Source: Fuerstiella sp. (GTDB lineage Bacteria > Planctomycetota > Planctomycetia > Planctomycetales > Planctomycetaceae). From it: a stretch of DNA of 64,000 nucleotides. The DNA lies in contig JAKVAZ010000019.1 in NCBI GenBank assembly GCA_022447225.1, forward strand, positions 1-64,000, written 5' to 3'. The notes below the pieces were generated by a model. The model was not told the DNA's origin and made no database searches. It saw only the letters and a list, made by a program, of their open reading frames with translations. Made by a program: the position numbers and the translations under genes. This document shows positions 1 to 64,000 of the stretch, piece by piece (the first letter of the stretch is position 1; each line of letters starts with the position of its first letter).

Positions 1-1
1 G

Positions 2-238
2 AGTGCGACATATAATACATTTCCGAATAATTCGAAGAATATTGGTGTCGAAGGCGAAACTCCTTCTTTGAACTCATCGCATCCAGGGATTGTTGTTGTC
101 GGTTATTGCGACGGTTCAGTGCGTAACCTCAGCGAAAACATCGATCAGGGAGTTTATCTGCGTCTCATGACACCTGGTGGAACGCGGATCAGAAGTGCGA
201 TTGGCCCGGAAGAGCCGCTCAGTGGAACGGACTTCTAA
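2..238 (+). CDS. DUF1559 pilin-like protein, C-terminal end (partial, runs off left edge)
   Basis: Only the last 78 residues are in the window. They carry the closing signature of the planctomycete DUF1559 family: a SSHPG element followed by a CDGSVR strand, then a short ENIDQGVY segment and a Thr/Gly/Arg-rich tail ending in GTDF. Family members have an N-terminal type IV pilin-like prepilin leader and are present in many copies per planctomycete genome. They are thought to be surface or pseudopilin-like proteins with no proven function. The leader lies outside the window, so export cannot be checked. A strong terminator follows 31 bases after the stop. Confidence 0.85.
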   Translation, partial: SATYNTFPNNSKNIGVEGETPSLNSSHPGIVVVGYCDGSVRNLSENIDQGVYLRLMTPGGTRIRSAIGPEEPLSGTDF

Positions 239-269
239 GCATCCGTGCCTCTGACACTGCATGAGCATC

Positions 270-305
270 GCCGTTCGGTCTGGCCTGGCCGAACGGCTTT
301 TTTTT
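270..305 (+). terminator. Rho-independent terminator after the DUF1559 gene
   Basis: A nine-base-pair GC-rich stem (GCCGTTCGG pairing with CCGAACGGC) closes a ten-base loop and is followed directly by a run of eight T at 298-305. It lies 31 bases past the DUF1559 stop. The next gene converges on it from the minus strand, but the T run favours termination of plus-strand transcripts. Confidence 0.88.
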
Positions 306-352
306 GCGCTTCTCAGGGACGACAGCTCATTTTCGATTCCAATCAATTCAGA

Positions 353-1159
353 TCAGATCGAACTTGTATGTAGGCTCCGTTGTTCTATCTGCTCAACCGC
401 CAGCACGGGGTCCAGTTTTGGGACAATCCGAAGATCTGCAGACAGCCTGATTTTAAGTTGCTGTGGCATGTGGGCAATGCCAACGAATTTCGCATTTGGA
501 AATCGGGTACGTGAAGCAGACAAAGAAGCGTTGACCGCCTCTGACTGAGGATCCAGATCATGGACCAGCAGCTGCGTTGTGCGGATTAGATGTAGTCTGT
601 CAGGACCCAGGCCGCTTGTGGTGACTTTCCACCCGGAGGACTGCATGGCATCCGCAAATACCGATCGATAAACCCGGTCTGCACTGATGACCACAGCAGT
701 CCCTTTTCGATTTGTCTGCGGGGCAGCAGGAGCCGAGTGCCGATGCAGAAACACTTCATCGCGGGCCGCGGTAAGCGGCAATGCCGCACGGTCGGAAGTG
801 ATTCGGTGAACCTCAGCCGCAATTAGCTGTCTGGCGTATCGTAAGGGGACACGTGTGCTGTGCGGCCAGATATCACGGCTACGACCATCTCCCTCGCACC
901 AGGATCCGAAACAGCACAACACCGTGGAAAACAGGGTTTCACCAATGAGTCGGTCCACATCGCTTGGAGCAAACTGATCGGAGCGTGTCTGCAACACGAT
1001 TGTCATCTGATCCTGCTCCTGCACTTCTCGTCGCCGTTCCCACGTCGGAATATCAACAAACGTTTTGTTGACGACGGACGGGAACTGTTTACGAATCCAG
1101 CGGATCAGGGGGGAGAATTCCGCAACCGCGGTGTCGCCGATCAGGGTGATTTGAGTCAT
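353..1159 (-). CDS. Hypothetical protein with degenerate receiver-like C-terminal domain
   Basis: 268 residues from ATG 1159; the frame stays open to an upstream ATG at 1243, but the extra 28 residues look unstructured. The N-terminal half contains a cluster of three cysteines in a CCFGSWCEGDGR segment that could bind metal but matches no motif I can name. The C-terminal about 110 residues read like a response-regulator fold: a VVISAD strand, a LLVHDLDP strand with an acidic residue near the phospho-acceptor position, a FVGIAH strand and a late IVPKLDP lysine. The acidic pair that normally binds Mg is not obvious, so phosphorylation is doubtful. No obvious Shine-Dalgarno precedes either start. 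Function unknown. Confidence 0.6.
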   Translation of the reverse strand: MTQITLIGDTAVAEFSPLIRWIRKQFPSVVNKTFVDIPTWERRREVQEQDQMTIVLQTRSDQFAPSDVDRLIGETLFSTVLCCFGSWCEGDGRSRDIWPHSTRVPLRYARQLIAAEVHRITSDRAALPLTAARDEVFLHRHSAPAAPQTNRKGTAVVISADRVYRSVFADAMQSSGWKVTTSGLGPDRLHLIRTTQLLVHDLDPQSEAVNASLSASRTRFPNAKFVGIAHMPQQLKIRLSADLRIVPKLDPVLAVEQIEQRSLHTSSI

Positions 1160-1582
1160 GACAGCGGCTTGAGAGGAATGACGGAAGGAATATGCAGCTG
1201 AGTTTCCTGCAATTCCGGGCCCGGCGTCAATCCCGACCAGCATCCGGTTGCTCTGCGGGAGGCCGGGTCGCTAACGTGTATAGTCGGGAGACTGTGATGA
1301 ATTCAGACGATTGATCGAAGAAGGAACGATACCGGCTGCGGAATGTCAGCAACTCCAGCCGGTAAATCGTCGGACAGGAGGCACCCCGTACTGGAATGCG
1401 TCGCATGTGTCCCGGAACCCTGCCAACCAGTACGTTGAGACTGCTTTGGGTTTTTACGACTTGATTGACAACTTAAAGCGTCGGACGACTCAATGGCATC
1501 CAGCGGCCTGCTTCAGCGAATCCATGATCGAGTCACGCATACCGTGCGGCATGCTGTGATCACTCATCACAAACGTTCCGGG
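1160..1582. other. Intergenic region between divergent genes; possible -35 element
   Basis: No convincing gene. A consensus TTGACA lies at 1465-1470. With a 17-base spacer its -10 would be ACTCAA at 1488-1493, which is poor, so it is only a weak candidate promoter for the LeuA-like gene. If real, transcription would begin near 1500, which favours the start at 1583 over the ATG at 1493. Confidence 0.35.
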
Positions 1583-2737
1583 ATGGTGCTGTTCAGTGAC
1601 ACGACACTGCGTGACGGGGAGCAGATGCCCGGGGCGACTCTGGAACCCGATGACAAACTTCAGATTGCCAAAGCGCTGGAGGCAGCAGGAGTGCACTCAC
1701 TGGATGCCGGATTTCCGGCGTCCAGTGAACAGGATGTCGATGCCATCCGGAAAATGATCGGAGTCATTAGGAAGCCGGTCCTCACCGCATTGTGTCGTAC
1801 AGTCAATTCAGATGTTGACGCAGCAGATCGGGCTTTGGATGGAAATCCGGATCATAAGCGCGGTGTGAGTCTGTTCTGTGGTACTAGTCCGCTGCACCGG
1901 AAACACAAACTTGAAAAAAATCAGACTCAGGTTCTTAAAATCATTACGGATTCCATCAGTTATGCCGCTGATCGTTTCAGAATCATTGCGTTCAGTCCGG
2001 AAGACGCCAGTCGCACTGAACTTGATTACCTGTGCAAATGCTACGTGGAAGCAATCGACAGTGGGGCCACAACCATCGGTTTTCCGGACACTGTCGGTGT
2101 GCTGACGCCGGAAAAGGCGGCCGATTTTATTAAGGCGATCCAGGATAAAGTTCATAACCTGGATCGCGCTCTGCTGGCGGTTCATTTCCATAACGATCTG
2201 GGTCTGGCTGTTGCCAATACACTGGCCTGCGTCAAACAGGGAGCCAATGTCGTGCAGTGCACGGTCAACGGAATTGGAGAGCGTGCCGGTAATGCATCAC
2301 TGGAGGAGGTTGCGATGGCCCTTGCCATGAATCCGGACCAGTACAATCGTACGTTTCGTCTGGACACAACCAAACTGGCCCCGTTGTGTAAGCTGGTTGC
2401 CGAACTCACCAGCGTTATGATTCCTCGTATGAAACCAGTGGGTGGTTCGAATGTCTTTGCCACCGAAGCCGGAATTCATCAGGATGGTTTGTTGAAGCAT
2501 CCCGACACGTATCTGCCGTTTCGCCCGGAAGTTGTCGGAGCTGACGGGATTCAACTGGTCCTCGGTCGTCACAGTGGTCGACGAGCCGTGGCGCACCGGC
2601 TGGAATCCATTGGAATGTTGTTCGACGAGAGCGGAGTGATGGAAGTTGTGGAGTTGATCAAGCAGTTGCCGAAAGGGACTGTGGTGGACGATACCTTGCT
2701 GCAGGAGCTGGCACAGTCGTTGCGAGAACCAGCGTGA
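1583..2737 (+). CDS. 2-isopropylmalate synthase family protein, short form without regulatory domain
   Basis: Alpha-isopropylmalate/homocitrate synthase family: condenses acetyl-CoA with a 2-oxoacid. Counted from ATG 1583 (384 residues), the HMGL-like TIM barrel opens at once with [10 protein letters not shown], and the metal-binding HFHND and the NGIGERAGN and GIHQDG segments all follow, so the catalytic barrel is complete. The sequence stops shortly after LGRHSGR; the C-terminal LeuA allosteric domain (about 120 residues) is missing. Sequence details such as DAGFPASS and [10 protein letters not shown] are closest to isopropylmalate synthase, but leucine feedback would be impossible, and homocitrate or citramalate synthesis cannot be excluded. 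An in-frame ATG at 1493 would add 30 residues without family resemblance. The stop overlaps the next gene's GTG start by four bases, implying coupled translation. Confidence 0.8.
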
Positions 2738-3903
2738 ACTCCGGCACGATTTATCTGGACAATGCGACGACGAGCTTTCCCAAGGCGGAAGCTGTCTACG
2801 ACGCGGTCGACATGTACCAGCGGCGAACCGGGGCGGCGTTTGCTCGCGGCACACACGGATCTGAAACGGCGGATTCTGTGGCGGACCGCTGTCGCCATCA
2901 ACTGGCGCAAATGATTGGTGCCCAGGATCCCCGATCGGTCGCATTTACATTCAATGCGACCGATGGATTGAACCTGTTACTCAGAGGGGTTCTGCGCAGT
3001 GGAGATCGAGTGCTGACCACCACACTGGAGCACAATTCCGTGGTCCGTCCGCTGGAGCAACTTAGGGACCGGTTGTCGATTACTGTTGACTACGTGCCAT
3101 TTGATTCCGCCTCAGGAGTCGTCGACAGCAATCAATTCGAACAAAGCTGTCGAACGCACTCACCATCGCTGGTTATTCTTAACATGGCGTCCAATGTCAC
3201 CGGCATTGTGCAGCCGCTACCGCAGCTGATCCGGGCGGCAAAGTCTGTTGCTGCAATTGTTCTGGTCGACGGGGCCCAGGCTGTTGGCCACGTGCCGCTC
3301 AATGTCCAGACACTTGATCTCGATCTTCTGGCCGCTCCCGGTCACAAGGCCCTGGGCGGTCCGTTGGGCACTGGTTTCGTTTATGTCAGGCCTTCTGTGA
3401 CAGATCGTATGATTTCCTTTCGTTGTGGTGGTACCGGAACAGACAGCAGTTCCGTGCAACAGCCGGTACTGATGCCTGAATTGCTGGAAAGCGGGAATCT
3501 GAACATGCCGGGGATTGCCGGACTGGCTGCGGCGCTGAGTTGGCGCAACACGGATGAATTTCGGACTCTGCTGGAGCGGCATCATCGGCAGATTCCGGAC
3601 CTGATTCGACGACTCAGTGAGATCCCCAGGGTCACTGTCTGTTGTGAACCTTCGGTTGATCAGAACGTTGGTGTGGTGTCATTTTTTATCTCGGGGATCG
3701 ACCCACACGAGGTCGCGGTCATTCTGAGTCAGTCATTTGGAATTCAGTGCCGAGCAGGTCTGCACTGCGCTCCGCTGGCTCACCGCACTCTGGGTACCGA
3801 GTCTTCCGGGGGCACGATTCGCCTGAGTCCCGGTTTGTTTACCACAGACGAAGAAATCGATCAGGCCGTTGATGCCGTGTCGCAGATTGTTAGCGGATAT
3901 TGA
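2734..3903 (+). CDS. Cysteine desulfurase-like class V aminotransferase
   Basis: PLP enzyme of the NifS/SufS/CsdA superfamily, 389 residues. Visible: His100 stacking on PLP, the [10 protein letters not shown] strand (Asp179, Gln182), the Schiff-base lysine in [10 protein letters not shown] (Lys205), and a C-terminal loop [11 protein letters not shown] with the persulfide cysteine at 345. The [11 protein letters not shown] signature points to the cysteine desulfurase family typified by TIGR01977 rather than IscS. The GTG start overlaps the stop of the LeuA-like gene (GTGA). Expected reaction: L-cysteine to alanine plus enzyme-bound sulfur; selenocysteine lyase activity is an alternative. No scaffold protein such as IscU or SufU lies beside it. 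Confidence 0.86.
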
Positions 3904-3993
3904 GTGGCCCGTGTGTGTGGTGTCCGTGAGAACATGACATCAACGACGTTTTATCTGTATTTGTACAGGTGAACCGCTCTGAGACGAGTCTGG

Positions 3994-3999
3994 TATAAT
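3994..3999 (+). promoter_or_regulatory. Possible -10 box upstream of guaA
   Basis: A perfect TATAAT lies about 190 bases upstream of the guaA start. There is no good -35 hexamer at 16-18 bases, so this is a weak prediction. It would give a leader of about 180 bases; I see no purine riboswitch consensus in it. Confidence 0.3.
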
Positions 4000-4186
4000 G
4001 CCATCGTTCCACACCAAAAGCAGGAGGTTGGGACGCTGTTCAGGCAGGCCTTTGGCGGCGGAATGCAGTGGCTTCGGTTGAACCGTCTTCCGGCGATTGT
4101 GAAAAACGTGACGTCTGCTAAGCTGCGTCGTTTTCCCGAGTTCCACGGCTGTGATTGGGCCGTGCTATCGATGAGAAGACGGATGG

Positions 4187-5782
4187 ATGTTGGATTCTGC
4201 TTCAGCCAGTGACGCTTGCCTGACGAGCAGTCCTGCACATCACCAGGCAGACTTGATCCTGGTGCTCGATTTTGGAGGACAGACGACGCAGCTGATCGCT
4301 CGCCGCGTTCGTGACCGGAATGTCTTTTGTCAAATTGTTCGGCACGATCTGACAGCCGAGCGAATTCAGGAGTTGCAGCCCAAAGGGCTCATCCTGTCAG
4401 GAGGCCCTTCCAGTGTCTACGACGATGGTGCGCCCGGGATCGATCCGGGAATCTTCGAGCTCGGCCTGCCGATTCTGGGGATCTGCTATGGAATGCAGAT
4501 CAGCTGTCAGTTTTTGGGAGGCACGATCCTTGCAGCCGACTCACGTGAGTTCGGGCGTGCTCCCTGTCGGGTCGAGTCGGACAACACGTTATTTAAAAAT
4601 ATTCCGCAGACATTTACTGCGTGGATGAGTCATGGCGATCAGGTTGGAGAGCTTTCTGACGGGTTCGAGACAATTGCCAGTACCGAAACTTGTCCAAATG
4701 CAGCCGTGCGGCACGTCAGTCGCCCCGTCTATGGTTTGCAGTTTCATCCGGAAGTCACTCATACCGATTTTGGAGCGCAGCTCCTGGAAAATTTTGTCGT
4801 TGAGATCTGCGGCTGTCAGGGTTCCTGGCATATCAGTTCACTGATTGAACAGCAGTCGAAGATCATTCGTGAGCGTGTTGGTGAAGACAGAGTGATTTGC
4901 GGGCTATCCGGCGGGGTGGATTCGTCCGTCACGGCGGCGTTGATTGCCCGATCGATTGGTACTCAATTGTCCTGTATATTTGTGGACAACGGACTGCTGC
5001 GGAAAGGCGAACGAGAACAGGTTGTCCGTGAATTCACCAGTCACTTCCGTACCGATCTGCGTGTGGTAGACGCCCGGGAACGTTTCCTGACCGAACTAGC
5101 GGGTGTGACCGATCCCCAAACCAAACGGAAGATCATCGGGCGGGTGTTCATTGAGTGTTTTCGGGATGCGGCAAAGTCGATTCCAAATGCCAGGTATCTT
5201 GCTCAGGGAACTCTCTATCCGGATGTGATTGAAAGCGGTGCCAATCCGGACGGCCCGGCCGCGACAATCAAGGCTCACCACAATGTGGGCGGGCTGCCGG
5301 ATGAACTGGGTTTTGAATTGATCGAACCGCTTCGGGATATGTTTAAGGATGAAGTTCGCCGCATGGGGCTGGAACTGGGGCTGCCGGAGAAACTTGTTTG
5401 GCGGCACCCCTTCCCCGGACCTGGTCTGGCTGTTCGCTGCCTGGGCGAAATTACCGAAGAACGACTGGAGATCGTGCGCGAGGCCGACACGATTCTGATT
5501 GAGGAACTGCACGCAGCAAATCTTTACCGGGAAATTCAGCAGGCGTTTGTTGTGTTGCTGCCGGTTCAGTCAGTGGGAGTCATGGGAGACGATCGTACTT
5601 ACGAGAATGTGGCTGCGGTCAGAGCCGTTCAGACAGATGACTTTATGACGGCCGACTGGTTTGATTTTCCACACGACGTTCTGCAGCGAGTTTCAACACG
5701 TATTATCAATACGGTTCGCGGAATCAACCGAGTTGTTTACGATGTCAGCTCGAAGCCGCCTGCGACGATTGAGTGGGAATAG
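4187..5782 (+). CDS. guaA: GMP synthase (glutamine-hydrolysing)
   Basis: Converts XMP to GMP using glutamine and ATP, the last step of guanine nucleotide synthesis. Full length at 531 residues. N-terminal class I glutamine amidotransferase: nucleophile Cys100 in GICYGMQ, with His187 and Glu189 in FHPEV completing the triad. ATP-pyrophosphatase domain: PP-loop SGGVDSS at 241-247. The C-terminal dimerisation domain ends in the family's typical KPPATIEWE. The first about 20 residues are a variable extension; the ATG at 4187 is preceded only by a weak GGATGG. It stands alone, between the desulfurase gene and a thioredoxin gene, not in a purine operon. Confidence 0.97.
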
Positions 5783-5881
5783 ATCACAGTATCTCTGGCG
5801 GAAATATTTGGACATCCTGTGGAAAATATGCCGGCATCGTCGTTCTCTGCCGGGTCGTTAAAAAATAAGAAGAGCAGCCGA

Positions 5882-6751
5882 ATGTCGGATTCCGAAAACG
5901 CCAATATTATTTCTGCCACCAGTGAAACGTTTCGGGCTGACGTTGTTGAAGCGTCAATGCAACTTCCTGTGGTTGCCGATTTTTGGGCGGACTGGTGCGC
6001 ACCATGTCGTCAGTTGATGCCGATTCTGGAGAAGCTGGCAAACGAGTACGCCGGTCGGTTCCGACTGGTCAAAATCAATGTGGACGAGTGTCCGGAAATT
6101 GCCGGAGCCATTGGAGTGCAGTCGATTCCGCTCGTACTTGGGTTTATCGATGGTCAGCCGGCAACTCAGCTGCCAGGTGCACATGATGAAACGGCAGTTC
6201 GCAGCTGGCTGGACGGGTTCCTGCCGTCTCCGGCGGTTGAGGCATGGAATACAGGACTGGCTGCCGAAACCGAAGGTCGAATCGACGATGCTGAATCGGA
6301 GTTCCGCAAGGCTTTGGAACTCGACCCCGATAAGTCAGAATTTGCCATCGCTCTGGCCAGGGTTCTGCTGGCACAGGATCGCATTCAGGAATGTGCTGAA
6401 ATTATTGAAAAGCTGGAATCTCGGGGGTTTCTTGAAGCTGATGCCGAAGCATTGAAAGATCAGCTGTCGATCAGGAGTCAGGTTGAAGATTCCGGAGGAA
6501 CAACACGAGCCCGCGCGGAACTGGCCGCAGACCCCGAGAATTGCGAACTGCAGATCCGGCTTGCAGAGGCCCTGGGCGTCGACAAAAAATTTGAAGAGTC
6601 GTGTGAGATGTTACTGGAAGTCATTCGCAACAACTTCGGTGAACATCGGGATCAGGCGAAAGACGCCATGGTTGGAGTTTTGGCCATGATGGGGCCAAAA
6701 TCCCAATTGGCGTCAAAATTTAGACGCCAGCTGTCAACCGCCTATTATTAA
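5882..6751 (+). CDS. ybbN: Thioredoxin-TPR protein, YbbN/CnoX-like co-chaperone
   Basis: 289 residues from ATG 5882. Thioredoxin fold at about 15-115 with the redox pair in DWCAPCRQL (Cys39, Cys42), followed by tetratricopeptide-like helices (for example EGRIDDAESEFRKALELDP) to the C-terminus. This is the layout of E. coli YbbN (CnoX), a holdase that hands clients to chaperones, except that this protein keeps both active-site cysteines as in ordinary thioredoxin, so it may be redox-active. In-frame starts at GTG 5819 and ATG 5828 would add residues unlike any thioredoxin N-terminus. It lies about 100 bases downstream of guaA in the same direction. Confidence 0.88.
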   Translation: MSDSENANIISATSETFRADVVEASMQLPVVADFWADWCAPCRQLMPILEKLANEYAGRFRLVKINVDECPEIAGAIGVQSIPLVLGFIDGQPATQLPGAHDETAVRSWLDGFLPSPAVEAWNTGLAAETEGRIDDAESEFRKALELDPDKSEFAIALARVLLAQDRIQECAEIIEKLESRGFLEADAEALKDQLSIRSQVEDSGGTTRARAELAADPENCELQIRLAEALGVDKKFEESCEMLLEVIRNNFGEHRDQAKDAMVGVLAMMGPKSQLASKFRRQLSTAYY

Positions 6752-7129
6752 GCGAATGCTGTTGCTTTGGAATCGTACTTCAAGGCTGTTTCCTGCAGCC
6801 GAGGGGTGCTTTCACTGCCGGCTTATCTATCGGATGATTGCTGTCACACCACTGCGGTGGTTTCAGACGAAAACGTTGTCGCTGTCAGCGTGTGGAATCT
6901 TTTGATGTATCGTGTCGTTGTGCGCTCAACGACATGTTCGGGAGGTTCACTGTTCCCGTCCCAACACACCGACGATCTGTTCAATGCAGATATTTCCGTC
7001 ATCGCCGGTCATTCCCAAACATTAATCGTGCCATAGTTGACGGTTCAGCGAGTCACTTTTATCTTCCATGTGCGGTCGAGAGGAAAAGACCCGGGAAAGA
7101 TACATTTTGCGATCAATTTGGAGAATCAC
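6752..7129. other. Intergenic region upstream of purC
   Basis: No gene of convincing codon use. The right part holds the purC promoter at 7037-7065 and a ribosome binding site (GGAG, about 7120). The left 280 bases contain nothing I can identify. Confidence 0.5.
7037..7065 (+). promoter_or_regulatory. Sigma-70-type promoter for purC
   Basis: TTGACG (7037-7042), a spacer of exactly 17 bases, and TATCTT (7060-7065): five of six and four of six matches to consensus. Transcription would begin near 7072 and give a leader of about 58 bases ending in a GGAG ribosome binding site before ATG 7130. Confidence 0.55.
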
Positions 7130-8182
7130 ATGCTGACGGACAATGAAATCAAGGAACTTGTTAGTGATTATGGGCCGCGTGTAAATGAAGGCAGGACGAT
7201 CAAGCAAATCATTGCTGACAATGAAATTTCCAAGCTGACCGGCGCCACCGTGCTGGAAGGAAAAGTGTCAGATTCGGTTTTTAGCGACAGTCTAAAAACA
7301 AAGGACGGGGTGCCCGTTCGTTTAATGTTTCGTGGGAACCGTATTTCCACGCACGACGTTAACCGAGGCGCCATTCCTTTCAAGGATCAGGTCTTAGCCC
7401 AAAATCATGACCACATGCTGAGTCTTGTGAAAGATACTCTGGGATCATCCCAGTTTGAGGTTGAGGGATTGCTGCCATCTTCAACGGTCATTCCCGCAGA
7501 AAATCTAAATCTGCTCATGGTTGAAAATGTAGTGCGCATGTACATGGCCGAAAGTTCGACATCTACTTCTTTGTATCAGCATTGGCTGAAAGCAAAAGAG
7601 GAGGGATTGTCCGAATTTGAATATGCCGGGCATGAAATTACTGTGAATTCACTCAGTCCGAATGGCAAACTCCCCTACCTCATGGACACTCCTTCAACCA
7701 AGGACAAAGTTGACCGAACCATCGATCCGGACTATTTAATTGAGAACGGAGTTTGCACTTTAGGCCAGTACCAGCATATTCGTAACGCCTCGATCATGGC
7801 TTTCGGTATCGTGTCACAATATTTGCGTGAAAAAGGCATGGTTTTGGTCGATACCAAAACAGAGCACGGCATCAACGTCGCTAACCAAACCGTTGCGGCA
7901 GATGAACTTTATACCATGGATTCGTCCCGTTTCTGGAAACTGAACGATGATGGTGCAGTGATTGAACGTGACGGCAAACCGGTTTCTTTCTCAAAAGAAT
8001 TTGCCCGTGGCATGGTCAAGAACACAGACATGCAGTTTTCAGCAGAGCAAAGTAATGAAATTGCCGTTCGCTATATCGCTGGTTTGCAGCACTTGACCGG
8101 CAAAACGTTTGAACCGGATCTGCGTCCGCGTGATCAACGCATCATCGAGTCGACCAACTTGATTCTGGCAGCGTTGACGTAG
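7130..8182 (+). CDS. purC: SAICAR synthetase (phosphoribosylaminoimidazole-succinocarboxamide synthase)
   Basis: ATP-dependent ligation of aspartate to CAIR in de novo purine synthesis. 350 residues, longer than the about 240 of the E. coli enzyme. Family marks in order: EGKVSDSVF (counterpart of GKVRD), GNRISTHDV (counterpart of DRISAFD), a MVENVVRMYMAES segment, DTPSTKDKVDR, and VDTKTEHGIN near the end of the barrel. Start at ATG 7130 because it follows a GGAG site and aligns with the family; the frame is open further upstream to 7037 but overlaps the promoter. Base composition is about 40-46% GC in lines I counted, far below neighbouring genes, suggesting acquisition from a lower-GC donor. 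Confidence 0.9.
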   Translation: MLTDNEIKELVSDYGPRVNEGRTIKQIIADNEISKLTGATVLEGKVSDSVFSDSLKTKDGVPVRLMFRGNRISTHDVNRGAIPFKDQVLAQNHDHMLSLVKDTLGSSQFEVEGLLPSSTVIPAENLNLLMVENVVRMYMAESSTSTSLYQHWLKAKEEGLSEFEYAGHEITVNSLSPNGKLPYLMDTPSTKDKVDRTIDPDYLIENGVCTLGQYQHIRNASIMAFGIVSQYLREKGMVLVDTKTEHGINVANQTVAADELYTMDSSRFWKLNDDGAVIERDGKPVSFSKEFARGMVKNTDMQFSAEQSNEIAVRYIAGLQHLTGKTFEPDLRPRDQRIIESTNLILAALT

Positions 8183-8506
8183 AGCCACTCTGCAGACGCG
8201 GAAAAGACGCGGGGCGGCGACGCAGACAGGAAACTGCCGCCGCCCGAGACAGCGGACAGGGTATCCGATCCGACCGGTACAGGTACGTCGTTTATGTGGA
8301 CCGCAACGAAGAGTCGTATGGTCACGAAGTTTGGTGAAGGAGCTGTGTTTGCTCATCGCACTCACCCCGAGACCCGGACCTGCAGGGCTTTGGTGTTTCG
8401 ACAGGCCGGTGTTTGCGGCAGTGATTATTCTTGCCCTGGAGAAGCACTTTGCATAGAAGGAATTTCCATGAATCAAACACGCGGCAACCACGAATGAAGG
8501 CCAGCC
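8183..8506. other. Intergenic region between purC and the decayed ABC gene
   Basis: Contains GGCGGC and GCCGCC arms around a 17-base loop just after purC, a possible hairpin without a T tract. A stop-bounded stretch around 8385-8448 reads as a hydrophobic segment (RPVFAAVIILALEKHFA) that could be the relic of a membrane protein, but it is too short to assign. No intact gene. Confidence 0.35.
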
Positions 8507-8959
8507 ATGATTCGTGTCGAGGGCTTAAACTATATCTGCCGCAGTGCGGCGTCTCCGCCCGTGCGGGAACTTTCATTCGATGTTAAGCAACCAGAAGCGT
8601 TTGGCTTTCTCGGTCACCGCGGCGCCGGAAAAACGACCATAAAAAATATCCTGATCGGTTTTATTAAAGCCTGGCAAGGTCGGGTTCAAATCCTGGACAG
8701 GCTGCCCGCAGAATGGAATGTCGATTTGTACAGGTCGATCGACGGTAGTTTCGATACTCTCAGTCAGTATCTTAAGTTGTCCGTCCGGGAAAACCTGGAG
8801 TATTTTCGCTCGCTCGACCACGGCAATGCGGAAGAAGTTTTGTCGATCGTGAGTCTCGATCCTGTGCCTTCGGTGCCCGTCCGCAGACTGAAACCTAGTA
8901 TTTTTTGTGTGGCAACCAGAGATCGGGACAGGAACGGGGTATTGGTTAAATGGGTGTAA
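8507..8959 (+). pseudogene. ABC transporter ATPase with catalytic core deleted
   Basis: 150 residues where an ATPase of this class has about 300. The N-terminal third is well preserved: a FDVKQPEAFGFLG strand, Walker A GHRGAGKTT (about 36-44), then a DLYRSIDGSF Q-loop region and a LYLKL-VRENLEYFRSL helix typical of ABC-2 exporters. Then the sequence collapses: the LSGGQ-type signature and Walker B are absent, and about 20 residues that resemble the H-loop strand (FCVATRDRDRNGVLV, with Arg where His is expected) close the frame. I read this as an internal deletion that removed the catalytic middle. No permease gene follows; the next gene starts ten bases before this stop. Confidence 0.7.
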
Positions 8960-10374
8960 TTCAATTTGACGTGGAGTACCCGGATTACCTGCCTCGATAT
9001 GGCCTGAACCATGCCGATTTTGTGATGTTCGACGGAAGAGTCATTGCTTCCGATACTGTGTTAAATGACGGTCGCCTGCAGTGCCATCGTGTTCATCCGG
9101 AAAGCAGCCAACTGCGATTGCTGTATCAGCCGCATGAAAACGGGGCCCCTGTTGTTACGCATACGACCAGCCTGCGTGAATCCGATGAGATTTATCGACT
9201 CGAAGTGGAACTGGCCAGAGGTGAACTGTCCCGCCTTCGCAATTTTCACGGAGCATGGACCGGATCCGGTCTGCAGGTGTCCACTCTGCTGGAAGAACTC
9301 ATAAAAAAATCGCAGCAGATGTTCTTTCGTTCATCGATGCATGGTGCCACCGCAGCAGAAGCGATTCAGTCTCTGTTGGTCACACGCGACGCTATCGGCG
9401 AACTGTGTCGTCTGTACACGAACCAGCGGTTGACATTTCGTCGTCAGCGAGCATCGCACTTTCCCATGCTTTTAGGGTGTGTTTTGCGCGATGTGCCGTT
9501 GTTTGCGGACAGGTTCCTGGAAGTATTCTCTGCCGTTACACTGCCGGCGAACTGGGCTGATCTTGAGCCGGAAGACGGTCGCTATGAGTGGGACCAGTTC
9601 GATGCACTCGTGGACTGGGCTACGGAAAATAAACTGTTCATTCAGGGTGGACCACTGATTGACCTGGTTCACGACAGTTTCCCTAAATGGATGATGTCAT
9701 GGCGCGGTGATATCATCAATCTTCAGAGTTTTGCAGCTGATTTCGTGGAGACGGTCGTCGGACGTTATGTGGGTCGCATTCGACACTGGGAGGTTCTTTG
9801 TGGAGCGAATTGTGGAGGAACTGCGGGGCTGACCGAGCAACAGCGGCTGAACCTTGTGATCCGGACCGTGGAAGCAGCTCGTCAGGTTGACGGACAAATT
9901 CAGATGAGTCTCCGGGTGATTCAGCCATGGGGTGAGTATTTGAGCGACAGTGGAAACCGACTCACCCCCATTCAGTTTATTGACACGCTGCGTCGGACCG
10001 GTGTCCCCATAGCCGAAGTCAATCTGGAAATTCGTTTCGGCACCGGTGCACTGCAGAGCCTTCCTCGCGATCTGCTGGGGCTTTCGCAGCTGCTGGATCA
10101 CTGGTCACTACTGCAGATTCCGCTGAATATTGTACTGAGTCTGCCAACGTTTTTTCCGGAAGCTCGGCGCACTTCCGAGATCGACACCGTTCAGGCTCAG
10201 TGGCTGCGACAGACCATGTTGATGTGTTTGGCGAAAGAACGAGTTGCAGGACTGTACTGTGGAAGCTGGCAGGATGACGAGACACAGGTGGGACTCATCA
10301 GTGAGGATGCCGCGCTGCATCCGGCATGGCAACAGCTCAGGGACCTGGAAAGTGACTGCTGGGCGAATGACTAA
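8950..10374 (+). CDS. GH10-like TIM-barrel protein lacking the usual acid/base residue
   Basis: 474 residues, no signal peptide, so probably cytoplasmic. Residues 1-180 form a beta-rich N-terminal region of unknown fold. From about 190 the sequence follows the glycoside hydrolase family 10 barrel: NWADLEPEDGRYEWDQFDAL (201-220) matches the xylanase W-x-x-x-E-P-x-x-G-x-Y/F segment, LFIQGGPL matches the following strand, and RIRHWEVLCGAN (277-288) sits where xylanases have W-D-V-V-N-E. The acid/base glutamate is not there. A possible nucleophile strand is VNLEIRFG. Related to GH10, but catalysis by the standard mechanism is unlikely; a binding role or different chemistry is inference. Confidence 0.65.
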   Translation: MGVIQFDVEYPDYLPRYGLNHADFVMFDGRVIASDTVLNDGRLQCHRVHPESSQLRLLYQPHENGAPVVTHTTSLRESDEIYRLEVELARGELSRLRNFHGAWTGSGLQVSTLLEELIKKSQQMFFRSSMHGATAAEAIQSLLVTRDAIGELCRLYTNQRLTFRRQRASHFPMLLGCVLRDVPLFADRFLEVFSAVTLPANWADLEPEDGRYEWDQFDALVDWATENKLFIQGGPLIDLVHDSFPKWMMSWRGDIINLQSFAADFVETVVGRYVGRIRHWEVLCGANCGGTAGLTEQQRLNLVIRTVEAARQVDGQIQMSLRVIQPWGEYLSDSGNRLTPIQFIDTLRRTGVPIAEVNLEIRFGTGALQSLPRDLLGLSQLLDHWSLLQIPLNIVLSLPTFFPEARRTSEIDTVQAQWLRQTMLMCLAKERVAGLYCGSWQDDETQVGLISEDAALHPAWQQLRDLESDCWAND

Positions 10375-10690
10375 CGGTTTGAATGGATTACGGAAACTCA
10401 GGCTCGCGGCAGCTCACCACCGCAAAGACTCAAAAGCAGCGATGATCCAATTTGGCTCAACTTCGCTGGTGTCGAGGCACGGGATCGGTTGCGACGTGAC
10501 TTTCAGTGTTTGTTTTCTGTGAACGTCACAGGATGTCAGAACGGTCTGCGTCGTTTGCAAAACAGCACTCGTATCACATGCCTCAGCGGGCTGTCTTGGT
10601 GAAGCAGTAAAAAGCCCCACACCCGAATCGATTCAGCCATTGTGCGCAGTGAGCCGCCTCTGTCCCGGTCTGAATGGTTCTTCGTAGTCG
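10375..10690. other. Gene-free stretch between convergent genes
   Basis: Lies between the ends of the GH10-like gene and the L28 gene. No open frame with coding character, no strong terminator stem with a T run, and no repeat that I can see. Confidence 0.4.
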
Positions 10691-10987
10691 TCATTCTGTC
10701 GGCAAAGCAAATGGATCGGTCACCATTGGTTTTTCGATCTTGCCCGATCGGATGAGACTTACAGGAATTCGTCGCCGGACGACTTGACCATCTTCGATGA
10801 TTCGAATCTTCTGGATATTTCGCTTAAATTTTCGTGCGGAAATACCTGTGGTCTTGCGCCCGTTTCCGCCCAGATACTTGGGTTTTCCACGCTGGCTAAG
10901 CCTGTTGCCTCGTCCCGGCTTCAGATCACCGTATAACTCAAGCTGCTTTGCTCGTTTGATTCGCTTGTTTTTTTTGAGTGTGCTCAT
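10691..10987 (-). CDS. rpmB: 50S ribosomal protein L28, cysteine-free form
   Basis: 98 residues, strongly basic. The centre and C-terminus match bL28 of the actinobacterial/planctomycete type: [20 protein letters not shown], then [18 protein letters not shown], where the usual sequence has a V-C-T-x-C-I-R-S-G zinc-binding end. Here both those cysteines are replaced, and the N-terminal C-x-x-C is missing too, so the protein has no cysteine at all. This is the zinc-independent (C-minus) form. The N-terminus ([20 protein letters not shown]) is unusual for L28. Free-standing gene, not paired with rpmG. The ATG is preceded by a closely spaced AGG. Confidence 0.78.
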
Positions 10988-11339
10988 GACCTAAGCTCTG
11001 TTCCAGTCAGCAGTTGTCGCAGCAGATGGGCACGGGACCGGCAGGCAGTGTCCACAATTCCCCCACAGTACTGATAATGCGGATAAGTTTCAATTCAGTT
11101 TGCCGTGTTGTCGGTTGCAGTGATCGGCCGTTCGTTCGAACTCATCATGGATGGACACTCAGGGCAGCAGGGACGAGGCAGAAGGGGGTTTCAACATCGG
11201 CACTCACAACCAGCAGCAGTTCCAGGGGCTTGTCTGAGAGGATCGTTGGACATCCTGTCGGTCGTCATTCATTATGTTCGGGAATATAGGAGCCCCGCTG
11301 ATCTTTGATTCTTCCTGTTCCTGAAAACCGAGTGATTAA
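10988..11339. other. Divergent intergenic region, rpmB / DUF1080 gene
   Basis: Should carry promoters for both neighbours. I find no convincing -35/-10 pair, no Zur-like operator that I can recognise, and no coding frame. Confidence 0.35.
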
Positions 11340-12335
11340 ATGAAAATAACAATTTTATGCGTATCCCTGATTCTGTCAGGAGTCTCAGGTGTACACAGTC
11401 AGGTTCGTGGCCAATCGACGGAAATACTGGATGTTGAGCATGCGGATGCGGACTTTGCGGTCCAGGGTGAGTACTCGGGCACGATCGAAGTCAATGGCAA
11501 TGATGTGAAACTTGGTGTTCAGGTGATTGCAGATGGTGACGGGAAATTCCGTTCGGTTGGATATTCAGGTGGTCTTCCGGGCGATGGATGGAACGGGCTG
11601 GATGAAACCAAATTCCCAGGATCCGGGGAAATTATTGATGGTGTGTGTTTCCTCAAATCGAATAGTGGAGCACAGAGCGGCGAGATCAGGGACGGCATTC
11701 TGACGTTGTCGGCAGGTGGAAACGAACTGGGGGAACTGAACAAGGTAAAGAGGAAGAGCCCCACACTGGGTGCGGAAGCTCCCAATGGTGCTGTTGTCCT
11801 GTTTGACGGATCCAATGCCGACAACTTTGTTGAGGAGGACCTTCTGGACGACAATCTGTTGAAACAGGGAGCTACCAGCAGACAGAAATTCGGCAGCTAC
11901 AAACTGCACCTGGAATTCATGCTGTCTTACTCGCCGAAAGCACGGGGCCAGCGTCGCTCTAACAGCGGGTGCTATCACCAGGGGCGCTATGAAGTCCAGA
12001 TTCTGGACTCATTCGGACTGGAAGGCGTCGATCACGAATGTGGTGGGATCTATAAGATTGCCTCACCGGCCGTTAACATGTGCCTTCCGCCACTGTCATG
12101 GCAGACGTATGACGTGGAATTTCAGAAGGCTGTCTACGATCAGGCAGGCCGAAAGACCCAAAATGCCCGGATCACGGTTCTGCATAATGGTGTCAAGATT
12201 CATGACGCACAGGAACTCGGTCACGCTACCACAGCATATATAGTCTCCGAAGGTCCGGAGGATGGTCCGATCTATCTGCAGGATCACAGTAATCAGGTTC
12301 GATTTCGGAACATCTGGGTGCAGCCGGTTCCGTAA
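11340..12335 (+). CDS. Exported DUF1080 (3-keto-disaccharide hydrolase fold) protein
   Basis: 331 residues. Sec signal peptide at 1-20 (Lys at position 2, hydrophobic core ILCVSLILSGVSGV). About 25-140 is a beta-rich region with a NGNDVKLGVQVIADGDGKF pattern resembling the N-terminal part of several planctomycete DUF1080 proteins. From about 150 the concanavalin-like DUF1080 domain: VVLFDGSNADNF, then YKLHLEFMLSYSP, SNSGCYHQGRYEVQILDSF, WQTYDVEF, NGVKIHD, GPIYLQDH and VRFRNIWVQ. The domain occurs in periplasmic proteins linked to sugar and glycan use in planctomycetes; some members cleave 3-keto-glycosides. No oxidoreductase partner lies beside it. Confidence 0.86.
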   Translation: MKITILCVSLILSGVSGVHSQVRGQSTEILDVEHADADFAVQGEYSGTIEVNGNDVKLGVQVIADGDGKFRSVGYSGGLPGDGWNGLDETKFPGSGEIIDGVCFLKSNSGAQSGEIRDGILTLSAGGNELGELNKVKRKSPTLGAEAPNGAVVLFDGSNADNFVEEDLLDDNLLKQGATSRQKFGSYKLHLEFMLSYSPKARGQRRSNSGCYHQGRYEVQILDSFGLEGVDHECGGIYKIASPAVNMCLPPLSWQTYDVEFQKAVYDQAGRKTQNARITVLHNGVKIHDAQELGHATTAYIVSEGPEDGPIYLQDHSNQVRFRNIWVQPVP

Positions 12336-12489
12336 ACGAGTGGCGACAGTGTGACACTGTGTTGCGGACGACACTGTGTTCATGTTCAGGAAGCGTCACG
12401 TTTGGTAAGTGACCTGAAATTTGCCATCGTCGTTCTGATCTGGTCCTGGTTTCTGTGGAATACGATTGAATCGGTGTCGGCTGATAACG

Positions 12490-13098
12490 CTTAGACACGT
12501 GCGTTCGTGGCCACGGACCATCCGGCGCCCCGCGAAGCCGGTCTGGAGATTCTTCGACAGGGTGGAAGCGTGGTGGATGCCGCGATCGCTTCGTCGTTTG
12601 CTCTGTCGGTGTGTCGCCCGGGCAGCTGCGGGATTGATGGCGGAGGTTTCATGCTTATCCGGGATGCCCGGACACAGGAAGCTGTCGCGCCGGATGATCG
12701 GGAGACGGCTCCTGTTGCGGCCACACGTGATATGTTCAAAACACAAACGGGGCCGGAACCTGACAGTGTTCGGGACGGTCGCGCTGTTTTTGCCAATGGT
12801 GCTTCCGGCGGTCCGCGAATTATTTCAGCGACAGTTACAGGTGACACTGAACCATTTTGTATTCGGCATGTTACCCTCCCAGGCAGTGGCTGCACGAAGG
12901 TTTCATCATCAGTGGTTTCCGAATGTACTCCGTATGGAATCAGGAATTCCTCGGGCGGTTCATCAATTGTTGAGGCACGAGGGGCACCAGGTGGACTGGA
13001 TTTCTGCGGCGGGTATCAAGCAGTCCGTCTCTCTCCGAGCCGATGATCTGCCAGGCGCCGCTGACTTACGAAAATATGGCGGGGCAACCGGATTTTAG
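12490..13098 (+). pseudogene. ggt: Gamma-glutamyltransferase, internally deleted and frameshifted
   Basis: Two ends of a gamma-glutamyltransferase of about 550 residues survive in about 200 codons. The first part (from 12501) reads FVATDHPAPREAGLEILRQG, then VVDAAIA, GIDGGGFMLI and APVAATRDM, the usual N-terminus. Around 12760-12800 it jumps directly to the C-terminal GASGGPRIIS. A one-base insertion near 12834 then shifts the frame: the next frame reads LQVTLNHFVFGMLPSQAV, RFHHQWFPNVLRMESGIP, GHQVDW and GAADLRKYGGATGF, and stops at 13098, the true C-terminus. The autocatalytic threonine region lies in the deleted part. A stop codon just upstream also removes the original signal peptide and start. 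Confidence 0.88.
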
Positions 13099-13195
13099 CC
13101 TGGATCGGATATTCAGCCTGCGGGTTTGAGAATTCGTGAGACGGCATGCGGTTGTGATGTGAATTCTGCCGCAGGACGGTCCGTACGGATGCCAT

Positions 13196-14131
13196 CTACA
13201 ACGGAGTGCGCCAGCTGATGTAAGCGAAATGATCGATGTTTTCAGTGGCTCTGTTGATCCTTGTTCGGACCGTACCATCCTGCTCAGATCCGTTACGCGG
13301 TTCGAGGTACAGGATGACTCCGTTGGATACCCACGACAGAATCTCACGATTCCAGCATTCAATGCCATACGATGGTGCGGGGTCAAACACCATCAATTCC
13401 CGATCATTTCGGGAACTCAGAACAAGTACGGAATGTCCCCTGCTGCCGTGAAAACCATGATCTTTGGCGTTCTCGATCAGATCCGGATCAATATTGATCG
13501 ACAGTAGAGCCGGAGACCCGTCAAGGTTCATTATCGCATCACGGCTAAAAGGCAGGGCCATTACATCCCAGGATGTTTCCTGAGTCATTAATTTAAGCCC
13601 GCGATACAAACCCATCCAGTGCGTGCCCTTCCTGGTGAGACACAGTCGGGCCATTTCAGCTTCCGATGCTGCAATCCCGTGAAGTCTCAGCAGGGATGCA
13701 GCGACGGCAGGGGAGCATGTGTAGGGAGTCGACTGAGAAATCAAAAGACTGTCGGGAGCTGCGGGTGCGCAACGAGGAGCCTGTCCAACAATCGGAGCAA
13801 CGATCGAGTAACTTGCCAGCAGGAGAGTGAGTGACCCAAGGAACAAACGCCGAGTCCGACTGATTTCTGTGGCAGACCAATACATCCCTGTAAAAAAACT
13901 GGCGATCATCGGAAGCCAGTTGGCCAGTACGATCAGCGCTGCGTGCGGGAGTATTAAAGTGACAAGAGACTGGTTCCAGATGAAAGACAAATAAAGCGTT
14001 GACGCTGTCACAACCACGATCTGAGCGACGAGCCGCGATCTGTTCGATGCGAATTGTCCGAGCCTTCGTCCCGTGATCATCGCCCACAGAGAAGTGAGAG
14101 TCATCAGCACGAGGGCCAAAAAGAGATCCAT
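13196..14131 (-). CDS. Membrane-anchored C39-like cysteine peptidase
   Basis: 311 residues. The N-terminal 115 hold about four hydrophobic helices (MDLFLALVLMTLTSLWAM; VAQIVVVTASTLYLSFIW; LVTLILPHAALIVLANWLPM; LFLGSLTLLLASYSIVAPIV). The soluble part follows the C39 papain-like fold: oxyanion Gln133 and nucleophile Cys139 in ISQSTPYTCSPA, then His233 in RGHSVLVLS and Asp250 in MVFDPAP. All four catalytic positions are filled, so activity is expected. Unlike bacteriocin-processing C39 enzymes it is not fused to an ABC transporter. The domain probably faces the periplasm; the substrate is unknown. Confidence 0.75.
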   Translation of the reverse strand: MDLFLALVLMTLTSLWAMITGRRLGQFASNRSRLVAQIVVVTASTLYLSFIWNQSLVTLILPHAALIVLANWLPMIASFFTGMYWSATEISRTRRLFLGSLTLLLASYSIVAPIVGQAPRCAPAAPDSLLISQSTPYTCSPAVAASLLRLHGIAASEAEMARLCLTRKGTHWMGLYRGLKLMTQETSWDVMALPFSRDAIMNLDGSPALLSINIDPDLIENAKDHGFHGSRGHSVLVLSSRNDRELMVFDPAPSYGIECWNREILSWVSNGVILYLEPRNGSEQDGTVRTRINRATENIDHFAYISWRTPL

Positions 14132-14851
14132 CGTGGTATCTCCCCGGATGGTTCACCCCTACGAGACCCATTTTTTAAGTCATGTTCTCGGATCGTCGGG
14201 TTGAAAGAACTTTGGTTCGTTGTTTGCCGCGCTTCTGCAGAGAAAAGAAAATCACTGCCTTATTATAATTTCGTCCTTCTCAGATATGGTTGGCAGTGGT
14301 TCCTGGCATTGCGAGACCTTGGGAGGTGGTCTAACCCGGTGACAGTCTGAGTACCGGCAGAAATCGCTGGTTGGACAGCCAGGCAAGGGGCGGTCCTGTC
14401 CATAAGACGATCCTCGTTGACTGTCTTGGTTTCTCAGATTCAGAGTCCGGATTTTGAGATTAACGGGCATGCTGTGCTGCGTTGAACCGGGCCTGAGCAC
14501 GTTTTTCTGTTCGGATTGCCTGAGATTCTCGAGGGGCAAACGCAGTTGACGTCATAAGTTGTTTCGTGCAAACGGCTCGGCGCCGTTCGGATGTCATCCG
14601 AGAGTCGAATTCCAAACTCAACATGACTCTAAAAGCAAATGGTTGTGTTACGAATTGATATTGGCCGTGGTCAAAAGCCATGCACAGTCTGTGTCGTTTG
14701 AAGTGAATGTGAAAGATACGTACCGTACGTGGGGGCTGGGATGAGTAGTCGCATGAGAGGTGTGCGCAGTGTGCGTCAGTTGTGATCGATTGCTTAATTC
14801 AAGCAGTCTGATGGTTTGTATCGTCCGATGAATAAAACGGAGCAATGACAG
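14132..14851. other. 720-base gene-free region
   Basis: Several short open frames on both strands but none with a family match or coding-like composition. A small inverted repeat ACGTA-CCG-TACGT lies near 14717-14729. It should hold promoters for both divergent neighbours. Nothing else identified. Confidence 0.35.
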
Positions 14852-16657
14852 ATGGGAGTTCACATGTTCGGGCGATACGACCGAAAACACTTCAGTTTTA
14901 CCCTGATAGCGCTCGTCGCGGTTTGGGGCGCAGCGAATGGAACTGTCAATGCGTTAGAATTGCTTACGCCGCCTCAGGAATTTCAGTCCCGGTCGCTGGG
15001 AAAGACTGTGCCGGAGGCCACGGCTGAAAAACTTTCGGCTGCTCTCTTCGGACTTTACAATCTGGATCAGGGAGTCGATGAACGTGTGGCTGCAGGGGAA
15101 CAGGTTCGAGCCATGCTTCGTGATGATGCTCTGCGGGACCTTCGATCGTCGGTAGGGCGTCGAGTGAATTTGATTCTCGCCGGACTTCATGCAGAAGCCA
15201 TTGAGTCGCTTTCAACACAGGAAGTTGATGCCATCAAATTGATCGTGGCGGCCGCCAATCGATTTGAAGAGACGTCGGATGTGTCGGATGCGGCCGCTGT
15301 ACGGACCGCATGGCAGCAATTGAGATCCAACACCACGGTGATGGAAATCCTGCGCCCGGTGTTTATGACACACTATTTTAATCACAATGTGCATGTGACT
15401 CTGTCGGAACCAATACTGTCTCGTTTTGTCAGTGACTATCGCACGCGCAACGGATCTATTGCCGAGTGCATTCTGGGAGCCTGGGTAACCGGGTCTCAGG
15501 AGACCAATGCCAGTGTTTCTGCAGATATCAGGCGTTCAACAGGCAAAGGTCATTTTTTGCTGACGTTGAATGGCCAAACATCGTCGAATACACGGGGGAG
15601 AAGAAAGCCGGCGACGATTTTTACTCGTGGAAATCACACATTCCGGATCGACGCCCCGGTTTATTTTGACGGCGAGTCTCTCCGCAGCGGAGAGGCCAAA
15701 ATTGACGTAAATACAAACAATCGTACGGTTGGTGTAAAAACCGATTATGACGGATGGCCGATTGTGGGCTCGTTAGTGCGCAAGATCGCTCGACAGAAAG
15801 CTCAGGAAAAGCGTGGTCAGTCAGAATTCATTGCTGCGCGGAAAATTGCGAATCAGGCATTGCCGGAATTCAACAGCGAAATCAATGAACGATTTGCCGA
15901 AGCCAATTCCTCTATCCAGGACGAGCTGTTTGCCGGACTTCGTGCCAAAGGGGTTGGACCGGATTCGATTTCATCGCGGTCCAGCGAGTCACATCTTGCC
16001 GTCAGTTCCCGGATGATGGGGATGGCTCGCCTGGGAGGAACCGGTCAGCCTTTCGCTCCGTTGCCTGAACGCGGTGTTGCTATTCAGGTGCATGAAACGG
16101 CGGTCAACAATCTGATTGACGGGTTGGAACTGGGTGGGCGTGCAATTCGTGAAGATGAGTTCATGGAGGTGCTGTCCGGATCACTCAGTGAGTTACTCCG
16201 GCGAGACATCAAACTTGACGACACAGACGCAGTTTCTGAAGTTTCTGATGATGACTCTCGGGCAACATTTGTTTTTGACGAAGAAAACCCGGTCCGTGTT
16301 CGGATCGATAAGGACGAGGTCGTATTGGTGCTGCAGATCAGGATCGAGCAGGAAGGAAAAGAAACTCTTCCGAAACACAGAATCGAAGTTCCGATTGGAC
16401 TGAGAATTGAGGATTCCGATATCGTTCTGCTGCCTCCGGAAAAACTGACCGACATACGTACAACTGCTATGGAACGCGTCAGTGCAATCCGCAGAGCCGG
16501 AACTGCCAATCAGATTCGACGAATTATCAGAGCAAGACTGCCCGAACGAAGACTGGACGGTGGAGTCGATATTGAGGCATCGGGCAACAAGACAATTCGT
16601 CTCCAGACGATCGCTCTCAGCAGTCAGGACGGCTGGCTGTATATTGAGTTGCAATAG
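14852..16657 (+). CDS. Exported hypothetical protein, 601 residues
   Basis: N-terminal Sec signal peptide (hydrophobic FSFTLIALVAVWGAANGTVNA, cleavage near residue 35). No transmembrane segment after it. The middle contains an Arg/Lys-rich stretch (RKIARQKAQEKRGQ) followed by a helical NSEINERFAEANSSIQDELF region; near 450 an acidic stretch (DDTDAVSEVSDDDSRATFVF) precedes a regular beta-strand pattern (VRVRIDKDEVVLVLQIRIEQ). It resembles large uncharacterised secreted proteins of planctomycetes, but I can name no domain. An ATG at 14864 is an alternative start and gives a better-shaped signal peptide. Probably monocistronic. Function unknown. Confidence 0.75.
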   Translation: MGVHMFGRYDRKHFSFTLIALVAVWGAANGTVNALELLTPPQEFQSRSLGKTVPEATAEKLSAALFGLYNLDQGVDERVAAGEQVRAMLRDDALRDLRSSVGRRVNLILAGLHAEAIESLSTQEVDAIKLIVAAANRFEETSDVSDAAAVRTAWQQLRSNTTVMEILRPVFMTHYFNHNVHVTLSEPILSRFVSDYRTRNGSIAECILGAWVTGSQETNASVSADIRRSTGKGHFLLTLNGQTSSNTRGRRKPATIFTRGNHTFRIDAPVYFDGESLRSGEAKIDVNTNNRTVGVKTDYDGWPIVGSLVRKIARQKAQEKRGQSEFIAARKIANQALPEFNSEINERFAEANSSIQDELFAGLRAKGVGPDSISSRSSESHLAVSSRMMGMARLGGTGQPFAPLPERGVAIQVHETAVNNLIDGLELGGRAIREDEFMEVLSGSLSELLRRDIKLDDTDAVSEVSDDDSRATFVFDEENPVRVRIDKDEVVLVLQIRIEQEGKETLPKHRIEVPIGLRIEDSDIVLLPPEKLTDIRTTAMERVSAIRRAGTANQIRRIIRARLPERRLDGGVDIEASGNKTIRLQTIALSSQDGWLYIELQ

Positions 16658-16746
16658 GTGACCGGAAAACGTTTTCTGACTGTGTGGAAGCCTGGTTTTG
16701 CTGAACAGCCGAGTTTCCTGCGGATGCCCATTTGGGGAGACCTGCT

Positions 16747-17517
16747 GTGTCGGACTGCCTGAAGGACTGCTTCGGCCTGGTGACGGGTAGCACTCGGGGA
16801 ATCGGAGCGTCGATGGCGGAGGCGATGGAAACAGCAGGCGCTGCTGTCGTACGTCATGGTCTGCCGGAAGATTCGGAAGGGGAACCGGACGTTTCACGCG
16901 ACATCCTTCTCAGCGACCTGAGTACCCGTCTGCCGGATTCCGCCCGCAGTCTTGCGGCAGCCGCTTTAACCCGGGAGCCTCGCACGAATCTGCTCGTCTG
17001 CAATGCGGGGACTTACATCGACCGTCCGTTTCTGGACATGTCATTTGATGCGTTTGAGGCAACCATGCGTCTCAACGTGGCAAGTCAGTTTGTCCTGGTC
17101 CAGGAGTTTGCCCGCCACTGGGTCAGGCACAACATTGCCGGACGAGTTGTCCTCACCGGTTCAATCAACGGACGGCTTTCCGAGCCGGTCCATGTGGCCT
17201 ATGACACCTCGAAGGGTGCGATCGAGGCAATGGTGCGATCGATGAGTGTTTCGCTGGCTCCTCATGGCATACGAGTCAACGGAGTTGCACCAGGTCTGAT
17301 CCACACGCCTCTGACGGCCCCGGTACTGGATCAGAATGCAAATCGTCGGTGGATGGAATTACATACGCCCAACGGAATTGTTCCTGGACCGGACTCATGT
17401 GCGGGTGCCGTTGTTTTTCTTCTGAGTGACGCGGCCTGTCATGTCCATGGACAAATGCTGTTTGTGGACGGCGGGATGAGCATCTGGCAGCAGCCTGATC
17501 CTCCGGACAGCTGGTAA
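16747..17517 (+). CDS. SDR-family oxidoreductase
   Basis: Short-chain dehydrogenase/reductase, 256 residues, NAD(P)-dependent. Classical motifs: cofactor-binding TGSTRGIG (13-20), NAG (86-88), catalytic Ser139, Tyr152 and Lys156 in YDTSK, and the closing VNGVAPGLIHTPL. The C-terminal FVDGGMSIW is standard. Start: GTG 16747, because a strong Shine-Dalgarno GGGGAGA (16734-16740) sits six bases upstream; an in-frame TTG at 16732 would lie on that site. Acts on a hydroxyl or keto group of an unidentified substrate. An about 90-base gap separates it from the preceding gene. Confidence 0.9.
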   Translation: MSDCLKDCFGLVTGSTRGIGASMAEAMETAGAAVVRHGLPEDSEGEPDVSRDILLSDLSTRLPDSARSLAAAALTREPRTNLLVCNAGTYIDRPFLDMSFDAFEATMRLNVASQFVLVQEFARHWVRHNIAGRVVLTGSINGRLSEPVHVAYDTSKGAIEAMVRSMSVSLAPHGIRVNGVAPGLIHTPLTAPVLDQNANRRWMELHTPNGIVPGPDSCAGAVVFLLSDAACHVHGQMLFVDGGMSIWQQPDPPDSW

Positions 17518-17636
17518 ACGCTGACCGGGCTCGATTGTGTCAGTGGATAACGTCACTACAGTTTTCTTAATCGGTAAACTTTTAGTGAGGAGAGCTTCTG
17601 GCATTGCGGGTAGAATGAACGCGGATTGGTGTTCGA

Positions 17637-17777
17637 ATGGCTGTTTGTGCCGAATCTCAGGTTGACATCCCGGTTGTTTTGCCGAAGCAGAAACCACAGG
17701 ACGGCCTGATCACGTTTCGCCGAACGCTGTTTGGCAGTGAAACAGGGGGGCTTCGAGTCGCAGAAGGGATTTCATGA
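17637..17777 (+). CDS. Possible 46-residue open frame coupled to the lipoprotein gene
   Basis: An ATG-initiated frame whose TGA stop overlaps the ATG of the next gene (ATGA at 17774-17777). The overlap is the only support: the product (rich in Val, Pro, Lys and Gly, no signal peptide) matches nothing I know and there is no clear ribosome binding site. Confidence 0.22.
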   Translation: MAVCAESQVDIPVVLPKQKPQDGLITFRRTLFGSETGGLRVAEGIS

Positions 17778-17995
17778 TGCGATCTCTAAATCGATTGGTA
17801 TTGGTTGTTTTCGTTGTTGCAACATTTGCCGGGTGCAGCACCACAGGTACGTCTCAACCAGGTCGCAGGACCACGGAAGTTTCGTCTCCTCATCGTGATC
17901 AGGGAGCTTCAGAGAACAGAACCTCACCGGATTTTTCCTCTCCCCCCCCACCGGTTCCGGCAGCTTATGGGGTATCTCACTCGAAACGTACCTGA
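17774..17995 (+). CDS. Small putative lipoprotein
   Basis: 73 residues. Lipoprotein signal peptide with basic start (MMRSLNRL), hydrophobic VLVVFVVATFAG and a lipobox ending at Cys21, followed by a Ser/Thr/Pro-rich, probably disordered chain with a PPPPVP run. A ribosome binding site AGAAGGG lies seven bases upstream. Such short lipoproteins are common in planctomycetes and not assignable. It ends before the convergent phosphatase gene. Confidence 0.55.
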   Translation: MMRSLNRLVLVVFVVATFAGCSTTGTSQPGRRTTEVSSPHRDQGASENRTSPDFSSPPPPVPAAYGVSHSKRT

Positions 17996-18081
17996 TTTCG
18001 CTTCAGTACCGGCAAAAGCAGAGGTCGCAAACGTGGATGGGCCGGCTCCGTTTCCCGATCATCAACGTCACAGGGGGAAAC

Positions 18082-18825
18082 TCAGTCGATGATCAAAACC
18101 ACGCAACTGATGTTGTCTCTGGACCCTCCGTCAAGCGCTGCGTCCACGATTGCGGCGGCGACTTCCTGTGGATCGTCGGATGAGTTGAGCAGGGGTTGAA
18201 TGGCAGCGTCTTTGATTCCGTCGTTTACGCCGTCACTGCACAACAGAAAACGGTCACCGGACTTCGGTGTAATCTGCCGTGCATCTGTTCCCGCGGCGCC
18301 GTCTTTCGTGCCAAGGTATCGATACAGAACATTCCTGTAACGATGAGTTGCAGCCTCTTCCGGAGTAATCGTGCCCGCGTCAAGCAGTGCCTGAGTCAGT
18401 GAATGATCAGTCGTTTCCTGACTCAGTTTGCCTCCGTGCAGTCGGTAGACACGACTGTCTCCCACGCCGCCAACGTAAAACTGACCGCCTGCACAAATCA
18501 CAAACACCACTGTGGTTCCCATGTTGCGTACGGACGGGTCGAGTTCACTAAGCGCCATAATTTCTGAGTTGGCGAAGTCGACGGCTGCGTCGATTGACTC
18601 TATGACCCCACTCGATTTCCCAGGCTTCTCAAAGTTCAGCCTGTTCTCCAGCTCCCGGGGAATCAGTTCGATTGCCAGCTGACTGGCCTTTTCACCTGCG
18701 TTCTGTCCACCCATGCCGTCAGCAACAATGAAGTATCTCGACAGCTCGTTCACAATGAGGTTGTCTTCATTATTCTCACGGTAGTTGCCGGTGATACTGA
18801 CATGTCCGGACCGAATAGAAACCAT
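18082..18825 (-). CDS. PP2C-type serine/threonine phosphatase
   Basis: 247 residues. Mg/Mn-dependent PPM phosphatase: NYRENNEDN (first metal Asp), FIVADGMGGQNAGEKAS, MGTTVV, VGGVGDSRVYRL, DHSLTQALL, DRFLLCSDGVNDGI and GSRDNISCVV near the C-terminus. All conserved aspartates are present. The frame is open to an ATG at 18999, but that would overlap the adjacent deacetylase gene and add non-homologous sequence, so the start is placed at ATG 18825. Likely reverses Hanks-type kinase phosphorylation; no kinase lies in the window. The neighbour upstream on the same strand is the PIG-L deacetylase. Confidence 0.9.
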   Translation of the reverse strand: MVSIRSGHVSITGNYRENNEDNLIVNELSRYFIVADGMGGQNAGEKASQLAIELIPRELENRLNFEKPGKSSGVIESIDAAVDFANSEIMALSELDPSVRNMGTTVVFVICAGGQFYVGGVGDSRVYRLHGGKLSQETTDHSLTQALLDAGTITPEEAATHRYRNVLYRYLGTKDGAAGTDARQITPKSGDRFLLCSDGVNDGIKDAAIQPLLNSSDDPQEVAAAIVDAALDGGSRDNISCVVLIID

Positions 18826-18929
18826 GCGAGTGCCTGTAAAGCGACCTGAGTCGAGAAGTGATCTGTCGAAACCAAACAGTACTGATCTGCTTCTTATTCT
18901 TATGTGGTGCGAGCAGTTGCACACGTTAC

Positions 18930-19691
18930 CTATGGGTTGCCAGGTTGTTGTCCGCAAAGCGTACCAAATACGTCGGTCAGCCCAAGAGTTGTTGAACAAA
19001 TCAGCATCTCACCGGCATCGAATCCGGCAGACGTACCAAACAAGCGGTTTTGGCTTTCCACAAGTCGAAACACCCGCTCTTTCTCGGGCGGAAACTGAGT
19101 TTTGTAACAACGGATTGCTTCAAGTTTGATTTCCAGTGTGTCCGAAATGTCTGACACAAAACGGCCACCACCATCCGGAAGGCTGAAATTCTGTAATCCC
19201 AAAGGGTACCAAACCTGCCGCTGAATTCGATGAACCGGCAGGTGTTCAAAGGTTTCATCCCATTTGGTCAGTCGTGAATAGAATACGGCGGCATCCGTTA
19301 TCTGCATGGCCTGCCAGTGATCCGGAGACGCCATCGGAGTCCTGTCTGCAATCCCCAAAACAAGTCGGGGGCGGAATCGACGAAACACCTTTGCCAGTTC
19401 CACGCGACTTTCGAATGAATCAAACAGTCGCCGATTAGGGAGCGGCAGAATTTCCCGCATCTGGACGCCCAGTACCTTTGCGGCGGTGGCGGCTTCCTGA
19501 AGCCGGACTTCGGGGCCCGGACTAAGTGGAGTTGGTTCGCCGTCCGTGAGGTCCACGATTCCCACACGCAGTCCCTGCCTGACCATTCGGGCCAGTGTAC
19601 CTCCACAGGCAATCTCCACGTCGTCGGGATGAGCACCAACGGCGATCACATCCAGCGGGGCAGGCAAATCGTGTGTGGCGTCTGCCGTCAT
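18930..19691 (-). CDS. PIG-L family deacetylase, BshB1-like
   Basis: 253 residues from ATG 19691. Zinc-dependent LmbE/PIG-L fold: the [14 protein letters not shown] motif near the start supplies metal-binding His and Asp-Asp, TDGEPT follows, then PNRRLF, and the PDHWQAM segment with the second zinc histidine. These features fit BshB1, which deacetylates GlcNAc-malate in bacillithiol synthesis; related enzymes act on other GlcNAc conjugates. No bshA or bshC lies in the window, so the pathway role is inferred. An upstream ATG (19772) would add 27 residues with no homology. Confidence 0.82.
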
Positions 19692-20069
19692 CGTGTTTTC
19701 CCTGCAGCATCCGGGTCGTGAGTGGGAAGGATTATCATCGCGGAGCGACCAGAAGGATGCAAACGGAGGCAAAATACGTGTTTTGTTTCATCACGCCGGG
19801 TTCGGCGAAATCCGCTGAAACCTCGCCATCCCGAATGTCGGAAACCGCCGCTTGTGACTGCAGATTCGGCAGCTTCTGCGGTTGTTGGCCGTGTGGCCGG
19901 GTTGTACTTCATGGAATCGGACTCGCGACCGCCTGTTTGATTCAAATGAGTGTTTGTGCGTACGTCCGCGGGATTTATAAGCCGTGTCCTTCCCGGTTTG
20001 ATTTGTGTTCCGTTCACGATCACGATTCGAACTGAATTCGACTGATCCCAGGTATCTGAGTCCCCCTCC

Positions 20070-20879
20070 ATGCTCTGTCGATTCCTGACTGCCGTTACCG
20101 TTCCGGTTCTGTTGTGCACTTCCGGATGTGCCCTTCCGCAGCTGTATGTACCTGCTGAGGAGCTGGCAATGTGTCAACTCAAATCCCATGAACTGTTTGC
20201 ACAAACGCAGGAATTGCAGGCTGCTCATGCAGATGCCCGCCAAACGATTGCCGGACTGCACATGGAACAACAGACATTGAGTCAAAGACTGGCTGAGGCT
20301 CAGGGCCAAATCAGCACTGCCAATGATCGTGTGGAGAATCTGCTGACGGAAAGATCCGAACTCATTGATCGATACTCGAATTCTATGCAGTTGCCGATTG
20401 ACGAACCGATTCTCACAGAATTTACCAGTGAGATTACTGGATTTGAGTTTGACCCGGTCACCGGACTCTACAAGTTTCACAGCGATATTCAGTTTGACCT
20501 TGGTAAAGCAATTCTGCGTCCGGAAATGACGCCTGTGCTGAATGAGTTTGTGGCCGCCGTGAACAGTTCTAACGCCGAAGGTAATCGAATTCTGATTGTG
20601 GGACATACTGATGACTTGCGCATCGCACGGGGGGCGACTGCCGCCAGGCATGCCACCAACTGGCATTTGTCAACAAACCGGGCAGATGCCGTCATCGTGC
20701 AGCTGATTGGTCTGGGAGTCGATGAACAACGTATGGCTGCGATGGGGTACAGTAAGTTCCAGCCACTGGAAGCATCGACTGATGATCCTGCAAGACAGCG
20801 GAATCGACGGGTCGAACTGTATCTGGTACCTTCGGGAGGCCAGGTTGCTCAGTGGGATCCCGTCAGAGCACTTCATTAG
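20070..20879 (+). CDS. OmpA-family lipoprotein
   Basis: 269 residues. Lipoprotein signal ending in LLCTSGC (lipidated Cys20). Residues about 45-110 form a Gln/Glu/Ala-rich coiled coil. The C-terminal OmpA/MotB domain (about 135-265) has IQFDLGKAILRPEM, ILIVGHTDDLR (peptidoglycan-binding Asp) and NRADAVIVQL...RNRRVELYL, ending shortly after. Expected to tether the outer membrane to peptidoglycan; planctomycetes do have peptidoglycan. A 291-codon open frame lies opposite it on the minus strand and is a shadow. Confidence 0.9.
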   Translation: MLCRFLTAVTVPVLLCTSGCALPQLYVPAEELAMCQLKSHELFAQTQELQAAHADARQTIAGLHMEQQTLSQRLAEAQGQISTANDRVENLLTERSELIDRYSNSMQLPIDEPILTEFTSEITGFEFDPVTGLYKFHSDIQFDLGKAILRPEMTPVLNEFVAAVNSSNAEGNRILIVGHTDDLRIARGATAARHATNWHLSTNRADAVIVQLIGLGVDEQRMAAMGYSKFQPLEASTDDPARQRNRRVELYLVPSGGQVAQWDPVRALH

Positions 20880-20985
20880 AGCGATGGTTGCTGAGCTGTC
20901 ATAATACACTGAACCGGGCGGGATGTTCCGGTTTCGGCACTCGTATAGCGACAGAACTGTCACCAACGATACTTGTGTCCTGCTG

Positions 20986-22482
20986 CTAGTTTTTCAGGGG
21001 TGCCGGGCCTGGGTTGTCAGTTTCGGAAACAGACTCCACGGCCGCGGCGAGTTGCAGTAGCCGCAATTCGTTAAACAACGGGGCCTGAAACTGAATCGCC
21101 AGCGGCAGGCCTGAGTCAGAAACACCTGTCGGGACCGAGATTCCCGGAATACCTGCCAGGTTAGCACTGATGGTATAGATATCGTTCAGGTACATGGCCA
21201 GCGGATTGTCCGCTTTATCTCCAATCGGAAATGCCGGCGTTGGACTGACTGGCCCGGCAATGACGTCAACCTCTTCAAATGCCCGATCAAAGTCTTCACG
21301 AATGCAGCGGCGGACTCTGAGTGCCCTGAGATAGTATGCGTCGTAGTACCCGGCGGACAATGCGTACGTGCCGAGCATAATTCTGCGTTTGACTTCCGGA
21401 CCAAACCCTTCGCCTCTGCTGCGACAATAGAGGTCAGTCAGATCGTCGAACTGGTCGGGTCGATGCCCGTAGTGAATTCCGTCGTAGCGCGCCAGGTTAC
21501 TGGATGCTTCACTTGGTGCGATAAGATAATAAGTGGCAATACTGTACCTGGCGTGTGGTAATGTGACTTTTCGAACGGTGGCGCCCATTTCCTTCAACGC
21601 TTCAATCGTTGATGTTACGGATGTTGCGACGTCGGAATTCAGCCCCTGTCCAAAATGTTCGTCGACAATCCCGATCCGCATACCGTGGATTGCTTTCTCA
21701 AATTGTTCCGAATACGCAGGGGTTTCACGCTTTAGTGATGTCGAATCCCGGGTGTCATGTCCGGCGATTACCTGCAGCAGCAGGGACGCCCCGGCGGCGT
21801 CACGGGCGAAAGGTCCGATCTGATCCAGTGAACTGGCAAAAGCCACCAGGCCGAAACGGGAGACTCGGCCGTATGTTGGTTTTAGCCCGATACAGCCGCA
21901 GAATGCTGCGGGCTGGCGGATGGAACCACCTGTGTCTGATCCGAGTGAAAGCGGAACCATTCCCGATGCCACAGCCACCGCGGAACCACCACTGGAGCCT
22001 CCGGCGCTGTGATCGGGATTTGACGGATTTCGCGACGGACCATAGATCGACGTTTCTGTCGATGAGCCCATGGCAAATTCATCCATGTTGGTCGTACCGA
22101 CAATGATGCCGTCTTCAGCTTCAATTCGTTCGACCACATGGGCATTATAGGGAGGTTGATAGTTTTTTAGCATTCGGCTGCCGCAGGTTGTGGGCTTCCC
22201 CTGACGGCACATGTTGTCTTTGATACCCAGTGGCAACCCCCCCAGCAGTCCCAGTTGCGCGCCGGTAGCGCGCCGTCTGTCAATTTGATCAGCGCGGTCG
22301 AGAGCGTGTTGCTCATCGACACTGACAAAGGCATTCAATTCCGGATTTTGCAGCCGGATCTGCTCCAGACACGATTCCACCAGACGACGAGACGTCAGAT
22401 TGCCGCTTTCAAGGCTGTTCAGTAGCTCGGTTGTCGAAACGCACAAAACAGGATTTTTGACCATGGGGTTAATGTCCGTCAC
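20986..22482 (-). CDS. gatA: Aspartyl/glutamyl-tRNA amidotransferase subunit A
   Basis: 498 residues, full length. Amidase-signature enzyme that releases ammonia from glutamine for GatB. The Ser-cisSer-Lys triad is visible: Lys88 in LPLGIKDNM, Ser163 in AGGSSGGSAVA and Ser187 in SDTGGSIRQPA, spaced as in the S. aureus enzyme. It lies 15 bases downstream of gatC on the same strand, so the two are one operon; gatB is not in the window. This pathway makes Gln-tRNA and/or Asn-tRNA. Confidence 0.97.
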   Translation of the reverse strand: MTDINPMVKNPVLCVSTTELLNSLESGNLTSRRLVESCLEQIRLQNPELNAFVSVDEQHALDRADQIDRRRATGAQLGLLGGLPLGIKDNMCRQGKPTTCGSRMLKNYQPPYNAHVVERIEAEDGIIVGTTNMDEFAMGSSTETSIYGPSRNPSNPDHSAGGSSGGSAVAVASGMVPLSLGSDTGGSIRQPAAFCGCIGLKPTYGRVSRFGLVAFASSLDQIGPFARDAAGASLLLQVIAGHDTRDSTSLKRETPAYSEQFEKAIHGMRIGIVDEHFGQGLNSDVATSVTSTIEALKEMGATVRKVTLPHARYSIATYYLIAPSEASSNLARYDGIHYGHRPDQFDDLTDLYCRSRGEGFGPEVKRRIMLGTYALSAGYYDAYYLRALRVRRCIREDFDRAFEEVDVIAGPVSPTPAFPIGDKADNPLAMYLNDIYTISANLAGIPGISVPTGVSDSGLPLAIQFQAPLFNELRLLQLAAAVESVSETDNPGPAPLKN

Positions 22483-22497
22483 GTCTGAACGGCTGGT

Positions 22498-22791
22498 TCA
22501 GGCGTCTTTCTGGTCAAGGATCTGCGGGACGATAAAGAACCGACCATCTGTGTGTGGGGCGTTTGCCAGGGCTGCTTTGCTTGACAGCGAATCGCTCTGA
22601 ATATCCTCCCGAAAGACGTTGCTGGCATCCACAGCGTGGGGCATCGGGTCTGTTTTCTCCAGATCCAGTTCTTCCAGCGTTTCCACGTAACTCAGAATCT
22701 CAGTCAGCTGCCTGCCGAACCGGCTGATTTCCTGATCAGTTAGCGAAAGTCTGGCCAGTGAGGCAACTTTAAGGACTTCGTCGCGTTCCAT
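22498..22791 (-). CDS. gatC: Aspartyl/glutamyl-tRNA amidotransferase subunit C
   Basis: 97 residues. The small belt-like subunit that wraps GatA and GatB. N-terminal VLKVASLARLSLTDQEISRF and QLTEILSYVETLEELDLE are the family core, followed by DPMPHAV and a FREDIQ segment. First gene of a gatC-gatA pair. Confidence 0.95.
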   Translation of the reverse strand: MERDEVLKVASLARLSLTDQEISRFGRQLTEILSYVETLEELDLEKTDPMPHAVDASNVFREDIQSDSLSSKAALANAPHTDGRFFIVPQILDQKDA

Positions 22792-23239
22792 TGATCTGTT
22801 TTCTGTGAGAAGCTGGAGGTTGCGGTCTGCCAGACCGTGTTGACTGTTTCCAGCCGGCCTGGGCAGGCAGATTGAGGGTTAAACCGGATTACAGAAACAA
22901 AACACCGTTCCGCAGACCAGTGATCCGGCAGGCGACACCCCTGTCAACTCATGGACCTCTTTGTAATGAAGGGTTGCGTTTATGCCACAAGTCTTGTCGT
23001 CTCCGTCTTTGATTTCAAGCAACTGCGGTCCGGACCGGTGCGCATTTCAAACCTCACCACATGCCGGTTCAAAGACATTGTCTGTGCAATGGTTGGGAAT
23101 CCGCAGCGAAATCGAAAACCCTTCTGCACCCTGCCCCGGTATCTCTGGTAGGATTCCGCACCTCTACGACCGACCTGAGTCGCTGCCCGGGACACTCTCG
23201 GAGCTAACCCCCCCCTGCACCTCAACGACATTCATCGAC
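22792..23239. other. Divergent intergenic region, gatC / typA
   Basis: No gene. The typA frame is open back to 22982, but the extra 86 codons have no homology to the GTPase. No clear promoter or structured RNA recognised. Confidence 0.4.
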
Positions 23240-25096
23240 ATGTCCGTTTCTTCAGAGTCATCCGTGCCTGCACATTCATCGACAACTCGTCGGGATGACA
23301 TTCGAAATATCGCAATCATTGCACACGTGGACCACGGTAAGACTTCACTCGTCGACTGTCTGATCCATCAAAGTGGCATGTTTCGCGATAACCAAAAGCA
23401 GCAGGAATGTATTCTGGATTCGAATGAACTCGAGCGCGAACGCGGCATCACTATTCTGTCCAAGAATATTGCAATGATGTACGAAGGTGTACGGGTCAAT
23501 ATTATCGATACACCGGGACATGCTGACTTTGGCGGTGAGGTTGAGCGTGTGCTTCAGATGGCAGACGGGGCACTGCTGCTTGTCGATGCCTTTGAGGGCC
23601 CGCGTCCTCAAACCCGCTATGTACTGGGGAAGGCTCTGGAGCGTGGCCTGCAGCTAATGGTGGTCATCAACAAAATAGACCGTCCCGACTGCCGTCCTGA
23701 AGAAGTACTTTCAGAAACCTTTGATCTGCTGGTTGAATTGGGTGCGGATGACGAAACCCTTGATTTTCCCTATATCTTTACCAGCGCGCGGGATGGTTAC
23801 GCCGTACTCGATCCTGCAAAACGCGATGGCGACATTCGTCCATTACTGGATATGGTTCTGGAGAAGATTCCGGGGCCGATTGTGCGGCCTGATGATGACT
23901 TTCAGCTGATGGTAACGTCGCTGGACTGGTCGGAATACGTTGGCAGAATCGCCACCGGACGTATTGTTGCCGGTACAGTCCGCACCGGTCAGCAGATCGC
24001 ACTCATTCGGGCTGATGGTTCCTCTGAAACGTCCAAACTTGACCAGGTACAGCTATTCAACAATCTTGGTCGCGCAGATGCCGACTGTGCTTCAGCCGGG
24101 GACATCGTGGCCCTGATCGGACTGCCGGACCCGGACATTGGCGATACGGTTGCTCATCCTGACAATCCGGTTGCTCTCAGTCGTATAGAGGTTGACAAGC
24201 CAACTCTGGCGATGACGTTCACCATCAACAGTTCGCCTCTGGCGGGTCAGCACGGTAAGTATGTGACCAGCCGTAATCTGCGGGAACGGCTTCAGCGTGA
24301 ACTGCGGTCCAATGTTGCGCTCAGAATAGAAGAAACCGGCGACAAGGATTCGTTTCGTGTTTCCGGACGAGGTGTTCTGCATCTGTCCGTACTCATTGAG
24401 ACAATGCGACGCGAAGGCTATGAACTGTCCGTTGGTAAACCGGAGGTAATTGTTCGGGAAATCGACGGCAAAAAGTGTGAGCCGTGGGAGTCGCTGGTCA
24501 TTGATGTGCCGACCGGCGACGTGGGACCCGTCATGGAACTGGTTGGCGGACGTCGCGGGCAGGCGGTCGAAATGAGCGCCACCGGAACCGGGTTGACTCA
24601 TCTGGAGTTTCTGATTCCGGCGCGGGGCCTGATTGGTCTTAGAACGCGTCTGTTGAATGCGACACGTGGTGAAGCAGTCATCCATCACCGGTTTCATGAC
24701 TATCGGCCGGTCGACGGTGAAATTCCGGGTCGACAAAACGGAGTGCTGGTTTCGCAGTTGTCGGGTACAGCTGTCGGTTATGCGCTTTGGAAACTTCAGG
24801 AACGCGCGGAGATGTTTGTCAATCCTGGCGACGACGTTTATGAGGGGATGATTGTTGGGGAAAACAGTCGGGACAATGACATGGTTGTCAATCCTGTACG
24901 TGAAAAAAAACTGACCAACGTGCGGTCATCGGGAGCGGACGATGCGATTGTCCTCAAGCCTCCACGGGTGTTGTCTCTCGAAGCTGCGCTGGAATACATC
25001 GAATGGGATGAATATGTGGAAGTCACACCGCAGGTGATTCGACTCCGCAAAATTCGCTTAACCGAAAATGCACGCAAACGGCATCGGAGAGCATAG
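23240..25096 (+). CDS. typA: Ribosome-associated GTPase TypA/BipA
   Basis: 618 residues from ATG 23240, the usual family length. Translation-factor GTPase: G1 [10 protein letters not shown]2 region RERGITI, G3 [13 protein letters not shown]4 NKIDRPD. Then domain II, an EF-G-like domain ([20 protein letters not shown]) and the TypA-specific C-terminus ([40 protein letters not shown]). Binds 70S ribosomes and helps 50S assembly and stress adaptation. The first about 20 residues (Ser-rich) are variable. Confidence 0.97.
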
Positions 25097-25208
25097 CGAT
25101 CTTGTGCTGGCCGTGGTCATGACACGAAACCGGAAAGATTCGTTTGCGGTCTGGTGAGTTGCTGCAGACGGATACAAATATCGGCAGTCGATTCTCAGTC
25201 TGCTTGCT

Positions 25209-26993
25209 CTATTCTCTTTCCACGAGTACCAGCGGGGCGACTTCACCTGACTTTCGGACACGTCCATAAACGGTTTCGTTCATTGTGTGCAGCCCCATCA
25301 CAGCTCGTGGTCCTTGTCCGGCACGCAGACTTCGGTAAATCAACAACTGGTGCTTACCGATCCTTACCCGAAATCCCGCAGCATTTCGTCCGTGCAGAAC
25401 GGTCCGGGCTTCGGTCACCGTCAGCCGGTTCCAGTCAGCGTCGTACGCCTGGCGTTCCGGATGCCAGTCCAGAATCAGTGGCATGGAGGTGCCACCGAGA
25501 TCCTCAGCTTCAGACGTCAGCAATCCATCTGCCGCTTCGAAGTGACCAGACGCGTGCCGGATTCGGTCGTCTTCCAGCCAGGCCGGGATCACCCGGGTTG
25601 AGACACAGTCGGCATGCAGTGCGATCTCCCGGGTGATTGAATTTGTCACGGCAAGCGGACTGGAAGCCAGGTGCAGCTGATTCTTTAGGCGGACTGTTTG
25701 CTCTGCGGAATCCGTGGTCACACTTTCGCAGATGACACCCATTCGGTCCTGCAGTGCCAGCATCACGTGCCGAACTACGTGCACCGAATCAGACGGGTCT
25801 GCTTCCAGTTCGATGAAAGCTGCTTCTTCGTCAGAGAACCAGCAACTGCATTTCCAGCCCTCAATCGGTCCGGTGACTTTACCATTCACCGTCAGTTCGC
25901 TCGACCAGATACCTGACAGCAAAGGTGTATTCAGCACAGCGAGGTGAATTGAAAGTTCCGGGCGATCCCAATTTACGACGCAAACATCAGAATCGACCTT
26001 CAGCCCCGAGCGCATAACGGCCATTTCCGCCCAGTCAGACTGATTGCTCGTTGCCAGTTGCCGTTTTCGTGTTTTTGCGGAACCAGTGCGACGTTTACCC
26101 TGGATATGGGCACGTACAAATGATGCGAACGGTGACGATTCACGCATTCCAACTGCCTGAATCCCGTGTTGCAAGATATCTGCCACTGAACGGTCAACGC
26201 TGCTCAGCTGCCGCGGTGGTCTGTTTACCAGTCCTGTCTGTACGAGCAGGACGGTACATGCCCTGACGGTATCTGCGAACCTGTATGTATCTTTAGGCTT
26301 CATCCATGAACACCGAAAGGCGGATCCCCAGTGCGCAGACCGCACCAGAGGCGCCAGCCAGGCGTCCGCCGACGAGATGAGCCCGGCATGCAGCATGCCG
26401 TCAGAATCCGTCCCCGCGTCGAGCCCCTGCCTCAGGACCTTGGCTGCCGCCCTGAATTGAGCTGTCTGTCCCTGAAGGTCACCAAGGACCAGACTGAGTA
26501 ACAGAGGAAGTTCGCCATCACAAATCAGCTGCTGAATTGACTGCTGATGTTCGTCTCCTGTGCCTGAATCGGGGACGATTTTGTCGACATGACTTAAAGC
26601 GGTGTACAATGCCGCATATTCGGATTTACTCAATTTACGTCCGTGGCGAATAAGCGTGTCGACACCGATAAGAATTAGCAGTGGACGAAATTCACCTGCT
26701 GAAAGAGCTGCTGTTGCTGAGGATCGTGCGGTCAGTTGCTCCGTTTTGGTGCCTCGAAGCAACGACGTCAATTTACGATCTGTTGGTGAGATCCCGATTT
26801 CTTCGGCAGACCAGAGAATTGACGACTCTCCCGAGGCTATTGATGTTTCGAGACGTTTTCGTGCGGTACGATGATGTTTGGTCATCGCCTTTTGAAATTC
26901 GGCCGTTTGTCCGCAGCGTGCTGCTTTTTTGAGTGTTGAGTCAGCTCCTCCACGAAATTTGAGACCCGTCAATGGGTTCGTTTGCGTCTTCAT
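25209..26993 (-). CDS. Hypothetical protein, 594 residues
   Basis: No domain recognised. No signal peptide; the N-terminus (MKTQTNPLTGLKFRGG) is followed by a helical, Lys/Arg-rich region (KAARCGQTAEFQKAMTKHHRTARKR). Residues about 90-330 are helix-rich and tetratricopeptide-like in rhythm without clear repeats; the rest is beta-rich with regularly spaced Trp and His (WDRPELSIHLAVLNTPLLSG; ITREIALHADCVSTRVIP). The C-terminal half recalls the beta-sandwich tails of polysaccharide lyases or heparinases, but I cannot defend that assignment. Convergent with typA and divergent from moaC. Confidence 0.7.
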   Translation of the reverse strand: MKTQTNPLTGLKFRGGADSTLKKAARCGQTAEFQKAMTKHHRTARKRLETSIASGESSILWSAEEIGISPTDRKLTSLLRGTKTEQLTARSSATAALSAGEFRPLLILIGVDTLIRHGRKLSKSEYAALYTALSHVDKIVPDSGTGDEHQQSIQQLICDGELPLLLSLVLGDLQGQTAQFRAAAKVLRQGLDAGTDSDGMLHAGLISSADAWLAPLVRSAHWGSAFRCSWMKPKDTYRFADTVRACTVLLVQTGLVNRPPRQLSSVDRSVADILQHGIQAVGMRESSPFASFVRAHIQGKRRTGSAKTRKRQLATSNQSDWAEMAVMRSGLKVDSDVCVVNWDRPELSIHLAVLNTPLLSGIWSSELTVNGKVTGPIEGWKCSCWFSDEEAAFIELEADPSDSVHVVRHVMLALQDRMGVICESVTTDSAEQTVRLKNQLHLASSPLAVTNSITREIALHADCVSTRVIPAWLEDDRIRHASGHFEAADGLLTSEAEDLGGTSMPLILDWHPERQAYDADWNRLTVTEARTVLHGRNAAGFRVRIGKHQLLIYRSLRAGQGPRAVMGLHTMNETVYGRVRKSGEVAPLVLVERE

Positions 26994-27125
26994 AGACTGA
27001 TTTACCTGTTGATGCGATCGGGAGATATGTGAGTTGAGTCAGTCAGGTCAGAATAGCGAAACGATGCAGACGAGACAAAGCCGCCGTTCCGGGGGCTTTG
27101 CACCTCTCCTGACGGGCAATCAACC

Positions 27126-27617
27126 ATGAATGAATTAAGTCATTTCGATGAAAAGGGGGCCAGTCGCATGGTCGACGTGAGTGGTAAGGCCGTTACCAGT
27201 CGTCGGGCAAAGGCCGAAGGTTTTGTTTTAATGCGTCCGGAGACTCTGCGGATCGTTCGGCAGAAGGAGAGTTCGAAAGGCGACGTTCTGGAAGTGGCCC
27301 GATTGGCTGCCATTATGGCGACCAAACGTACGGATGAGCTGATTCCCCTGTGCCACTCTCTGGGCCTGGATTCCGCCCAAGTGGAATTTTCCTGTCCGGA
27401 TCAAGAACGTTTAAGGATCGAAGTGGAGGTCCGGGCTTCAGGTCCGACAGGTGTTGAAATGGAAGCGCTGACCGCAGTGAGTATTGCTGCTCTGACTGTC
27501 TATGACATGTGTAAGGCTGTTGATCGGGCCATGGAGATTCGGGATATTCGATTACTGGAGAAAGAGGGTGGTCGTAGCGGACATTACCTGCGACAGCCTC
27601 CTGAAGGTGACTCATGA
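27126..27617 (+). CDS. moaC: Cyclic pyranopterin monophosphate synthase
   Basis: 163 residues. Works with MoaA to form cPMP in molybdenum cofactor synthesis. Family motifs: MVDVSGKAVTSRRAKAEG, AIMATKRTDELIPLCHSL (substrate and catalytic residues), TGVEMEALTAVSIAALTVYDMCKAVD, and the closing IRLLEKEGGRSGHY. Complete. No other moa gene in the window. Confidence 0.96.
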   Translation: MNELSHFDEKGASRMVDVSGKAVTSRRAKAEGFVLMRPETLRIVRQKESSKGDVLEVARLAAIMATKRTDELIPLCHSLGLDSAQVEFSCPDQERLRIEVEVRASGPTGVEMEALTAVSIAALTVYDMCKAVDRAMEIRDIRLLEKEGGRSGHYLRQPPEGDS

Positions 27618-27673
27618 AGAGTGGAGCTGTTGAATAATCAACGATTCAGGGGACCGAACCGGAAGAGACGCAG

Positions 27674-28091
27674 GTGCCTGGCAGAGCTGATTCAGCGGAC
27701 GAACTGGTTAAACGAGTTCAGTCAGCGATTGGTGATGATCTGACTCGCGTCAATCAGATTCTTGAGAAGCAGTTTCAAAATCCTCATCCGTATCTTGCAG
27801 ACGTTCTGCAGCATGCAGGCCGCTTTCGAGGTAAGCAGATTCGTCCGATCCTGCTGCTGCTGTGTCGAAAGTCGATCAACGGGCATATCGAAGACTCGGC
27901 GCTCACACTTGGTGCCGCTGTTGAAATGATTCACACCGCCACTCTCGTTCACGATGATGTTTTGGATAAATCATTAAGCCGCACGTCATCTTGTTACCTG
28001 TTGCATACGCCGACTGACTGGACTGCCCGATTCGCAAGATCTTCGTCTGCTGGAATCGATCGTACGTTTTTCTGTGCAGCGCGAGAGTTAG
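27674..28091 (+). pseudogene. Polyprenyl diphosphate synthase with catalytic middle deleted
   Basis: A trans-isoprenyl diphosphate synthase of about 325 residues reduced to its two ends. From GTG 27674 the frame reads a normal N-terminus: QFQNPHPYLADVLQHAGRFRGKQ-like start, RPILLLL, LGAAVEMIHTATLVHDDVLD (first aspartate-rich motif). Then homology ends. A few dozen bases later, in another frame, the true C-terminus appears (about 27998-28091): RRLTGLPDSQDLRLLESIVRF followed by SVQRES and a stop. About 600 bases, including the second aspartate-rich motif, are gone. Reading on in the first frame to 28165 gives meaningless sequence. Confidence 0.85.
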
Positions 28092-28228
28092 ATGAGGCAG
28101 ATTGTTTGGCCGGAAAGAACGAGAGTGTCAAGTCGTCTCTACTGGCGGTCATCAGGATCAATTAGACAGATTTCTCACAAATCACTGCGATTCTGATCTC
28201 TGTCGGCGCTGGTTCCCGCCGGATAAAC

Positions 28229-29290
28229 TTAACGAATCAGCATTGCGTCTCCGTAGCTGTAGAATCGATAGCGTTTTTCGACGGCCATGTGATAGGCCTG
28301 CATCGTCAGTTCATGGCCGGCAAAGGCGCCAACCAGGACAATGAGTGTGGATCCGGGGAGATGGAAGTTGGTCAGTAGCTGGTCAACGACCTGAAAACGG
28401 AATCCCGTGCGGATAAACAGATTTGTTGATCCACGGAACGCCGTCGGGGTTCCCGAGGCTGCTGCCGACTCCAGAGTGCGCACACAGGTAGTTCCCACGG
28501 CAATGATTCGTGAGCCTCGCGCCTTTGTTTCTGAAATGTCTGTTGCGGTATGTTCAGAAACCTCGCACCACTCAGAATGCATTTTATGTTCAGACAGTTG
28601 TTCCGTACTGACAGGTCGAAATGTGCCGATGCCGACATGCAGAGTAACCTGCGACCGGTGAATTCCCCGGTCTGTGATTGAGTCCAGCAGGGATTCGGTG
28701 AAGTGAAGACCGGCTGTGGGTGCCGCAATTGCTCCAGGACGATCACCAAAAACCGTTTGATATCGGTTCTGGTCGTTTTCATCCGCAACAGACCTGCCAA
28801 TGTATGGAGGTAACGGCAGTGACCCAAACTGACTGAGCAGTTCCAGCGGATCACGCTGCAAATCAGGTCGTACTGTCCAGCTGCCGTCTTCCAGCTGTTC
28901 TTCCAGTGTCAGACATAATTCAGGTGTCGACCGGTCAGGCGGATGAATTGTGAGATTTTCACCTGGCTGAAGTTTGCCGCGTGTTTGGCCGGTAATTCTC
29001 CACAGTCCGTCGTGTGATTCGTTCAGGTACAAGCCTTCCCAGCGTCCGTTTGTTGCCGTGCGGTATCCGAACAGGCGGGCAGGAATCACCTTTGTATTGT
29101 TGAAGATCAGTCTGTCACCTGAAGGCAGGAGTTCAGGCAGATCCCGGATAGTGTGGTGCTCGATCGAACCTGATGCACGGTCAATGACCATCAATCGGGC
29201 GTCATCCCGGTTTTGTGCGGGGCGCACTGCAATCAGGTCCTGTGGCAGGCTGTATTTCCACGCGGAAATGTGATTCAGATCGGCAGTCAT
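28229..29290 (-). CDS. queA: tRNA preQ1 ribosyltransferase-isomerase (epoxyqueuosine step)
   Basis: 353 residues, full length. Transfers and isomerises the ribosyl part of SAM onto preQ1 in tRNA to give epoxyqueuosine. Family marks: PQDLIAVRPAQNRDDARLMV near the N-terminus, LIFNNTKVIPARLFG, PTAGLHFTESLL, HVGIGTFRPV, TTCVRTLESAA, and TNFHLPGSTLIVLVGAFAG. Single gene. Confidence 0.97.
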   Translation of the reverse strand: MTADLNHISAWKYSLPQDLIAVRPAQNRDDARLMVIDRASGSIEHHTIRDLPELLPSGDRLIFNNTKVIPARLFGYRTATNGRWEGLYLNESHDGLWRITGQTRGKLQPGENLTIHPPDRSTPELCLTLEEQLEDGSWTVRPDLQRDPLELLSQFGSLPLPPYIGRSVADENDQNRYQTVFGDRPGAIAAPTAGLHFTESLLDSITDRGIHRSQVTLHVGIGTFRPVSTEQLSEHKMHSEWCEVSEHTATDISETKARGSRIIAVGTTCVRTLESAAASGTPTAFRGSTNLFIRTGFRFQVVDQLLTNFHLPGSTLIVLVGAFAGHELTMQAYHMAVEKRYRFYSYGDAMLIR

Positions 29291-29350
29291 TCAGTGGCTT
29301 GCGCAATAGTTCGAGGTAAAGAGTCAACAGTCCGGGCGATTAAACAATTT

Positions 29351-30937
29351 TTATCCTGGTACGGAAAATTCCTGGACCACTAACCGGGCAGCCCGCAATC
29401 CATCGACCGCGGCGGTCACGATTCCCCCGGCGTAGCCTGCCCCTTCGCCCACAGGGTAGAGTCCGCGGAAGCCCGGGGCCTGTCCGGTATGACGATCTCG
29501 CAGCATACGCACCGGAGAACTTCCTCGCATTTCGGGTCCGGTCAGTACAGCATCGTCCAGGTACCGGCCCCGCCACTTTTGATTCATAATCGGCAGTCCC
29601 CGTTTTACAACGCTTAGAATCGATGGAGGCAGGAATGACGCCAGTGGATACGGCTTTGTGCCTCGCACATATGAGGACCTAACGTGACCCGCTGATGACG
29701 GGGTGCGATCGTCCAGAAAATCAACCACTCGCTGGAGTGGTGCGAGGTATTTGCCACCGGTGGCAACAAAGGCCGCGTGTTCGTATTTGCGCTGCAGTTC
29801 GACGCCTGCCAGCGGGTGTGTGCTCCCGAAGAGATCCGGAGAGATAGTGACCATGAGTCCACTGTTTGCGAACGCCGTATCGTGTCGTGAGTTGCTCATC
29901 CCGTTTGAGCAGAACATTTCGGGCTCGGATACGCTTGGGATAATAACTCCACCGGCACACATGCAAAACGTGAACACGTCACGGCTGCCCCTGGCAGTCA
30001 GTGAATAGTCAGCGGCGCCCAGGATATCCAGATATTCCGGCTTGCCGTATTTGTGTTCGTTGACGGCCTCCTGCGGGTGTTCGATTCGCAGTCCGGCCTG
30101 GAATGCTTTTGGTATCATCGGCAGGCCAGCTCGATAAAGCATTTGATACGTGTCCCGAGCACTATGTCCAATACCAAGAATACAGTGACATGTTTCGATG
30201 GTTCCGCAGGAAGTTGTCAGGCCCGTTAACTGGCCATCACGGATATTGAGGCCTTCAAGGCGGCAGTTAAAGCGATATTCGCCACCGAGATCTTCGATGC
30301 GTCGACGGAAATTGCGACAGATCATGGGAAGTTTATTACTGCCCAGATGAGGACGGTGTTCCCAGACCAGCGACGCTCGGCCACCGCAGTTAACGAAACG
30401 TTCGAGGACCCAGTCCACATCAGATCCGGTAACGCGACAGGTCAGTTTGCCGTCGCTGAAGCATCCGGCGCCTCCTTCGCCAAACAGGTAGTTGTTTTCG
30501 GCTTCATGGTCTGCACCCTGATCAAATTTACGATTTGCACGCACGCGACTTTTAACCGGCGGGCCTCGTTCAATGATCAGCGGACGGAAACCTCGAAGAG
30601 CCAGGTAGTAGCCGGCCAGAAGTCCGGCGGGGCCCGAGCCCACGATTACGGGTCTTTGTTCCATGGGCCTTGTGCCCGTATCCGGATCGTAGAATTTTTG
30701 ACTTTCCCATCTGGCAATTCGGACTCCTGACGCCGTCCGGGGTTCTGTGTCAAGCTCTACGACGACGGAGTACTCAAATTTCAGGTCGGAGCGTTGCCGT
30801 GCATCGAGACTTTTGCGGAGAATTCGCAACTGTCCCATTTCTTCCACGGGAATCTGTAGTATCCCGGCAATCACAGTCGGAAGTTCCGTTTCAGACTGTT
30901 CAACCGGGACCCGTATGCCGGTGACACGAAATTGCAT
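29351..30937 (-). CDS. FAD-dependent dehydrogenase (COG2509-type)
   Basis: 528 residues. The first about 90 are an N-terminal alpha/beta domain (FRVTGIRVPVEQSETELP; LRILRKSLDARQRSDLKFEYSV). FAD-binding VIVGSGPAGLLAGYYLALRG follows at about 96-115, then FSDGKLTCRV, GIGHSARDTYQMLY, and the C-terminal YPVGEGAGYAGGIVTAAVDGL that closes the flavin site. This is the uncharacterised YtfP-like family found widely in bacteria; the substrate is not known. Separated by about 110 bases from xylA. Confidence 0.87.
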   Translation of the reverse strand: MQFRVTGIRVPVEQSETELPTVIAGILQIPVEEMGQLRILRKSLDARQRSDLKFEYSVVVELDTEPRTASGVRIARWESQKFYDPDTGTRPMEQRPVIVGSGPAGLLAGYYLALRGFRPLIIERGPPVKSRVRANRKFDQGADHEAENNYLFGEGGAGCFSDGKLTCRVTGSDVDWVLERFVNCGGRASLVWEHRPHLGSNKLPMICRNFRRRIEDLGGEYRFNCRLEGLNIRDGQLTGLTTSCGTIETCHCILGIGHSARDTYQMLYRAGLPMIPKAFQAGLRIEHPQEAVNEHKYGKPEYLDILGAADYSLTARGSRDVFTFCMCAGGVIIPSVSEPEMFCSNGMSNSRHDTAFANSGLMVTISPDLFGSTHPLAGVELQRKYEHAAFVATGGKYLAPLQRVVDFLDDRTPSSAGHVRSSYVRGTKPYPLASFLPPSILSVVKRGLPIMNQKWRGRYLDDAVLTGPEMRGSSPVRMLRDRHTGQAPGFRGLYPVGEGAGYAGGIVTAAVDGLRAARLVVQEFSVPG

Positions 30938-31053
30938 AGCGTGAACGCAGAACCCTTTCGGAGTGCAGCTCGATTTATCAGCCGGACGGCAACTTTATTG
31001 CGGAGTACAAGGGTTCGTGAAGTACACATCTCCGCAGGAATCGTCGCTGTACG

Positions 31054-32367
31054 TCAGATATAGCGGTTAATGATATTTTCGAGCATTTCCTGTCGTCCGC
31101 TGACGCTGGCGTCGGCTTCACCCTTTTCCAGCATGTATGCCTCAAGTTCTCCGAAAGATGACTCACCCTTTTCCACACGCTGACCGATACCGCAGTCAAA
31201 ACTGCTGTAACGTTCTGTGACGAAGTCCGACAGCGCATTGTCTTTTCGGATCGCGGATGCAATTTTCAATCCCCGGGCGAATGTATCCATTCCCCCGATG
31301 TGGGCATGAAACAGGTCGATTGGTTCGGTGCTTTCACGCCGGACCTTTGCATCGAAATTAGTACCGCCCGGAGCCAGGCCACCCTGTTTGAGAATGACCA
31401 GCATGACCTGTGTGGCCAGGTAGATGTCGGTGGGAAACTGGTCGGTATCCCAGCCCAGCAGCAGGTCACCGGTGTTGGCATCGATACTCCCTAAAGCGCC
31501 CTGAATCGATGCGTATTCCAGTTCGTGCATCATCGTATGACCGGCCAGTGTTGCATGATTTGTTTCTATGTTGAGCTTTACGACTTCGAGCAGTTCGTAC
31601 TGGCGAATGAAATTCAAACAGGCTGCAGCGTCGAAATCGTACTGGTGCTTTGTCGGTTCCTTCGGTTTTGGCTCAAACAGGAACTGACCTTCGAAGCCAA
31701 TCGATCTGGCGTGATCCTTTGCCATATGCATAAATCGGGCAAGATGGTCAAGTTCACGTTTCATGTCGGTGTTGTAGAGATTCATGTAGCCTTCACGACC
31801 GCCCCAGAAAACATAATTCTCTCCTCCAAGTTCATAGGTGACTTCGATCGCTTTTTTTACCTGGGCTGCCGCATAGGCATAAACATCTGCATTGGGACTG
31901 GTAGCGGCTCCATGTGCAAATCGCGGATTCGAAAACAGATTAGCAGTCCCCCACAGTAATTTTACGCCTGTTTCCTGTTGAGCTTCCTTCAGACGGCCGA
32001 CCACCTTGTCCAGGTTCGCATTCGTTTCACTGAGTGATGATCCTTCCGGGGCCACATCCCGATCATGAAAACAGTAGAAGGGGGCTCCGAGTTTTGTGAT
32101 GAATTCGAATGCCACGTCGACTCTGCGCAGAGCGTTGTCCACAGAATCAGTATCGTCCTCCCAGGGACGCACCAAAGTGGGTGCTCCAAACGGGTCGACG
32201 CCCGTTGAGCGGAAGGTATGCCAATAGCAGACGCTAAACCGCAGCCAGTCACTCATTGACCGGCCTTCGATCATTTCTTCTGAGTTGTAGTGACGAAATG
32301 CGAGGGGGTTCTTTGACTCAGGGCCCTCGTATTCGATTCTGCTGACTTCGGGAAAGTAACTGGTCAT
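31054..32367 (-). CDS. xylA: Xylose isomerase
   Basis: 437 residues, the size of class II xylose isomerases. Converts D-xylose to D-xylulose. Catalytic FCYCFHDRD-type segment ([12 protein letters not shown]), metal-site [34 protein letters not shown], and [23 protein letters not shown] are present. No xylulokinase nearby. It is divergent from an exported hypothetical gene, and an 18-base perfect palindrome lies in the shared upstream region, a plausible operator. Confidence 0.96.
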
Positions 32368-32705
32368 GGATCAGGGGGCTTTCAGCTTGTTTGTGCTGTA
32401 ACTTCAGTAATTTCCATGAACCGCGTGAACTGGTTAACGAGGCTGTTGCTGGCGGTGTCAAAAGTGCGGCAGGAACTGCCGCTGATATCTCGATCGGTCC
32501 ATCGTAACGGTGGAAATTGCCGATTCCCATCGACACGCAGAGGTTTCCGACTGGTCCACCACGGAATATGGACTCGATCATTAATGATCGATGATACTAC
32601 TCTGCAATTTACATATGAACTTATGTCCTCCATTCCGTCCTGGACTCCGGGATCGGAGGCAGGCATCGACTACACACGCTGTCATTCAACGGGAAGTCAC
32701 TCACC
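32368..32705. other. Divergent intergenic region upstream of xylA
   Basis: No gene. Holds the perfect palindrome at 32574-32591. No clean sigma-70 promoter pair seen. Confidence 0.4.
32574..32591. promoter_or_regulatory. 18-base perfect palindrome, candidate operator
   Basis: TCGATCATTAATGATCGA reads the same on both strands. It lies 207 bases upstream of the xylA start and 115 bases upstream of the divergent exported protein gene. LacI- and GntR-type repressors bind palindromes of this size, but the sequence matches no consensus I can name. About 0.2 such palindromes are expected by chance in 64 kb. Confidence 0.4.
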
Positions 32706-33698
32706 ATGTGGAAGAAGTCTCCAGGAGGCATATTCGCGACAGGGGTCGTTCTGAATCTGATTCTGCTGCCGGCGGCGATGAGTGCCGGTAAGGAGCGAAT
32801 CGATCCGGATAACTTTGCGGCGGGTGGCAGTGCTTCCGCCGTTGCGGCACCGTCCGAGGAAACTGAAAATACCAGTGCAGATGCTGTAAAGTATCTGCTT
32901 CGTTACAAATTTTCTGACGGAGACGTCATTCGATACCGGTCTGAGAAGGTGGCCGAACAGTCTCTTGTCGTAGCTGGTTATAAAAAGACGGACCGCACCC
33001 GGGTAGAACAAATCCGACGGTTTCAGGTCAGCGGTCTGGAAGCCACCGGACAGGCCAATCTTGTGATGCAGTACGAATCTGTGATCATGTCAAGACAGGT
33101 TGATGATGGTGAACCGGTTGTTTTCCGCAGCGATATGAAGCGTTCCGAAATCCCGGCGCTGTTTGCTGGATTTGCCGACAAGCTGAGGGGGAACGCGCCC
33201 AAATTCGCGGTGATGCCCACCGGTGTTCCGCGAGACGATGACGGCAGGATCATCTTACCCGATCAGGATCCTCCAGGAGAAAAGAAAGAACAGCCGGAGA
33301 CGCGGTTCATGCTACCACTGCCGGATTCGTCGCTGGCGGTCGGGGATACATGGAGATACATCACCCGCGTGAAAGTACGGGTTACGACGGAGATTGCCCG
33401 GGAAATTCAGCTGTTGACAACGTGTCGATTGGCGTCGGTCGTTGACGGTATCGCACGGATCAGGTTTTCAACGTCTCCATTGGGGCGGCTCAAGTCTGTG
33501 ACTGAGAGAACTCAACTGGTCAGTGCGATGCCTCGAGGTTATTGCCTGATGGATATTGAGAAGGGACGGATCACGAAACGAGTCATCCGGAACAGTAGCA
33601 GTGTTCACGGAGTTCAGGGGCCGCAGACGCTCCTGACATATTCATCCGACTCAATTGAGGAACTCATGACGCCCAGGCCCCGCGTTGTTCAACGCTAG
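32706..33698 (+). CDS. Exported hypothetical protein, 330 residues
   Basis: Signal peptide at 1-27 (MWKKS followed by hydrophobic FATGVVLNLILLPAAMSA). Then a low-complexity Ala/Ser/Glu/Thr linker and a beta-rich domain with YLLRYKFSDGDVIRYRSE near its start and DSSLAVGDTWRYITRVKVRVT in its centre. The pattern resembles secreted planctomycete proteins of the DUF6263 type, built around a reported phrase of the form D-x-x-x-V-G-D-x-W, but this is only a likeness. The start follows TCACTCACC without a clear ribosome binding site. Function unknown. Confidence 0.7.
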   Translation: MWKKSPGGIFATGVVLNLILLPAAMSAGKERIDPDNFAAGGSASAVAAPSEETENTSADAVKYLLRYKFSDGDVIRYRSEKVAEQSLVVAGYKKTDRTRVEQIRRFQVSGLEATGQANLVMQYESVIMSRQVDDGEPVVFRSDMKRSEIPALFAGFADKLRGNAPKFAVMPTGVPRDDDGRIILPDQDPPGEKKEQPETRFMLPLPDSSLAVGDTWRYITRVKVRVTTEIAREIQLLTTCRLASVVDGIARIRFSTSPLGRLKSVTERTQLVSAMPRGYCLMDIEKGRITKRVIRNSSSVHGVQGPQTLLTYSSDSIEELMTPRPRVVQR

Positions 33699-34291
33699 AT
33701 TTAATCAGGCTCAGCATCTTACCGTTTCTCACCGGTCGTGGGTGACATTCGACCGTGGAGCCGATATTCCGGACTCTGGAAGTTGAGGTCACTTCAGAGC
33801 GGATGTGATATGTCCTGAAATAGGGTTCGACCTGACAAAGTTTCGCTTCACGGGAAAGACGTGACCGGAATCCAGCTCGTCCTTGACATCAGCGCGGGAT
33901 CCTGACACCATGGCCAACCGAAAGCGACCGGCATCAGGGCGGGGAAACGAATTGTCAGTCTTGCCAGGGGCCGACGTCGGTTGATCTGCTTGGAAGGCCG
34001 GTTTTGTAACTGCGATTCCAGACCTGTTGGCGGCTTCAACCGTTTCCGATTTTGTTGTCGTTGCTGATTGCCAATCCATTTTGTGTTCGCGATTATTCGG
34101 TTTATTCTGACGCCGGGCAACTTTTTTTGAACAGGTGTCTGACACCCTCAGTTGTTTGAACTATCAGAGTTCCGTGTCGCATGAGATGCATTTTTTGTGA
34201 TTTGCAGACGAATTATTGACCGGCAGGCACTTCGGATTCCTTAGTAACATTTGTGCACCAGAAGTGCATGACTCAGTCGAGGTCTTTGGTC
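33699..34291. other. 593-base gene-free region before rpmF
   Basis: A 118-codon minus-strand frame (33789-34145) exists but has no family match and a non-coding look. A GGTGTC-T-GACACC palindrome lies at 34134-34146; such elements occur around REP-type repeats in other genomes, but I see no second copy here. A TTGACC at 34216-34221 is a possible -35 for rpmF, without a good -10. Confidence 0.35.
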
Positions 34292-34474
34292 ATGGCCGTA
34301 CCTAAGAGAAGACAATCCAGGTCTCGTTCCCGCAAACGCCGCAGCCACAATGCCGTGAAGCCGATACAATTGGCGCGCTGTCCGCAATGTGGAACTTCCC
34401 TTCCAACTCACGTCGTTTGTCCAACCTGCGGTTATTACCAGGGACGAACAATGGTCGAAGAAGACGAGGACTAG
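34292..34474 (+). CDS. rpmF: 50S ribosomal protein L32
   Basis: 60 residues from ATG 34292. MAVPKRRQSRSRSRKRRSH is the L32 N-terminus, and the zinc ribbon is complete: CPQCG followed by CPTCGYYQGR. This is the cysteine-containing form, in contrast to the cysteine-free L28 elsewhere in the window. It ends five bases before plsX, the usual rpmF-plsX arrangement. Confidence 0.96.
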   Translation: MAVPKRRQSRSRSRKRRSHNAVKPIQLARCPQCGTSLPTHVVCPTCGYYQGRTMVEEDED

Positions 34475-34478
34475 CCTG

Positions 34479-35483
34479 ATGCGGATCGCGCTTGACGCGA
34501 TGGGGGGTGATTTCGCCCCAATCCCCAACGTGCAGGGTGCGATGCAGGCAATCGGTCAGAATAAAGATCTGACGGTGATCCTGGTGGGGGACCAGTCGAC
34601 ACTGGAGTCATATCTGGATTCCCAGGGACTGACTTCCGACCGGATTTTTATTGTCGGGTCAGACGGTGTCGTGGGGATGGATGAGAAGCCCACTGTTGCG
34701 CTCAGGGAAAAACCAAATTGTTCAATCGCTCGTTGTTGGAAGTTGATGGCCGGAGGCGAGGCAGATGCCGTGGTGAGTGCCGGGAATACGGGCGCAGTGG
34801 TGGCGGCGGGCCTGCGGACGCGATTATTCCTGAAAGGAGTCAAGCGTCCCGGGATCGCTGTAACACTGCCGACACGCAGGGGGGCAAGTGTGTTGCTGGA
34901 CGTTGGTGCGAATCCTGACGCGCGACCGGAGCACCTGTTGCAGTATGGGGTGATGGGAAGCATTTATGCTCGTGAGTTTCTCGGGGCCGGGGAACCTCTG
35001 GTTGGTCTGATGAACATTGGAAGTGAGGATGGCAAAGGCAACGACCTCTACCGTGAGACACATCAGCGATTGTCAGTTTCACGATTAAGTGATCGTTATG
35101 TCGGCAACGTGGAAGGACGAGGATTGTATCAGGGAGAAGCCGACGTCTTGTTGTGTGAGGGCTTCGTCGGAAATATTATCCTTAAGGTCAGCGAAGGAAT
35201 TGCGTCTTTCATGATGCAGTCGCTCGCCGAATCACTGCTGGCTGAGTTAAAGGATGAACGTGAGCGAGCCGGTGCGGTATTGAGCGAACTGGGGCGCCGC
35301 TATCGTTATCAGGAAGCCGGAGGAGCGCCGCTGCTGGGGATCGACGGCACATGTATCATCTGCCATGGGTCGAGCGACGCAGATTCGGTCGCAAATGCAC
35401 TGCTCATGGCGGTTGACATGGACGCACACAATATTAACTCACAGATTGTCGAACAACTGGCGATGCATACGGCAAACGTGTGA
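34479..35483 (+). CDS. plsX: Phosphate acyltransferase PlsX
   Basis: 334 residues from ATG 34479. Makes acyl-phosphate from acyl-ACP for phospholipid synthesis. Motifs: MRIALDAMGGDFAP, VVSAGNTGAVVAAGL, VLLDVGANPD, MNIGSEDGKGN, and LLCEGFVGNIILKVSEG. The open frame extends upstream into rpmF (34389), but only the 34479 start gives the family N-terminus and leaves the rpmF stop intact. Confidence 0.97.
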   Translation: MRIALDAMGGDFAPIPNVQGAMQAIGQNKDLTVILVGDQSTLESYLDSQGLTSDRIFIVGSDGVVGMDEKPTVALREKPNCSIARCWKLMAGGEADAVVSAGNTGAVVAAGLRTRLFLKGVKRPGIAVTLPTRRGASVLLDVGANPDARPEHLLQYGVMGSIYAREFLGAGEPLVGLMNIGSEDGKGNDLYRETHQRLSVSRLSDRYVGNVEGRGLYQGEADVLLCEGFVGNIILKVSEGIASFMMQSLAESLLAELKDERERAGAVLSELGRRYRYQEAGGAPLLGIDGTCIICHGSSDADSVANALLMAVDMDAHNINSQIVEQLAMHTANV

Positions 35484-35554
35484 TAAGTGTCGTCGAGCTT
35501 TGGTTTTGCCGCGGCTGAATCGTCAGACCGTTGGCGTTGCTTCAGGAATATGTC

Positions 35555-36472
35555 ATGTCGAAAATTGCGCTTCTGTTTCCTGGTCAAGGAGCACAGCACG
35601 TTGGCATGGGACAACGTTTGGCGGAGCAGTATCCTCGCGCGCGGGATCTGTACGATACAGCTGCTGACGTGCTCGGTTACGACCTGGCAAAACTTTGTTT
35701 TGAGGGTCCGGCCGAGCGGCTGGATTCGACAATTATCAGTCAGCCGGCAATTTTTGTAAGTAGTCTTGCGGCCCTCGAAAAGCTCCGGGCAGACAATCCG
35801 GAGGTTGTTCTTGGATGTGAAATGGCAGCCGGCCTGAGTCTGGGTGAATACACTGCACTTGTTTTTGCCGGTGCCCTGTCGTTCGAAGACGGATTACGTC
35901 TGGTTCAGCGTCGAGGTCAGGCAATGCAGGCGGCGGCTGACGCGACACCATCCGGAATGGTCAGTATTCTACTGCTGGACGTCGACCAGGTGCAGGAAAT
36001 CTGCAGAGAGGCTGCTGGCCACGGGGTTATTCAAATTGCAAACTATCTGTGTCCTGGCAACCTGGTAGTGAGTGGTGCGAATGCGGCCTGTGAACGTGCT
36101 GCGGAGCTTGCCGAAGCGGCCGGAGGCAGGGCTGTACCGCTGGCTGTTGCGGGGGCGTTCCATACAGAAATCATGAAACCGGCAGATAAGGTTCTGGGGG
36201 AAGCGATTGCTGATGTGATTCTGAAATCTCCTGATTTGCCGGTGATTTCCAATGTAGACGTAGAGCCGCATACGGTGCCTGAGGAGTCCTGTCACAAACT
36301 TGTTCGGCAGGTAGTTAATCCGGTGCGATGGGAAGAATCGATGCGTGCTTTACTGGATGCCGGTTGTACGGAATTCTATGAAATCGGACCAGGAAAAGTA
36401 CTGAAGGGGCTGTTGCGACGTGTGAGTCGAAAGACGCCATGTACGACAATAAATGATTCGTTCGATGTGTGA
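35555..36472 (+). CDS. fabD: Malonyl-CoA:ACP transacylase
   Basis: 305 residues from ATG 35555 (AGGAA upstream). Loads malonyl groups on ACP for fatty acid synthesis. FPGQGAQHVGMG at the N-terminus; nucleophile serine in AGLSLGEYTAL, where the usual GHSxGE carries Leu instead of His before the serine; GAFHTEIM holds the catalytic histidine; EIGPGKVLKGL closes the protein. It follows plsX by 71 bases. fabG and acpP, the usual next genes, are not here. Confidence 0.95.
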   Translation: MSKIALLFPGQGAQHVGMGQRLAEQYPRARDLYDTAADVLGYDLAKLCFEGPAERLDSTIISQPAIFVSSLAALEKLRADNPEVVLGCEMAAGLSLGEYTALVFAGALSFEDGLRLVQRRGQAMQAAADATPSGMVSILLLDVDQVQEICREAAGHGVIQIANYLCPGNLVVSGANAACERAAELAEAAGGRAVPLAVAGAFHTEIMKPADKVLGEAIADVILKSPDLPVISNVDVEPHTVPEESCHKLVRQVVNPVRWEESMRALLDAGCTEFYEIGPGKVLKGLLRRVSRKTPCTTINDSFDV

Positions 36473-36764
36473 GACTTTATATTATTTGAAGCAGCCGCGA
36501 ATTCAGGATCCAACCGGGGCTTGATGAGTTTACTTTTTGAGCCGTACTGATACCGTAGGTCCGGTCTTTCGTCGCCATCAGGCGACTGATCACCTGTAGT
36601 GCGCTGAGTGCGCACCGGAACATGCGCAGCCTGACTGTTTCGACGTTCCCCGGACCACGTTCCGGCAGACACCTGATAACCGGTGTCGGGACTACCGAAT
36701 TTTTCTGTGCAGTGTCCTTCCCACAGGTCGTCGACATATAAGTTATGCTGCAAGGACAACTTTT

Positions 36765-38042
36765 ATGACATCAGCCAGATTGTCTCTGGACGGGCAGGTA
36801 TACGAATTTCCTGTCGTTCAGGGAACTGAAGATGAAGTCGGAATCGAAATCGGACAGTTACGATCCCGGACCGGAGCTATCACACTGGATTCCGGTTTCA
36901 CCAGCACCGGAGCGTGCACCAGTTCGATTACTTACATCGATGGGGCCAACGGGATTTTGCGGTACCGCGGGTACCCCATTGAGCAGTTGGCAGAAAAGTC
37001 AGATTTTGCAGAGGTTGCCTACCTGTTGTTGTATGGCGAACTGCCCAACGAAGATCAGTCGGCTGCGTTTCGGGCAGATCTCACGTACCACAGCATGATT
37101 CATGAGGACATGAAGAAATTCTTTGAAGGATTTCCCCCTAATGCTCATCCGATGGCGATTCTTTCGGCAATGGTGGCCTCGCTTTCAACCTACTACCCGG
37201 GCACTGAAAAAGAAGAAAACCGGGATACTAATTTCGTGCGTCTCATTGCAAAGGTTCGCACGCTTGCCGCATATGCCTACAAGAAATCAATTGGGCAGCC
37301 GACTATCTATCCTCGAAACGATTTGTCCTACGGGGCGAACTTCCTGCATATGATGTTTGCAGTTCCGGCAGAGGAATATCTGGTAAATCCGGTCATGGTC
37401 AAAGCACTCAACATGCTGCTGATCCTGCATGCCGATCACGAACAGAACTGCAGCACGGCGACCGTTCGGATGGTCGGCAGCAGTCGGGCCAACATTTTTG
37501 CGGCAATCTCTTCGGGCATTTGTGCTTTGTGGGGGCCGCTGCACGGCGGGGCTAATCAGAAAGTTCTGGAGATGCTGGAGGTCATTGCCGAAGACGGCGG
37601 TGGATATCAAAAGTGGATCGACAAAGCTAAGGACAAAAATGATGAATTTCGCCTTATGGGATTTGGTCACCGCGTGTACAAGAATTTTGATCCTCGTGCC
37701 ACGATCCTGCGCAAGATGACCGGCGAGGTTCTTGAAGAGCTTGGCATGGAGGATCCGCTTTTGGAAATTGCCAGGAATCTGGAACGTGTGGCTTTGGAAG
37801 ACCCGTATTTCGTGGAACGGAACCTGTATCCAAACGTTGATTTTTACAGCGGAATTCTGTATCGCGCCATGGGGATTCCAACGAATATGTTCACGGTCAT
37901 GTTTGCCATCGGACGTCTTCCCGGCTGGCTTGCGCATTGGAAAGAACTTCGGGAAGACGAATCGGCACGCATCTACCGACCCCGGCAGATTTATACGGGA
38001 CCCAGGGAGCGAACTTATCAGCCACTTTCCAAACGTTGTTAA
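36765..38042 (+). CDS. gltA: Citrate synthase
   Basis: 425 residues, the hexameric (type II) size. Condenses acetyl-CoA with oxaloacetate. SSITYIDGANGILRYRGYPI near the N-terminus, catalytic HADHEQNCST and GPLHGGANQKVLEML, and FGHRVYKNFDPRA with the third active-site element. C-terminal YRPRQIYTGPRER is typical. About 290 bases of gene-free sequence precede it; a TATAAG near 36737 could be a -10. Confidence 0.97.
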   Translation: MTSARLSLDGQVYEFPVVQGTEDEVGIEIGQLRSRTGAITLDSGFTSTGACTSSITYIDGANGILRYRGYPIEQLAEKSDFAEVAYLLLYGELPNEDQSAAFRADLTYHSMIHEDMKKFFEGFPPNAHPMAILSAMVASLSTYYPGTEKEENRDTNFVRLIAKVRTLAAYAYKKSIGQPTIYPRNDLSYGANFLHMMFAVPAEEYLVNPVMVKALNMLLILHADHEQNCSTATVRMVGSSRANIFAAISSGICALWGPLHGGANQKVLEMLEVIAEDGGGYQKWIDKAKDKNDEFRLMGFGHRVYKNFDPRATILRKMTGEVLEELGMEDPLLEIARNLERVALEDPYFVERNLYPNVDFYSGILYRAMGIPTNMFTVMFAIGRLPGWLAHWKELREDESARIYRPRQIYTGPRERTYQPLSKRC

Positions 38043-38243
38043 TGACTTCTCATGAGAGTCCCGATTACTGCGTTCCTGAACAGGGGCGTTCTCGTCTGCC
38101 CGCAGAATTAAGCTGACACTGTTTACGTAACCTGCCGGACAGTATTGAACGTCTTCCTTATGTTTTTGGCACCAGCCAGGCATGGAATTAGATGGTCGTT
38201 TTACGTGTGTCCGATATTCGATCCCTGACAGAGGTTATATGAC

Positions 38244-39053
38244 ATGTCCGACCCGCCGATTAAGATCGCTGTCAACGGAGCGGCCGGACGAATGGGCCGG
38301 CAGGTTACCTTGCTGACGCTGCAGGATGAACAGCTTGAGCTGGCAGCAGCACTCGAATTTGACAATCATCCGGACTTCGGCAGTGACGCCGGGACGGTCT
38401 GCGGTCATGGACCATGCGGTGTTTCGATTCAATCTGTGCTGGAACACCGCGTCGATGTTGTGATTGATTTTTCCACACCGGAAGGTGTGGAGTCGATCGT
38501 TGGTACGTGTGAGGATCGTCTGATTCCTCTGGTCCTTGCCACCACAGGTCTGTCGAAGAATCAACATTCGATTGTCGACACTGCTGCTCAGTCGATACCT
38601 GTCGTGTTAGCACCCAATATGAGTCTTGCAGTGAATCTGGTGATGAAACTGGTCGCAGATGCAGCGTCTGTACTGAGTCAAAACACTGCCGGCGTAGATG
38701 TTGAGATCATAGAACGACATCATCGATTTAAGGAGGATGCCCCCAGTGGAACTGCGCTTCACTTTGGAAACATCGTGGCTGAGAACATGGGGCAGACCCG
38801 GCACATACATGGTCGGGAAGGTCGGCCTGGTCTGCGTTCTCAGAACGAAATCGGATATCATGCCCTGAGAACCGGAGACAACGTTGGGGAACACACGATT
38901 GTATTCGGAATGATGGGAGAAACGATCGACCTGACCGTACGCGGCCATACGCGCGACAGCTACGCATACGGGGCATTGCAGGCTGCCAGGTTTCTCATCG
39001 GTAGAGGAGCAGGTATGTATTCCATGGCCGATGTCCTGGGTTTTGATGCATAA
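38244..39053 (+). CDS. dapB: 4-hydroxy-tetrahydrodipicolinate reductase
   Basis: 269 residues. NAD(P)H-dependent step of lysine and diaminopimelate synthesis, hence peptidoglycan. Nucleotide-binding [32 protein letters not shown], and the catalytic [18 protein letters not shown] with its His-His-x-Lys and Ser-Gly-Thr. Seventeen bases separate it from dtd, so the two are probably cotranscribed. Confidence 0.96.
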
Positions 39054-39070
39054 ATGCGGATGTATTTGAA

Positions 39071-39520
39071 ATGCGTGCTGTAATTCAGCGGGTCTCCCAG
39101 GCCGTAGTGACTGTCGATGGTGACGTGATTGGACGGATTGGTACGGGGTTTGTTGTTTTACTGGGTGTGGCCACCGACGATACCCAGGAGGATGTGATCT
39201 GGCTGGCAGGTAAAGTCGGTGGTCTGCGTGTGTTCAAGGATGACGCCGCTCGAATGAACCTGACGCTGCAGGACGTCAATGGTGCTGTTTTGGTCGTTAG
39301 TCAGTTCACGTTGCTGGGCGATTGTCGAAAGGGGCGTCGCCCAGGATTCGTGAACGCAGCACCACCGGAAAAAGCAGCCAGCCTGTATCAGAGTTTTGTT
39401 GCCGAGCTGCGCGGACAGGGGCTGACGGTTGAAACCGGGCAGTTCCAGGCTCACATGGAAGTGAGTCTGTGTAATGACGGTCCGGTGACATTATTGCTCG
39501 ACAGTACCAGAACCTTCTGA
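39071..39520 (+). CDS. dtd: D-aminoacyl-tRNA deacylase
   Basis: 149 residues, complete. Hydrolyses D-amino acids (and glycine mis-attached to tRNA-Ala) from t[38 protein letters not shown] (the SQFTL active-site motif) and the cross-dimer Gly-cisPro region near NAAPPE are visible. Immediately downstream of dapB. Confidence 0.96.
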
Positions 39521-39591
39521 GGTGACAGCCCCTGCCGACCGCGATGTCTGTCTGTGCGAACTGCTTCGAGGCCCCGGTCTAGGCCGGGCTG

Positions 39592-40881
39592 CTACTCATC
39601 GCTCTTTCCCAGGTGAAATAACTTGCGCAGAGCGTCCAGCATTCCGTGGGGGGGGCCTGATCTTGCTTCGTCCCGCAGAGTTTCCAGCGGTGGATGTAGC
39701 AGTTTATTGACGATGCGGTGCACTGTTTTGTCGATTGCTGCGCGATTCTCTTGGGAAAGATCAGGAAGCTTTCGATACAGAACATCGAGTTCTTCACCAC
39801 TGATCTGTTCCATGTTTGCGCGAAGACGCTGGATTACGGGGCCGGTGGCGCGGTGATAGACGTCATGCAGAAACCGGTCAGTCTGCTCTTCTATGATCTG
39901 CCGGGCCCGTTTTACTTCCGACCGTCGGGCCTGTCGATTGATTTCACAGGTGGTTTCAAGTGCATCGATATCGTACAGAAACACGTTGTCATCAATGAAC
40001 GCGACCTTCGGGTCGAAGTCCCTGGGGGCTCCGAGATCCAGAATCAGAACTGGGTGCCGATCTCCGCCCGCACGAATCGAGGCGAATCGGTCGCGATCAA
40101 CGATTGCGCTGGTGGAACCCGTCGTACTTACGATGAGGTCTGCCCGTGCCAGCCAGTCGTCTAGATTCTCAAGTGAGTCCGTACGAGCATTGAACTGCTG
40201 AGACAGAACATCAGCACGCTCAGCACTTCGGTTGACAATAACGAAATTACGGCCACCTCCGTCGTGAATGTATCTCAGCGTTTCTTCTGCCATTTGCCCG
40301 GCACCAATAACAACGATGAGTTTGTTGTCGAATCGGTCAAAGATCGAACGTGCAAATTCTTCGACTGCTACGCTGGCGATTGAGACACGCCCCTCAGAGA
40401 GCTTTGTATCCGTGCGTACACGGGAGGACACTTTCAATGCGTGCTGAAACAGATGATTCGTCAGCGGGCCGCATGAATTCTGTTCTGTTGCGATTCGGTA
40501 GGCCTCTTTGACCTGTGTGACGATCTGCGGTTCTCCCAGAACCATACTGTCAAGACTGCACACGACTTCAAAGAGATGAGAAACGGCATCGCGACCGTAG
40601 TGGAACAGAACGCTGTCGGTCAGACCGTCGGAGGGAATGTCATGAAATTCAGAAACGAATTCTGTGAGACGTTTCGGAAATAGTGAATGATCTGTATTAC
40701 CTTCCGCCGCATAGATTTCCACCCGGTTGCAGGTGGACAGTACGACCAGTTCAGAGTTGGGGTGTCGCTGATGCCAGTGCGCATAGGCTGCATTTAACTG
40801 GCCTTCGTTCGAAAACGCCAGCTTTTCACGGATGTCGAGACCCGCGTTGTGATGATTGCAGCTTAGAACAACGACATTCAT
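39592..40881 (-). CDS. hemA: Glutamyl-tRNA reductase
   Basis: 430 residues from ATG 40881. First committed step of C5 tetrapyrrole synthesis. LVVLSTCNRVEIYAAEG contains the catalytic cysteine; VLGEPQIVTQVKEAY follows; the NADPH domain has VVIGAGQMAEETLRY; the C-terminal dimerisation helix is complete. The start overlaps the last four bases of the ccsA-like gene (ATGA), which fixes it; the frame stays open to 41091 but without homology. Confidence 0.96.
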   Translation of the reverse strand: MNVVVLSCNHHNAGLDIREKLAFSNEGQLNAAYAHWHQRHPNSELVVLSTCNRVEIYAAEGNTDHSLFPKRLTEFVSEFHDIPSDGLTDSVLFHYGRDAVSHLFEVVCSLDSMVLGEPQIVTQVKEAYRIATEQNSCGPLTNHLFQHALKVSSRVRTDTKLSEGRVSIASVAVEEFARSIFDRFDNKLIVVIGAGQMAEETLRYIHDGGGRNFVIVNRSAERADVLSQQFNARTDSLENLDDWLARADLIVSTTGSTSAIVDRDRFASIRAGGDRHPVLILDLGAPRDFDPKVAFIDDNVFLYDIDALETTCEINRQARRSEVKRARQIIEEQTDRFLHDVYHRATGPVIQRLRANMEQISGEELDVLYRKLPDLSQENRAAIDKTVHRIVNKLLHPPLETLRDEARSGPPHGMLDALRKLFHLGKSDE

Positions 40882-41783
40882 TCGGAAGACAGTTTGGCTT
40901 GTTGCAGATCGCTGGTGAGGGGTGGTTCGGTCAGGCTGTCGCCGTTGTGAATACCACCAGTGACGAATGTGAGACCGAAGATTGTGACCAGCAGAAATGC
41001 GCCGGCCAGTAATGTTCTTCGAGCGACTGTTCGTCCCGTCTGAGCCTTTGTACGAACCAGCAGTGACAGGTTGTAAGTCATTGCAACCCACACCACGACT
41101 GTTGCCCAGACAATCGGGTCGTACCAGATGGTGCTGTTACCGTCCGATGTTGCATTGGTGAGAATAAATCCTGTTGACAGACCCGCAGTGAGGAACGGGA
41201 AGCAGGCCATGACAAGCCAGTAGTTGATTGCCGTCAGGCGTTCCAGATTTGGCAGTCTCAAACGACGTACCCAGGTGATTCGGCCATGCAGTTTGCGGTA
41301 CTGCAACAGATACATCAGAGCCGAACCGCTTGCACCGGCCACAAGGCTGATGCCGATTACCAGCGAGGCCGCATGCAGCATCGTCCACCAGCGACCGGCC
41401 CCGGATCGTTCAACATTCGCCGGTCCGGAATCGACACTGATTGCCAGTAGCACAAGGAGTACCACAACGGGTAAAAGAAAAATCCCCTGAGACGATCGGG
41501 TTTGAAAAGTGAGCAGCAACAGGAGTGTAACACCCAGCCACGCCAGAACGAGGAGCCAGTCGTGGCTGCTGCCGACCAGTGGTGGTAGACCGGAAGACCG
41601 AAATCTCGCGATCAGGTAAGCTGTGTGAGCGATCAGTCCGGCCAGTGCAGCTGCAAACACGACTGTTTGCAGCGTGCGCGTACGGCACCGTACAAACTGA
41701 GCCACTTCAGCAGTCAGCGCGACCAGATAACTGAGCAGGAAACACGTCAGGTTGACTCCAAGAAGAAAATCCATAGAAACCAT
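40878..41783 (-). CDS. Cytochrome c assembly protein, CcsA/HemX-like
   Basis: 301 residues with about eight membrane helices. CcsA/CcmC/HemX family: a His-containing helix WWTMLHAASLVIGI and the WYDPIVWATVVVWVAMTYN segment, a reduced version of the tryptophan-rich heme-binding loop. The gene overlaps hemA by four bases, the classical hemX-hemA pairing in which HemX regulates or supports glutamyl-tRNA reductase. Heme export for cytochrome c is the alternative role; no ccsB is adjacent. Confidence 0.82.
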   Translation of the reverse strand: MVSMDFLLGVNLTCFLLSYLVALTAEVAQFVRCRTRTLQTVVFAAALAGLIAHTAYLIARFRSSGLPPLVGSSHDWLLVLAWLGVTLLLLLTFQTRSSQGIFLLPVVVLLVLLAISVDSGPANVERSGAGRWWTMLHAASLVIGISLVAGASGSALMYLLQYRKLHGRITWVRRLRLPNLERLTAINYWLVMACFPFLTAGLSTGFILTNATSDGNSTIWYDPIVWATVVVWVAMTYNLSLLVRTKAQTGRTVARRTLLAGAFLLVTIFGLTFVTGGIHNGDSLTEPPLTSDLQQAKLSSE

Positions 41784-42159
41784 CGACTCAGGTTTATGAA
41801 ATGGACCAGCTCCATTTTAGAATCCGGTGGAGCAGGCAGGAAGCCGGCGTCGACTGCTGACACCAGATAACCATTATTCGCAGCAGACGGAATCGTTGCA
41901 ACCTGCATCATTCGTCCAGTGCAGACAAATCAACCGGTCGCACAGCAGCCGGGGACACTTACGGTCAGCACGCCTGTCCGTGTGGTCGAAGCCGTTAATC
42001 CGACAATCTTGCCGCCAACTGCCGGAGGATCTCAGGGCTTTCCTCTCAAACATCCGATATTTCAGTGCCGGCAGCAACAGCCACTTGAGACGATCGGGTT
42101 AGGGCCGTACAAAACCGGCTGCAAAGTGTTCGTCACTCGTTAGGAATGTGTGGTTACTC
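41784..42159. other. Divergent intergenic region, ccsA-like / dehydratase
   Basis: A 74-codon plus-strand frame from GTG 41919 to 42143 ends just before the dehydratase gene. Its product (Gln/Pro-rich start, no signal peptide) matches nothing I know, so I do not call it a gene. No promoter or repeat recognised. Confidence 0.3.
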
Positions 42160-43896
42160 ATGTTTTCAAAACCTCGTCGCCAGCCGGAACAACTCAGGAG
42201 TTTTCGTTTTTTTGGCCCGGACGATCTTCGCTCCTTTGGGCATCGATCGCGTCAAAAACAATCCGGGTATGCTACCGAAGAATTTGAAGGGAAGCCGGTC
42301 ATTGCGCTTCTGAATACCGGTAACGACCTGATCAGCTGTCATGCTCATTTTCGCCAGCGTGTAGACGACATCAAACGAGGTGTGTGGCAGGCGGGTGGAT
42401 TTCCCGTGGAAGTGCCGGTGATGGGGCTCTCGGAATCGTTCATGAAGCCCACGTCGATGTTTTATCGCAACCTGCTGGCAATGGAGGCCGAAGAAGTTCT
42501 GCGAGCTCACCCGATTGATGCCGCTGTACTCATGGGGGGATGTGACAAGACGATCCCGGCTTTGCTGCTGGGTGCACTGAGTGCAGACGTACCGAGCATT
42601 GTGATGCCAGGGGGACCGATGAGTCGGACACAATGGCGAGGAGAGTCTCTAGGCAGCGGCAGTGACGTCTGGAAGTACTGGGCTGAACGCGGCGCGGGAC
42701 GACTGTCCTGTGATGCGTGGTGTGAACTGGAAGACTACATTGCCCCGTCTGCCGGGCACTGTATGACAATGGGAACAGCGTCGACGATGACATCCATCGC
42801 TGAAGCGATGGGTATGTGTCTGCCGGGAGCCGCATCAATTCCGGCAACTCACGCATCACACTCGCGTATGGCGGCAATGACGGGACGTCAGGCGGTTGAG
42901 CTGGCATGGTATGACATACGTCCTCAGCAGTTGATGACGCAGGATGCATTTGACAACGCGATTGTAACACTGATGGCCATCGGAGGGTCTACAAATGCAA
43001 TTGTGCACCTGATGGCGCTGGCCGGACGTGCCGGAGTACAGCTCAAACTGGAACGGTTTGACGAATTGTCAAAAACAACCCCGGTCCTCGCGAATCTGCG
43101 TCCCGCCGGTGAATTTGTGATGGCGGATTTTTTCGATGCCGGAGGACTGCGTGGCCTCATGTCACGAATTTTGCACCTGTTGAATACAGATGCATCCACT
43201 GTAGCGGGGATCACTCTGGGTGAGTCGATGCGCGGTGCAGAAATTTACAATGATGATGTGATCCGCAAAGCAGATAATCCGGTCTGCACCGGCAGCAGTC
43301 TGGCTGTTTTGCGAGGGAACCTGTGTCCGGACGGTGCTATCATTAAACCGCCGGCTGCCGATCCCGAACTTTTGAACCATACCGGCCCGGCAGTTGTCTT
43401 TGCCGACTATGCGGACCTCAAGGCACGCATCGACGATCCTGCTCTGGAACTGACGGCTGATCACGTAATTGTTCTGCAGAACGCGGGGCCCGTGGGGGGA
43501 CCAGGGATACCGGAATGGGGGATGTTGCCGATCCCAAAAGCACTGTTGAAGCAGGGAGTTCGGGATATGGTGCGGATCAGTGATGCTCGAATGAGTGGAA
43601 CCAGTTATGGTACATGTGTTCTGCACGTGTCACCGGAATCGGCGGCAGGAGGTCCCCTGGCATTTGTGCGCGACGGAGACAAAATTACGCTTGATGTCGC
43701 CGGCAGACTGCTGGAGGTTGACATCGATGAAGAAGAATTCTCGCGCCGTCGCAGCGAATGGACTCAACCGCCGAAACGCTTTACACGAGGCTACGGGCAC
43801 CTGCTGGAAAATGAAATTACACAGGCGTGCGACGGTTGCGATTTCCGGTTCCTGCAGTCTGATGGTTCGCAGACTGCCGAGCCCGACATCTACTGA
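42160..43896 (+). CDS. IlvD/Edd-family dehydratase, sugar-acid type
   Basis: 578 residues from ATG 42160 (an in-frame GTG at 42148 is possible). Iron-sulfur dehydratase: FGPDDLRSFGHRSRQKQSGY, LLNTGNDLISCHAHFRQR, LMGGCDKTIPALLLGA, and GHCMTMGTASTM carry the cluster cysteines. The GHRSR opening and CHAHFRQRV are marks of the L-arabonate/D-xylonate branch rather than of branched-chain-amino-acid IlvD, so it probably dehydrates a sugar acid to a 2-keto-3-deoxy acid. A 19-base tandem duplication covers its stop codon. No aldolase or sugar dehydrogenase is adjacent. Confidence 0.85.
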   Translation: MFSKPRRQPEQLRSFRFFGPDDLRSFGHRSRQKQSGYATEEFEGKPVIALLNTGNDLISCHAHFRQRVDDIKRGVWQAGGFPVEVPVMGLSESFMKPTSMFYRNLLAMEAEEVLRAHPIDAAVLMGGCDKTIPALLLGALSADVPSIVMPGGPMSRTQWRGESLGSGSDVWKYWAERGAGRLSCDAWCELEDYIAPSAGHCMTMGTASTMTSIAEAMGMCLPGAASIPATHASHSRMAAMTGRQAVELAWYDIRPQQLMTQDAFDNAIVTLMAIGGSTNAIVHLMALAGRAGVQLKLERFDELSKTTPVLANLRPAGEFVMADFFDAGGLRGLMSRILHLLNTDASTVAGITLGESMRGAEIYNDDVIRKADNPVCTGSSLAVLRGNLCPDGAIIKPPAADPELLNHTGPAVVFADYADLKARIDDPALELTADHVIVLQNAGPVGGPGIPEWGMLPIPKALLKQGVRDMVRISDARMSGTSYGTCVLHVSPESAAGGPLAFVRDGDKITLDVAGRLLEVDIDEEEFSRRRSEWTQPPKRFTRGYGHLLENEITQACDGCDFRFLQSDGSQTAEPDIY

Positions 43897-43919
43897 TGAA
43901 CCCGACATCTGCTGATGAA
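43882..43919 (+). repeat. 19-base tandem duplication over the dehydratase stop codon
   Basis: CCCGACATCTACTGATGAA (43882-43900) is followed at once by CCCGACATCTGCTGATGAA (43901-43919), one mismatch. The TGA in the first copy is the dehydratase stop; the second copy lies in the gap before lpd. Looks like a recent replication slip. Confidence 0.85.
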
Positions 43920-43928
43920 ATTGTCCCG

Positions 43929-45350
43929 TCATTTACGGCGTGTGGGTTTGTATTGATGAGTCGGCTGGCCAATGACTCCTTCGGCGGCTTCCATGAGTGT
44001 TTCTGAAAGGGTGGGATGCGCATGGATCGATTCGGCGAGGTCGCGCGCGGTGGCGCCCATTTCCATCGCCAGTACAGCTTCGCCAATCATTTCGCCGGCT
44101 CCTGGTCCGACGATTCCAACCCCAAGAATACGTTGTTTTTTTGATTCCACAATGAGTTTTGTGAGGCCTTCGGTGCGGCCCAGACTGTGTGCACGGCCGG
44201 ACGCGGCCCAGGGAAATCGTGTGACGACAACGTCTGTGCCCTGCTGTTTGGCTTCGGCCTCCGTTATGCCGCACCATGCCAGTTCCGGATCGGTAAACAC
44301 GACTGCCGGTATCGCTACATTGTCGAATTCACCAGGCTCTTTCAGCAGTGTTTCCACGGCGACATGGCCTTCACGCGTTGCCTTGTGTGCGAGCATGGGC
44401 TCCCCGGCCACATCTCCGATCGCCAGCAATAGGGGATCCTTGGTTTGCTGCTGACGGTCCACCTTAATGAAGCCGTACTGATCCAGTTCCACATCTGTAT
44501 GTTCCAGGCCGATGCCCCGACTGTTCGGTCGGCGACCAACGGAAACGAGAACTCGATCGAACTTCTGCAGCGGTTCCACGCCATCACCCTGGAGCGCCGC
44601 CACGATGCCGTCGGCTTCGGCAGTCAGGCTTTCGACTTTGGTCTTCAGATGGATAGCTGAGAACTGCCGGCTGAGTTGCCTTTGCAGCGGCCGGACGAGA
44701 TCCCGGTCGGCTCCCGGCAGCAGACCGTCGGTCATTTCAACAACGACGACGTCACTTCCAAGTGCTGCGTAAACAGAACCCATTTCCAGTCCGATATATC
44801 CCCCGCCGATGACCAGCAGACGTTCGGGAACATCGCGTAATTCGAGTGCGCCTGTCGAATCCATCACACGACCGTCACCGATATCAAAGATGGGAGGCAT
44901 CGCCGGAACTGACCCCGTGGCGATAATTCCGTGATCAAATGTGACGGTTGACGATGTCCCGTTCGAATGAGCAAGAGACAGCGTGGAGGAATCGTCGAAG
45001 GTGCCGCGAGCCTTAATCAGTTCGACTCCCCTTGCCTGACACAGCTGTTCGATGCCGCCGGTCAGTGATCCGACCACATTTTCCTTGAATCCCCGTAATT
45101 TGTCGATGTCGATTTGTGGGGGGGCAAATGTAATGCCCCATTGGCTCGATTCGCGTGTTTCATTGATGAGTTTGGCGACGTGCAGCAGCGCTTTGGAAGG
45201 AATGCAGCCTCGGTTGAGACAAACGCCTCCCGGGGTGGTTCCTTCGTCGATGAGTGCGACCTTCAGGCCGTGATCGGCGGCAGCAAAGGCAGCCGGGTAT
45301 CCCCCCGGACCGCCACCGAGAACGACAAGCTGAATGTGATTGTGTGACAT
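43929..45350 (-). CDS. lpdA: Dihydrolipoyl dehydrogenase (PDH E3)
   Basis: 473 residues. Reoxidises lipoamide on E2. [20 protein letters not shown], redox [17 protein letters not shown]-binding [16 protein letters not shown], and the C-terminal [14 protein letters not shown] with the catalytic His. Third gene of aceE-aceF-lpd; a 155-base gap separates it from aceF, so it may also have its own promoter. Confidence 0.96.
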
Positions 45351-45505
45351 AATCCCCAGATTCCGACTTTGGATGAAATTCAGTGGCTTCGTTACAACAC
45401 GTCGACGCCGTTCGTGTTGACAGGTGTTTTCGGCATTCCCGGATCCCGCGGTCCGACGTTAAATGCCTCAGTCAAATCGTTATTGGCAGGCGGCTCACGT
45501 CGGTA

Positions 45506-47143
45506 TCAAAACAGTTCAAACAGATTTGTCAGACTGCCGGACAGCTTCACGATAAAACGTGCCGCATCAGCACCGTTGATCGCTCGATGATCATAAGACA
45601 TAGACAATGGAAGCATGACACGTTCCACAACTTTACCGTCTTCGAGCTTCAGTTGTTTTTGACTTCGGGACAGACCAAGGATAGCTACTTCAGGATGGTT
45701 TACGATGGGCGTAAAACATGTACCACCGATGCCTCCAAGATTTGTGATCGTGAACGAAGCGCCTCGCATCTCTGCTGATGTGAGTTTTCGCTCACGCGCA
45801 CGTTCTGCGAGGTCGGTTAATTCGGCGGCAACCTGAAGCACGTTCTTTTGATCACAGTTGCGAATAACCGGGACAACCAGCCCTTTGGGTGTGTCAACGG
45901 CAACACCGATATGGTAGTAGCGTTTCAGCACCCATTCTCCCGTTTCCATGTCCAGGCTGGAGTTGAAGTGCGGGAAGGCTCTCAGGGCTCCGACGACCGC
46001 TTTGATGACGATCGCTGTCATCGTGATTTTTGGTGACTGTGGATTGGACTGCACGTAGCGTTTGCGGGCAATTTCAAGCTCAGTGACGTCGGCCAGATCA
46101 TGCTGGGTTACGTGAGGGATTGTCAGCCAGGAGGCATGAAGATTACTGGCAGCGGAGCGATAGATTTTATTGAGCGGTTCGCGATCGACAGGGCCGAACT
46201 GGCTGAAGTCGGGTAATGCAGCTGCCTGAATCATGCCCGTATTCAGAGATGTGGTTCGGGAGGTCGGTTCCGTAATTTTGACCCGAACAAATGCTTCCAC
46301 ATCTTCGATTGTAATGCGGCCTCCCCGAGCCGTTCCGGTAACCTGTGCAAGATCAACTCCCAGTTTACGGGCGACTCGTCGTGTAGCGGGGCCTGCCGGA
46401 GGGGGTGGTTGTCCATCATTCAGCGGAACGGAAGATTTTGGTGATACTTCTGATGCCGGGGCTTCCGAAATATCCTTCGACGGCTGCGGCACTGCTGGTT
46501 CCTGTACCGCAGGCACGTTGCTGTCCGATGTGTCACCAGCGGTGGTTTCGATTGTAATGAGCCGCGCGCCGACTTCGAGTTTGTCACCACTTGCAACATG
46601 TACGGCAGTGATTGTCCCTGAATGAGGACATTCGATTTCTGCGACAGCCTTATCTGTTTCGACTTCGCAAATGATGGTGCCCGATTTGATGACGTCTCCC
46701 GACGACACCATGACTTCGGCGACATCAACCGCAGTGACTCCTTCGGAGACTTCCTGCAGAGAAAACTCAATTTCAGCAGGTTCTCCGCTTTCTGTATCCG
46801 GCGGAGCCTGCGGCGACGATTCCGTAGTGTGCTGCGCGGGCTCTGATACATCAGAGACAGCAGCAGGGGCGGAAGACGGAGTAGAAGTCGCCCCGTTTGA
46901 ACCTGCTGACTCTTCGATAACAAGCAGCGGAGCATCGATGGCGACAGAATCACCGGCAGAGATCAGGATTTCTTTCACCGTCCCGGCATAGGGGCACTCG
47001 ATGTCGGTCGCAGCTTTATCCGTTTCAACTTCGCAAATGATGGTTCCCGCATCAATAACGTCTCCTGGTGCTACAGTAATTTCTGCAATGTCGACGGATT
47101 CGACACCTTCTGAGACCTCGGGCAGTTTGAATACGATCGTCAT
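45506..47143 (-). CDS. aceF: PDH E2: dihydrolipoamide acetyltransferase
   Basis: 545 residues. Two lipoyl domains (about 1-78 and 126-200), each with a lipoylation lysine (ETDKAATDIECP and ETDKAVAEIECP), joined by Ala/Pro/Ser linkers. Peripheral-subunit-binding domain ATRRVARKLGVDLAQVTGTA, then the catalytic domain ending in SYDHRAINGADAARF, where His and Asn act as in Azotobacter E2. Spaced 57 bases after aceE. Together with the single-chain E1 this is the gammaproteobacterial-type complex architecture. Confidence 0.96.
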   Translation of the reverse strand: MTIVFKLPEVSEGVESVDIAEITVAPGDVIDAGTIICEVETDKAATDIECPYAGTVKEILISAGDSVAIDAPLLVIEESAGSNGATSTPSSAPAAVSDVSEPAQHTTESSPQAPPDTESGEPAEIEFSLQEVSEGVTAVDVAEVMVSSGDVIKSGTIICEVETDKAVAEIECPHSGTITAVHVASGDKLEVGARLITIETTAGDTSDSNVPAVQEPAVPQPSKDISEAPASEVSPKSSVPLNDGQPPPPAGPATRRVARKLGVDLAQVTGTARGGRITIEDVEAFVRVKITEPTSRTTSLNTGMIQAAALPDFSQFGPVDREPLNKIYRSAASNLHASWLTIPHVTQHDLADVTELEIARKRYVQSNPQSPKITMTAIVIKAVVGALRAFPHFNSSLDMETGEWVLKRYYHIGVAVDTPKGLVVPVIRNCDQKNVLQVAAELTDLAERARERKLTSAEMRGASFTITNLGGIGGTCFTPIVNHPEVAILGLSRSQKQLKLEDGKVVERVMLPLSMSYDHRAINGADAARFIVKLSGSLTNLFELF

Positions 47144-47200
47144 GATTTAACTCAGCGGGAAACTGGGATCTTTAATTTCATACATGGATGTCAAATCAGC

Positions 47201-49921
47201 TCATGCGTTGACGGGAAAAATTGCATCCGGATCAAGCTCCAGCTGTCCGATCGCCTGCCGAAGTTGTTCCACTTCGACTGTGCCCATACGGGCAAGCCCC
47301 TGGAGGGCGGCATATGCAGTCGACTCTGCATCAATGCGGAAGTGGCGACGTAACTCGTCGCGAGTTTCACTGCGCCCAAATCCGTCTGTTCCCAAAACAA
47401 TGTATTGCCCGGGAACCCATTCACGAATCTGGTCGGCGACCAGCCGTACGTTGTCACTTGTGGAAACAAACGGTCCGTTGATACCGTCAAACATTGATTC
47501 CAGATAACTGACTCGAGGAGTTTCAGCGGGGTGCAGATCATTCCAGTGTCGACATTCCATTGCCTGCCGACGCAGTTCGCTGTAGCTCGTGACACTCCAG
47601 ACGTCTGAGCCGATTCCGAATTGATCTGACAGAATCTGCTGAGCCCTGATGGCACTCCGAAGAATCGGACCGCTGCCAAGCAGTTGAGGTCGGTGCTGCT
47701 GTCCGTCGGCGCTGTCCGTACTGCTGTAGCGGTACATTCCGTTGATGATGCCGTCGGTCAGGCCGTCAATCTCCGGCATTTTTGGCTGAGCATACGCTTC
47801 ATTGTACACACTCAGATAATAGAAGATTTCTTCACCTTCACCATACATACGACGCAGACCTTCCTGCACGATGACTGCCAGTTCGTAGCCCCAGGCCGGG
47901 TCGTAGGCCCGCAGTGTGGGGACCGTGGTGGCCATCAACTGACTGTGTCCGTCCTCGTGCTGCAGTCCTTCTCCATTGAGGGTCGTGCGACCTGATGTGC
48001 CGCCGCACAGGAAGCCCTTACAGCGGGAATCTGCTGCACACCAGATCAAATCTCCGACTCGCTGGAAGCCAAACATTGAGTAGTACACGTAGAACGGAAT
48101 CATATTCCTCCCAAGATCCGCATGCGCTGACCCGGCGGCAATGAATGACCCCATGGCACCGGCTTCATTGATACCCTCTTCCAGCAACTGACCGTCCCGG
48201 GATTCCTTGTAGAACATGGCGGAGATCGAGATCTTGTCCACCGGTTCGTACAGCTGTCCTTTACTGGAATAGATCCCGATCATTTTGAAGAGACCTTCCA
48301 TTCCGAATGTCCGGGCCTCATCCGGAATGATGGGTACGATTCGATCTTTCACACCTTTGTGACGAACCAGGCCTCGTATAATTGCGCCGAGCGTTCCGGT
48401 CGTCGAACCTTCATCACCGGAACTGCCCGGCAGGAGGCCTTTCGCCTGAAATACTTTGTCGTCAAGTGCCGGCACTTCGAGTCGTTCCTCAGTAGGATTT
48501 CGCTCGGGTACGAAACCTCCCAGGGTTTGGCGCTGCTTTCGAAGATAAACCATTTCCGGACTGTCGTCGGCCGGTTTGTAAAAGGGCACGTTGTCGACAT
48601 CGTCGTCGCTGATCGGAATGGAAAATCTTGTTCGGAAATTACGAAGTTCCTGTTCATTAATTTCCTTCTGATTGTGCGCGACATTGCGCCCTTCACCCGC
48701 TTCCCCAAGTCCGTAGCCTTTGACCGTTTTTGCCAGGATGACCGTGGGAGCCCCCTTGTGGTTCACGGCCGCCTGGTACGCTGCGTAGACTTTTTCCGGG
48801 TCGTGCCCGCCGCGACGAATCTTCTGCATCACTTCGTCATTGAGATGGTCGACCATCTTCAGGACGTCCGGATCTGCACCAAAGAAATGGCTGCGGATGT
48901 ATTCACCGGATGACACGGTGTACTTCTGGTACTCGCCGTCGACGACTTCGCCCATACGCTTGACGAGTTTTCCGTCGACGTCCGCGTCCAGCAGCGGATC
49001 CCAGTCAGCTCCCCAGATGACTTTAATCACGTTCCATCCGGCTCCCCGGAACGCAGCCTCCAGTTCCTGGATGATTTTTCCGTTGCCGCGAACCGGTCCG
49101 TCAAGCCGCTGCAGGTTACAGTTGATGACCCACGTGAGGTTGTCCAGTTTTTCGCGTGATGCAAGTGTGAGTGCACCCAGTGATTCGGGCTCATCGCATT
49201 CCCCGTCGCCCAGGAACGCCCACACACGGGACATTGATGTATCCATCTGTCCGCGATGTTCCATGTATCGCAGGAACCTTGCCTGGTAGATCGAACAGAT
49301 GGGACCGAGTCCCATCGAGACTGTGGGGAATTGCCAGAAATCGGGCATGAGCCACGGATGCGGATAACTGGACAGGCCTTCTCCGGCCGGCAGTTCCCGG
49401 CGAAAGTGTTCCAGGTGCGATTCATTGATACGTCCTTCCAGGAACGCACGAGCATACATGCCAGGGGAGGCGTGTCCCTGGAAGTAGACCATGTCACCGA
49501 GGTGTTTGTCCGTCTTTCCGTGGAAGAAATGATTCTGAGCGACTTCGTACAACGTGGCGGAGGACGCAAACGTAGAAATATGTCCTCCGAGTCCGTGGTG
49601 ATGCTTGTTTGCTCGATGGACCATTGCCATCGCATTCCAGCGTACGATGCTCTTGATCCGACGCTCAATCTCAAGGTCGCCCGGAAAACGCGGCTGCTCC
49701 GAGTGATGAATCGTGTTGATATACGGTGTGTTTGCGCTAAACGGGAGCTTGACGCCCTGCTGGTAAGCTCGCTCCTGAAGCTGGATCAGCAGCTCTTCCA
49801 GTTTATTGGATCCGTATCGATGCAGGATATCATCCAGTGAGTCGAACCACTCCTGCATCTCATTCGGATCAATTCCTGATTGGGCATCAGGATTGATGTC
49901 AACGACTGTCTGATTGACCAT
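47201..49921 (-). CDS. aceE: PDH E1, homodimeric type
   Basis: 906 residues from ATG 49921. Thiamine-diphosphate-dependent decarboxylation of pyruvate. The N-terminus MVNQTVVDINP aligns with E1; GHISTFASSATLYEVAQNHFF, WAFLGDGECDEPES (ThDP/Mg GDG motif), KTVKGYGLGEAGEGRN and DARTFGMEGLF-like regions follow. Chosen because a GGAAGAG site lies seven bases upstream; an ATG 57 bases further up lacks homology. First gene of the PDH operon. Confidence 0.97.
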   Translation of the reverse strand: MVNQTVVDINPDAQSGIDPNEMQEWFDSLDDILHRYGSNKLEELLIQLQERAYQQGVKLPFSANTPYINTIHHSEQPRFPGDLEIERRIKSIVRWNAMAMVHRANKHHHGLGGHISTFASSATLYEVAQNHFFHGKTDKHLGDMVYFQGHASPGMYARAFLEGRINESHLEHFRRELPAGEGLSSYPHPWLMPDFWQFPTVSMGLGPICSIYQARFLRYMEHRGQMDTSMSRVWAFLGDGECDEPESLGALTLASREKLDNLTWVINCNLQRLDGPVRGNGKIIQELEAAFRGAGWNVIKVIWGADWDPLLDADVDGKLVKRMGEVVDGEYQKYTVSSGEYIRSHFFGADPDVLKMVDHLNDEVMQKIRRGGHDPEKVYAAYQAAVNHKGAPTVILAKTVKGYGLGEAGEGRNVAHNQKEINEQELRNFRTRFSIPISDDDVDNVPFYKPADDSPEMVYLRKQRQTLGGFVPERNPTEERLEVPALDDKVFQAKGLLPGSSGDEGSTTGTLGAIIRGLVRHKGVKDRIVPIIPDEARTFGMEGLFKMIGIYSSKGQLYEPVDKISISAMFYKESRDGQLLEEGINEAGAMGSFIAAGSAHADLGRNMIPFYVYYSMFGFQRVGDLIWCAADSRCKGFLCGGTSGRTTLNGEGLQHEDGHSQLMATTVPTLRAYDPAWGYELAVIVQEGLRRMYGEGEEIFYYLSVYNEAYAQPKMPEIDGLTDGIINGMYRYSSTDSADGQQHRPQLLGSGPILRSAIRAQQILSDQFGIGSDVWSVTSYSELRRQAMECRHWNDLHPAETPRVSYLESMFDGINGPFVSTSDNVRLVADQIREWVPGQYIVLGTDGFGRSETRDELRRHFRIDAESTAYAALQGLARMGTVEVEQLRQAIGQLELDPDAIFPVNA

Positions 49922-50951
49922 CAATTGTCTCTTCCGTGCCCCAGGCATGCAAAAATAGCCTGGGTTGAATGGGGGCATGCAGACTCAATCGGAACCTGCG
50001 GGATGTTCGGGGAACAGGCACGCACGATCGTGCGGGTTGTGGGCGTCAGAGATCTGTCGCTGCAGACCACCGGAATTGTAGATGGAATCGGGCAACACGA
50101 CAAATCGGCACCACAGGGACAGACTGTCAGCCGGACAGATATCTCTACATAAATTCTGACGACGAGCCTGAATGTCGTCATCATCATCTATATCTGTCAT
50201 TCGTTGGGGACGTCCGTATTCTCAGAAATAGATATATTTCAGGACATTAGGCATGCTGATTGGTGATAATCGCCCAGGAAAGACGGATGAGCAGACCCGT
50301 TTTGCATGTGCGGAGTTTCCGCTAAGCAAGCTTCGCCACAAGGGTACGGCAACGTATCCTGGTCGCAGAGTTTGCAGGTCAGGAAAGGACAGGGGCTATC
50401 GTGCTGCGATCCGCAGCTGACAAATCCCGGGTCAGATCAGGAATTACCTCGTTTTCCTGACGCCGACGGGATTTGTCTCAGCAACGATACCGAATGTGGG
50501 CCCGCTGCCTGATGGTTTCTGTTCCAGGAGACAAAGGGAGATGCCGTTTCACTCCGAATTCACTCGGAAGCGAATAAGATAAACTCGATTGGGTGCCCTG
50601 CCGCTTTTACAGTATGGCATTAGACTTGATTCGTCTTTCTCGTTCAGGATCCACGAGTCCGGGTCTCCGCAGCACGATGTATCCGACGGAATGTCGTCGG
50701 ACCAGGTTCTTGCGGTACCGATGGGCGACCCGGCTGCTGAAGGAGGCGAAACGCGACATCCCGCTGAAACAGATATCTTCGGTGCAGGTAATGTGGCTGG
50801 GTCGGATGAAACTATGGATTGCAGTCGGTGGAGAAGTCGTGGTTGGATAGGCTCCCTGGATGAAAACAGTGCTACGGTCATGATCTAGAAGCATCGATAG
50901 CCGGCTACCGCAACGTCCGGACTGGTTATCGGAGACTGCGAGGGATGTCAG
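49922..50951. other. 1.03 kb gene-free region, aceE / DUF1501
   Basis: Several short frames on both strands, none recognisable; composition is mixed. Holds the 14-base palindrome 50021-50034 near the aceE start and a small GACGAC/GTCGTC inverted repeat near 50158-50179. A large gap for this genome, possibly the site of a lost gene. Confidence 0.35.
50021..50034. promoter_or_regulatory. 14-base palindrome upstream of the PDH operon
   Basis: CGCACGATCGTGCG is a perfect palindrome 100-113 bases upstream of the aceE start. Several such palindromes are expected by chance in 64 kb, so only its position is suggestive of an operator. Confidence 0.25.
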
Positions 50952-52316
50952 ATGGATCAACCAGGCTGCAGCGGACCGGTGAGAAGACGTGAGTTTATGC
51001 GGGTGGGAACGCTTGCACTGGGCGGAATCACGTTGCCGACTCTGCTGCAACTTCGGGCCGGAGCCGGATCTCCGAATTGTGATACCTCGGTGATTTTGTT
51101 TTGGATGTGGGGTGGTCCCAGTCAGCTGGAAACGTGGGATATGAAACCTGATGCTCCCAGTGATTATCGAGGGCCGCTGCATCCGATTTCCACCAATGTG
51201 CCCGGGATCGATGTCTGCGAATACATGCCGCTGCAGGCACAAATTGCTGAAAAATTTTCGATCATTCGTTCGTTGCATCACGAGATGTCGGCTCACAACG
51301 ATGGCAGCATTGAGATGCTGACCGGCAAGACTCCCGTGGTTCCGGACCCGACGTCTCAGGCCAGGTCGCAGCATCCTGATTTTGGCATGATTGCCAGTCG
51401 ACTTCGTGGGGCACGCCGTGATGGAATGCCACAATATGTTGGCGTGCAAAAGGCGCCGTTTATGACCAATCCCGGATATCTGGGTGTTAGTCACCGTGCT
51501 TTTGAAACAGGTGACCCGTCCCGACCGAATTTCGCCCCCCCCAATCTGACGCTTGCTGCGGGTGTCAATAATCAGCGACTCGATGATCGCAGGAGTCTGT
51601 TACAGCAATTCGATCATTTTCGGGCGGTCCGTGATCAGGCCGGTTACGGAGCAGATAGATTTCGAGATGCGGCGTTCAGTATTTTGACGAGTCCCCGGGT
51701 GGCCGACGCTTTTGATTTGAGTAGAGAGTCTCCCAAAGTTCGGGAACGTTACGGACATCACCGCTGGGGGCAAAGCTGTCTGCTGGCCAGGCGGCTTGCT
51801 GAGTCCGGAGTGGCCGTAATTAACATCGACGCGACGGCTCCTAATAATACCACAAAGCATTTCAGCTGGGATGACCATGCGGGAGCGTTTCATCTGGATT
51901 ATGCTCAGCGCGAACGACTGCCGCAGATGGACCAGGCACTGACGGCATTAATCAACGATCTGTTCAGCCGCGGACTGCACCGGAATGTGATGGTCGTTGC
52001 CTGCGGTGAATTTGGTCGAACTCCCCGAGTCACTCATGCCGCCAAAAATTTCTCAAATCAAATCGGACTGGGACGAGATCACTGGCCGAATTCGTTCAGT
52101 GCACTGATTTCCGGTGGTGGACTGCGGATGGGGCAGGTTGTTGGTCAGACCAGTTCCAAATCCGAATATCCCATGCATGATCCGGTGACGCCCCAGGATC
52201 TGCTGGCGACCGTGTACCGACACCTGGGAATCGACTGTGGGCACGAGTTCACAGATTTATCGGGTCGCCCGGTTCCGGTGCTTTCCGGAGGCTCACCGAT
52301 CTCCCAGTTGTTGTGA
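50952..52316 (+). CDS. DUF1501 (sulfatase-like) exported protein
   Basis: 454 residues. Twin-arginine signal: RRREFMRVG followed by a hydrophobic TLALGGITLPTLLQL. DUF1501 alkaline-phosphatase-like domain: ILFWMWGGPSQLETWDMKPD, RSLHHEMSAHNDGSIEMLTG, VMVVACGEFGRTPRV, LGRDHWPNSFSALISGGGLRMG and PVTPQDLLATVYRHLGID. Very common in planctomycetes, usually paired with a DUF1553/DUF1549 gene; that partner is missing upstream, where a 1 kb gene-free stretch lies. Substrate unknown. Confidence 0.93.
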   Translation: MDQPGCSGPVRRREFMRVGTLALGGITLPTLLQLRAGAGSPNCDTSVILFWMWGGPSQLETWDMKPDAPSDYRGPLHPISTNVPGIDVCEYMPLQAQIAEKFSIIRSLHHEMSAHNDGSIEMLTGKTPVVPDPTSQARSQHPDFGMIASRLRGARRDGMPQYVGVQKAPFMTNPGYLGVSHRAFETGDPSRPNFAPPNLTLAAGVNNQRLDDRRSLLQQFDHFRAVRDQAGYGADRFRDAAFSILTSPRVADAFDLSRESPKVRERYGHHRWGQSCLLARRLAESGVAVINIDATAPNNTTKHFSWDDHAGAFHLDYAQRERLPQMDQALTALINDLFSRGLHRNVMVVACGEFGRTPRVTHAAKNFSNQIGLGRDHWPNSFSALISGGGLRMGQVVGQTSSKSEYPMHDPVTPQDLLATVYRHLGIDCGHEFTDLSGRPVPVLSGGSPISQLL

Positions 52317-52366
52317 TCGATTCTGTTGACGATAACGATTGAGACCGAACGGTTCTGCAGAGTGGA

Positions 52367-53440
52367 TTAAGCTGCATAGAAAGCTGTCTTGTCACGGTCA
52401 AGTTCGATGCCATGACCGGGCCGATCGGGAGCGATCGCAAATCCGTCCTCGAAGCGAACGGGGTCCACCGCAATTTCATTCCAGATGATGTCGGAAAACT
52501 CCATGCAAAGGCATTCCGGCAGGCTCGCGGCAAGGTGAACTCCCAGTTCCAGTACCGTGTTACCCAGTGAAACCGGCACGCCGTAGTCGGCAGCCAGCCA
52601 CGCGGCGGCACGGGTGGTGCTGACGGAATCATGCACGTTGAGCACATCCACAGCGTTGTGTTCCAGCAGTCGACGTTTGCCGGAATATCCAAGATATTCA
52701 CCCGTGTTGATCCGAGTGAACGGCAACTCTGTACAGAGTGTGGAATAACCCGCGTAGTCGTCTCGCGTAATCGGATCTTCTATCCAGAAAATGTCGTGTC
52801 CGGCATCGTGGTAGGTGTTCAGTCGAATCAGCGTTTCTTTGACGGTCCACGCTTCATTGGCATCAACCATGATTCGAACATCGGCACCCATTACGTCCTT
52901 TACAATTGCCAGTCGCCGGAGATCCCATTCGATATCCGGGTGACCGACTTTTGTCTTCACTGCGTTCGTGAACCCCAGTTGGTGAAATCTTTCCAGCTTG
53001 CTCCTGAACTGTCGATCGTCGAGGTGAAAATCCAGGGTACTTGCGTATGCCGGAACCCGGGGATTCTCACCACCCAGAATTTTGTACAGGGGTTGATCCT
53101 GTTGTTTTGCGATCAGGTCCCACAACGCGGTTTCCACGGCGGTTGTCAGGTATCCACCGCCCACGTTTCCTCCGCGTGGTCGTGTCATTCGCTGAGCCAG
53201 ACCAATGGGCTGCTCGTCCTTAAGACTCGGCCAGATGCCGTAGTCAAACTGTATGTTGAGATCCGTGAGACTCGCTGTCGGTATTCCCTGCTGAATCTGA
53301 AAGCCAACGCCGGACCGGCCGGAGTCCGAATGGAGTTCCACGACCGTCATCCAGTGATCCACAAATCGCACCTGAGAGTCGCCGATCGGTTCTCGCAGGG
53401 GCAAATGGAGACGATGAAGTGTGTAATCAGTGATCATCAT
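52367..53440 (-). CDS. Enolase-superfamily enzyme (mandelate racemase/muconate-lactonising group)
   Basis: 357 residues. Barrel acid-base lysines in AVKTKVG (Lys162, Lys164), metal ligands Asp193 (VDANEAW), Glu221 (WIEDPI) and Glu248 (NTGEYLG), and a late His298 (LGVHLAASLP) in GNTVLELG. This set suits a racemase/epimerase or a dehydratase; the K-x-K motif is typical of the MLE/MR branch that includes dipeptide epimerases and racemases. Substrate not determinable. Convergent with the DUF1501 gene. Confidence 0.88.
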   Translation of the reverse strand: MMITDYTLHRLHLPLREPIGDSQVRFVDHWMTVVELHSDSGRSGVGFQIQQGIPTASLTDLNIQFDYGIWPSLKDEQPIGLAQRMTRPRGGNVGGGYLTTAVETALWDLIAKQQDQPLYKILGGENPRVPAYASTLDFHLDDRQFRSKLERFHQLGFTNAVKTKVGHPDIEWDLRRLAIVKDVMGADVRIMVDANEAWTVKETLIRLNTYHDAGHDIFWIEDPITRDDYAGYSTLCTELPFTRINTGEYLGYSGKRRLLEHNAVDVLNVHDSVSTTRAAAWLAADYGVPVSLGNTVLELGVHLAASLPECLCMEFSDIIWNEIAVDPVRFEDGFAIAPDRPGHGIELDRDKTAFYAA

Positions 53441-53584
53441 GGATTTCTTTGCACTGCAAAAGCTGTTCTGAGACGAGTCGCAGCCGGAAACGTGTCGATT
53501 GCGGTACGCACCGTTGAATGATTCAGGACTGATGAACTCATTCAGCAGTGCATCGTACCGGGGGTCGGGTGCTGATGTACCTGC

Positions 53585-55036
53585 CTAAGATGAAAAGAAT
53601 GCGACCAGTGTCTGGACGCCGAGTGCTGTCATTGTAATGCCTGCAATGAGTGTGACCGCCCACAGGCCTCGATTCATTCTCAGACGCGGCGGCAATCTCG
53701 TTGCGTCGGTCCACAGCATTGCGAGACACCACAATCCGCACAATGTTGCTCCACCAATCACCGCACCAAACGTCATTTTACCCAGAACGTTTCCGGCGAT
53801 CCCTTCGGGCAGCCAGATCATAATGATCCCGCCTCCGAAACAAAATGCCACTGTTCCGTTTTGCCATGCACGAAGATGTCCGGACTGCGTCCACCTGGGC
53901 AGCAGTGCCCGCGCACTTTCCACAACGGTGTAGCGATAAATTTCAAATGCACCGTATAAGGTTCCGATGAAAGCCATAAACACGCCGGCTCTGTACAGCC
54001 AGCGAAGCTGCGGATGTACCTGAGTGAGAAATGACTCCTGCTGACTCAACAGCATGTTATCGTCGGGAATTTTGTGAGCAGAATGCAGCAGCAGGGCTCC
54101 CAGTGCGGCGAAAAGCAGTGTGACCAGAACCACGCTGGTAAACGACACCACGGTGTCCAGCAGTGCAGCCCGTGTCCATGTTCTTGCCCAGGTGACCTGC
54201 TGATCGCTGAGAGTCTCCAGCGTTTCGCGGGGAGCTCCTTCGGTGCCGGAGAGTCCCCATTTTTTTTTGCGGAGCATCCCCACGTATCCCAGGTAGTCGT
54301 ATGTGCCGCCGCCAACGGCACCCAGATACAGTGCCACTTCCAGCCACGGGCTGCGGCCACGAAATCCCTCATACGTTTTTTCAACCCAGGGTTGGTAATC
54401 CGGAACGGACGGAACAAACAATCCCGAGAGGAATCCCGTAGACGTTGGCTGGCACATCATGATGGAAATCACAGAACTGAGCACGATGAGACCGATGACA
54501 AATGCTGATACGCGTTCCAGCGTTTGCTGACTGGAACTCAGTGCCAGTGCAAGGCATGTTGTGAGAACGGCCGTGGCCCAAAAATTATTCCAGAACTCGA
54601 ATCCGCCGAACGGACCAACCGCAGTGTCATTGCTGGAAATACCGGTGAGTTCCCTCACATAACCGCCGAGGATCTCTGAGATTGCCGAAAACGCCAGTGG
54701 CATTACCATGACGGTGGGCAAAGCGATCAGCAGTGGAAACCATGACGGTGGACCAGGCAGTGATTTCCAGCTGACCATGGGATGTTCACCCGTCAGGGTA
54801 ATGTGACGTGCTGCCACATAGACCTGCACTCCCTTGAACACTCCGGCAAGCAGAAAACACCACAACAACTGGTATCCAAACACGGCGCCACTGCGTGAAG
54901 CCACCACCAGTTCACCGCTGCCGATTGTGACAGACGCAATAATCAATCCGGGGCCGACAAATGTGAGAACGCTCCGGAAGTTAAGCGAACTGAGACGCTG
55001 TGGTGGTTCAGGGAATAAGTCATTCGTTTGTGTCAA
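53585..55036 (-). CDS. Nramp-family transporter lacking the canonical metal-site motifs
   Basis: 483 residues with about 11 helices. Opening LTFVGPGLIIASVTIGSGELVVASRSGA aligns with Nramp helix 1, but the DPGN metal-binding motif is replaced by GSGE. In helix 6, the MPH motif is replaced by a GGGTYDY-like segment. Family assignment rests on overall pattern and the GPG opening. Typical of Nramp-related branches whose substrate differs; Mn/Fe transport cannot be assumed. Divergent from the M81 gene with a 100-base shared upstream region. Confidence 0.8.
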   Translation of the reverse strand: MTQTNDLFPEPPQRLSSLNFRSVLTFVGPGLIIASVTIGSGELVVASRSGAVFGYQLLWCFLLAGVFKGVQVYVAARHITLTGEHPMVSWKSLPGPPSWFPLLIALPTVMVMPLAFSAISEILGGYVRELTGISSNDTAVGPFGGFEFWNNFWATAVLTTCLALALSSSQQTLERVSAFVIGLIVLSSVISIMMCQPTSTGFLSGLFVPSVPDYQPWVEKTYEGFRGRSPWLEVALYLGAVGGGTYDYLGYVGMLRKKKWGLSGTEGAPRETLETLSDQQVTWARTWTRAALLDTVVSFTSVVLVTLLFAALGALLLHSAHKIPDDNMLLSQQESFLTQVHPQLRWLYRAGVFMAFIGTLYGAFEIYRYTVVESARALLPRWTQSGHLRAWQNGTVAFCFGGGIIMIWLPEGIAGNVLGKMTFGAVIGGATLCGLWCLAMLWTDATRLPPRLRMNRGLWAVTLIAGITMTALGVQTLVAFFSS

Positions 55037-55136
55037 GATGCCGCCCCAACGGAATACGCCTTCGATTTCATCCTGTATGATAACCCGTGCCGGTCCGGTT
55101 TTCGTCCGGTTTGAGCAAAGAGAAGTCGATTGGTCA

Positions 55137-56642
55137 ATGATGAATACAACTCAACGTATCGCTATAGGCGGGATTCTGACGGAGTGCAATCATCTGGGCG
55201 GTCTGCCTATCGAAATAGCCGTCTACGAAGATTCCGGGCTGTATCGTGATGATGAAGTTCTGCAGCTGACGTCCAGTGTCGTGGGTGGCATGCTGGCTGA
55301 ACTTTCCGAAGCAGGTGCTGAACCCGTGCCTCTGATTTATGCGTCGGCATGTGCCGCCGGTCCAATCACTCAGGAGTGCTACAGACAGTTGCGCAGCGAA
55401 TGGCTCGAGCGGCTCCGTGCCTCACTGCCTGTCGACGGAGTATTGCTGCCACTCCACGGGGCCGCCCTGGCCGAAGGTGTGGATGATCCGGAGGGCGACA
55501 TGATTGAGGCAGCCCGCCGGCTTGTTGGTCCCGATGTCCCCATCGTGGTTACCCTGGATCTGCACGCTCATGTGACCCAGCAAATGGTCCGTCATGCGGA
55601 CGGGTTGCTGGCCTGGGAAACCTATCCTCATCATGACCAGTTTTCCACGGGACAGCGGGGCGTGCGTCTGCTGCTGGACATACTTGCCGGTCGTTGCCGT
55701 CCGACAATGGCGATGGCGAAGGTACCTGTCCTCACCAGTGCCATTCACGGTTCGACACTGGATGACGACCCGTTTGCGGATCTGATGCGATTCACAAAGT
55801 CACTGGAGCAGCGTGACCGTGTGCTTTCCACCAGCCTGTTCCTGCTGCATGCGTATATGGATTGTGAAAATATGGGCAGTGGCGGCTTGGTTATTACTGA
55901 CGATGACCCGAAACTGGCAGAGAGTCTGGCGACAGAGATTGCACAGCGATACTGGGAACGACGACATGATCTGGAACCGAAAACTGTGTCGCCCAGGGAT
56001 GCGATCGAAGCTGGAATGAGTATTGATGGTGGCCCGGTGATTCTTGTTGAAACGGCAGATTGTTGTGGAGGCGGAGCAGCCGGAGACAGCATTGCAGCAT
56101 TGTCAGCGCTGGTGGACAGCGGCACGGATGAATTTTCCATTGTGCCGCTTGTTGATCCGGATGCGGCGGCGGTGTGCCACGCGTCAGGAACAGGGGCGAA
56201 AATCTCCCTGGAACTCGGCCACAAGCTCGATCCTCGCTGGGGAAATTCGCGGAAATTCGATGGTGAAATAGAAAGTCTGCTTGACGGCAGGTTTGTTTAC
56301 ACGGGAGGTCAGTGGGAAGGACATCAGGAACACATGGGGCCAACTGCTGTCTTTCGAATCGGAGCCGTTCGGGTTCTTGTGATGAGCCGGGCAACTTACG
56401 ACTGGGCCGATGAGCAGTTTCGCGCCGCAGATCTCAACCCGGTCGATGCAAAATTTATTGTGGTAAAGAATCCCATGAATTACCGGGTGGCCTATGGGGA
56501 CGTTGCCAGGCAGGTGATCATACTGGACACGCCTGGTCCAACTCCTCCCACCCTGAAACACGTCCGATACAAAAAAATCAATGGACCTTATTTCCCTGCC
56601 AATGCTGAAATTCCAGGACTTCAGCCGACACTTCTGCAGTGA
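55137..56642 (+). CDS. M81 family metallopeptidase (MlrC-like)
   Basis: 501 residues from ATG 55137 (a second ATG at 55140). Start of the family: IAIGGILTECNHLGG. VPLIYASACAAGPIT, VDGVLLPLHGAALAEGVDDPEGD, VVTLDLHAHVT (metal histidines), and VILVETADCCGGGAAGDS follow; the C-terminal MlrC domain includes MGPTAVFRIGAVRVLVMS and FIVVKNPMNYRVAY. Named for the microcystin-degrading MlrC, but the family is large and most members act on unknown substrates. The frame stays open upstream to 54834 but overlaps the Nramp gene. Confidence 0.92.
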   Translation: MMNTTQRIAIGGILTECNHLGGLPIEIAVYEDSGLYRDDEVLQLTSSVVGGMLAELSEAGAEPVPLIYASACAAGPITQECYRQLRSEWLERLRASLPVDGVLLPLHGAALAEGVDDPEGDMIEAARRLVGPDVPIVVTLDLHAHVTQQMVRHADGLLAWETYPHHDQFSTGQRGVRLLLDILAGRCRPTMAMAKVPVLTSAIHGSTLDDDPFADLMRFTKSLEQRDRVLSTSLFLLHAYMDCENMGSGGLVITDDDPKLAESLATEIAQRYWERRHDLEPKTVSPRDAIEAGMSIDGGPVILVETADCCGGGAAGDSIAALSALVDSGTDEFSIVPLVDPDAAAVCHASGTGAKISLELGHKLDPRWGNSRKFDGEIESLLDGRFVYTGGQWEGHQEHMGPTAVFRIGAVRVLVMSRATYDWADEQFRAADLNPVDAKFIVVKNPMNYRVAYGDVARQVIILDTPGPTPPTLKHVRYKKINGPYFPANAEIPGLQPTLLQ

Positions 56643-56871
56643 CGGGGTTTCATTTGCAGCAGGTCCCAGACTCTTTTTGAACAGCTCCGTGTTCGATCGC
56701 GTAACACGAAGATACATAACAGCCAGTATCTGCCGAACTGCAGCGTGGATTAGCGGCCGGGCTCAGGAGTGTTGTCATTTTGGGCCTGAGTTCGCGGGCA
56801 TGACTGATGATCGCCCCGCCCTGCGGCACAATTCGAATACAAATACAAAGTCAGTCACAGTTGAAAATTGA

Positions 56872-59436
56872 TCACGGGCGGATACGAAGATCGTAAACGA
56901 ACAGGTGCTCGTGCTCTCGCAGATACAGTCGTTTTCCGGCAATGGCCGGGTGAGCCCATCGTTCCCGGCCTGCCCCGGGGATTTGAAACGATCCTTTGAG
57001 TCTGTAACCGTCCCGTGACGCATCGATCAGTGCCATGACACCGTCCTGGTAACGGAAATAAAGGTGTCCATCCGCATAAATGACGGACGCTGACCCGGTT
57101 CCCGGACCACGAGTCTTCCAAAGAATTTCTCCTGTTGCGACGTCGATACAGGTTGGCAGTCCGTTGTTGTTGCCGTGGCCACCAAAGATCGAGTCGCCAA
57201 CAAGCACGAATCCACCGTGCTGATTTTGAAACCTGCCGGCAGCAAGCGAATATTGTTCGTTCACGTCAATTCCGCCAGTCGTGTTTGGCACCAGTCGGAT
57301 GAGCGCACTTCCGGTGCCGGATCCGATTGAACTGAACACAAGATCTTCCCGTACCACCGGCGTCGAGATGGTGAAACCGTCGAGTCCGTCATAACCGCAG
57401 AGAAATGTTCCGTCTGTTGCGTCGATGACTGCCACACCGCGGCCGATGGTAACGATATAGATTCGCCTGCCGGCAATCTCAGTGACCAGAGGTGAGGCGA
57501 AGCACGGTTCGTCGCGAGTGGAAGTACCGAAGTCAGGCAGAGGTTGTTCCCAGATCAGGTTCCCGCTTTGCATGTCCAGGGCGACGATGCCTGTTTGCTG
57601 ACCACCGGGTGTGCAGATCAGTCGTCCCCGATCAACCAGCGGTGTTTCCGCGAATCCCCGTCCCTGCGGCGGCCTGCCGCCGAAATCGTCGACGTAATGG
57701 CGACTCCACACCTGATCGCCGGTTGTCGCGTCCAGACACCGGAGTGCGCCGTCAGGATCCAGCGCGAAGACGAGTCCGGAATCGACGATAGGGGTCGACA
57801 TCGCGTTCCTGTCGGTCCTGCCGACGGAGCGTTTCCAGAGTAAACTTCCGTCGCTGACCGCCAGAGCAATGACAAAGACCTCGGACGGTTGGTCCTCGCT
57901 TTGAACAGTCGCTCTACCAATCGTATAAATTGCTCCATCGGCAACGGCGACCGATGCCCAGCCTTTCCCGACTGTTGAGACGCTCCACGCCAGCGGCGGT
58001 CCATCGGTGCTCCATGAAGAGAGTAGTCCGGTCTCGTTTGATTGACCGTTTCGATTGGGACCACGCCATCCGGGCCAGGATCCGTCGCGTTCGATCGGTG
58101 TCGTATTACCGCGATTTACCACGGCCGGCGAGCTTAGATCTTCACCCTCCCGACGCAGTGTCCGAAGTTTTGGCAGTGCCGTTTTCAGTTCCCGGACGCC
58201 GGCGGCGGTGACTCGAGCCCCCACGAGGCTCAGAGACTCGAGTGTTTGGAGACGAGAGATCGTCTTCAGACCTTCGTCCGTGACAACGGGCTTACTGAAG
58301 CCCGCGTGCGAATCGATCGAAAGCTTTTCCAGCTGTGGGAGGTTGGCGAGGTGGACGAGCCCTGGATCGGTCACTTTTGTGAGGCTGAGATCGAGCTCTC
58401 TCAGTTCGACGAGCGCAGCGAGGTGAACGAGTGCGTCGTCGTCGATTGCTGTTGCGAACAGATCGAGGACCTCCAGTCGTTTGAGCGGAGCAATGTTTCG
58501 TACGATTTTTCCGGTGAAGCGATTGCGGAATCCTGTCTGGCGGAGACTTAACGCCTGCAGCCCGCTTAGCTTCGTTAGATGGACAAGTCCGTCACCGGTC
58601 AGTGACCCACAGAATTCCACGCTGAGCGCGGTCAGTTGGTCCAAAGAGGAGATTGTGGCGAGACCCTTGTTGTCCAGTTCTGTGTTGGACACGTCCAGAA
58701 GCCGGAGATTGCGAAGACCCCGCAGGTGGTCCAGTCCGGATCCGGTGACTGGTGTACCTCCCAGAGCGACAGCGCGAAGCTCCCTGAGGGGCGTGAGGGC
58801 AGCGAGTCCGTCATCTGAAATCTGAGCGTCGGTGATATGCAGTTCCTGCAGCGAGCGTAGTTTGCCGACGGTGCTGAGCCATGTATCCGTGATCTGTCGG
58901 CCCTTGAGAATCAGTGTTTGCAGGTTATTGAGTTTTTCCAGGTGCGCAAGTCCGGCTGCTGAGACTTGGGTGAAACTGAGGTCAAGCGTGCGCAGATACT
59001 GAAGTCGGCTGACATGTTCCAGTGCCGCATCGTCGATGGTGGTTCCCGACAGGTCGAGAAACTCCAGTTCCGGAATCTGATGCAGGGATTCCAATGCTGC
59101 AGAGTCAATTGGTGTGTTTGTGAGGACGAGGCCCCGGAGCCGGGGAACCTCGTTAAAACTGGTCCGGATTCCTACAGTAAAATGCCCGTTCCGCCCGACA
59201 TGATGTGCGTCAAGAATGATGACTTGACCATCTCCGGGCCCCTGCATCAGTTGCTCAGCTGCGATTCGTGAGAGACTGCGCCACCGGGCGGTTACCTGTT
59301 CCGTCCGCATGTCAGTGAACTTTGCCATGCGGACACCATCCGGGCCGCGACTTTCTTCAGAAGCATAAGTGCAGTCCGACAAGGTGACTACAAACATGAT
59401 GACGAACAGTGCGTATGAACCAGCTCGCTGATTCAT
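56872..59436 (-). CDS. Exported fusion of leucine-rich repeats and PQQ-type beta-propeller
   Basis: 854 residues from ATG 59436. Signal peptide MNQRAGSYALFVIMFVVTLS. About 13 leucine-rich repeats of about 24 residues (for example LEFLDLSGTTIDDAALEHVS) fill about 95-440, with the planctomycete T-x-I/V-x-D/T spacing. Then WPGWRGPNRNGQS opens a PQQ-binding-like propeller (VGKGWASVAVADGAIYTIGR; DPDGALRCLDATTGDQVWSR; GDSIFGGHGNNNGLP). Probably a periplasmic binding or scaffold protein. It follows the C45 gene by 60 bases in the same direction and may be the last gene of that operon. Confidence 0.93.
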   Translation of the reverse strand: MNQRAGSYALFVIMFVVTLSDCTYASEESRGPDGVRMAKFTDMRTEQVTARWRSLSRIAAEQLMQGPGDGQVIILDAHHVGRNGHFTVGIRTSFNEVPRLRGLVLTNTPIDSAALESLHQIPELEFLDLSGTTIDDAALEHVSRLQYLRTLDLSFTQVSAAGLAHLEKLNNLQTLILKGRQITDTWLSTVGKLRSLQELHITDAQISDDGLAALTPLRELRAVALGGTPVTGSGLDHLRGLRNLRLLDVSNTELDNKGLATISSLDQLTALSVEFCGSLTGDGLVHLTKLSGLQALSLRQTGFRNRFTGKIVRNIAPLKRLEVLDLFATAIDDDALVHLAALVELRELDLSLTKVTDPGLVHLANLPQLEKLSIDSHAGFSKPVVTDEGLKTISRLQTLESLSLVGARVTAAGVRELKTALPKLRTLRREGEDLSSPAVVNRGNTTPIERDGSWPGWRGPNRNGQSNETGLLSSWSTDGPPLAWSVSTVGKGWASVAVADGAIYTIGRATVQSEDQPSEVFVIALAVSDGSLLWKRSVGRTDRNAMSTPIVDSGLVFALDPDGALRCLDATTGDQVWSRHYVDDFGGRPPQGRGFAETPLVDRGRLICTPGGQQTGIVALDMQSGNLIWEQPLPDFGTSTRDEPCFASPLVTEIAGRRIYIVTIGRGVAVIDATDGTFLCGYDGLDGFTISTPVVREDLVFSSIGSGTGSALIRLVPNTTGGIDVNEQYSLAAGRFQNQHGGFVLVGDSIFGGHGNNNGLPTCIDVATGEILWKTRGPGTGSASVIYADGHLYFRYQDGVMALIDASRDGYRLKGSFQIPGAGRERWAHPAIAGKRLYLREHEHLFVYDLRIRP

Positions 59437-59496
59437 ATTTGTTAAGTCAGAAGTCAACTGCACGAGATCTCCCTGTTTGAATTCCGCGAGCTGAGC

Positions 59497-60558
59497 TCAG
59501 TCTTCCGAAAGTCGAAAGCTCTGATAGGGTGTTTCCGATGCCGGTCCGTCACTGGCCCACATCGTACGTGATGTCAGATCGAGCACGATTGAGGCGAGTG
59601 TCTGAATCCGTGTAGGCGAATCCGGCTGGGAAAGGTCCACAAGCTGACAAATTGAATGTGTTGACGAGCTGCGGTCGGCAAGCCACTCCTGGACCAGTTC
59701 CGGCGTGACGGCATTCGGGTTCTTTGTTAGCTCAGTCCAGCGCTCACCGCGCACCAGACTGTTTTCGAACTCAGTGGGTTCGTCGACTTCGCGGCAGTGG
59801 TTGGTGTGCCAGTAGACTTCGTTGTGAGCCAGGTCACGGCGTGCGACCTTATGCGGGGCATATTCAAAATTAGCGGCGTCTCCTGATGAGTCAGCAAGGA
59901 GACAATTGACGGTTGCTCGTGGAGCGAAGTTTTCCAAAACCTGACAGGCTGCAGAAAGCGTCTGTGCCTGCAGAGCGACTCGTCCCAAAGCAACGAACAA
60001 CTGGTCTCCCACGCTGGTCTTTTCCTCGCAATTCAATCCGGCGGCCACCACTCCGATTCCGTGTTCGTTAAAACCATACTTACCCGGTTGTCCGCATTCC
60101 GTAATCATAATGTGGTCGGGGAGATCGTCGCAGTGTGCTTTGACGATTGCCCGGAAGTCCATGACCTCGGGGCGCCAGTCCCAGCTTTGCCCAAGCAAAC
60201 AGTGACCGGTTGCTGAATGTTCGGGGCCCACGTAAACATTGGAGCATTCTCCCAGCGCGTACTCTTCAAACGTGATTTCGTAACGGGCTGAGATCGAAAA
60301 AATATCCTCGAGTGTTTGTCCGGAACCCGCGGCAATGCCTTCATATTCTGTGATCAGCTCTTTACTGAGCCGCGATGTTGGCTCGATGAACAGGGCGGAC
60401 CGGCGTCGAACCTCTGTGCGATCAAAACCGAGCTGCTTCCGAAAAAAAGAACCGTAAAATTCAATCGCGCGTTCGATCGGCTTTCTCAGCGTGCGGCCGT
60501 ACTGTTCGCCACGCTCTCTGCTTGTGCCTCGCAGTTCAACGACGTGAAACGGTGCCAT
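59497..60558 (-). CDS. C45 family autoproteolytic acyltransferase/hydrolase
   Basis: 353 residues. Ntn-hydrolase related to acyl-CoA:6-aminopenicillanate acyltransferase. N-terminal FHVVELRGTSRERGEQYG; the autocatalytic nucleophile Cys105 in ALGECSNVYVG, which becomes the new N-terminus after self-cleavage; GQSWDWRPE, TECGQPGKYGFNEHGIGVVAAGLN, and SGDAANFEYAPHKVARRD follow. Acts on an amide-bound acyl group. Twelve bases downstream of the methylaspartate ammonia-lyase gene: same operon. Confidence 0.9.
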   Translation of the reverse strand: MAPFHVVELRGTSRERGEQYGRTLRKPIERAIEFYGSFFRKQLGFDRTEVRRRSALFIEPTSRLSKELITEYEGIAAGSGQTLEDIFSISARYEITFEEYALGECSNVYVGPEHSATGHCLLGQSWDWRPEVMDFRAIVKAHCDDLPDHIMITECGQPGKYGFNEHGIGVVAAGLNCEEKTSVGDQLFVALGRVALQAQTLSAACQVLENFAPRATVNCLLADSSGDAANFEYAPHKVARRDLAHNEVYWHTNHCREVDEPTEFENSLVRGERWTELTKNPNAVTPELVQEWLADRSSSTHSICQLVDLSQPDSPTRIQTLASIVLDLTSRTMWASDGPASETPYQSFRLSED

Positions 60559-60570
60559 GTTGTTACCTGT

Positions 60571-61806
60571 TTATGCTTTGCCTGCAGCAATGACCGCCAG
60601 CGTACGTGTCATTTCGTTGTGTACGATCTGCAGGCCTTCGTCGATCCCCATGCCAGGTCGAGCCAGCACCCACGCCGGTTTAACGGCCAGTGCCAGGTGG
60701 GCCATCATGCGTCCCGACTGATCGGTGTCAGTACAGGAGCCACCCAGAATTGGGCGCACGCCTCCGGCCAGACAGTCCAGTATTGCCTGCCCGGCATTTG
60801 TGATGGCTCCAAGATCCGGGCTTTTCACATTGACCATGTCGGTCGCGCCGGCGGCGATGAATGCGCGGATGTCGTCAAGATCATTTGCCCATTCGTCAAC
60901 GATCAGCGGTACCTGGACGCCACGTTTTTTCAGGGCCTCACGCAGTGCGCTGAAGAGTTCGATCTGTGCGTCGCGGCTGCTCATTAAAACGGGCGTTTCA
61001 AGGCACAGGCGGTACGGTCCGGCTGCGTCGTGAAGCGAAGCGATATAGTCAGCCATGCGATCGACCTGCTGTTCAAATGCGACGCCGATCATTCCATAGA
61101 CATCGATGTGAAATTCGGGCAGGTAATCATCGCTGCCATATTTGGCAATGCGTTTCACAATCCAGCTGATGTAGTCATGTAATCGTTCGCCGTTCGCTCC
61201 AAGTACCTCCATGTCGTTGATGAGACCGTGAGGTAACACATCGGCTCTCTTGAGGATCGCTTTGTCGACACCCGTGTCACGTTCTTCACCGCACTGGACG
61301 TTGATGGGAATCATGCGGTCGGAGACAGAGACCCCAAAGTACGCGGCCAGTACTTCTGCCGGAGTCTTTGCTTCGTTGACTGCAGCGGCCTGGACAAGAG
61401 CCTGTGTTGCTCCGTAGAAAGCCGCTGCACGATGAAGTCCTCCGTCGAACGTCTGTGCTTCCAGCTCAGCGCACATCTCCGTGAAAGTTTTGACGGGTCG
61501 GCCCTCGAGATAGTTACAGACATCCTGCACGAACGGAATTTGTTCTTTGACAGAAAATCGTCCGGTACGGCCGCCGGCAGCCGAGTAGGCAACACTCATT
61601 CCGTCACCGACTGTGATTCCACCGTTGTCCAGGATCAGGATGATCGAGAACGCCTCACTGGGCTGGCGGATAGATGTGAAGCCTTGGGCCTGAGGTTGTC
61701 CCTCATAGAAATAGCCGTCCCGCTGAGCGCCCGCGCGGATTTCATCGAGGTCTTCGTTGTAGTGACCTCCCCGAGCCGGAACGACAATAGCTTTGGTGAT
61801 CTGCAT
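60571..61806 (-). CDS. Methylaspartate ammonia-lyase
   Basis: 411 residues. Enolase-superfamily lyase: (2S,3S)-3-methylaspartate to mesaconate plus ammonia. Every key residue of the Citrobacter enzyme has a counterpart three positions or fewer away: His193 (DVLPHGLIN), metal ligands Asp235 (FHIDVYG), Glu270 (LCLETPV), Asp304 (LIVDEWAND) and catalytic Lys328 (NVKSPDLGAI), plus Gln171 in VQCGEER. So activity is expected. Normally follows glutamate mutase in the methylaspartate pathway; no mutase is in this window. Six bases from the amidohydrolase gene. Confidence 0.94.
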   Translation of the reverse strand: MQITKAIVVPARGGHYNEDLDEIRAGAQRDGYFYEGQPQAQGFTSIRQPSEAFSIILILDNGGITVGDGMSVAYSAAGGRTGRFSVKEQIPFVQDVCNYLEGRPVKTFTEMCAELEAQTFDGGLHRAAAFYGATQALVQAAAVNEAKTPAEVLAAYFGVSVSDRMIPINVQCGEERDTGVDKAILKRADVLPHGLINDMEVLGANGERLHDYISWIVKRIAKYGSDDYLPEFHIDVYGMIGVAFEQQVDRMADYIASLHDAAGPYRLCLETPVLMSSRDAQIELFSALREALKKRGVQVPLIVDEWANDLDDIRAFIAAGATDMVNVKSPDLGAITNAGQAILDCLAGGVRPILGGSCTDTDQSGRMMAHLALAVKPAWVLARPGMGIDEGLQIVHNEMTRTLAVIAAGKA

Positions 61807-61812
61807 GGATTC

Positions 61813-63036
61813 TCACTCCGTCGGAAGTTCGTGGACAAGTCGCCCGGACTTGAAGACTTTGGCCGGCTTCCGCAGACGGTTCAGATCGTCAAGGGGATTG
61901 GCATCGAGCAGTGTGAGATCGGCGCGATAACCCTCCCTGACTGCTCCGACTTTCGGGATGTTCAGAAATCGGGCACCGTCGCTTGTTACGGTGCGTAACG
62001 CCTCGGCTGTCGAAAGGCCTGCTTCCGTGTAGGCAATGATTTCGTCAACCAGTGAGTCAAAGTAGGTATCAGTCGCACCACAGTCGGTACCGCCGATAAT
62101 TTTGAGACCCAGCCGATGGAAATGCGCTGTGTTGGTGAGCCGACCTTCCAGCCGTTCGACGGCAGCCACGTCTCCGGAATTGTGTGCCCTGCCCGCTTTT
62201 TGAAAACGTTTGGCTGTCTGGAGTGCACTGAACACCGTTGGACTTGCCACAATTCCGTGGTCTCGAATCCGCAATGTGATTTCTTCGTCGTATCGGTAAC
62301 GTCCAGGCGGTTCGACAAAATTGATATGTTCGATCATGTCCAGATTGGCCTGAATTGCGCGTTCGATACTCTCGGTTGCGTGACAGTGGGCTGTAATCTG
62401 TATTCCGTTGGCGTGTGCAACGTCCGAGGCCTCACGCATCAGTTCCAGAGGCAGATCGGCTTCGTGTGGCACGGTACCGGGGGTCAACCCGCCACCGGAA
62501 GCCATCAGTTTCACAAAACCGGCCCCCTGTTCCAGATGCCATTCGATCAGCTGACGAACTTCTTCCACGGTCGTGACTTCGCCGCCACCCATCCAGTGGC
62601 AGTGACCGCCGGGTCGCATGAGGGCGAAGCCGCAGCTGATAATATGTGGTCCGAGCACATCGCCACTTTCGACCTGACGCTGGAACTCGAACATAAGAGG
62701 CGCCGGTGCTGCCATGTCACGCATTGTGGTGATGCCAGATTCGATGGCGACACGGGCGTTGTGTTTGGCCCATTGAATGCGGATTTCGTCGGAAACCTCC
62801 AGATAGGAAGTGCGCGGAGCATTTCCACAGTCCAGAAAGAAATGGACGTGACAATCGATCAGGCCGGGGCACAGGTAGAGATCAGAAGCATCGATTTCCG
62901 CCAGATTGTTCTCTTGCGGAGATTCGTCCACGGATGCAATCACGCCCTGTTCGACGACGACCGATTGTCGCACGATTGTGCCCTGTTCAACGTCAACGAC
63001 ATTGGCGTTACGGAAGCAGAGACTCTCAGTATTCAT
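61813..63036 (-). CDS. Metal-dependent amidohydrolase
   Basis: 407 residues. Amidohydrolase superfamily: His63 and His65 (LIDCHVHF), carbamylated-lysine candidate Lys176 (FVKLMASGGG), His217 (ITAHCHAT), His237 (MIEHINF) and Asp318 (GGTDCG) all present, so a binuclear site is likely. N-terminal and C-terminal beta-sandwich as in imidazolonepropionase and Xaa-Pro/Xaa-Arg dipeptidase relatives. Substrate is an amide, cyclic amide or dipeptide; not specified. Start overlaps the preceding gene's stop by four bases. Confidence 0.92.
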   Translation of the reverse strand: MNTESLCFRNANVVDVEQGTIVRQSVVVEQGVIASVDESPQENNLAEIDASDLYLCPGLIDCHVHFFLDCGNAPRTSYLEVSDEIRIQWAKHNARVAIESGITTMRDMAAPAPLMFEFQRQVESGDVLGPHIISCGFALMRPGGHCHWMGGGEVTTVEEVRQLIEWHLEQGAGFVKLMASGGGLTPGTVPHEADLPLELMREASDVAHANGIQITAHCHATESIERAIQANLDMIEHINFVEPPGRYRYDEEITLRIRDHGIVASPTVFSALQTAKRFQKAGRAHNSGDVAAVERLEGRLTNTAHFHRLGLKIIGGTDCGATDTYFDSLVDEIIAYTEAGLSTAEALRTVTSDGARFLNIPKVGAVREGYRADLTLLDANPLDDLNRLRKPAKVFKSGRLVHELPTE

Positions 63037-64000
63037 GATTTGCTTTCCGCAGCACTTCCCAGGATTTCGTTCCGAACCTCAGCCGCCCCGGCTACCAGTG
63101 ACTGCATTTTTTGCAGTGCGATGTGACGGGGACAATGATTCAATCCGCAGTCCGGTGTAATGATCAGATTTTCGGCAGACGCATACTGCAGAGCGCCGCG
63201 GATGGCGGTGGCGACATCTTGCGGGGTCTCCACGAAGTACGATTTCACGTCAATGACCCCGAAACCGATCTTTTGATCCGGGCGAAAATGTTGAAGCAGT
63301 TCAATCTGCGAAAACTCACGGTTGGCAAATTCCAGGTTGAACTGATCGCAGTTTGCTTCCAGAATCAACGGGAACAACTGTGCATAGTCGCGACGGTCCC
63401 GCGCGCGGCCCTTAAAGTTGCCGAAGCACAGGTGGAGCCCGACTCTCGCTGCCACTCCTTCGCGAGTACGGTTGAAAAGGTTCACCAGGCGTTTGACGTC
63501 CTCACCGGAAGTGGCATAGCGTGGCTCGTCGATCTGCAAAGACGTTGCCCCGGCCGCCACCAGAGCTTTCATCTCCGCGTTCACAATTTGGGCCATGTCT
63601 TCCAGAAGCTCATCCTCGTTTGCATACCCGTTGATTATCTGTAACGGCAGGGCAAGGGTCATCGGGCCGGGAACGCAGACCTTGACCGGTTCTTGTGTGA
63701 TTGATCGGAGGAACACAAGTTCTTCGACGATACCAAGTCCCTGAGGAGCGGTGACCCTGTCAATTACTTCGTGCAGTGGGTTTTGATCATAGCCTGCCGC
63801 ACCGAAACGCCGCTTCGGCGGGAGCGTACGCAGACCCGTAAAACGACCGTAGAAGTTCTGGATGAAGTCGCGACGGCGCATTTCGCCGTCCGTAAGGACG
63901 TCGAGTCCCGCGGTCTGTTGATCGAGTACCGCCAGTCGCACTGCGTCGTCGAGTGTTTCTCGCAGATCTGTTTCCCCCAGATCTGCGTGGCGTTCCAGCG
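63033..64000 (-). CDS. MetE-type zinc methyltransferase (partial, runs off right edge)
   Basis: About 322 residues visible; the frame continues without stop past 64000. C-terminal barrel of the cobalamin-independent methionine synthase family: DVLTDGEMRRRDF, VPGPMTLAL, LQIDEPRYA, then zinc ligands His and Cys in VGLHLCFGN, Glu in FNLEFANREF, and Cys in ITPDCGLNHCP. All four zinc positions are filled, so thiol methylation is expected. A GTG at 63941 is internal: residues upstream (LERHADLGETDLRETLDDA) fit the family. First visible gene of the operon. Confidence 0.9.
   Translation of the reverse strand, partial: LERHADLGETDLRETLDDAVRLAVLDQQTAGLDVLTDGEMRRRDFIQNFYGRFTGLRTLPPKRRFGAAGYDQNPLHEVIDRVTAPQGLGIVEELVFLRSITQEPVKVCVPGPMTLALPLQIINGYANEDELLEDMAQIVNAEMKALVAAGATSLQIDEPRYATSGEDVKRLVNLFNRTREGVAARVGLHLCFGNFKGRARDRRDYAQLFPLILEANCDQFNLEFANREFSQIELLQHFRPDQKIGFGVIDVKSYFVETPQDVATAIRGALQYASAENLIITPDCGLNHCPRHIALQKMQSLVAGAAEVRNEILGSAAESKS

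Follow-up and report, generated by a model that had tools for sequence, protein, structure and literature searches.

A gamma-glutamyltransferase pseudogene in Fuerstiella sp., with an intact counterpart in one congener and a differently broken one in another

Positions 12402-13098 (+) of the window, i.e., the 64,000-nucleotide stretch of a Fuerstiella sp. contig analyzed here, contain both recognizable ends of a gamma-glutamyltransferase (GGT; PF01019), which raises the question of whether a working enzyme is still encoded there and, if not, how the gene was lost. The frame of 12507-13046 matches PF01019 positions 2-70 (E 3.2e-22 in Pfam) and that of 12466-13098 matches positions 424-512 (E 7.5e-14), both far above chance. 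The longest frames at the locus are of 179 and 210 amino acids and hold one family end each, and an open frame of about 520-610 residues, as in functional GGT, is absent. The locus is thus a pseudogene. A search of the whole genome returned both pieces again and, on another contig (C22), a single full-length GGT.

The genus group that was searched consists of three genomes, i.e., the genome to which the window belongs (G000), G001, and G002, a Fuerstiella metagenome-assembled genome from an independent assembly. G001 contains an intact GGT of 613 amino acids (C176:6412-8253; match place as in the public contig WFTL01000176.1), which scores 542 bits against PF01019 and is encoded downstream of a 3-keto-disaccharide hydrolase family gene (PF06439). 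Since this upstream gene is present in G000, G001, and G002, the relic is in the orthologous position; the G001 contig ends at 8,527 bp, and synteny there covers the upstream side. Outside the genus group, the pairing of the two genes was not seen: it was found in 1/30 loci fetched with GGT (G001) and in 2/80 fetched with the hydrolase (G002 and G001), in a survey limited by flanks of no more than about 1.5 kb around the GGT loci and by the shortness of many of the other loci.

Comparison with the intact orthologue agrees with the initial annotation, in which the sequence was described as what is left of a GGT gene after a deletion in its middle and the insertion of one base. The disabling lesions, read from a single assembly and all three seen in one genome only, are a TAG codon at 12492-12494, the loss of about 1,017 bp, and, near 12834, a +1 frameshift. 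The locus is composed as follows:

11340-12335 (+): neighbour, an intact gene of the 3-keto-disaccharide hydrolase family (PF06439); in 3/3 genomes of the genus group, it is located upstream of GGT or its relic
12402-12491 (+): signal-peptide-like leader, read from TTG at 12402 as the presumed start codon, with translation LVSDLKFAIVVLIWSWFLWNTIESVSADNA ahead of the stop; a similar leader is at the same place in G002
12492-12494 (+): premature TAG
12495-12767 (+): surviving N-terminal part of GGT, PF01019 positions 2-70
12768-12774 (+): in-frame deletion junction, about 1,017 bp gone, inside an imperfect repeat of two arms, with the arms of G001 and G002 aligned
12775-12833 (+): first stretch of what survives of the C-terminal part, still in the N-terminal frame (DGRAVFANGASGGPRIISA)
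12834 (+): approximate site of the +1 frameshift
12835-13098 (+): remainder of the C-terminal part, shifted by one frame, up to the TAG at 13096-13098, PF01019 positions 424-512

The relic had been taken to begin at 12490; with the leader read from the presumed TTG start, it begins about 90 bases earlier, and the TAG at 12492-12494 had been missed. The frame of the N-terminal part extends via GASGGPRIISA to about 12833, where the C-terminal part resumes one frame over, in keeping with the single extra base previously placed near 12834. The predicted C-terminus GGATGF also proved correct, as it is followed by the TAG at 13096-13098. The N-terminus was thought to be joined straight to GASGGPRIIS. 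The same frame does run through this motif, but the join is located about ten codons earlier. There, G000 reads SVRDGRAV, i.e., SVR/DGRAV, whereas the upstream arm is SVRGGMAV in G001 and SVRGGLAV in G002, and the downstream arm is VVRDGRAV in G001. The break was placed at 12768-12774 because the S fits the upstream arm and the sequence from D onward fits the downstream arm. Aligned with the G001 protein, the surviving N-terminal part shows 63% identity across 105 residues, an alignment that runs a few residues past the join. The DNA alignment with G001 is good as far as the junction; beyond it, the C-terminal part of G001 is misplaced, and this part was compared as protein. Matches of the 12466 frame to the N-terminal regions of the G001 and G002 genes, one of them with a TGA in G001, were rejected as off-frame shadows.

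Measured by the G001 gene, the deletion comprises 1,017 bp, which is divisible by three, and thus keeps the frame while removing about 339 codons. Among these is the TSHFSVID stretch (G001 residue 426), which includes the presumed catalytic threonine, assigned by analogy with the Escherichia coli enzyme as the first residue of the small subunit. Judged by its sequence, the relic is not expected to have GGT activity. Over half of the protein is absent, and the lost gene can therefore not be rebuilt from the relic, contrary to what the initial annotation had supposed; since only relatives show the lost part, rebuilding needs these, and the nearest intact one is 44-66% identical at the protein level over the surviving pieces.

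At the junction, two similar in-phase stretches meet, and slippage or recombination between them may have caused the large deletion. However, the repeat is weak, as 2% of comparable site pairs equal it when runs with one mismatch are considered and 15% do so by exact match, with the G001 sequence serving as a stand-in for the ancestors and the statistics computed after the junctions were known. Therefore, we infer slippage only tentatively for G000.

A different GGT relic is present at the same locus in G002 (C211, about 2318-3343; match place as in JAKVAY010000008.1 of Fuerstiella sp. ALOHA_ZT_14). It carries TGA codons at positions 2594 and 2858 of locus L033 and has lost two segments in frame, one of about 255 bp and one of about 420 bp; no frameshift was seen in it. 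The deletion of about 255 bp is located at an exact repeat of eight bases, GAAGCGAT, which, on the same basis as above, is equalled by about 0.2% of comparable site pairs, whilst that of about 420 bp is without a clear repeat. In the surviving parts, no lesion common to both relics was seen. GASGGPRIIS is kept in G000 and lost in G002, and the stretch after VRGG.AV is kept in G002 and lost in G000; as each relic retains a stretch that the other has lost, the deletions are separate events. The TSHFSVID stretch is gone from both, and all three large deletions in the two relics keep the frame.

In a maximum-likelihood tree of 34 sequences, based on 175 columns present in both relics, the relics group together (support 100) and are joined with the G001 orthologue (92), far from the paralogues. 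The intact paralogue in G000 (C22:3175-4899) matches PF01019 over its full length and scores just above the cut-off of TIGR00066. The relic was considered as a broken copy of this paralogue, but this was rejected because it groups with the G001 orthologue, to which the paralogue, a member of a distant subfamily, is only 33-35% identical. Just upstream of the paralogue (positions 3175-4899 of locus L036), a frame of 402 amino acids (positions 1710-2918) reads like what we take to be an enolase-superfamily protein of the mandelate racemase type.

Thus, the locus is best read as a dead gene for a secreted-type GGT, disabled by three lesions, which is intact in G001 and broken by other lesions in G002; we put the probability of this reading at about 0.95. 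Presumably, this branch of the genus came to do without the enzyme, by which selection would have been relaxed, and the gene may then have decayed separately in the two lineages.

The location of both relics at the same locus and their position as sisters in the tree would also fit a single loss before G000 and G002 diverged, after which both copies drifted; the first lesion could then have been in sequence now missing from both relics or outside the gene's coding sequence. However, the surviving parts show no common lesion, and selection on the surviving pieces offers a further argument. Between the two relics, 173 codons gave a dN of 0.165, a dS of 0.715, and a dN/dS of 0.23 (bootstrap 0.15-0.37). 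A loss that preceded the split is disfavored since drift since then would have brought dN/dS near 1. At corresponding residues, the intact paralogue of the same two genomes gave 0.06 (0.02-0.11), and five intact orthologue pairs of other genera, i.e., those out of 13 pairs with a finite dS of up to about 1.6, gave 0.03-0.09. Three genes neighboring the relic gave 0.15, 0.18, and 0.14 in the G000-G002 comparison, with intervals that overlap that of the relic. Relaxed selection on the relic is clear, therefore, only against GGT genes, and its dN/dS is little above that of the neighboring genes. Against G001, the relic pieces gave values of 0.16-0.34 with dS near saturation, which gives no branch-wise answer. 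If the divergence is treated as a simple mix of constrained and free evolution, (0.23-0.06)/(1-0.06), a share of about 0.18 (about 0.10-0.33) of it would have come after the loss, as estimated with NG86 distances over few codons. Two separate, fairly recent losses thus probably fit the relic dN/dS better than one old loss, and a single ancestral loss appears unlikely, though it retains some weight.

Two of the neighboring genes, encoding proteins of 311 amino acids (13196-14131, -; dN/dS 0.18) and 601 amino acids (14852-16657, +; dN/dS 0.14), are conserved and without a Pfam match; relatives of the former were found in 59/120 genomes of the family. Elsewhere in the window, a frame of 98 amino acids (10691-10987, -), conserved in G002, matches ribosomal protein L28 (PF00830) with an E-value of 5e-5, below the cut-off (23.6 vs. 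27 bits).

Separate decay in G000 and G002 may be part of a wider pattern, in which the genus would lose the same secreted GGT repeatedly via in-frame deletions at coding look-alike repeats, the shortened frames being tolerated or used for a while before stops and a frameshift arose; we regard this extension as quite improbable. That the shortened frames still encode something of use, e.g., a small secreted protein, would explain why three large deletions across both relics keep the frame and why the surviving pieces have a dN/dS well under 1. However, a recent loss also gives a low dN/dS, and in-phase coding repeats favor in-phase deletions; moreover, the stops and the frameshift differ in place between the species, which leaves no common shortened protein, and the catalytic region is gone in both relics, which makes such a product very hard to credit. 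An intact gene in which the lesions are errors of sequencing or assembly is similarly improbable: the lesions are those of the assembled sequence, in 33 contigs and 97% complete, but three kinds of lesion fall in one gene next to open frames under purifying selection, and an independent genome has a differently broken relic at the corresponding position.

Queried with the G001 protein, 116/120 genomes of the family gave some GGT match, and 72/120 gave a match of at least 50% identity, as counted by hand among the matches listed; the latter figure leaves out the relic of G002 and takes in a few partial matches or matches at contig edges. No internal stop was present in these 72 matches, and visible decay at the GGT locus was seen in G000 and G002 only. 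In G019, the match ends at a contig edge. A second search for relics, in 16 genomes, i.e., G000, G002, and 14 with no match or with partial or paralogue-like matches only, gave a match in 12/16. In G103, of another genus, a shard of 40 residues (C31:46178-46303; positions 1501-1626 of locus L179) shares 56% identity with a central portion of the G001 GGT and is perhaps a GGT remnant. Other GGT parts were not found within 1.5 kb of it, and it was not counted as a further relic, its surroundings being unlike the intact loci of two congeners.

Genome reduction as the driver of the loss within the genus is not supported, as G001, the smallest of the three genomes at 4.7 Mb, keeps the gene (G000, 5.4 Mb; G002, 5.3 Mb). 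Glutathione synthesis was considered as a possible clue to the lost role: TIGR01434 was found in 0/3 genomes of the genus and the broader families PF04107 and PF02955 in 3/3 each; the latter two are not known to be specific to glutathione. A literature search combining Fuerstiella with pseudogene found nothing, and none of the titles that we came across concerned this GGT gene.

Bacterial genomes commonly contain broken metabolic genes, and the relic described here is an ordinary pseudogene; what it adds, in a small way, is that a related species lost the same gene by other lesions. It is a small but clean example of what is probably parallel gene loss, with the intact gene of a congener at hand for comparison, and the frames of 179 and 210 amino acids should not be annotated as GGT enzymes. 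The GGT of G001 belongs to the same family as the relic, shares its upstream neighbour, and groups with both relics in the tree; it is encoded in a whole open frame including TSHFSVID, whereas the relic in G000 is about 339 codons short and is interrupted by a stop and a frameshift. The relic in G002 resembles that in G000 in its locus, with the upstream neighbour and the downstream gene of 311 amino acids in place, and in the absence of the catalytic region. In contrast to the relic in G000, it has two TGA codons, two smaller deletions, and no frameshift that could be seen.

Follow-up and report, generated by a model that had tools for sequence, protein, structure and literature searches.

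C–N lyase reactions on N-substituted aspartates are known in the methylaspartate ammonia-lyase (MAL) family mainly from engineered enzymes, and the laboratory change Q73A has been linked to the acceptance of other amines. In the known MAL, the amine is bound by Q172 and, by way of water, by Q73; F170, Y356 and L384 line the site of the 3-methyl group, and Q329 is located at the carboxylate/enolate (PMC7241714). With a mutated MAL, fumarate can be converted into N-substituted aspartates (PMC8341948). The roles of the zinc and homocysteine residues have been described for the core methionine synthases (PMC7857596). No literature linking these and the other enzyme families treated below was found.

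A compact, rarely distributed and catabolic-looking operon of five genes lies at the right-hand end of the 64,000-nucleotide stretch of Fuerstiella sp. DNA that was analysed (the window). According to the ORF list all genes are on the minus strand, head to tail, in the following order:

63033..64000, minus strand: MetE-like protein (core methionine synthase fold), first operon gene; PF01717, 108 bits; runs on for 85 bases past the window end (contig 63033-64085 = L003:1034-2086)
61813..63036, minus strand: amidohydrolase, prolidase/aminoacylase-like; PF01979; nearest solved structures 3be7, 2p9b and 3mtw
60571..61806, minus strand: divergent MAL homologue; TIGR01502, 429.5 bits (cut-off 286); model pLDDT 90.8
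59497..60558, minus strand: C45 autoproteolytic acyl hydrolase/transferase; NF040521, 185.8 bits (cut-off 85)
56872..59463, minus strand: secreted-type protein with LRR and PQQ-propeller (LRR-PQQ), GTG start; Pfam; start set by comparison with genus mate G478

The five proteins were assigned to families with Pfam and NCBIfam profiles, and catalytic residues were located by alignment to solved structures. The four enzyme families named in the initial annotation were confirmed in this way, as was its statement that all four enzymes keep their catalytic or metal residues. The tight arrangement and the first three intergenic distances (-4 for MetE-like/amidohydrolase, 6 for amidohydrolase/MAL and 12 bases for MAL/C45) also stood, while the last gap, given before as about 60 bases from an internal ATG at 59436, is better placed at 33 bases, because that ATG is ACG in G478 and the GTG at 59463 is conserved there together with the preceding ribosome-binding sequence GGGAG. 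The window end does cut the operon, as had been remarked, yet only in its first gene: the contig extends to 70012, and about 560 bases upstream of the MetE-like gene a divergent DUF1501-type gene is found. A search for a transporter or regulator at this 5' end had been proposed; none is present between the MetE-like and DUF1501-type genes, nor in the operon itself. Judging by the contig beyond the window, with the end of the MetE-like gene and its divergent neighbour, the five genes make up the whole operon, and no regulator or transporter is among them. Nothing resembling a terminator was detected between the operon genes, which would be co-transcribed judging from the layout; co-transcription of LRR-PQQ with C45 is plausible. 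A PHROGs search gave no informative match.

The MAL homologue scores well over the curated cut-off of its family. Its Mg2+ ligands D238/E273/D307 and the catalytic K331/H194 are all kept, and positions 194, 238, 240, 273, 307, 331 and 359 are invariant in a set of 93 MALs that includes it. The AlphaFold model superimposes on 1kko with a Z score of 56.6 and an rmsd of 1.6 over 407 residues; confidence is low at residues 74-79, beside A73. The substrate pocket is changed: in place of Q73, F170, Q329 and Y356, which make up the pocket for 3-methylaspartate, the Fuerstiella enzyme has A, N, N and I, residues seen at these positions in no other of the 93 MALs. The usual residues are found in nearly the whole set (Q73 and Y356 in 90 each, F or Y at 170 in 89, Q329 in 83). 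With F170 and Y356 of the methyl pocket altered as well as Q73 and Q329, the amine and carboxylate contacts, the substrate is probably not plain (2S,3S)-3-methylaspartate. The enzyme has no close relative among the 92 other MALs (46% identity or less), and its four pocket changes are not significantly above what its overall divergence would lead one to expect (4 of 7 conserved pocket positions versus 29-32% elsewhere; Fisher p 0.12-0.17).

Ordinary glutamate degradation through 3-methylaspartate would account for the family assignment of the MAL and for nothing else in the data, and is very improbable indeed. No glutamate mutase E (GlmE; PF06368) was found in the genome, which is 97% complete, while the profile was positive in the Haloferax control; the operon contains no AtuA/DUF4387 or CaiB-type mesaconate genes, and the MAL pocket is changed. 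Textbook glutamate fermentation was ruled out on the missing mutase, and the earlier remark that the operon does not form a textbook pathway is supported by the same result. MAL was found in 7 of 392 planctomycete genomes; besides the Fuerstiella copy, five are in GlmE-MAL-AtuA arrangements and one, located at the edge of a contig, is incomplete (L010/L016).

Three of the 93 MALs have an altered Q73, namely those of Fuerstiella, L043 and L027, and all three are without neighbouring glm genes; GlmE was not found in the Fuerstiella or L043 genomes. On a Rhizobium conjugative plasmid (L027:1645-9257), a MAL with Q73V, Q172S, C361A and L384G adjoins a dipeptide-type ABC transporter and a PhnF-like regulator. 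In a Nitrososphaeria (archaeal) genome (L043:7347-10260), a MAL with T73 and H329 is divergent from genes for an MtaA/CmuA-like methyltransferase and a TIGR04076 protein. Opp/Dpp-type transporter genes are near both. These parallels with the Fuerstiella MAL are suggestive only. The three enzymes were joined in a clade in a first tree, and the Fuerstiella sequence moved elsewhere once long branches were left out, so that their grouping is not robust.

Other MALs with no mutase in the genome or in the neighbourhood were also seen. Eight actinobacterial MALs (L039, L041, L058, L060, L064, L072, L080 and L101) carry Q329H, several of them with a CaiB-type gene downstream; no GlmE was found in those genomes, and they apparently constitute a separate mutase-free MAL group. 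Four rhizobial MALs (L030, L031, L162 and L163) occur with a CaiB-type CoA-transferase and a CoA ester lyase, in three of the four loci also with a fumarate hydratase, and have no neighbouring glutamate mutase. Q73 is kept in L030 and L031, the two that were checked; with the mutase missing from the neighbourhood, the 3-methylaspartate used by the rhizobial enzymes may come from another source.

The changed pocket could also be read as a preference for another stereoisomer. In that case the two hydrolases would free a 3-methylaspartate residue from peptides, perhaps one of another configuration, for instance the D-erythro-3-methylaspartate found in cyanobacterial peptides, and the MAL would act on the amino acid so released. 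The MAL is over its family cut-off and the amidohydrolase is closest to arginine-carboxypeptidase/prolidase enzymes, both of which agree with such salvage; in some cyanobacterial peptides, residues of the 3-methylaspartate type adjoin arginine. A gene for an MlrC-type M81 peptidase just downstream of the operon would fit as well, but 118 of 170 family genomes have M81 genes, with up to 8 copies per genome, and this neighbour is therefore native and uninformative. Against this reading, F170 and Y356 of the methyl pocket have been replaced, and the operon has no gene for handling mesaconate. Peptide salvage is thus regarded as unlikely. The M81 gene is divergent from an NRAMP-like transporter gene (window 53585-56642), and the pair was found again in other family genomes (L137, L140). 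Degradation of microcystin-type peptides, a candidate suggested by the MlrC-like neighbour, was weakened by the frequency of M81 in the family.

The operon enzymes have a patchy distribution. MAL is absent from the 169 other family genomes, and for C45 and the amidohydrolase no strong match was obtained in 391 other planctomycetes (1 of 392 at strict cut-offs). Outside the genus, no match to any of the four enzymes exceeded about 46% identity. From this distribution alone the operon appears to have been acquired laterally; the base composition of the region shows nothing foreign or unusual. The conserved co-occurrence of the four families, which had been proposed as a check, did not materialize: a second complete set was found neither in the phylum, the family or plasmids nor, using two peptide patterns, among the matches listed for GTDB contigs, and no second genome was found with MAL, the amidohydrolase or the MetE-like gene beside C45.

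In the genus, only C45 and LRR-PQQ could be confirmed, in G478, in which synteny covers the downstream genes and C45 up to the contig end inside C45 (L127:10148-11028, where identity to the window is ~99-100%); the G478 assembly has no matches to MAL, the amidohydrolase or the MetE-like gene. In the genus mate G344, no strong matches to the region were obtained beyond the PDH genes, and none for MAL or M81. C45 is 98.6% identical to its G478 counterpart over residues 61-353 (dN 0.006, dS 0.050) and is under purifying selection. The neighbouring genes have dS values of 0.19-0.40, with 0.40 for LRR-PQQ against 0.05 for C45. The transition is gradual, identity rising across the 5' end of LRR-PQQ and on into C45. 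The low dS of C45 suggests that this part was exchanged recently or is unusually conserved. LRR-PQQ proteins of this kind are common in planctomycetes, and as this one diverges much faster than C45 between the two species, the role in the pathway initially suggested for it is doubtful.

These data also bear on whether the genes serve one pathway at all. They could be unrelated imports in one transcript with separate salvage roles, the MetE-like protein in methionine salvage and the amidohydrolase and C45 as general deacylases. The lack of a second four-gene set, the very different evolution of LRR-PQQ and C45 and the occurrence of C45 and MetE-like homologues elsewhere with other neighbours are consistent with this. 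The overlap of 4 bases and the gaps of 6 and 12 bases argue against it, as does the fact that MAL, C45 and the amidohydrolase are, at the cut-offs applied, alike in their rarity and absent from the related genomes sampled. Separate roles are considered somewhat unlikely.

The preferred reading, put forward tentatively and at slightly below an even chance, is that the operon was acquired laterally and serves the catabolism of a natural compound with a substituted aspartate in amide linkage. C45 and the amidohydrolase would remove acyl or peptidyl groups. In the MAL homologue, Lys331 would take the C3 proton over Mg2+ and the amine would be expelled to give a fumarate-type acid; the MetE-like protein would move a methyl group released in the pathway onto homocysteine. 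A preference for something other than (2S,3S)-3-methylaspartate would follow from the replacement of the amine-side Gln73 by Ala and the loss of the aromatic methyl pocket. The substrate is likely to belong to the aspartate-type conjugates; the favoured guess within this class is an N-substituted aspartate lacking the 3-methyl group, split into amine and fumarate. As the product would be fumarate, no dedicated mesaconate enzymes would be needed. We infer the shared pathway, the substrate, the order of steps and the methyl donor. As in the initial annotation, a catabolic module of two amide/acyl hydrolases, a C–N lyase and a methyl-transfer enzyme remains the best reading, with the change that, because of the pocket, plain 3-methylaspartate is probably not the substrate. 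It is a bolder and rather improbable proposal that the MAL is a natural C–N lyase for N-substituted aspartates at the core of an undescribed four-enzyme pathway of acyl/peptide stripping, aspartyl C–N cleavage and methyl transfer onto homocysteine. If true, the pocket change by which engineers opened MAL to other amines already has a use in nature, and the operon is a lead to an as yet unknown natural product of the aspartate type and to its breakdown. Where a genome lacks glutamate mutase, proteins annotated as methylaspartate ammonia-lyase may then not make or use 3-methylaspartate.

In comparison with the MALs of C. tetanomorphum (1kcz) and C. amalonaticus (1kko), the Fuerstiella enzyme has the same fold, Mg2+ ligands, Lys331, His194, Q172, C361 and L384 but differs in A73, N170, N329 and I356 and in belonging to a genome without glutamate mutase. 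It shares Ala at position 73 with the engineered MAL Q73A, of which the structure has been solved (3zvh), but occurs naturally and is altered at three more pocket positions. The MetE-like protein keeps the zinc ligands H, C, E and C and the homocysteine-site Ser/Glu/Asp in alignment to its best solved match, 3rpd, as in the core methionine synthases MesA-MesD, from which it differs by an identity of only ~30% and by its location in a catabolic-looking operon; the profile of MesX (PF08908) had no match in the genome, but gave none in the control either. Like the amidohydrolase, it matches Pfam and is below every specific NCBIfam cut-off. The amidohydrolase has the binuclear metal residues HxH/K/H/H/D (alignment to 3be7, 2p9b and 3mtw) and a full-length match in common with prolidase/aminoacylase-type enzymes (3be7, 3mtw, ochratoxinase 4c5y), while it reaches 182 of the 500 bits of the Xaa-Pro dipeptidase equivalog cut-off (NF051886), remains a general PF01979 amidohydrolase, and is ~30% identical to plasmid homologues. 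C45 is over the cut-off of the C45 acyltransferase/hydrolase family with its nucleophile Cys aligned (NF040521, 2x1d), but is only ~31% identical to its nearest plasmid homologue, whose neighbours differ.
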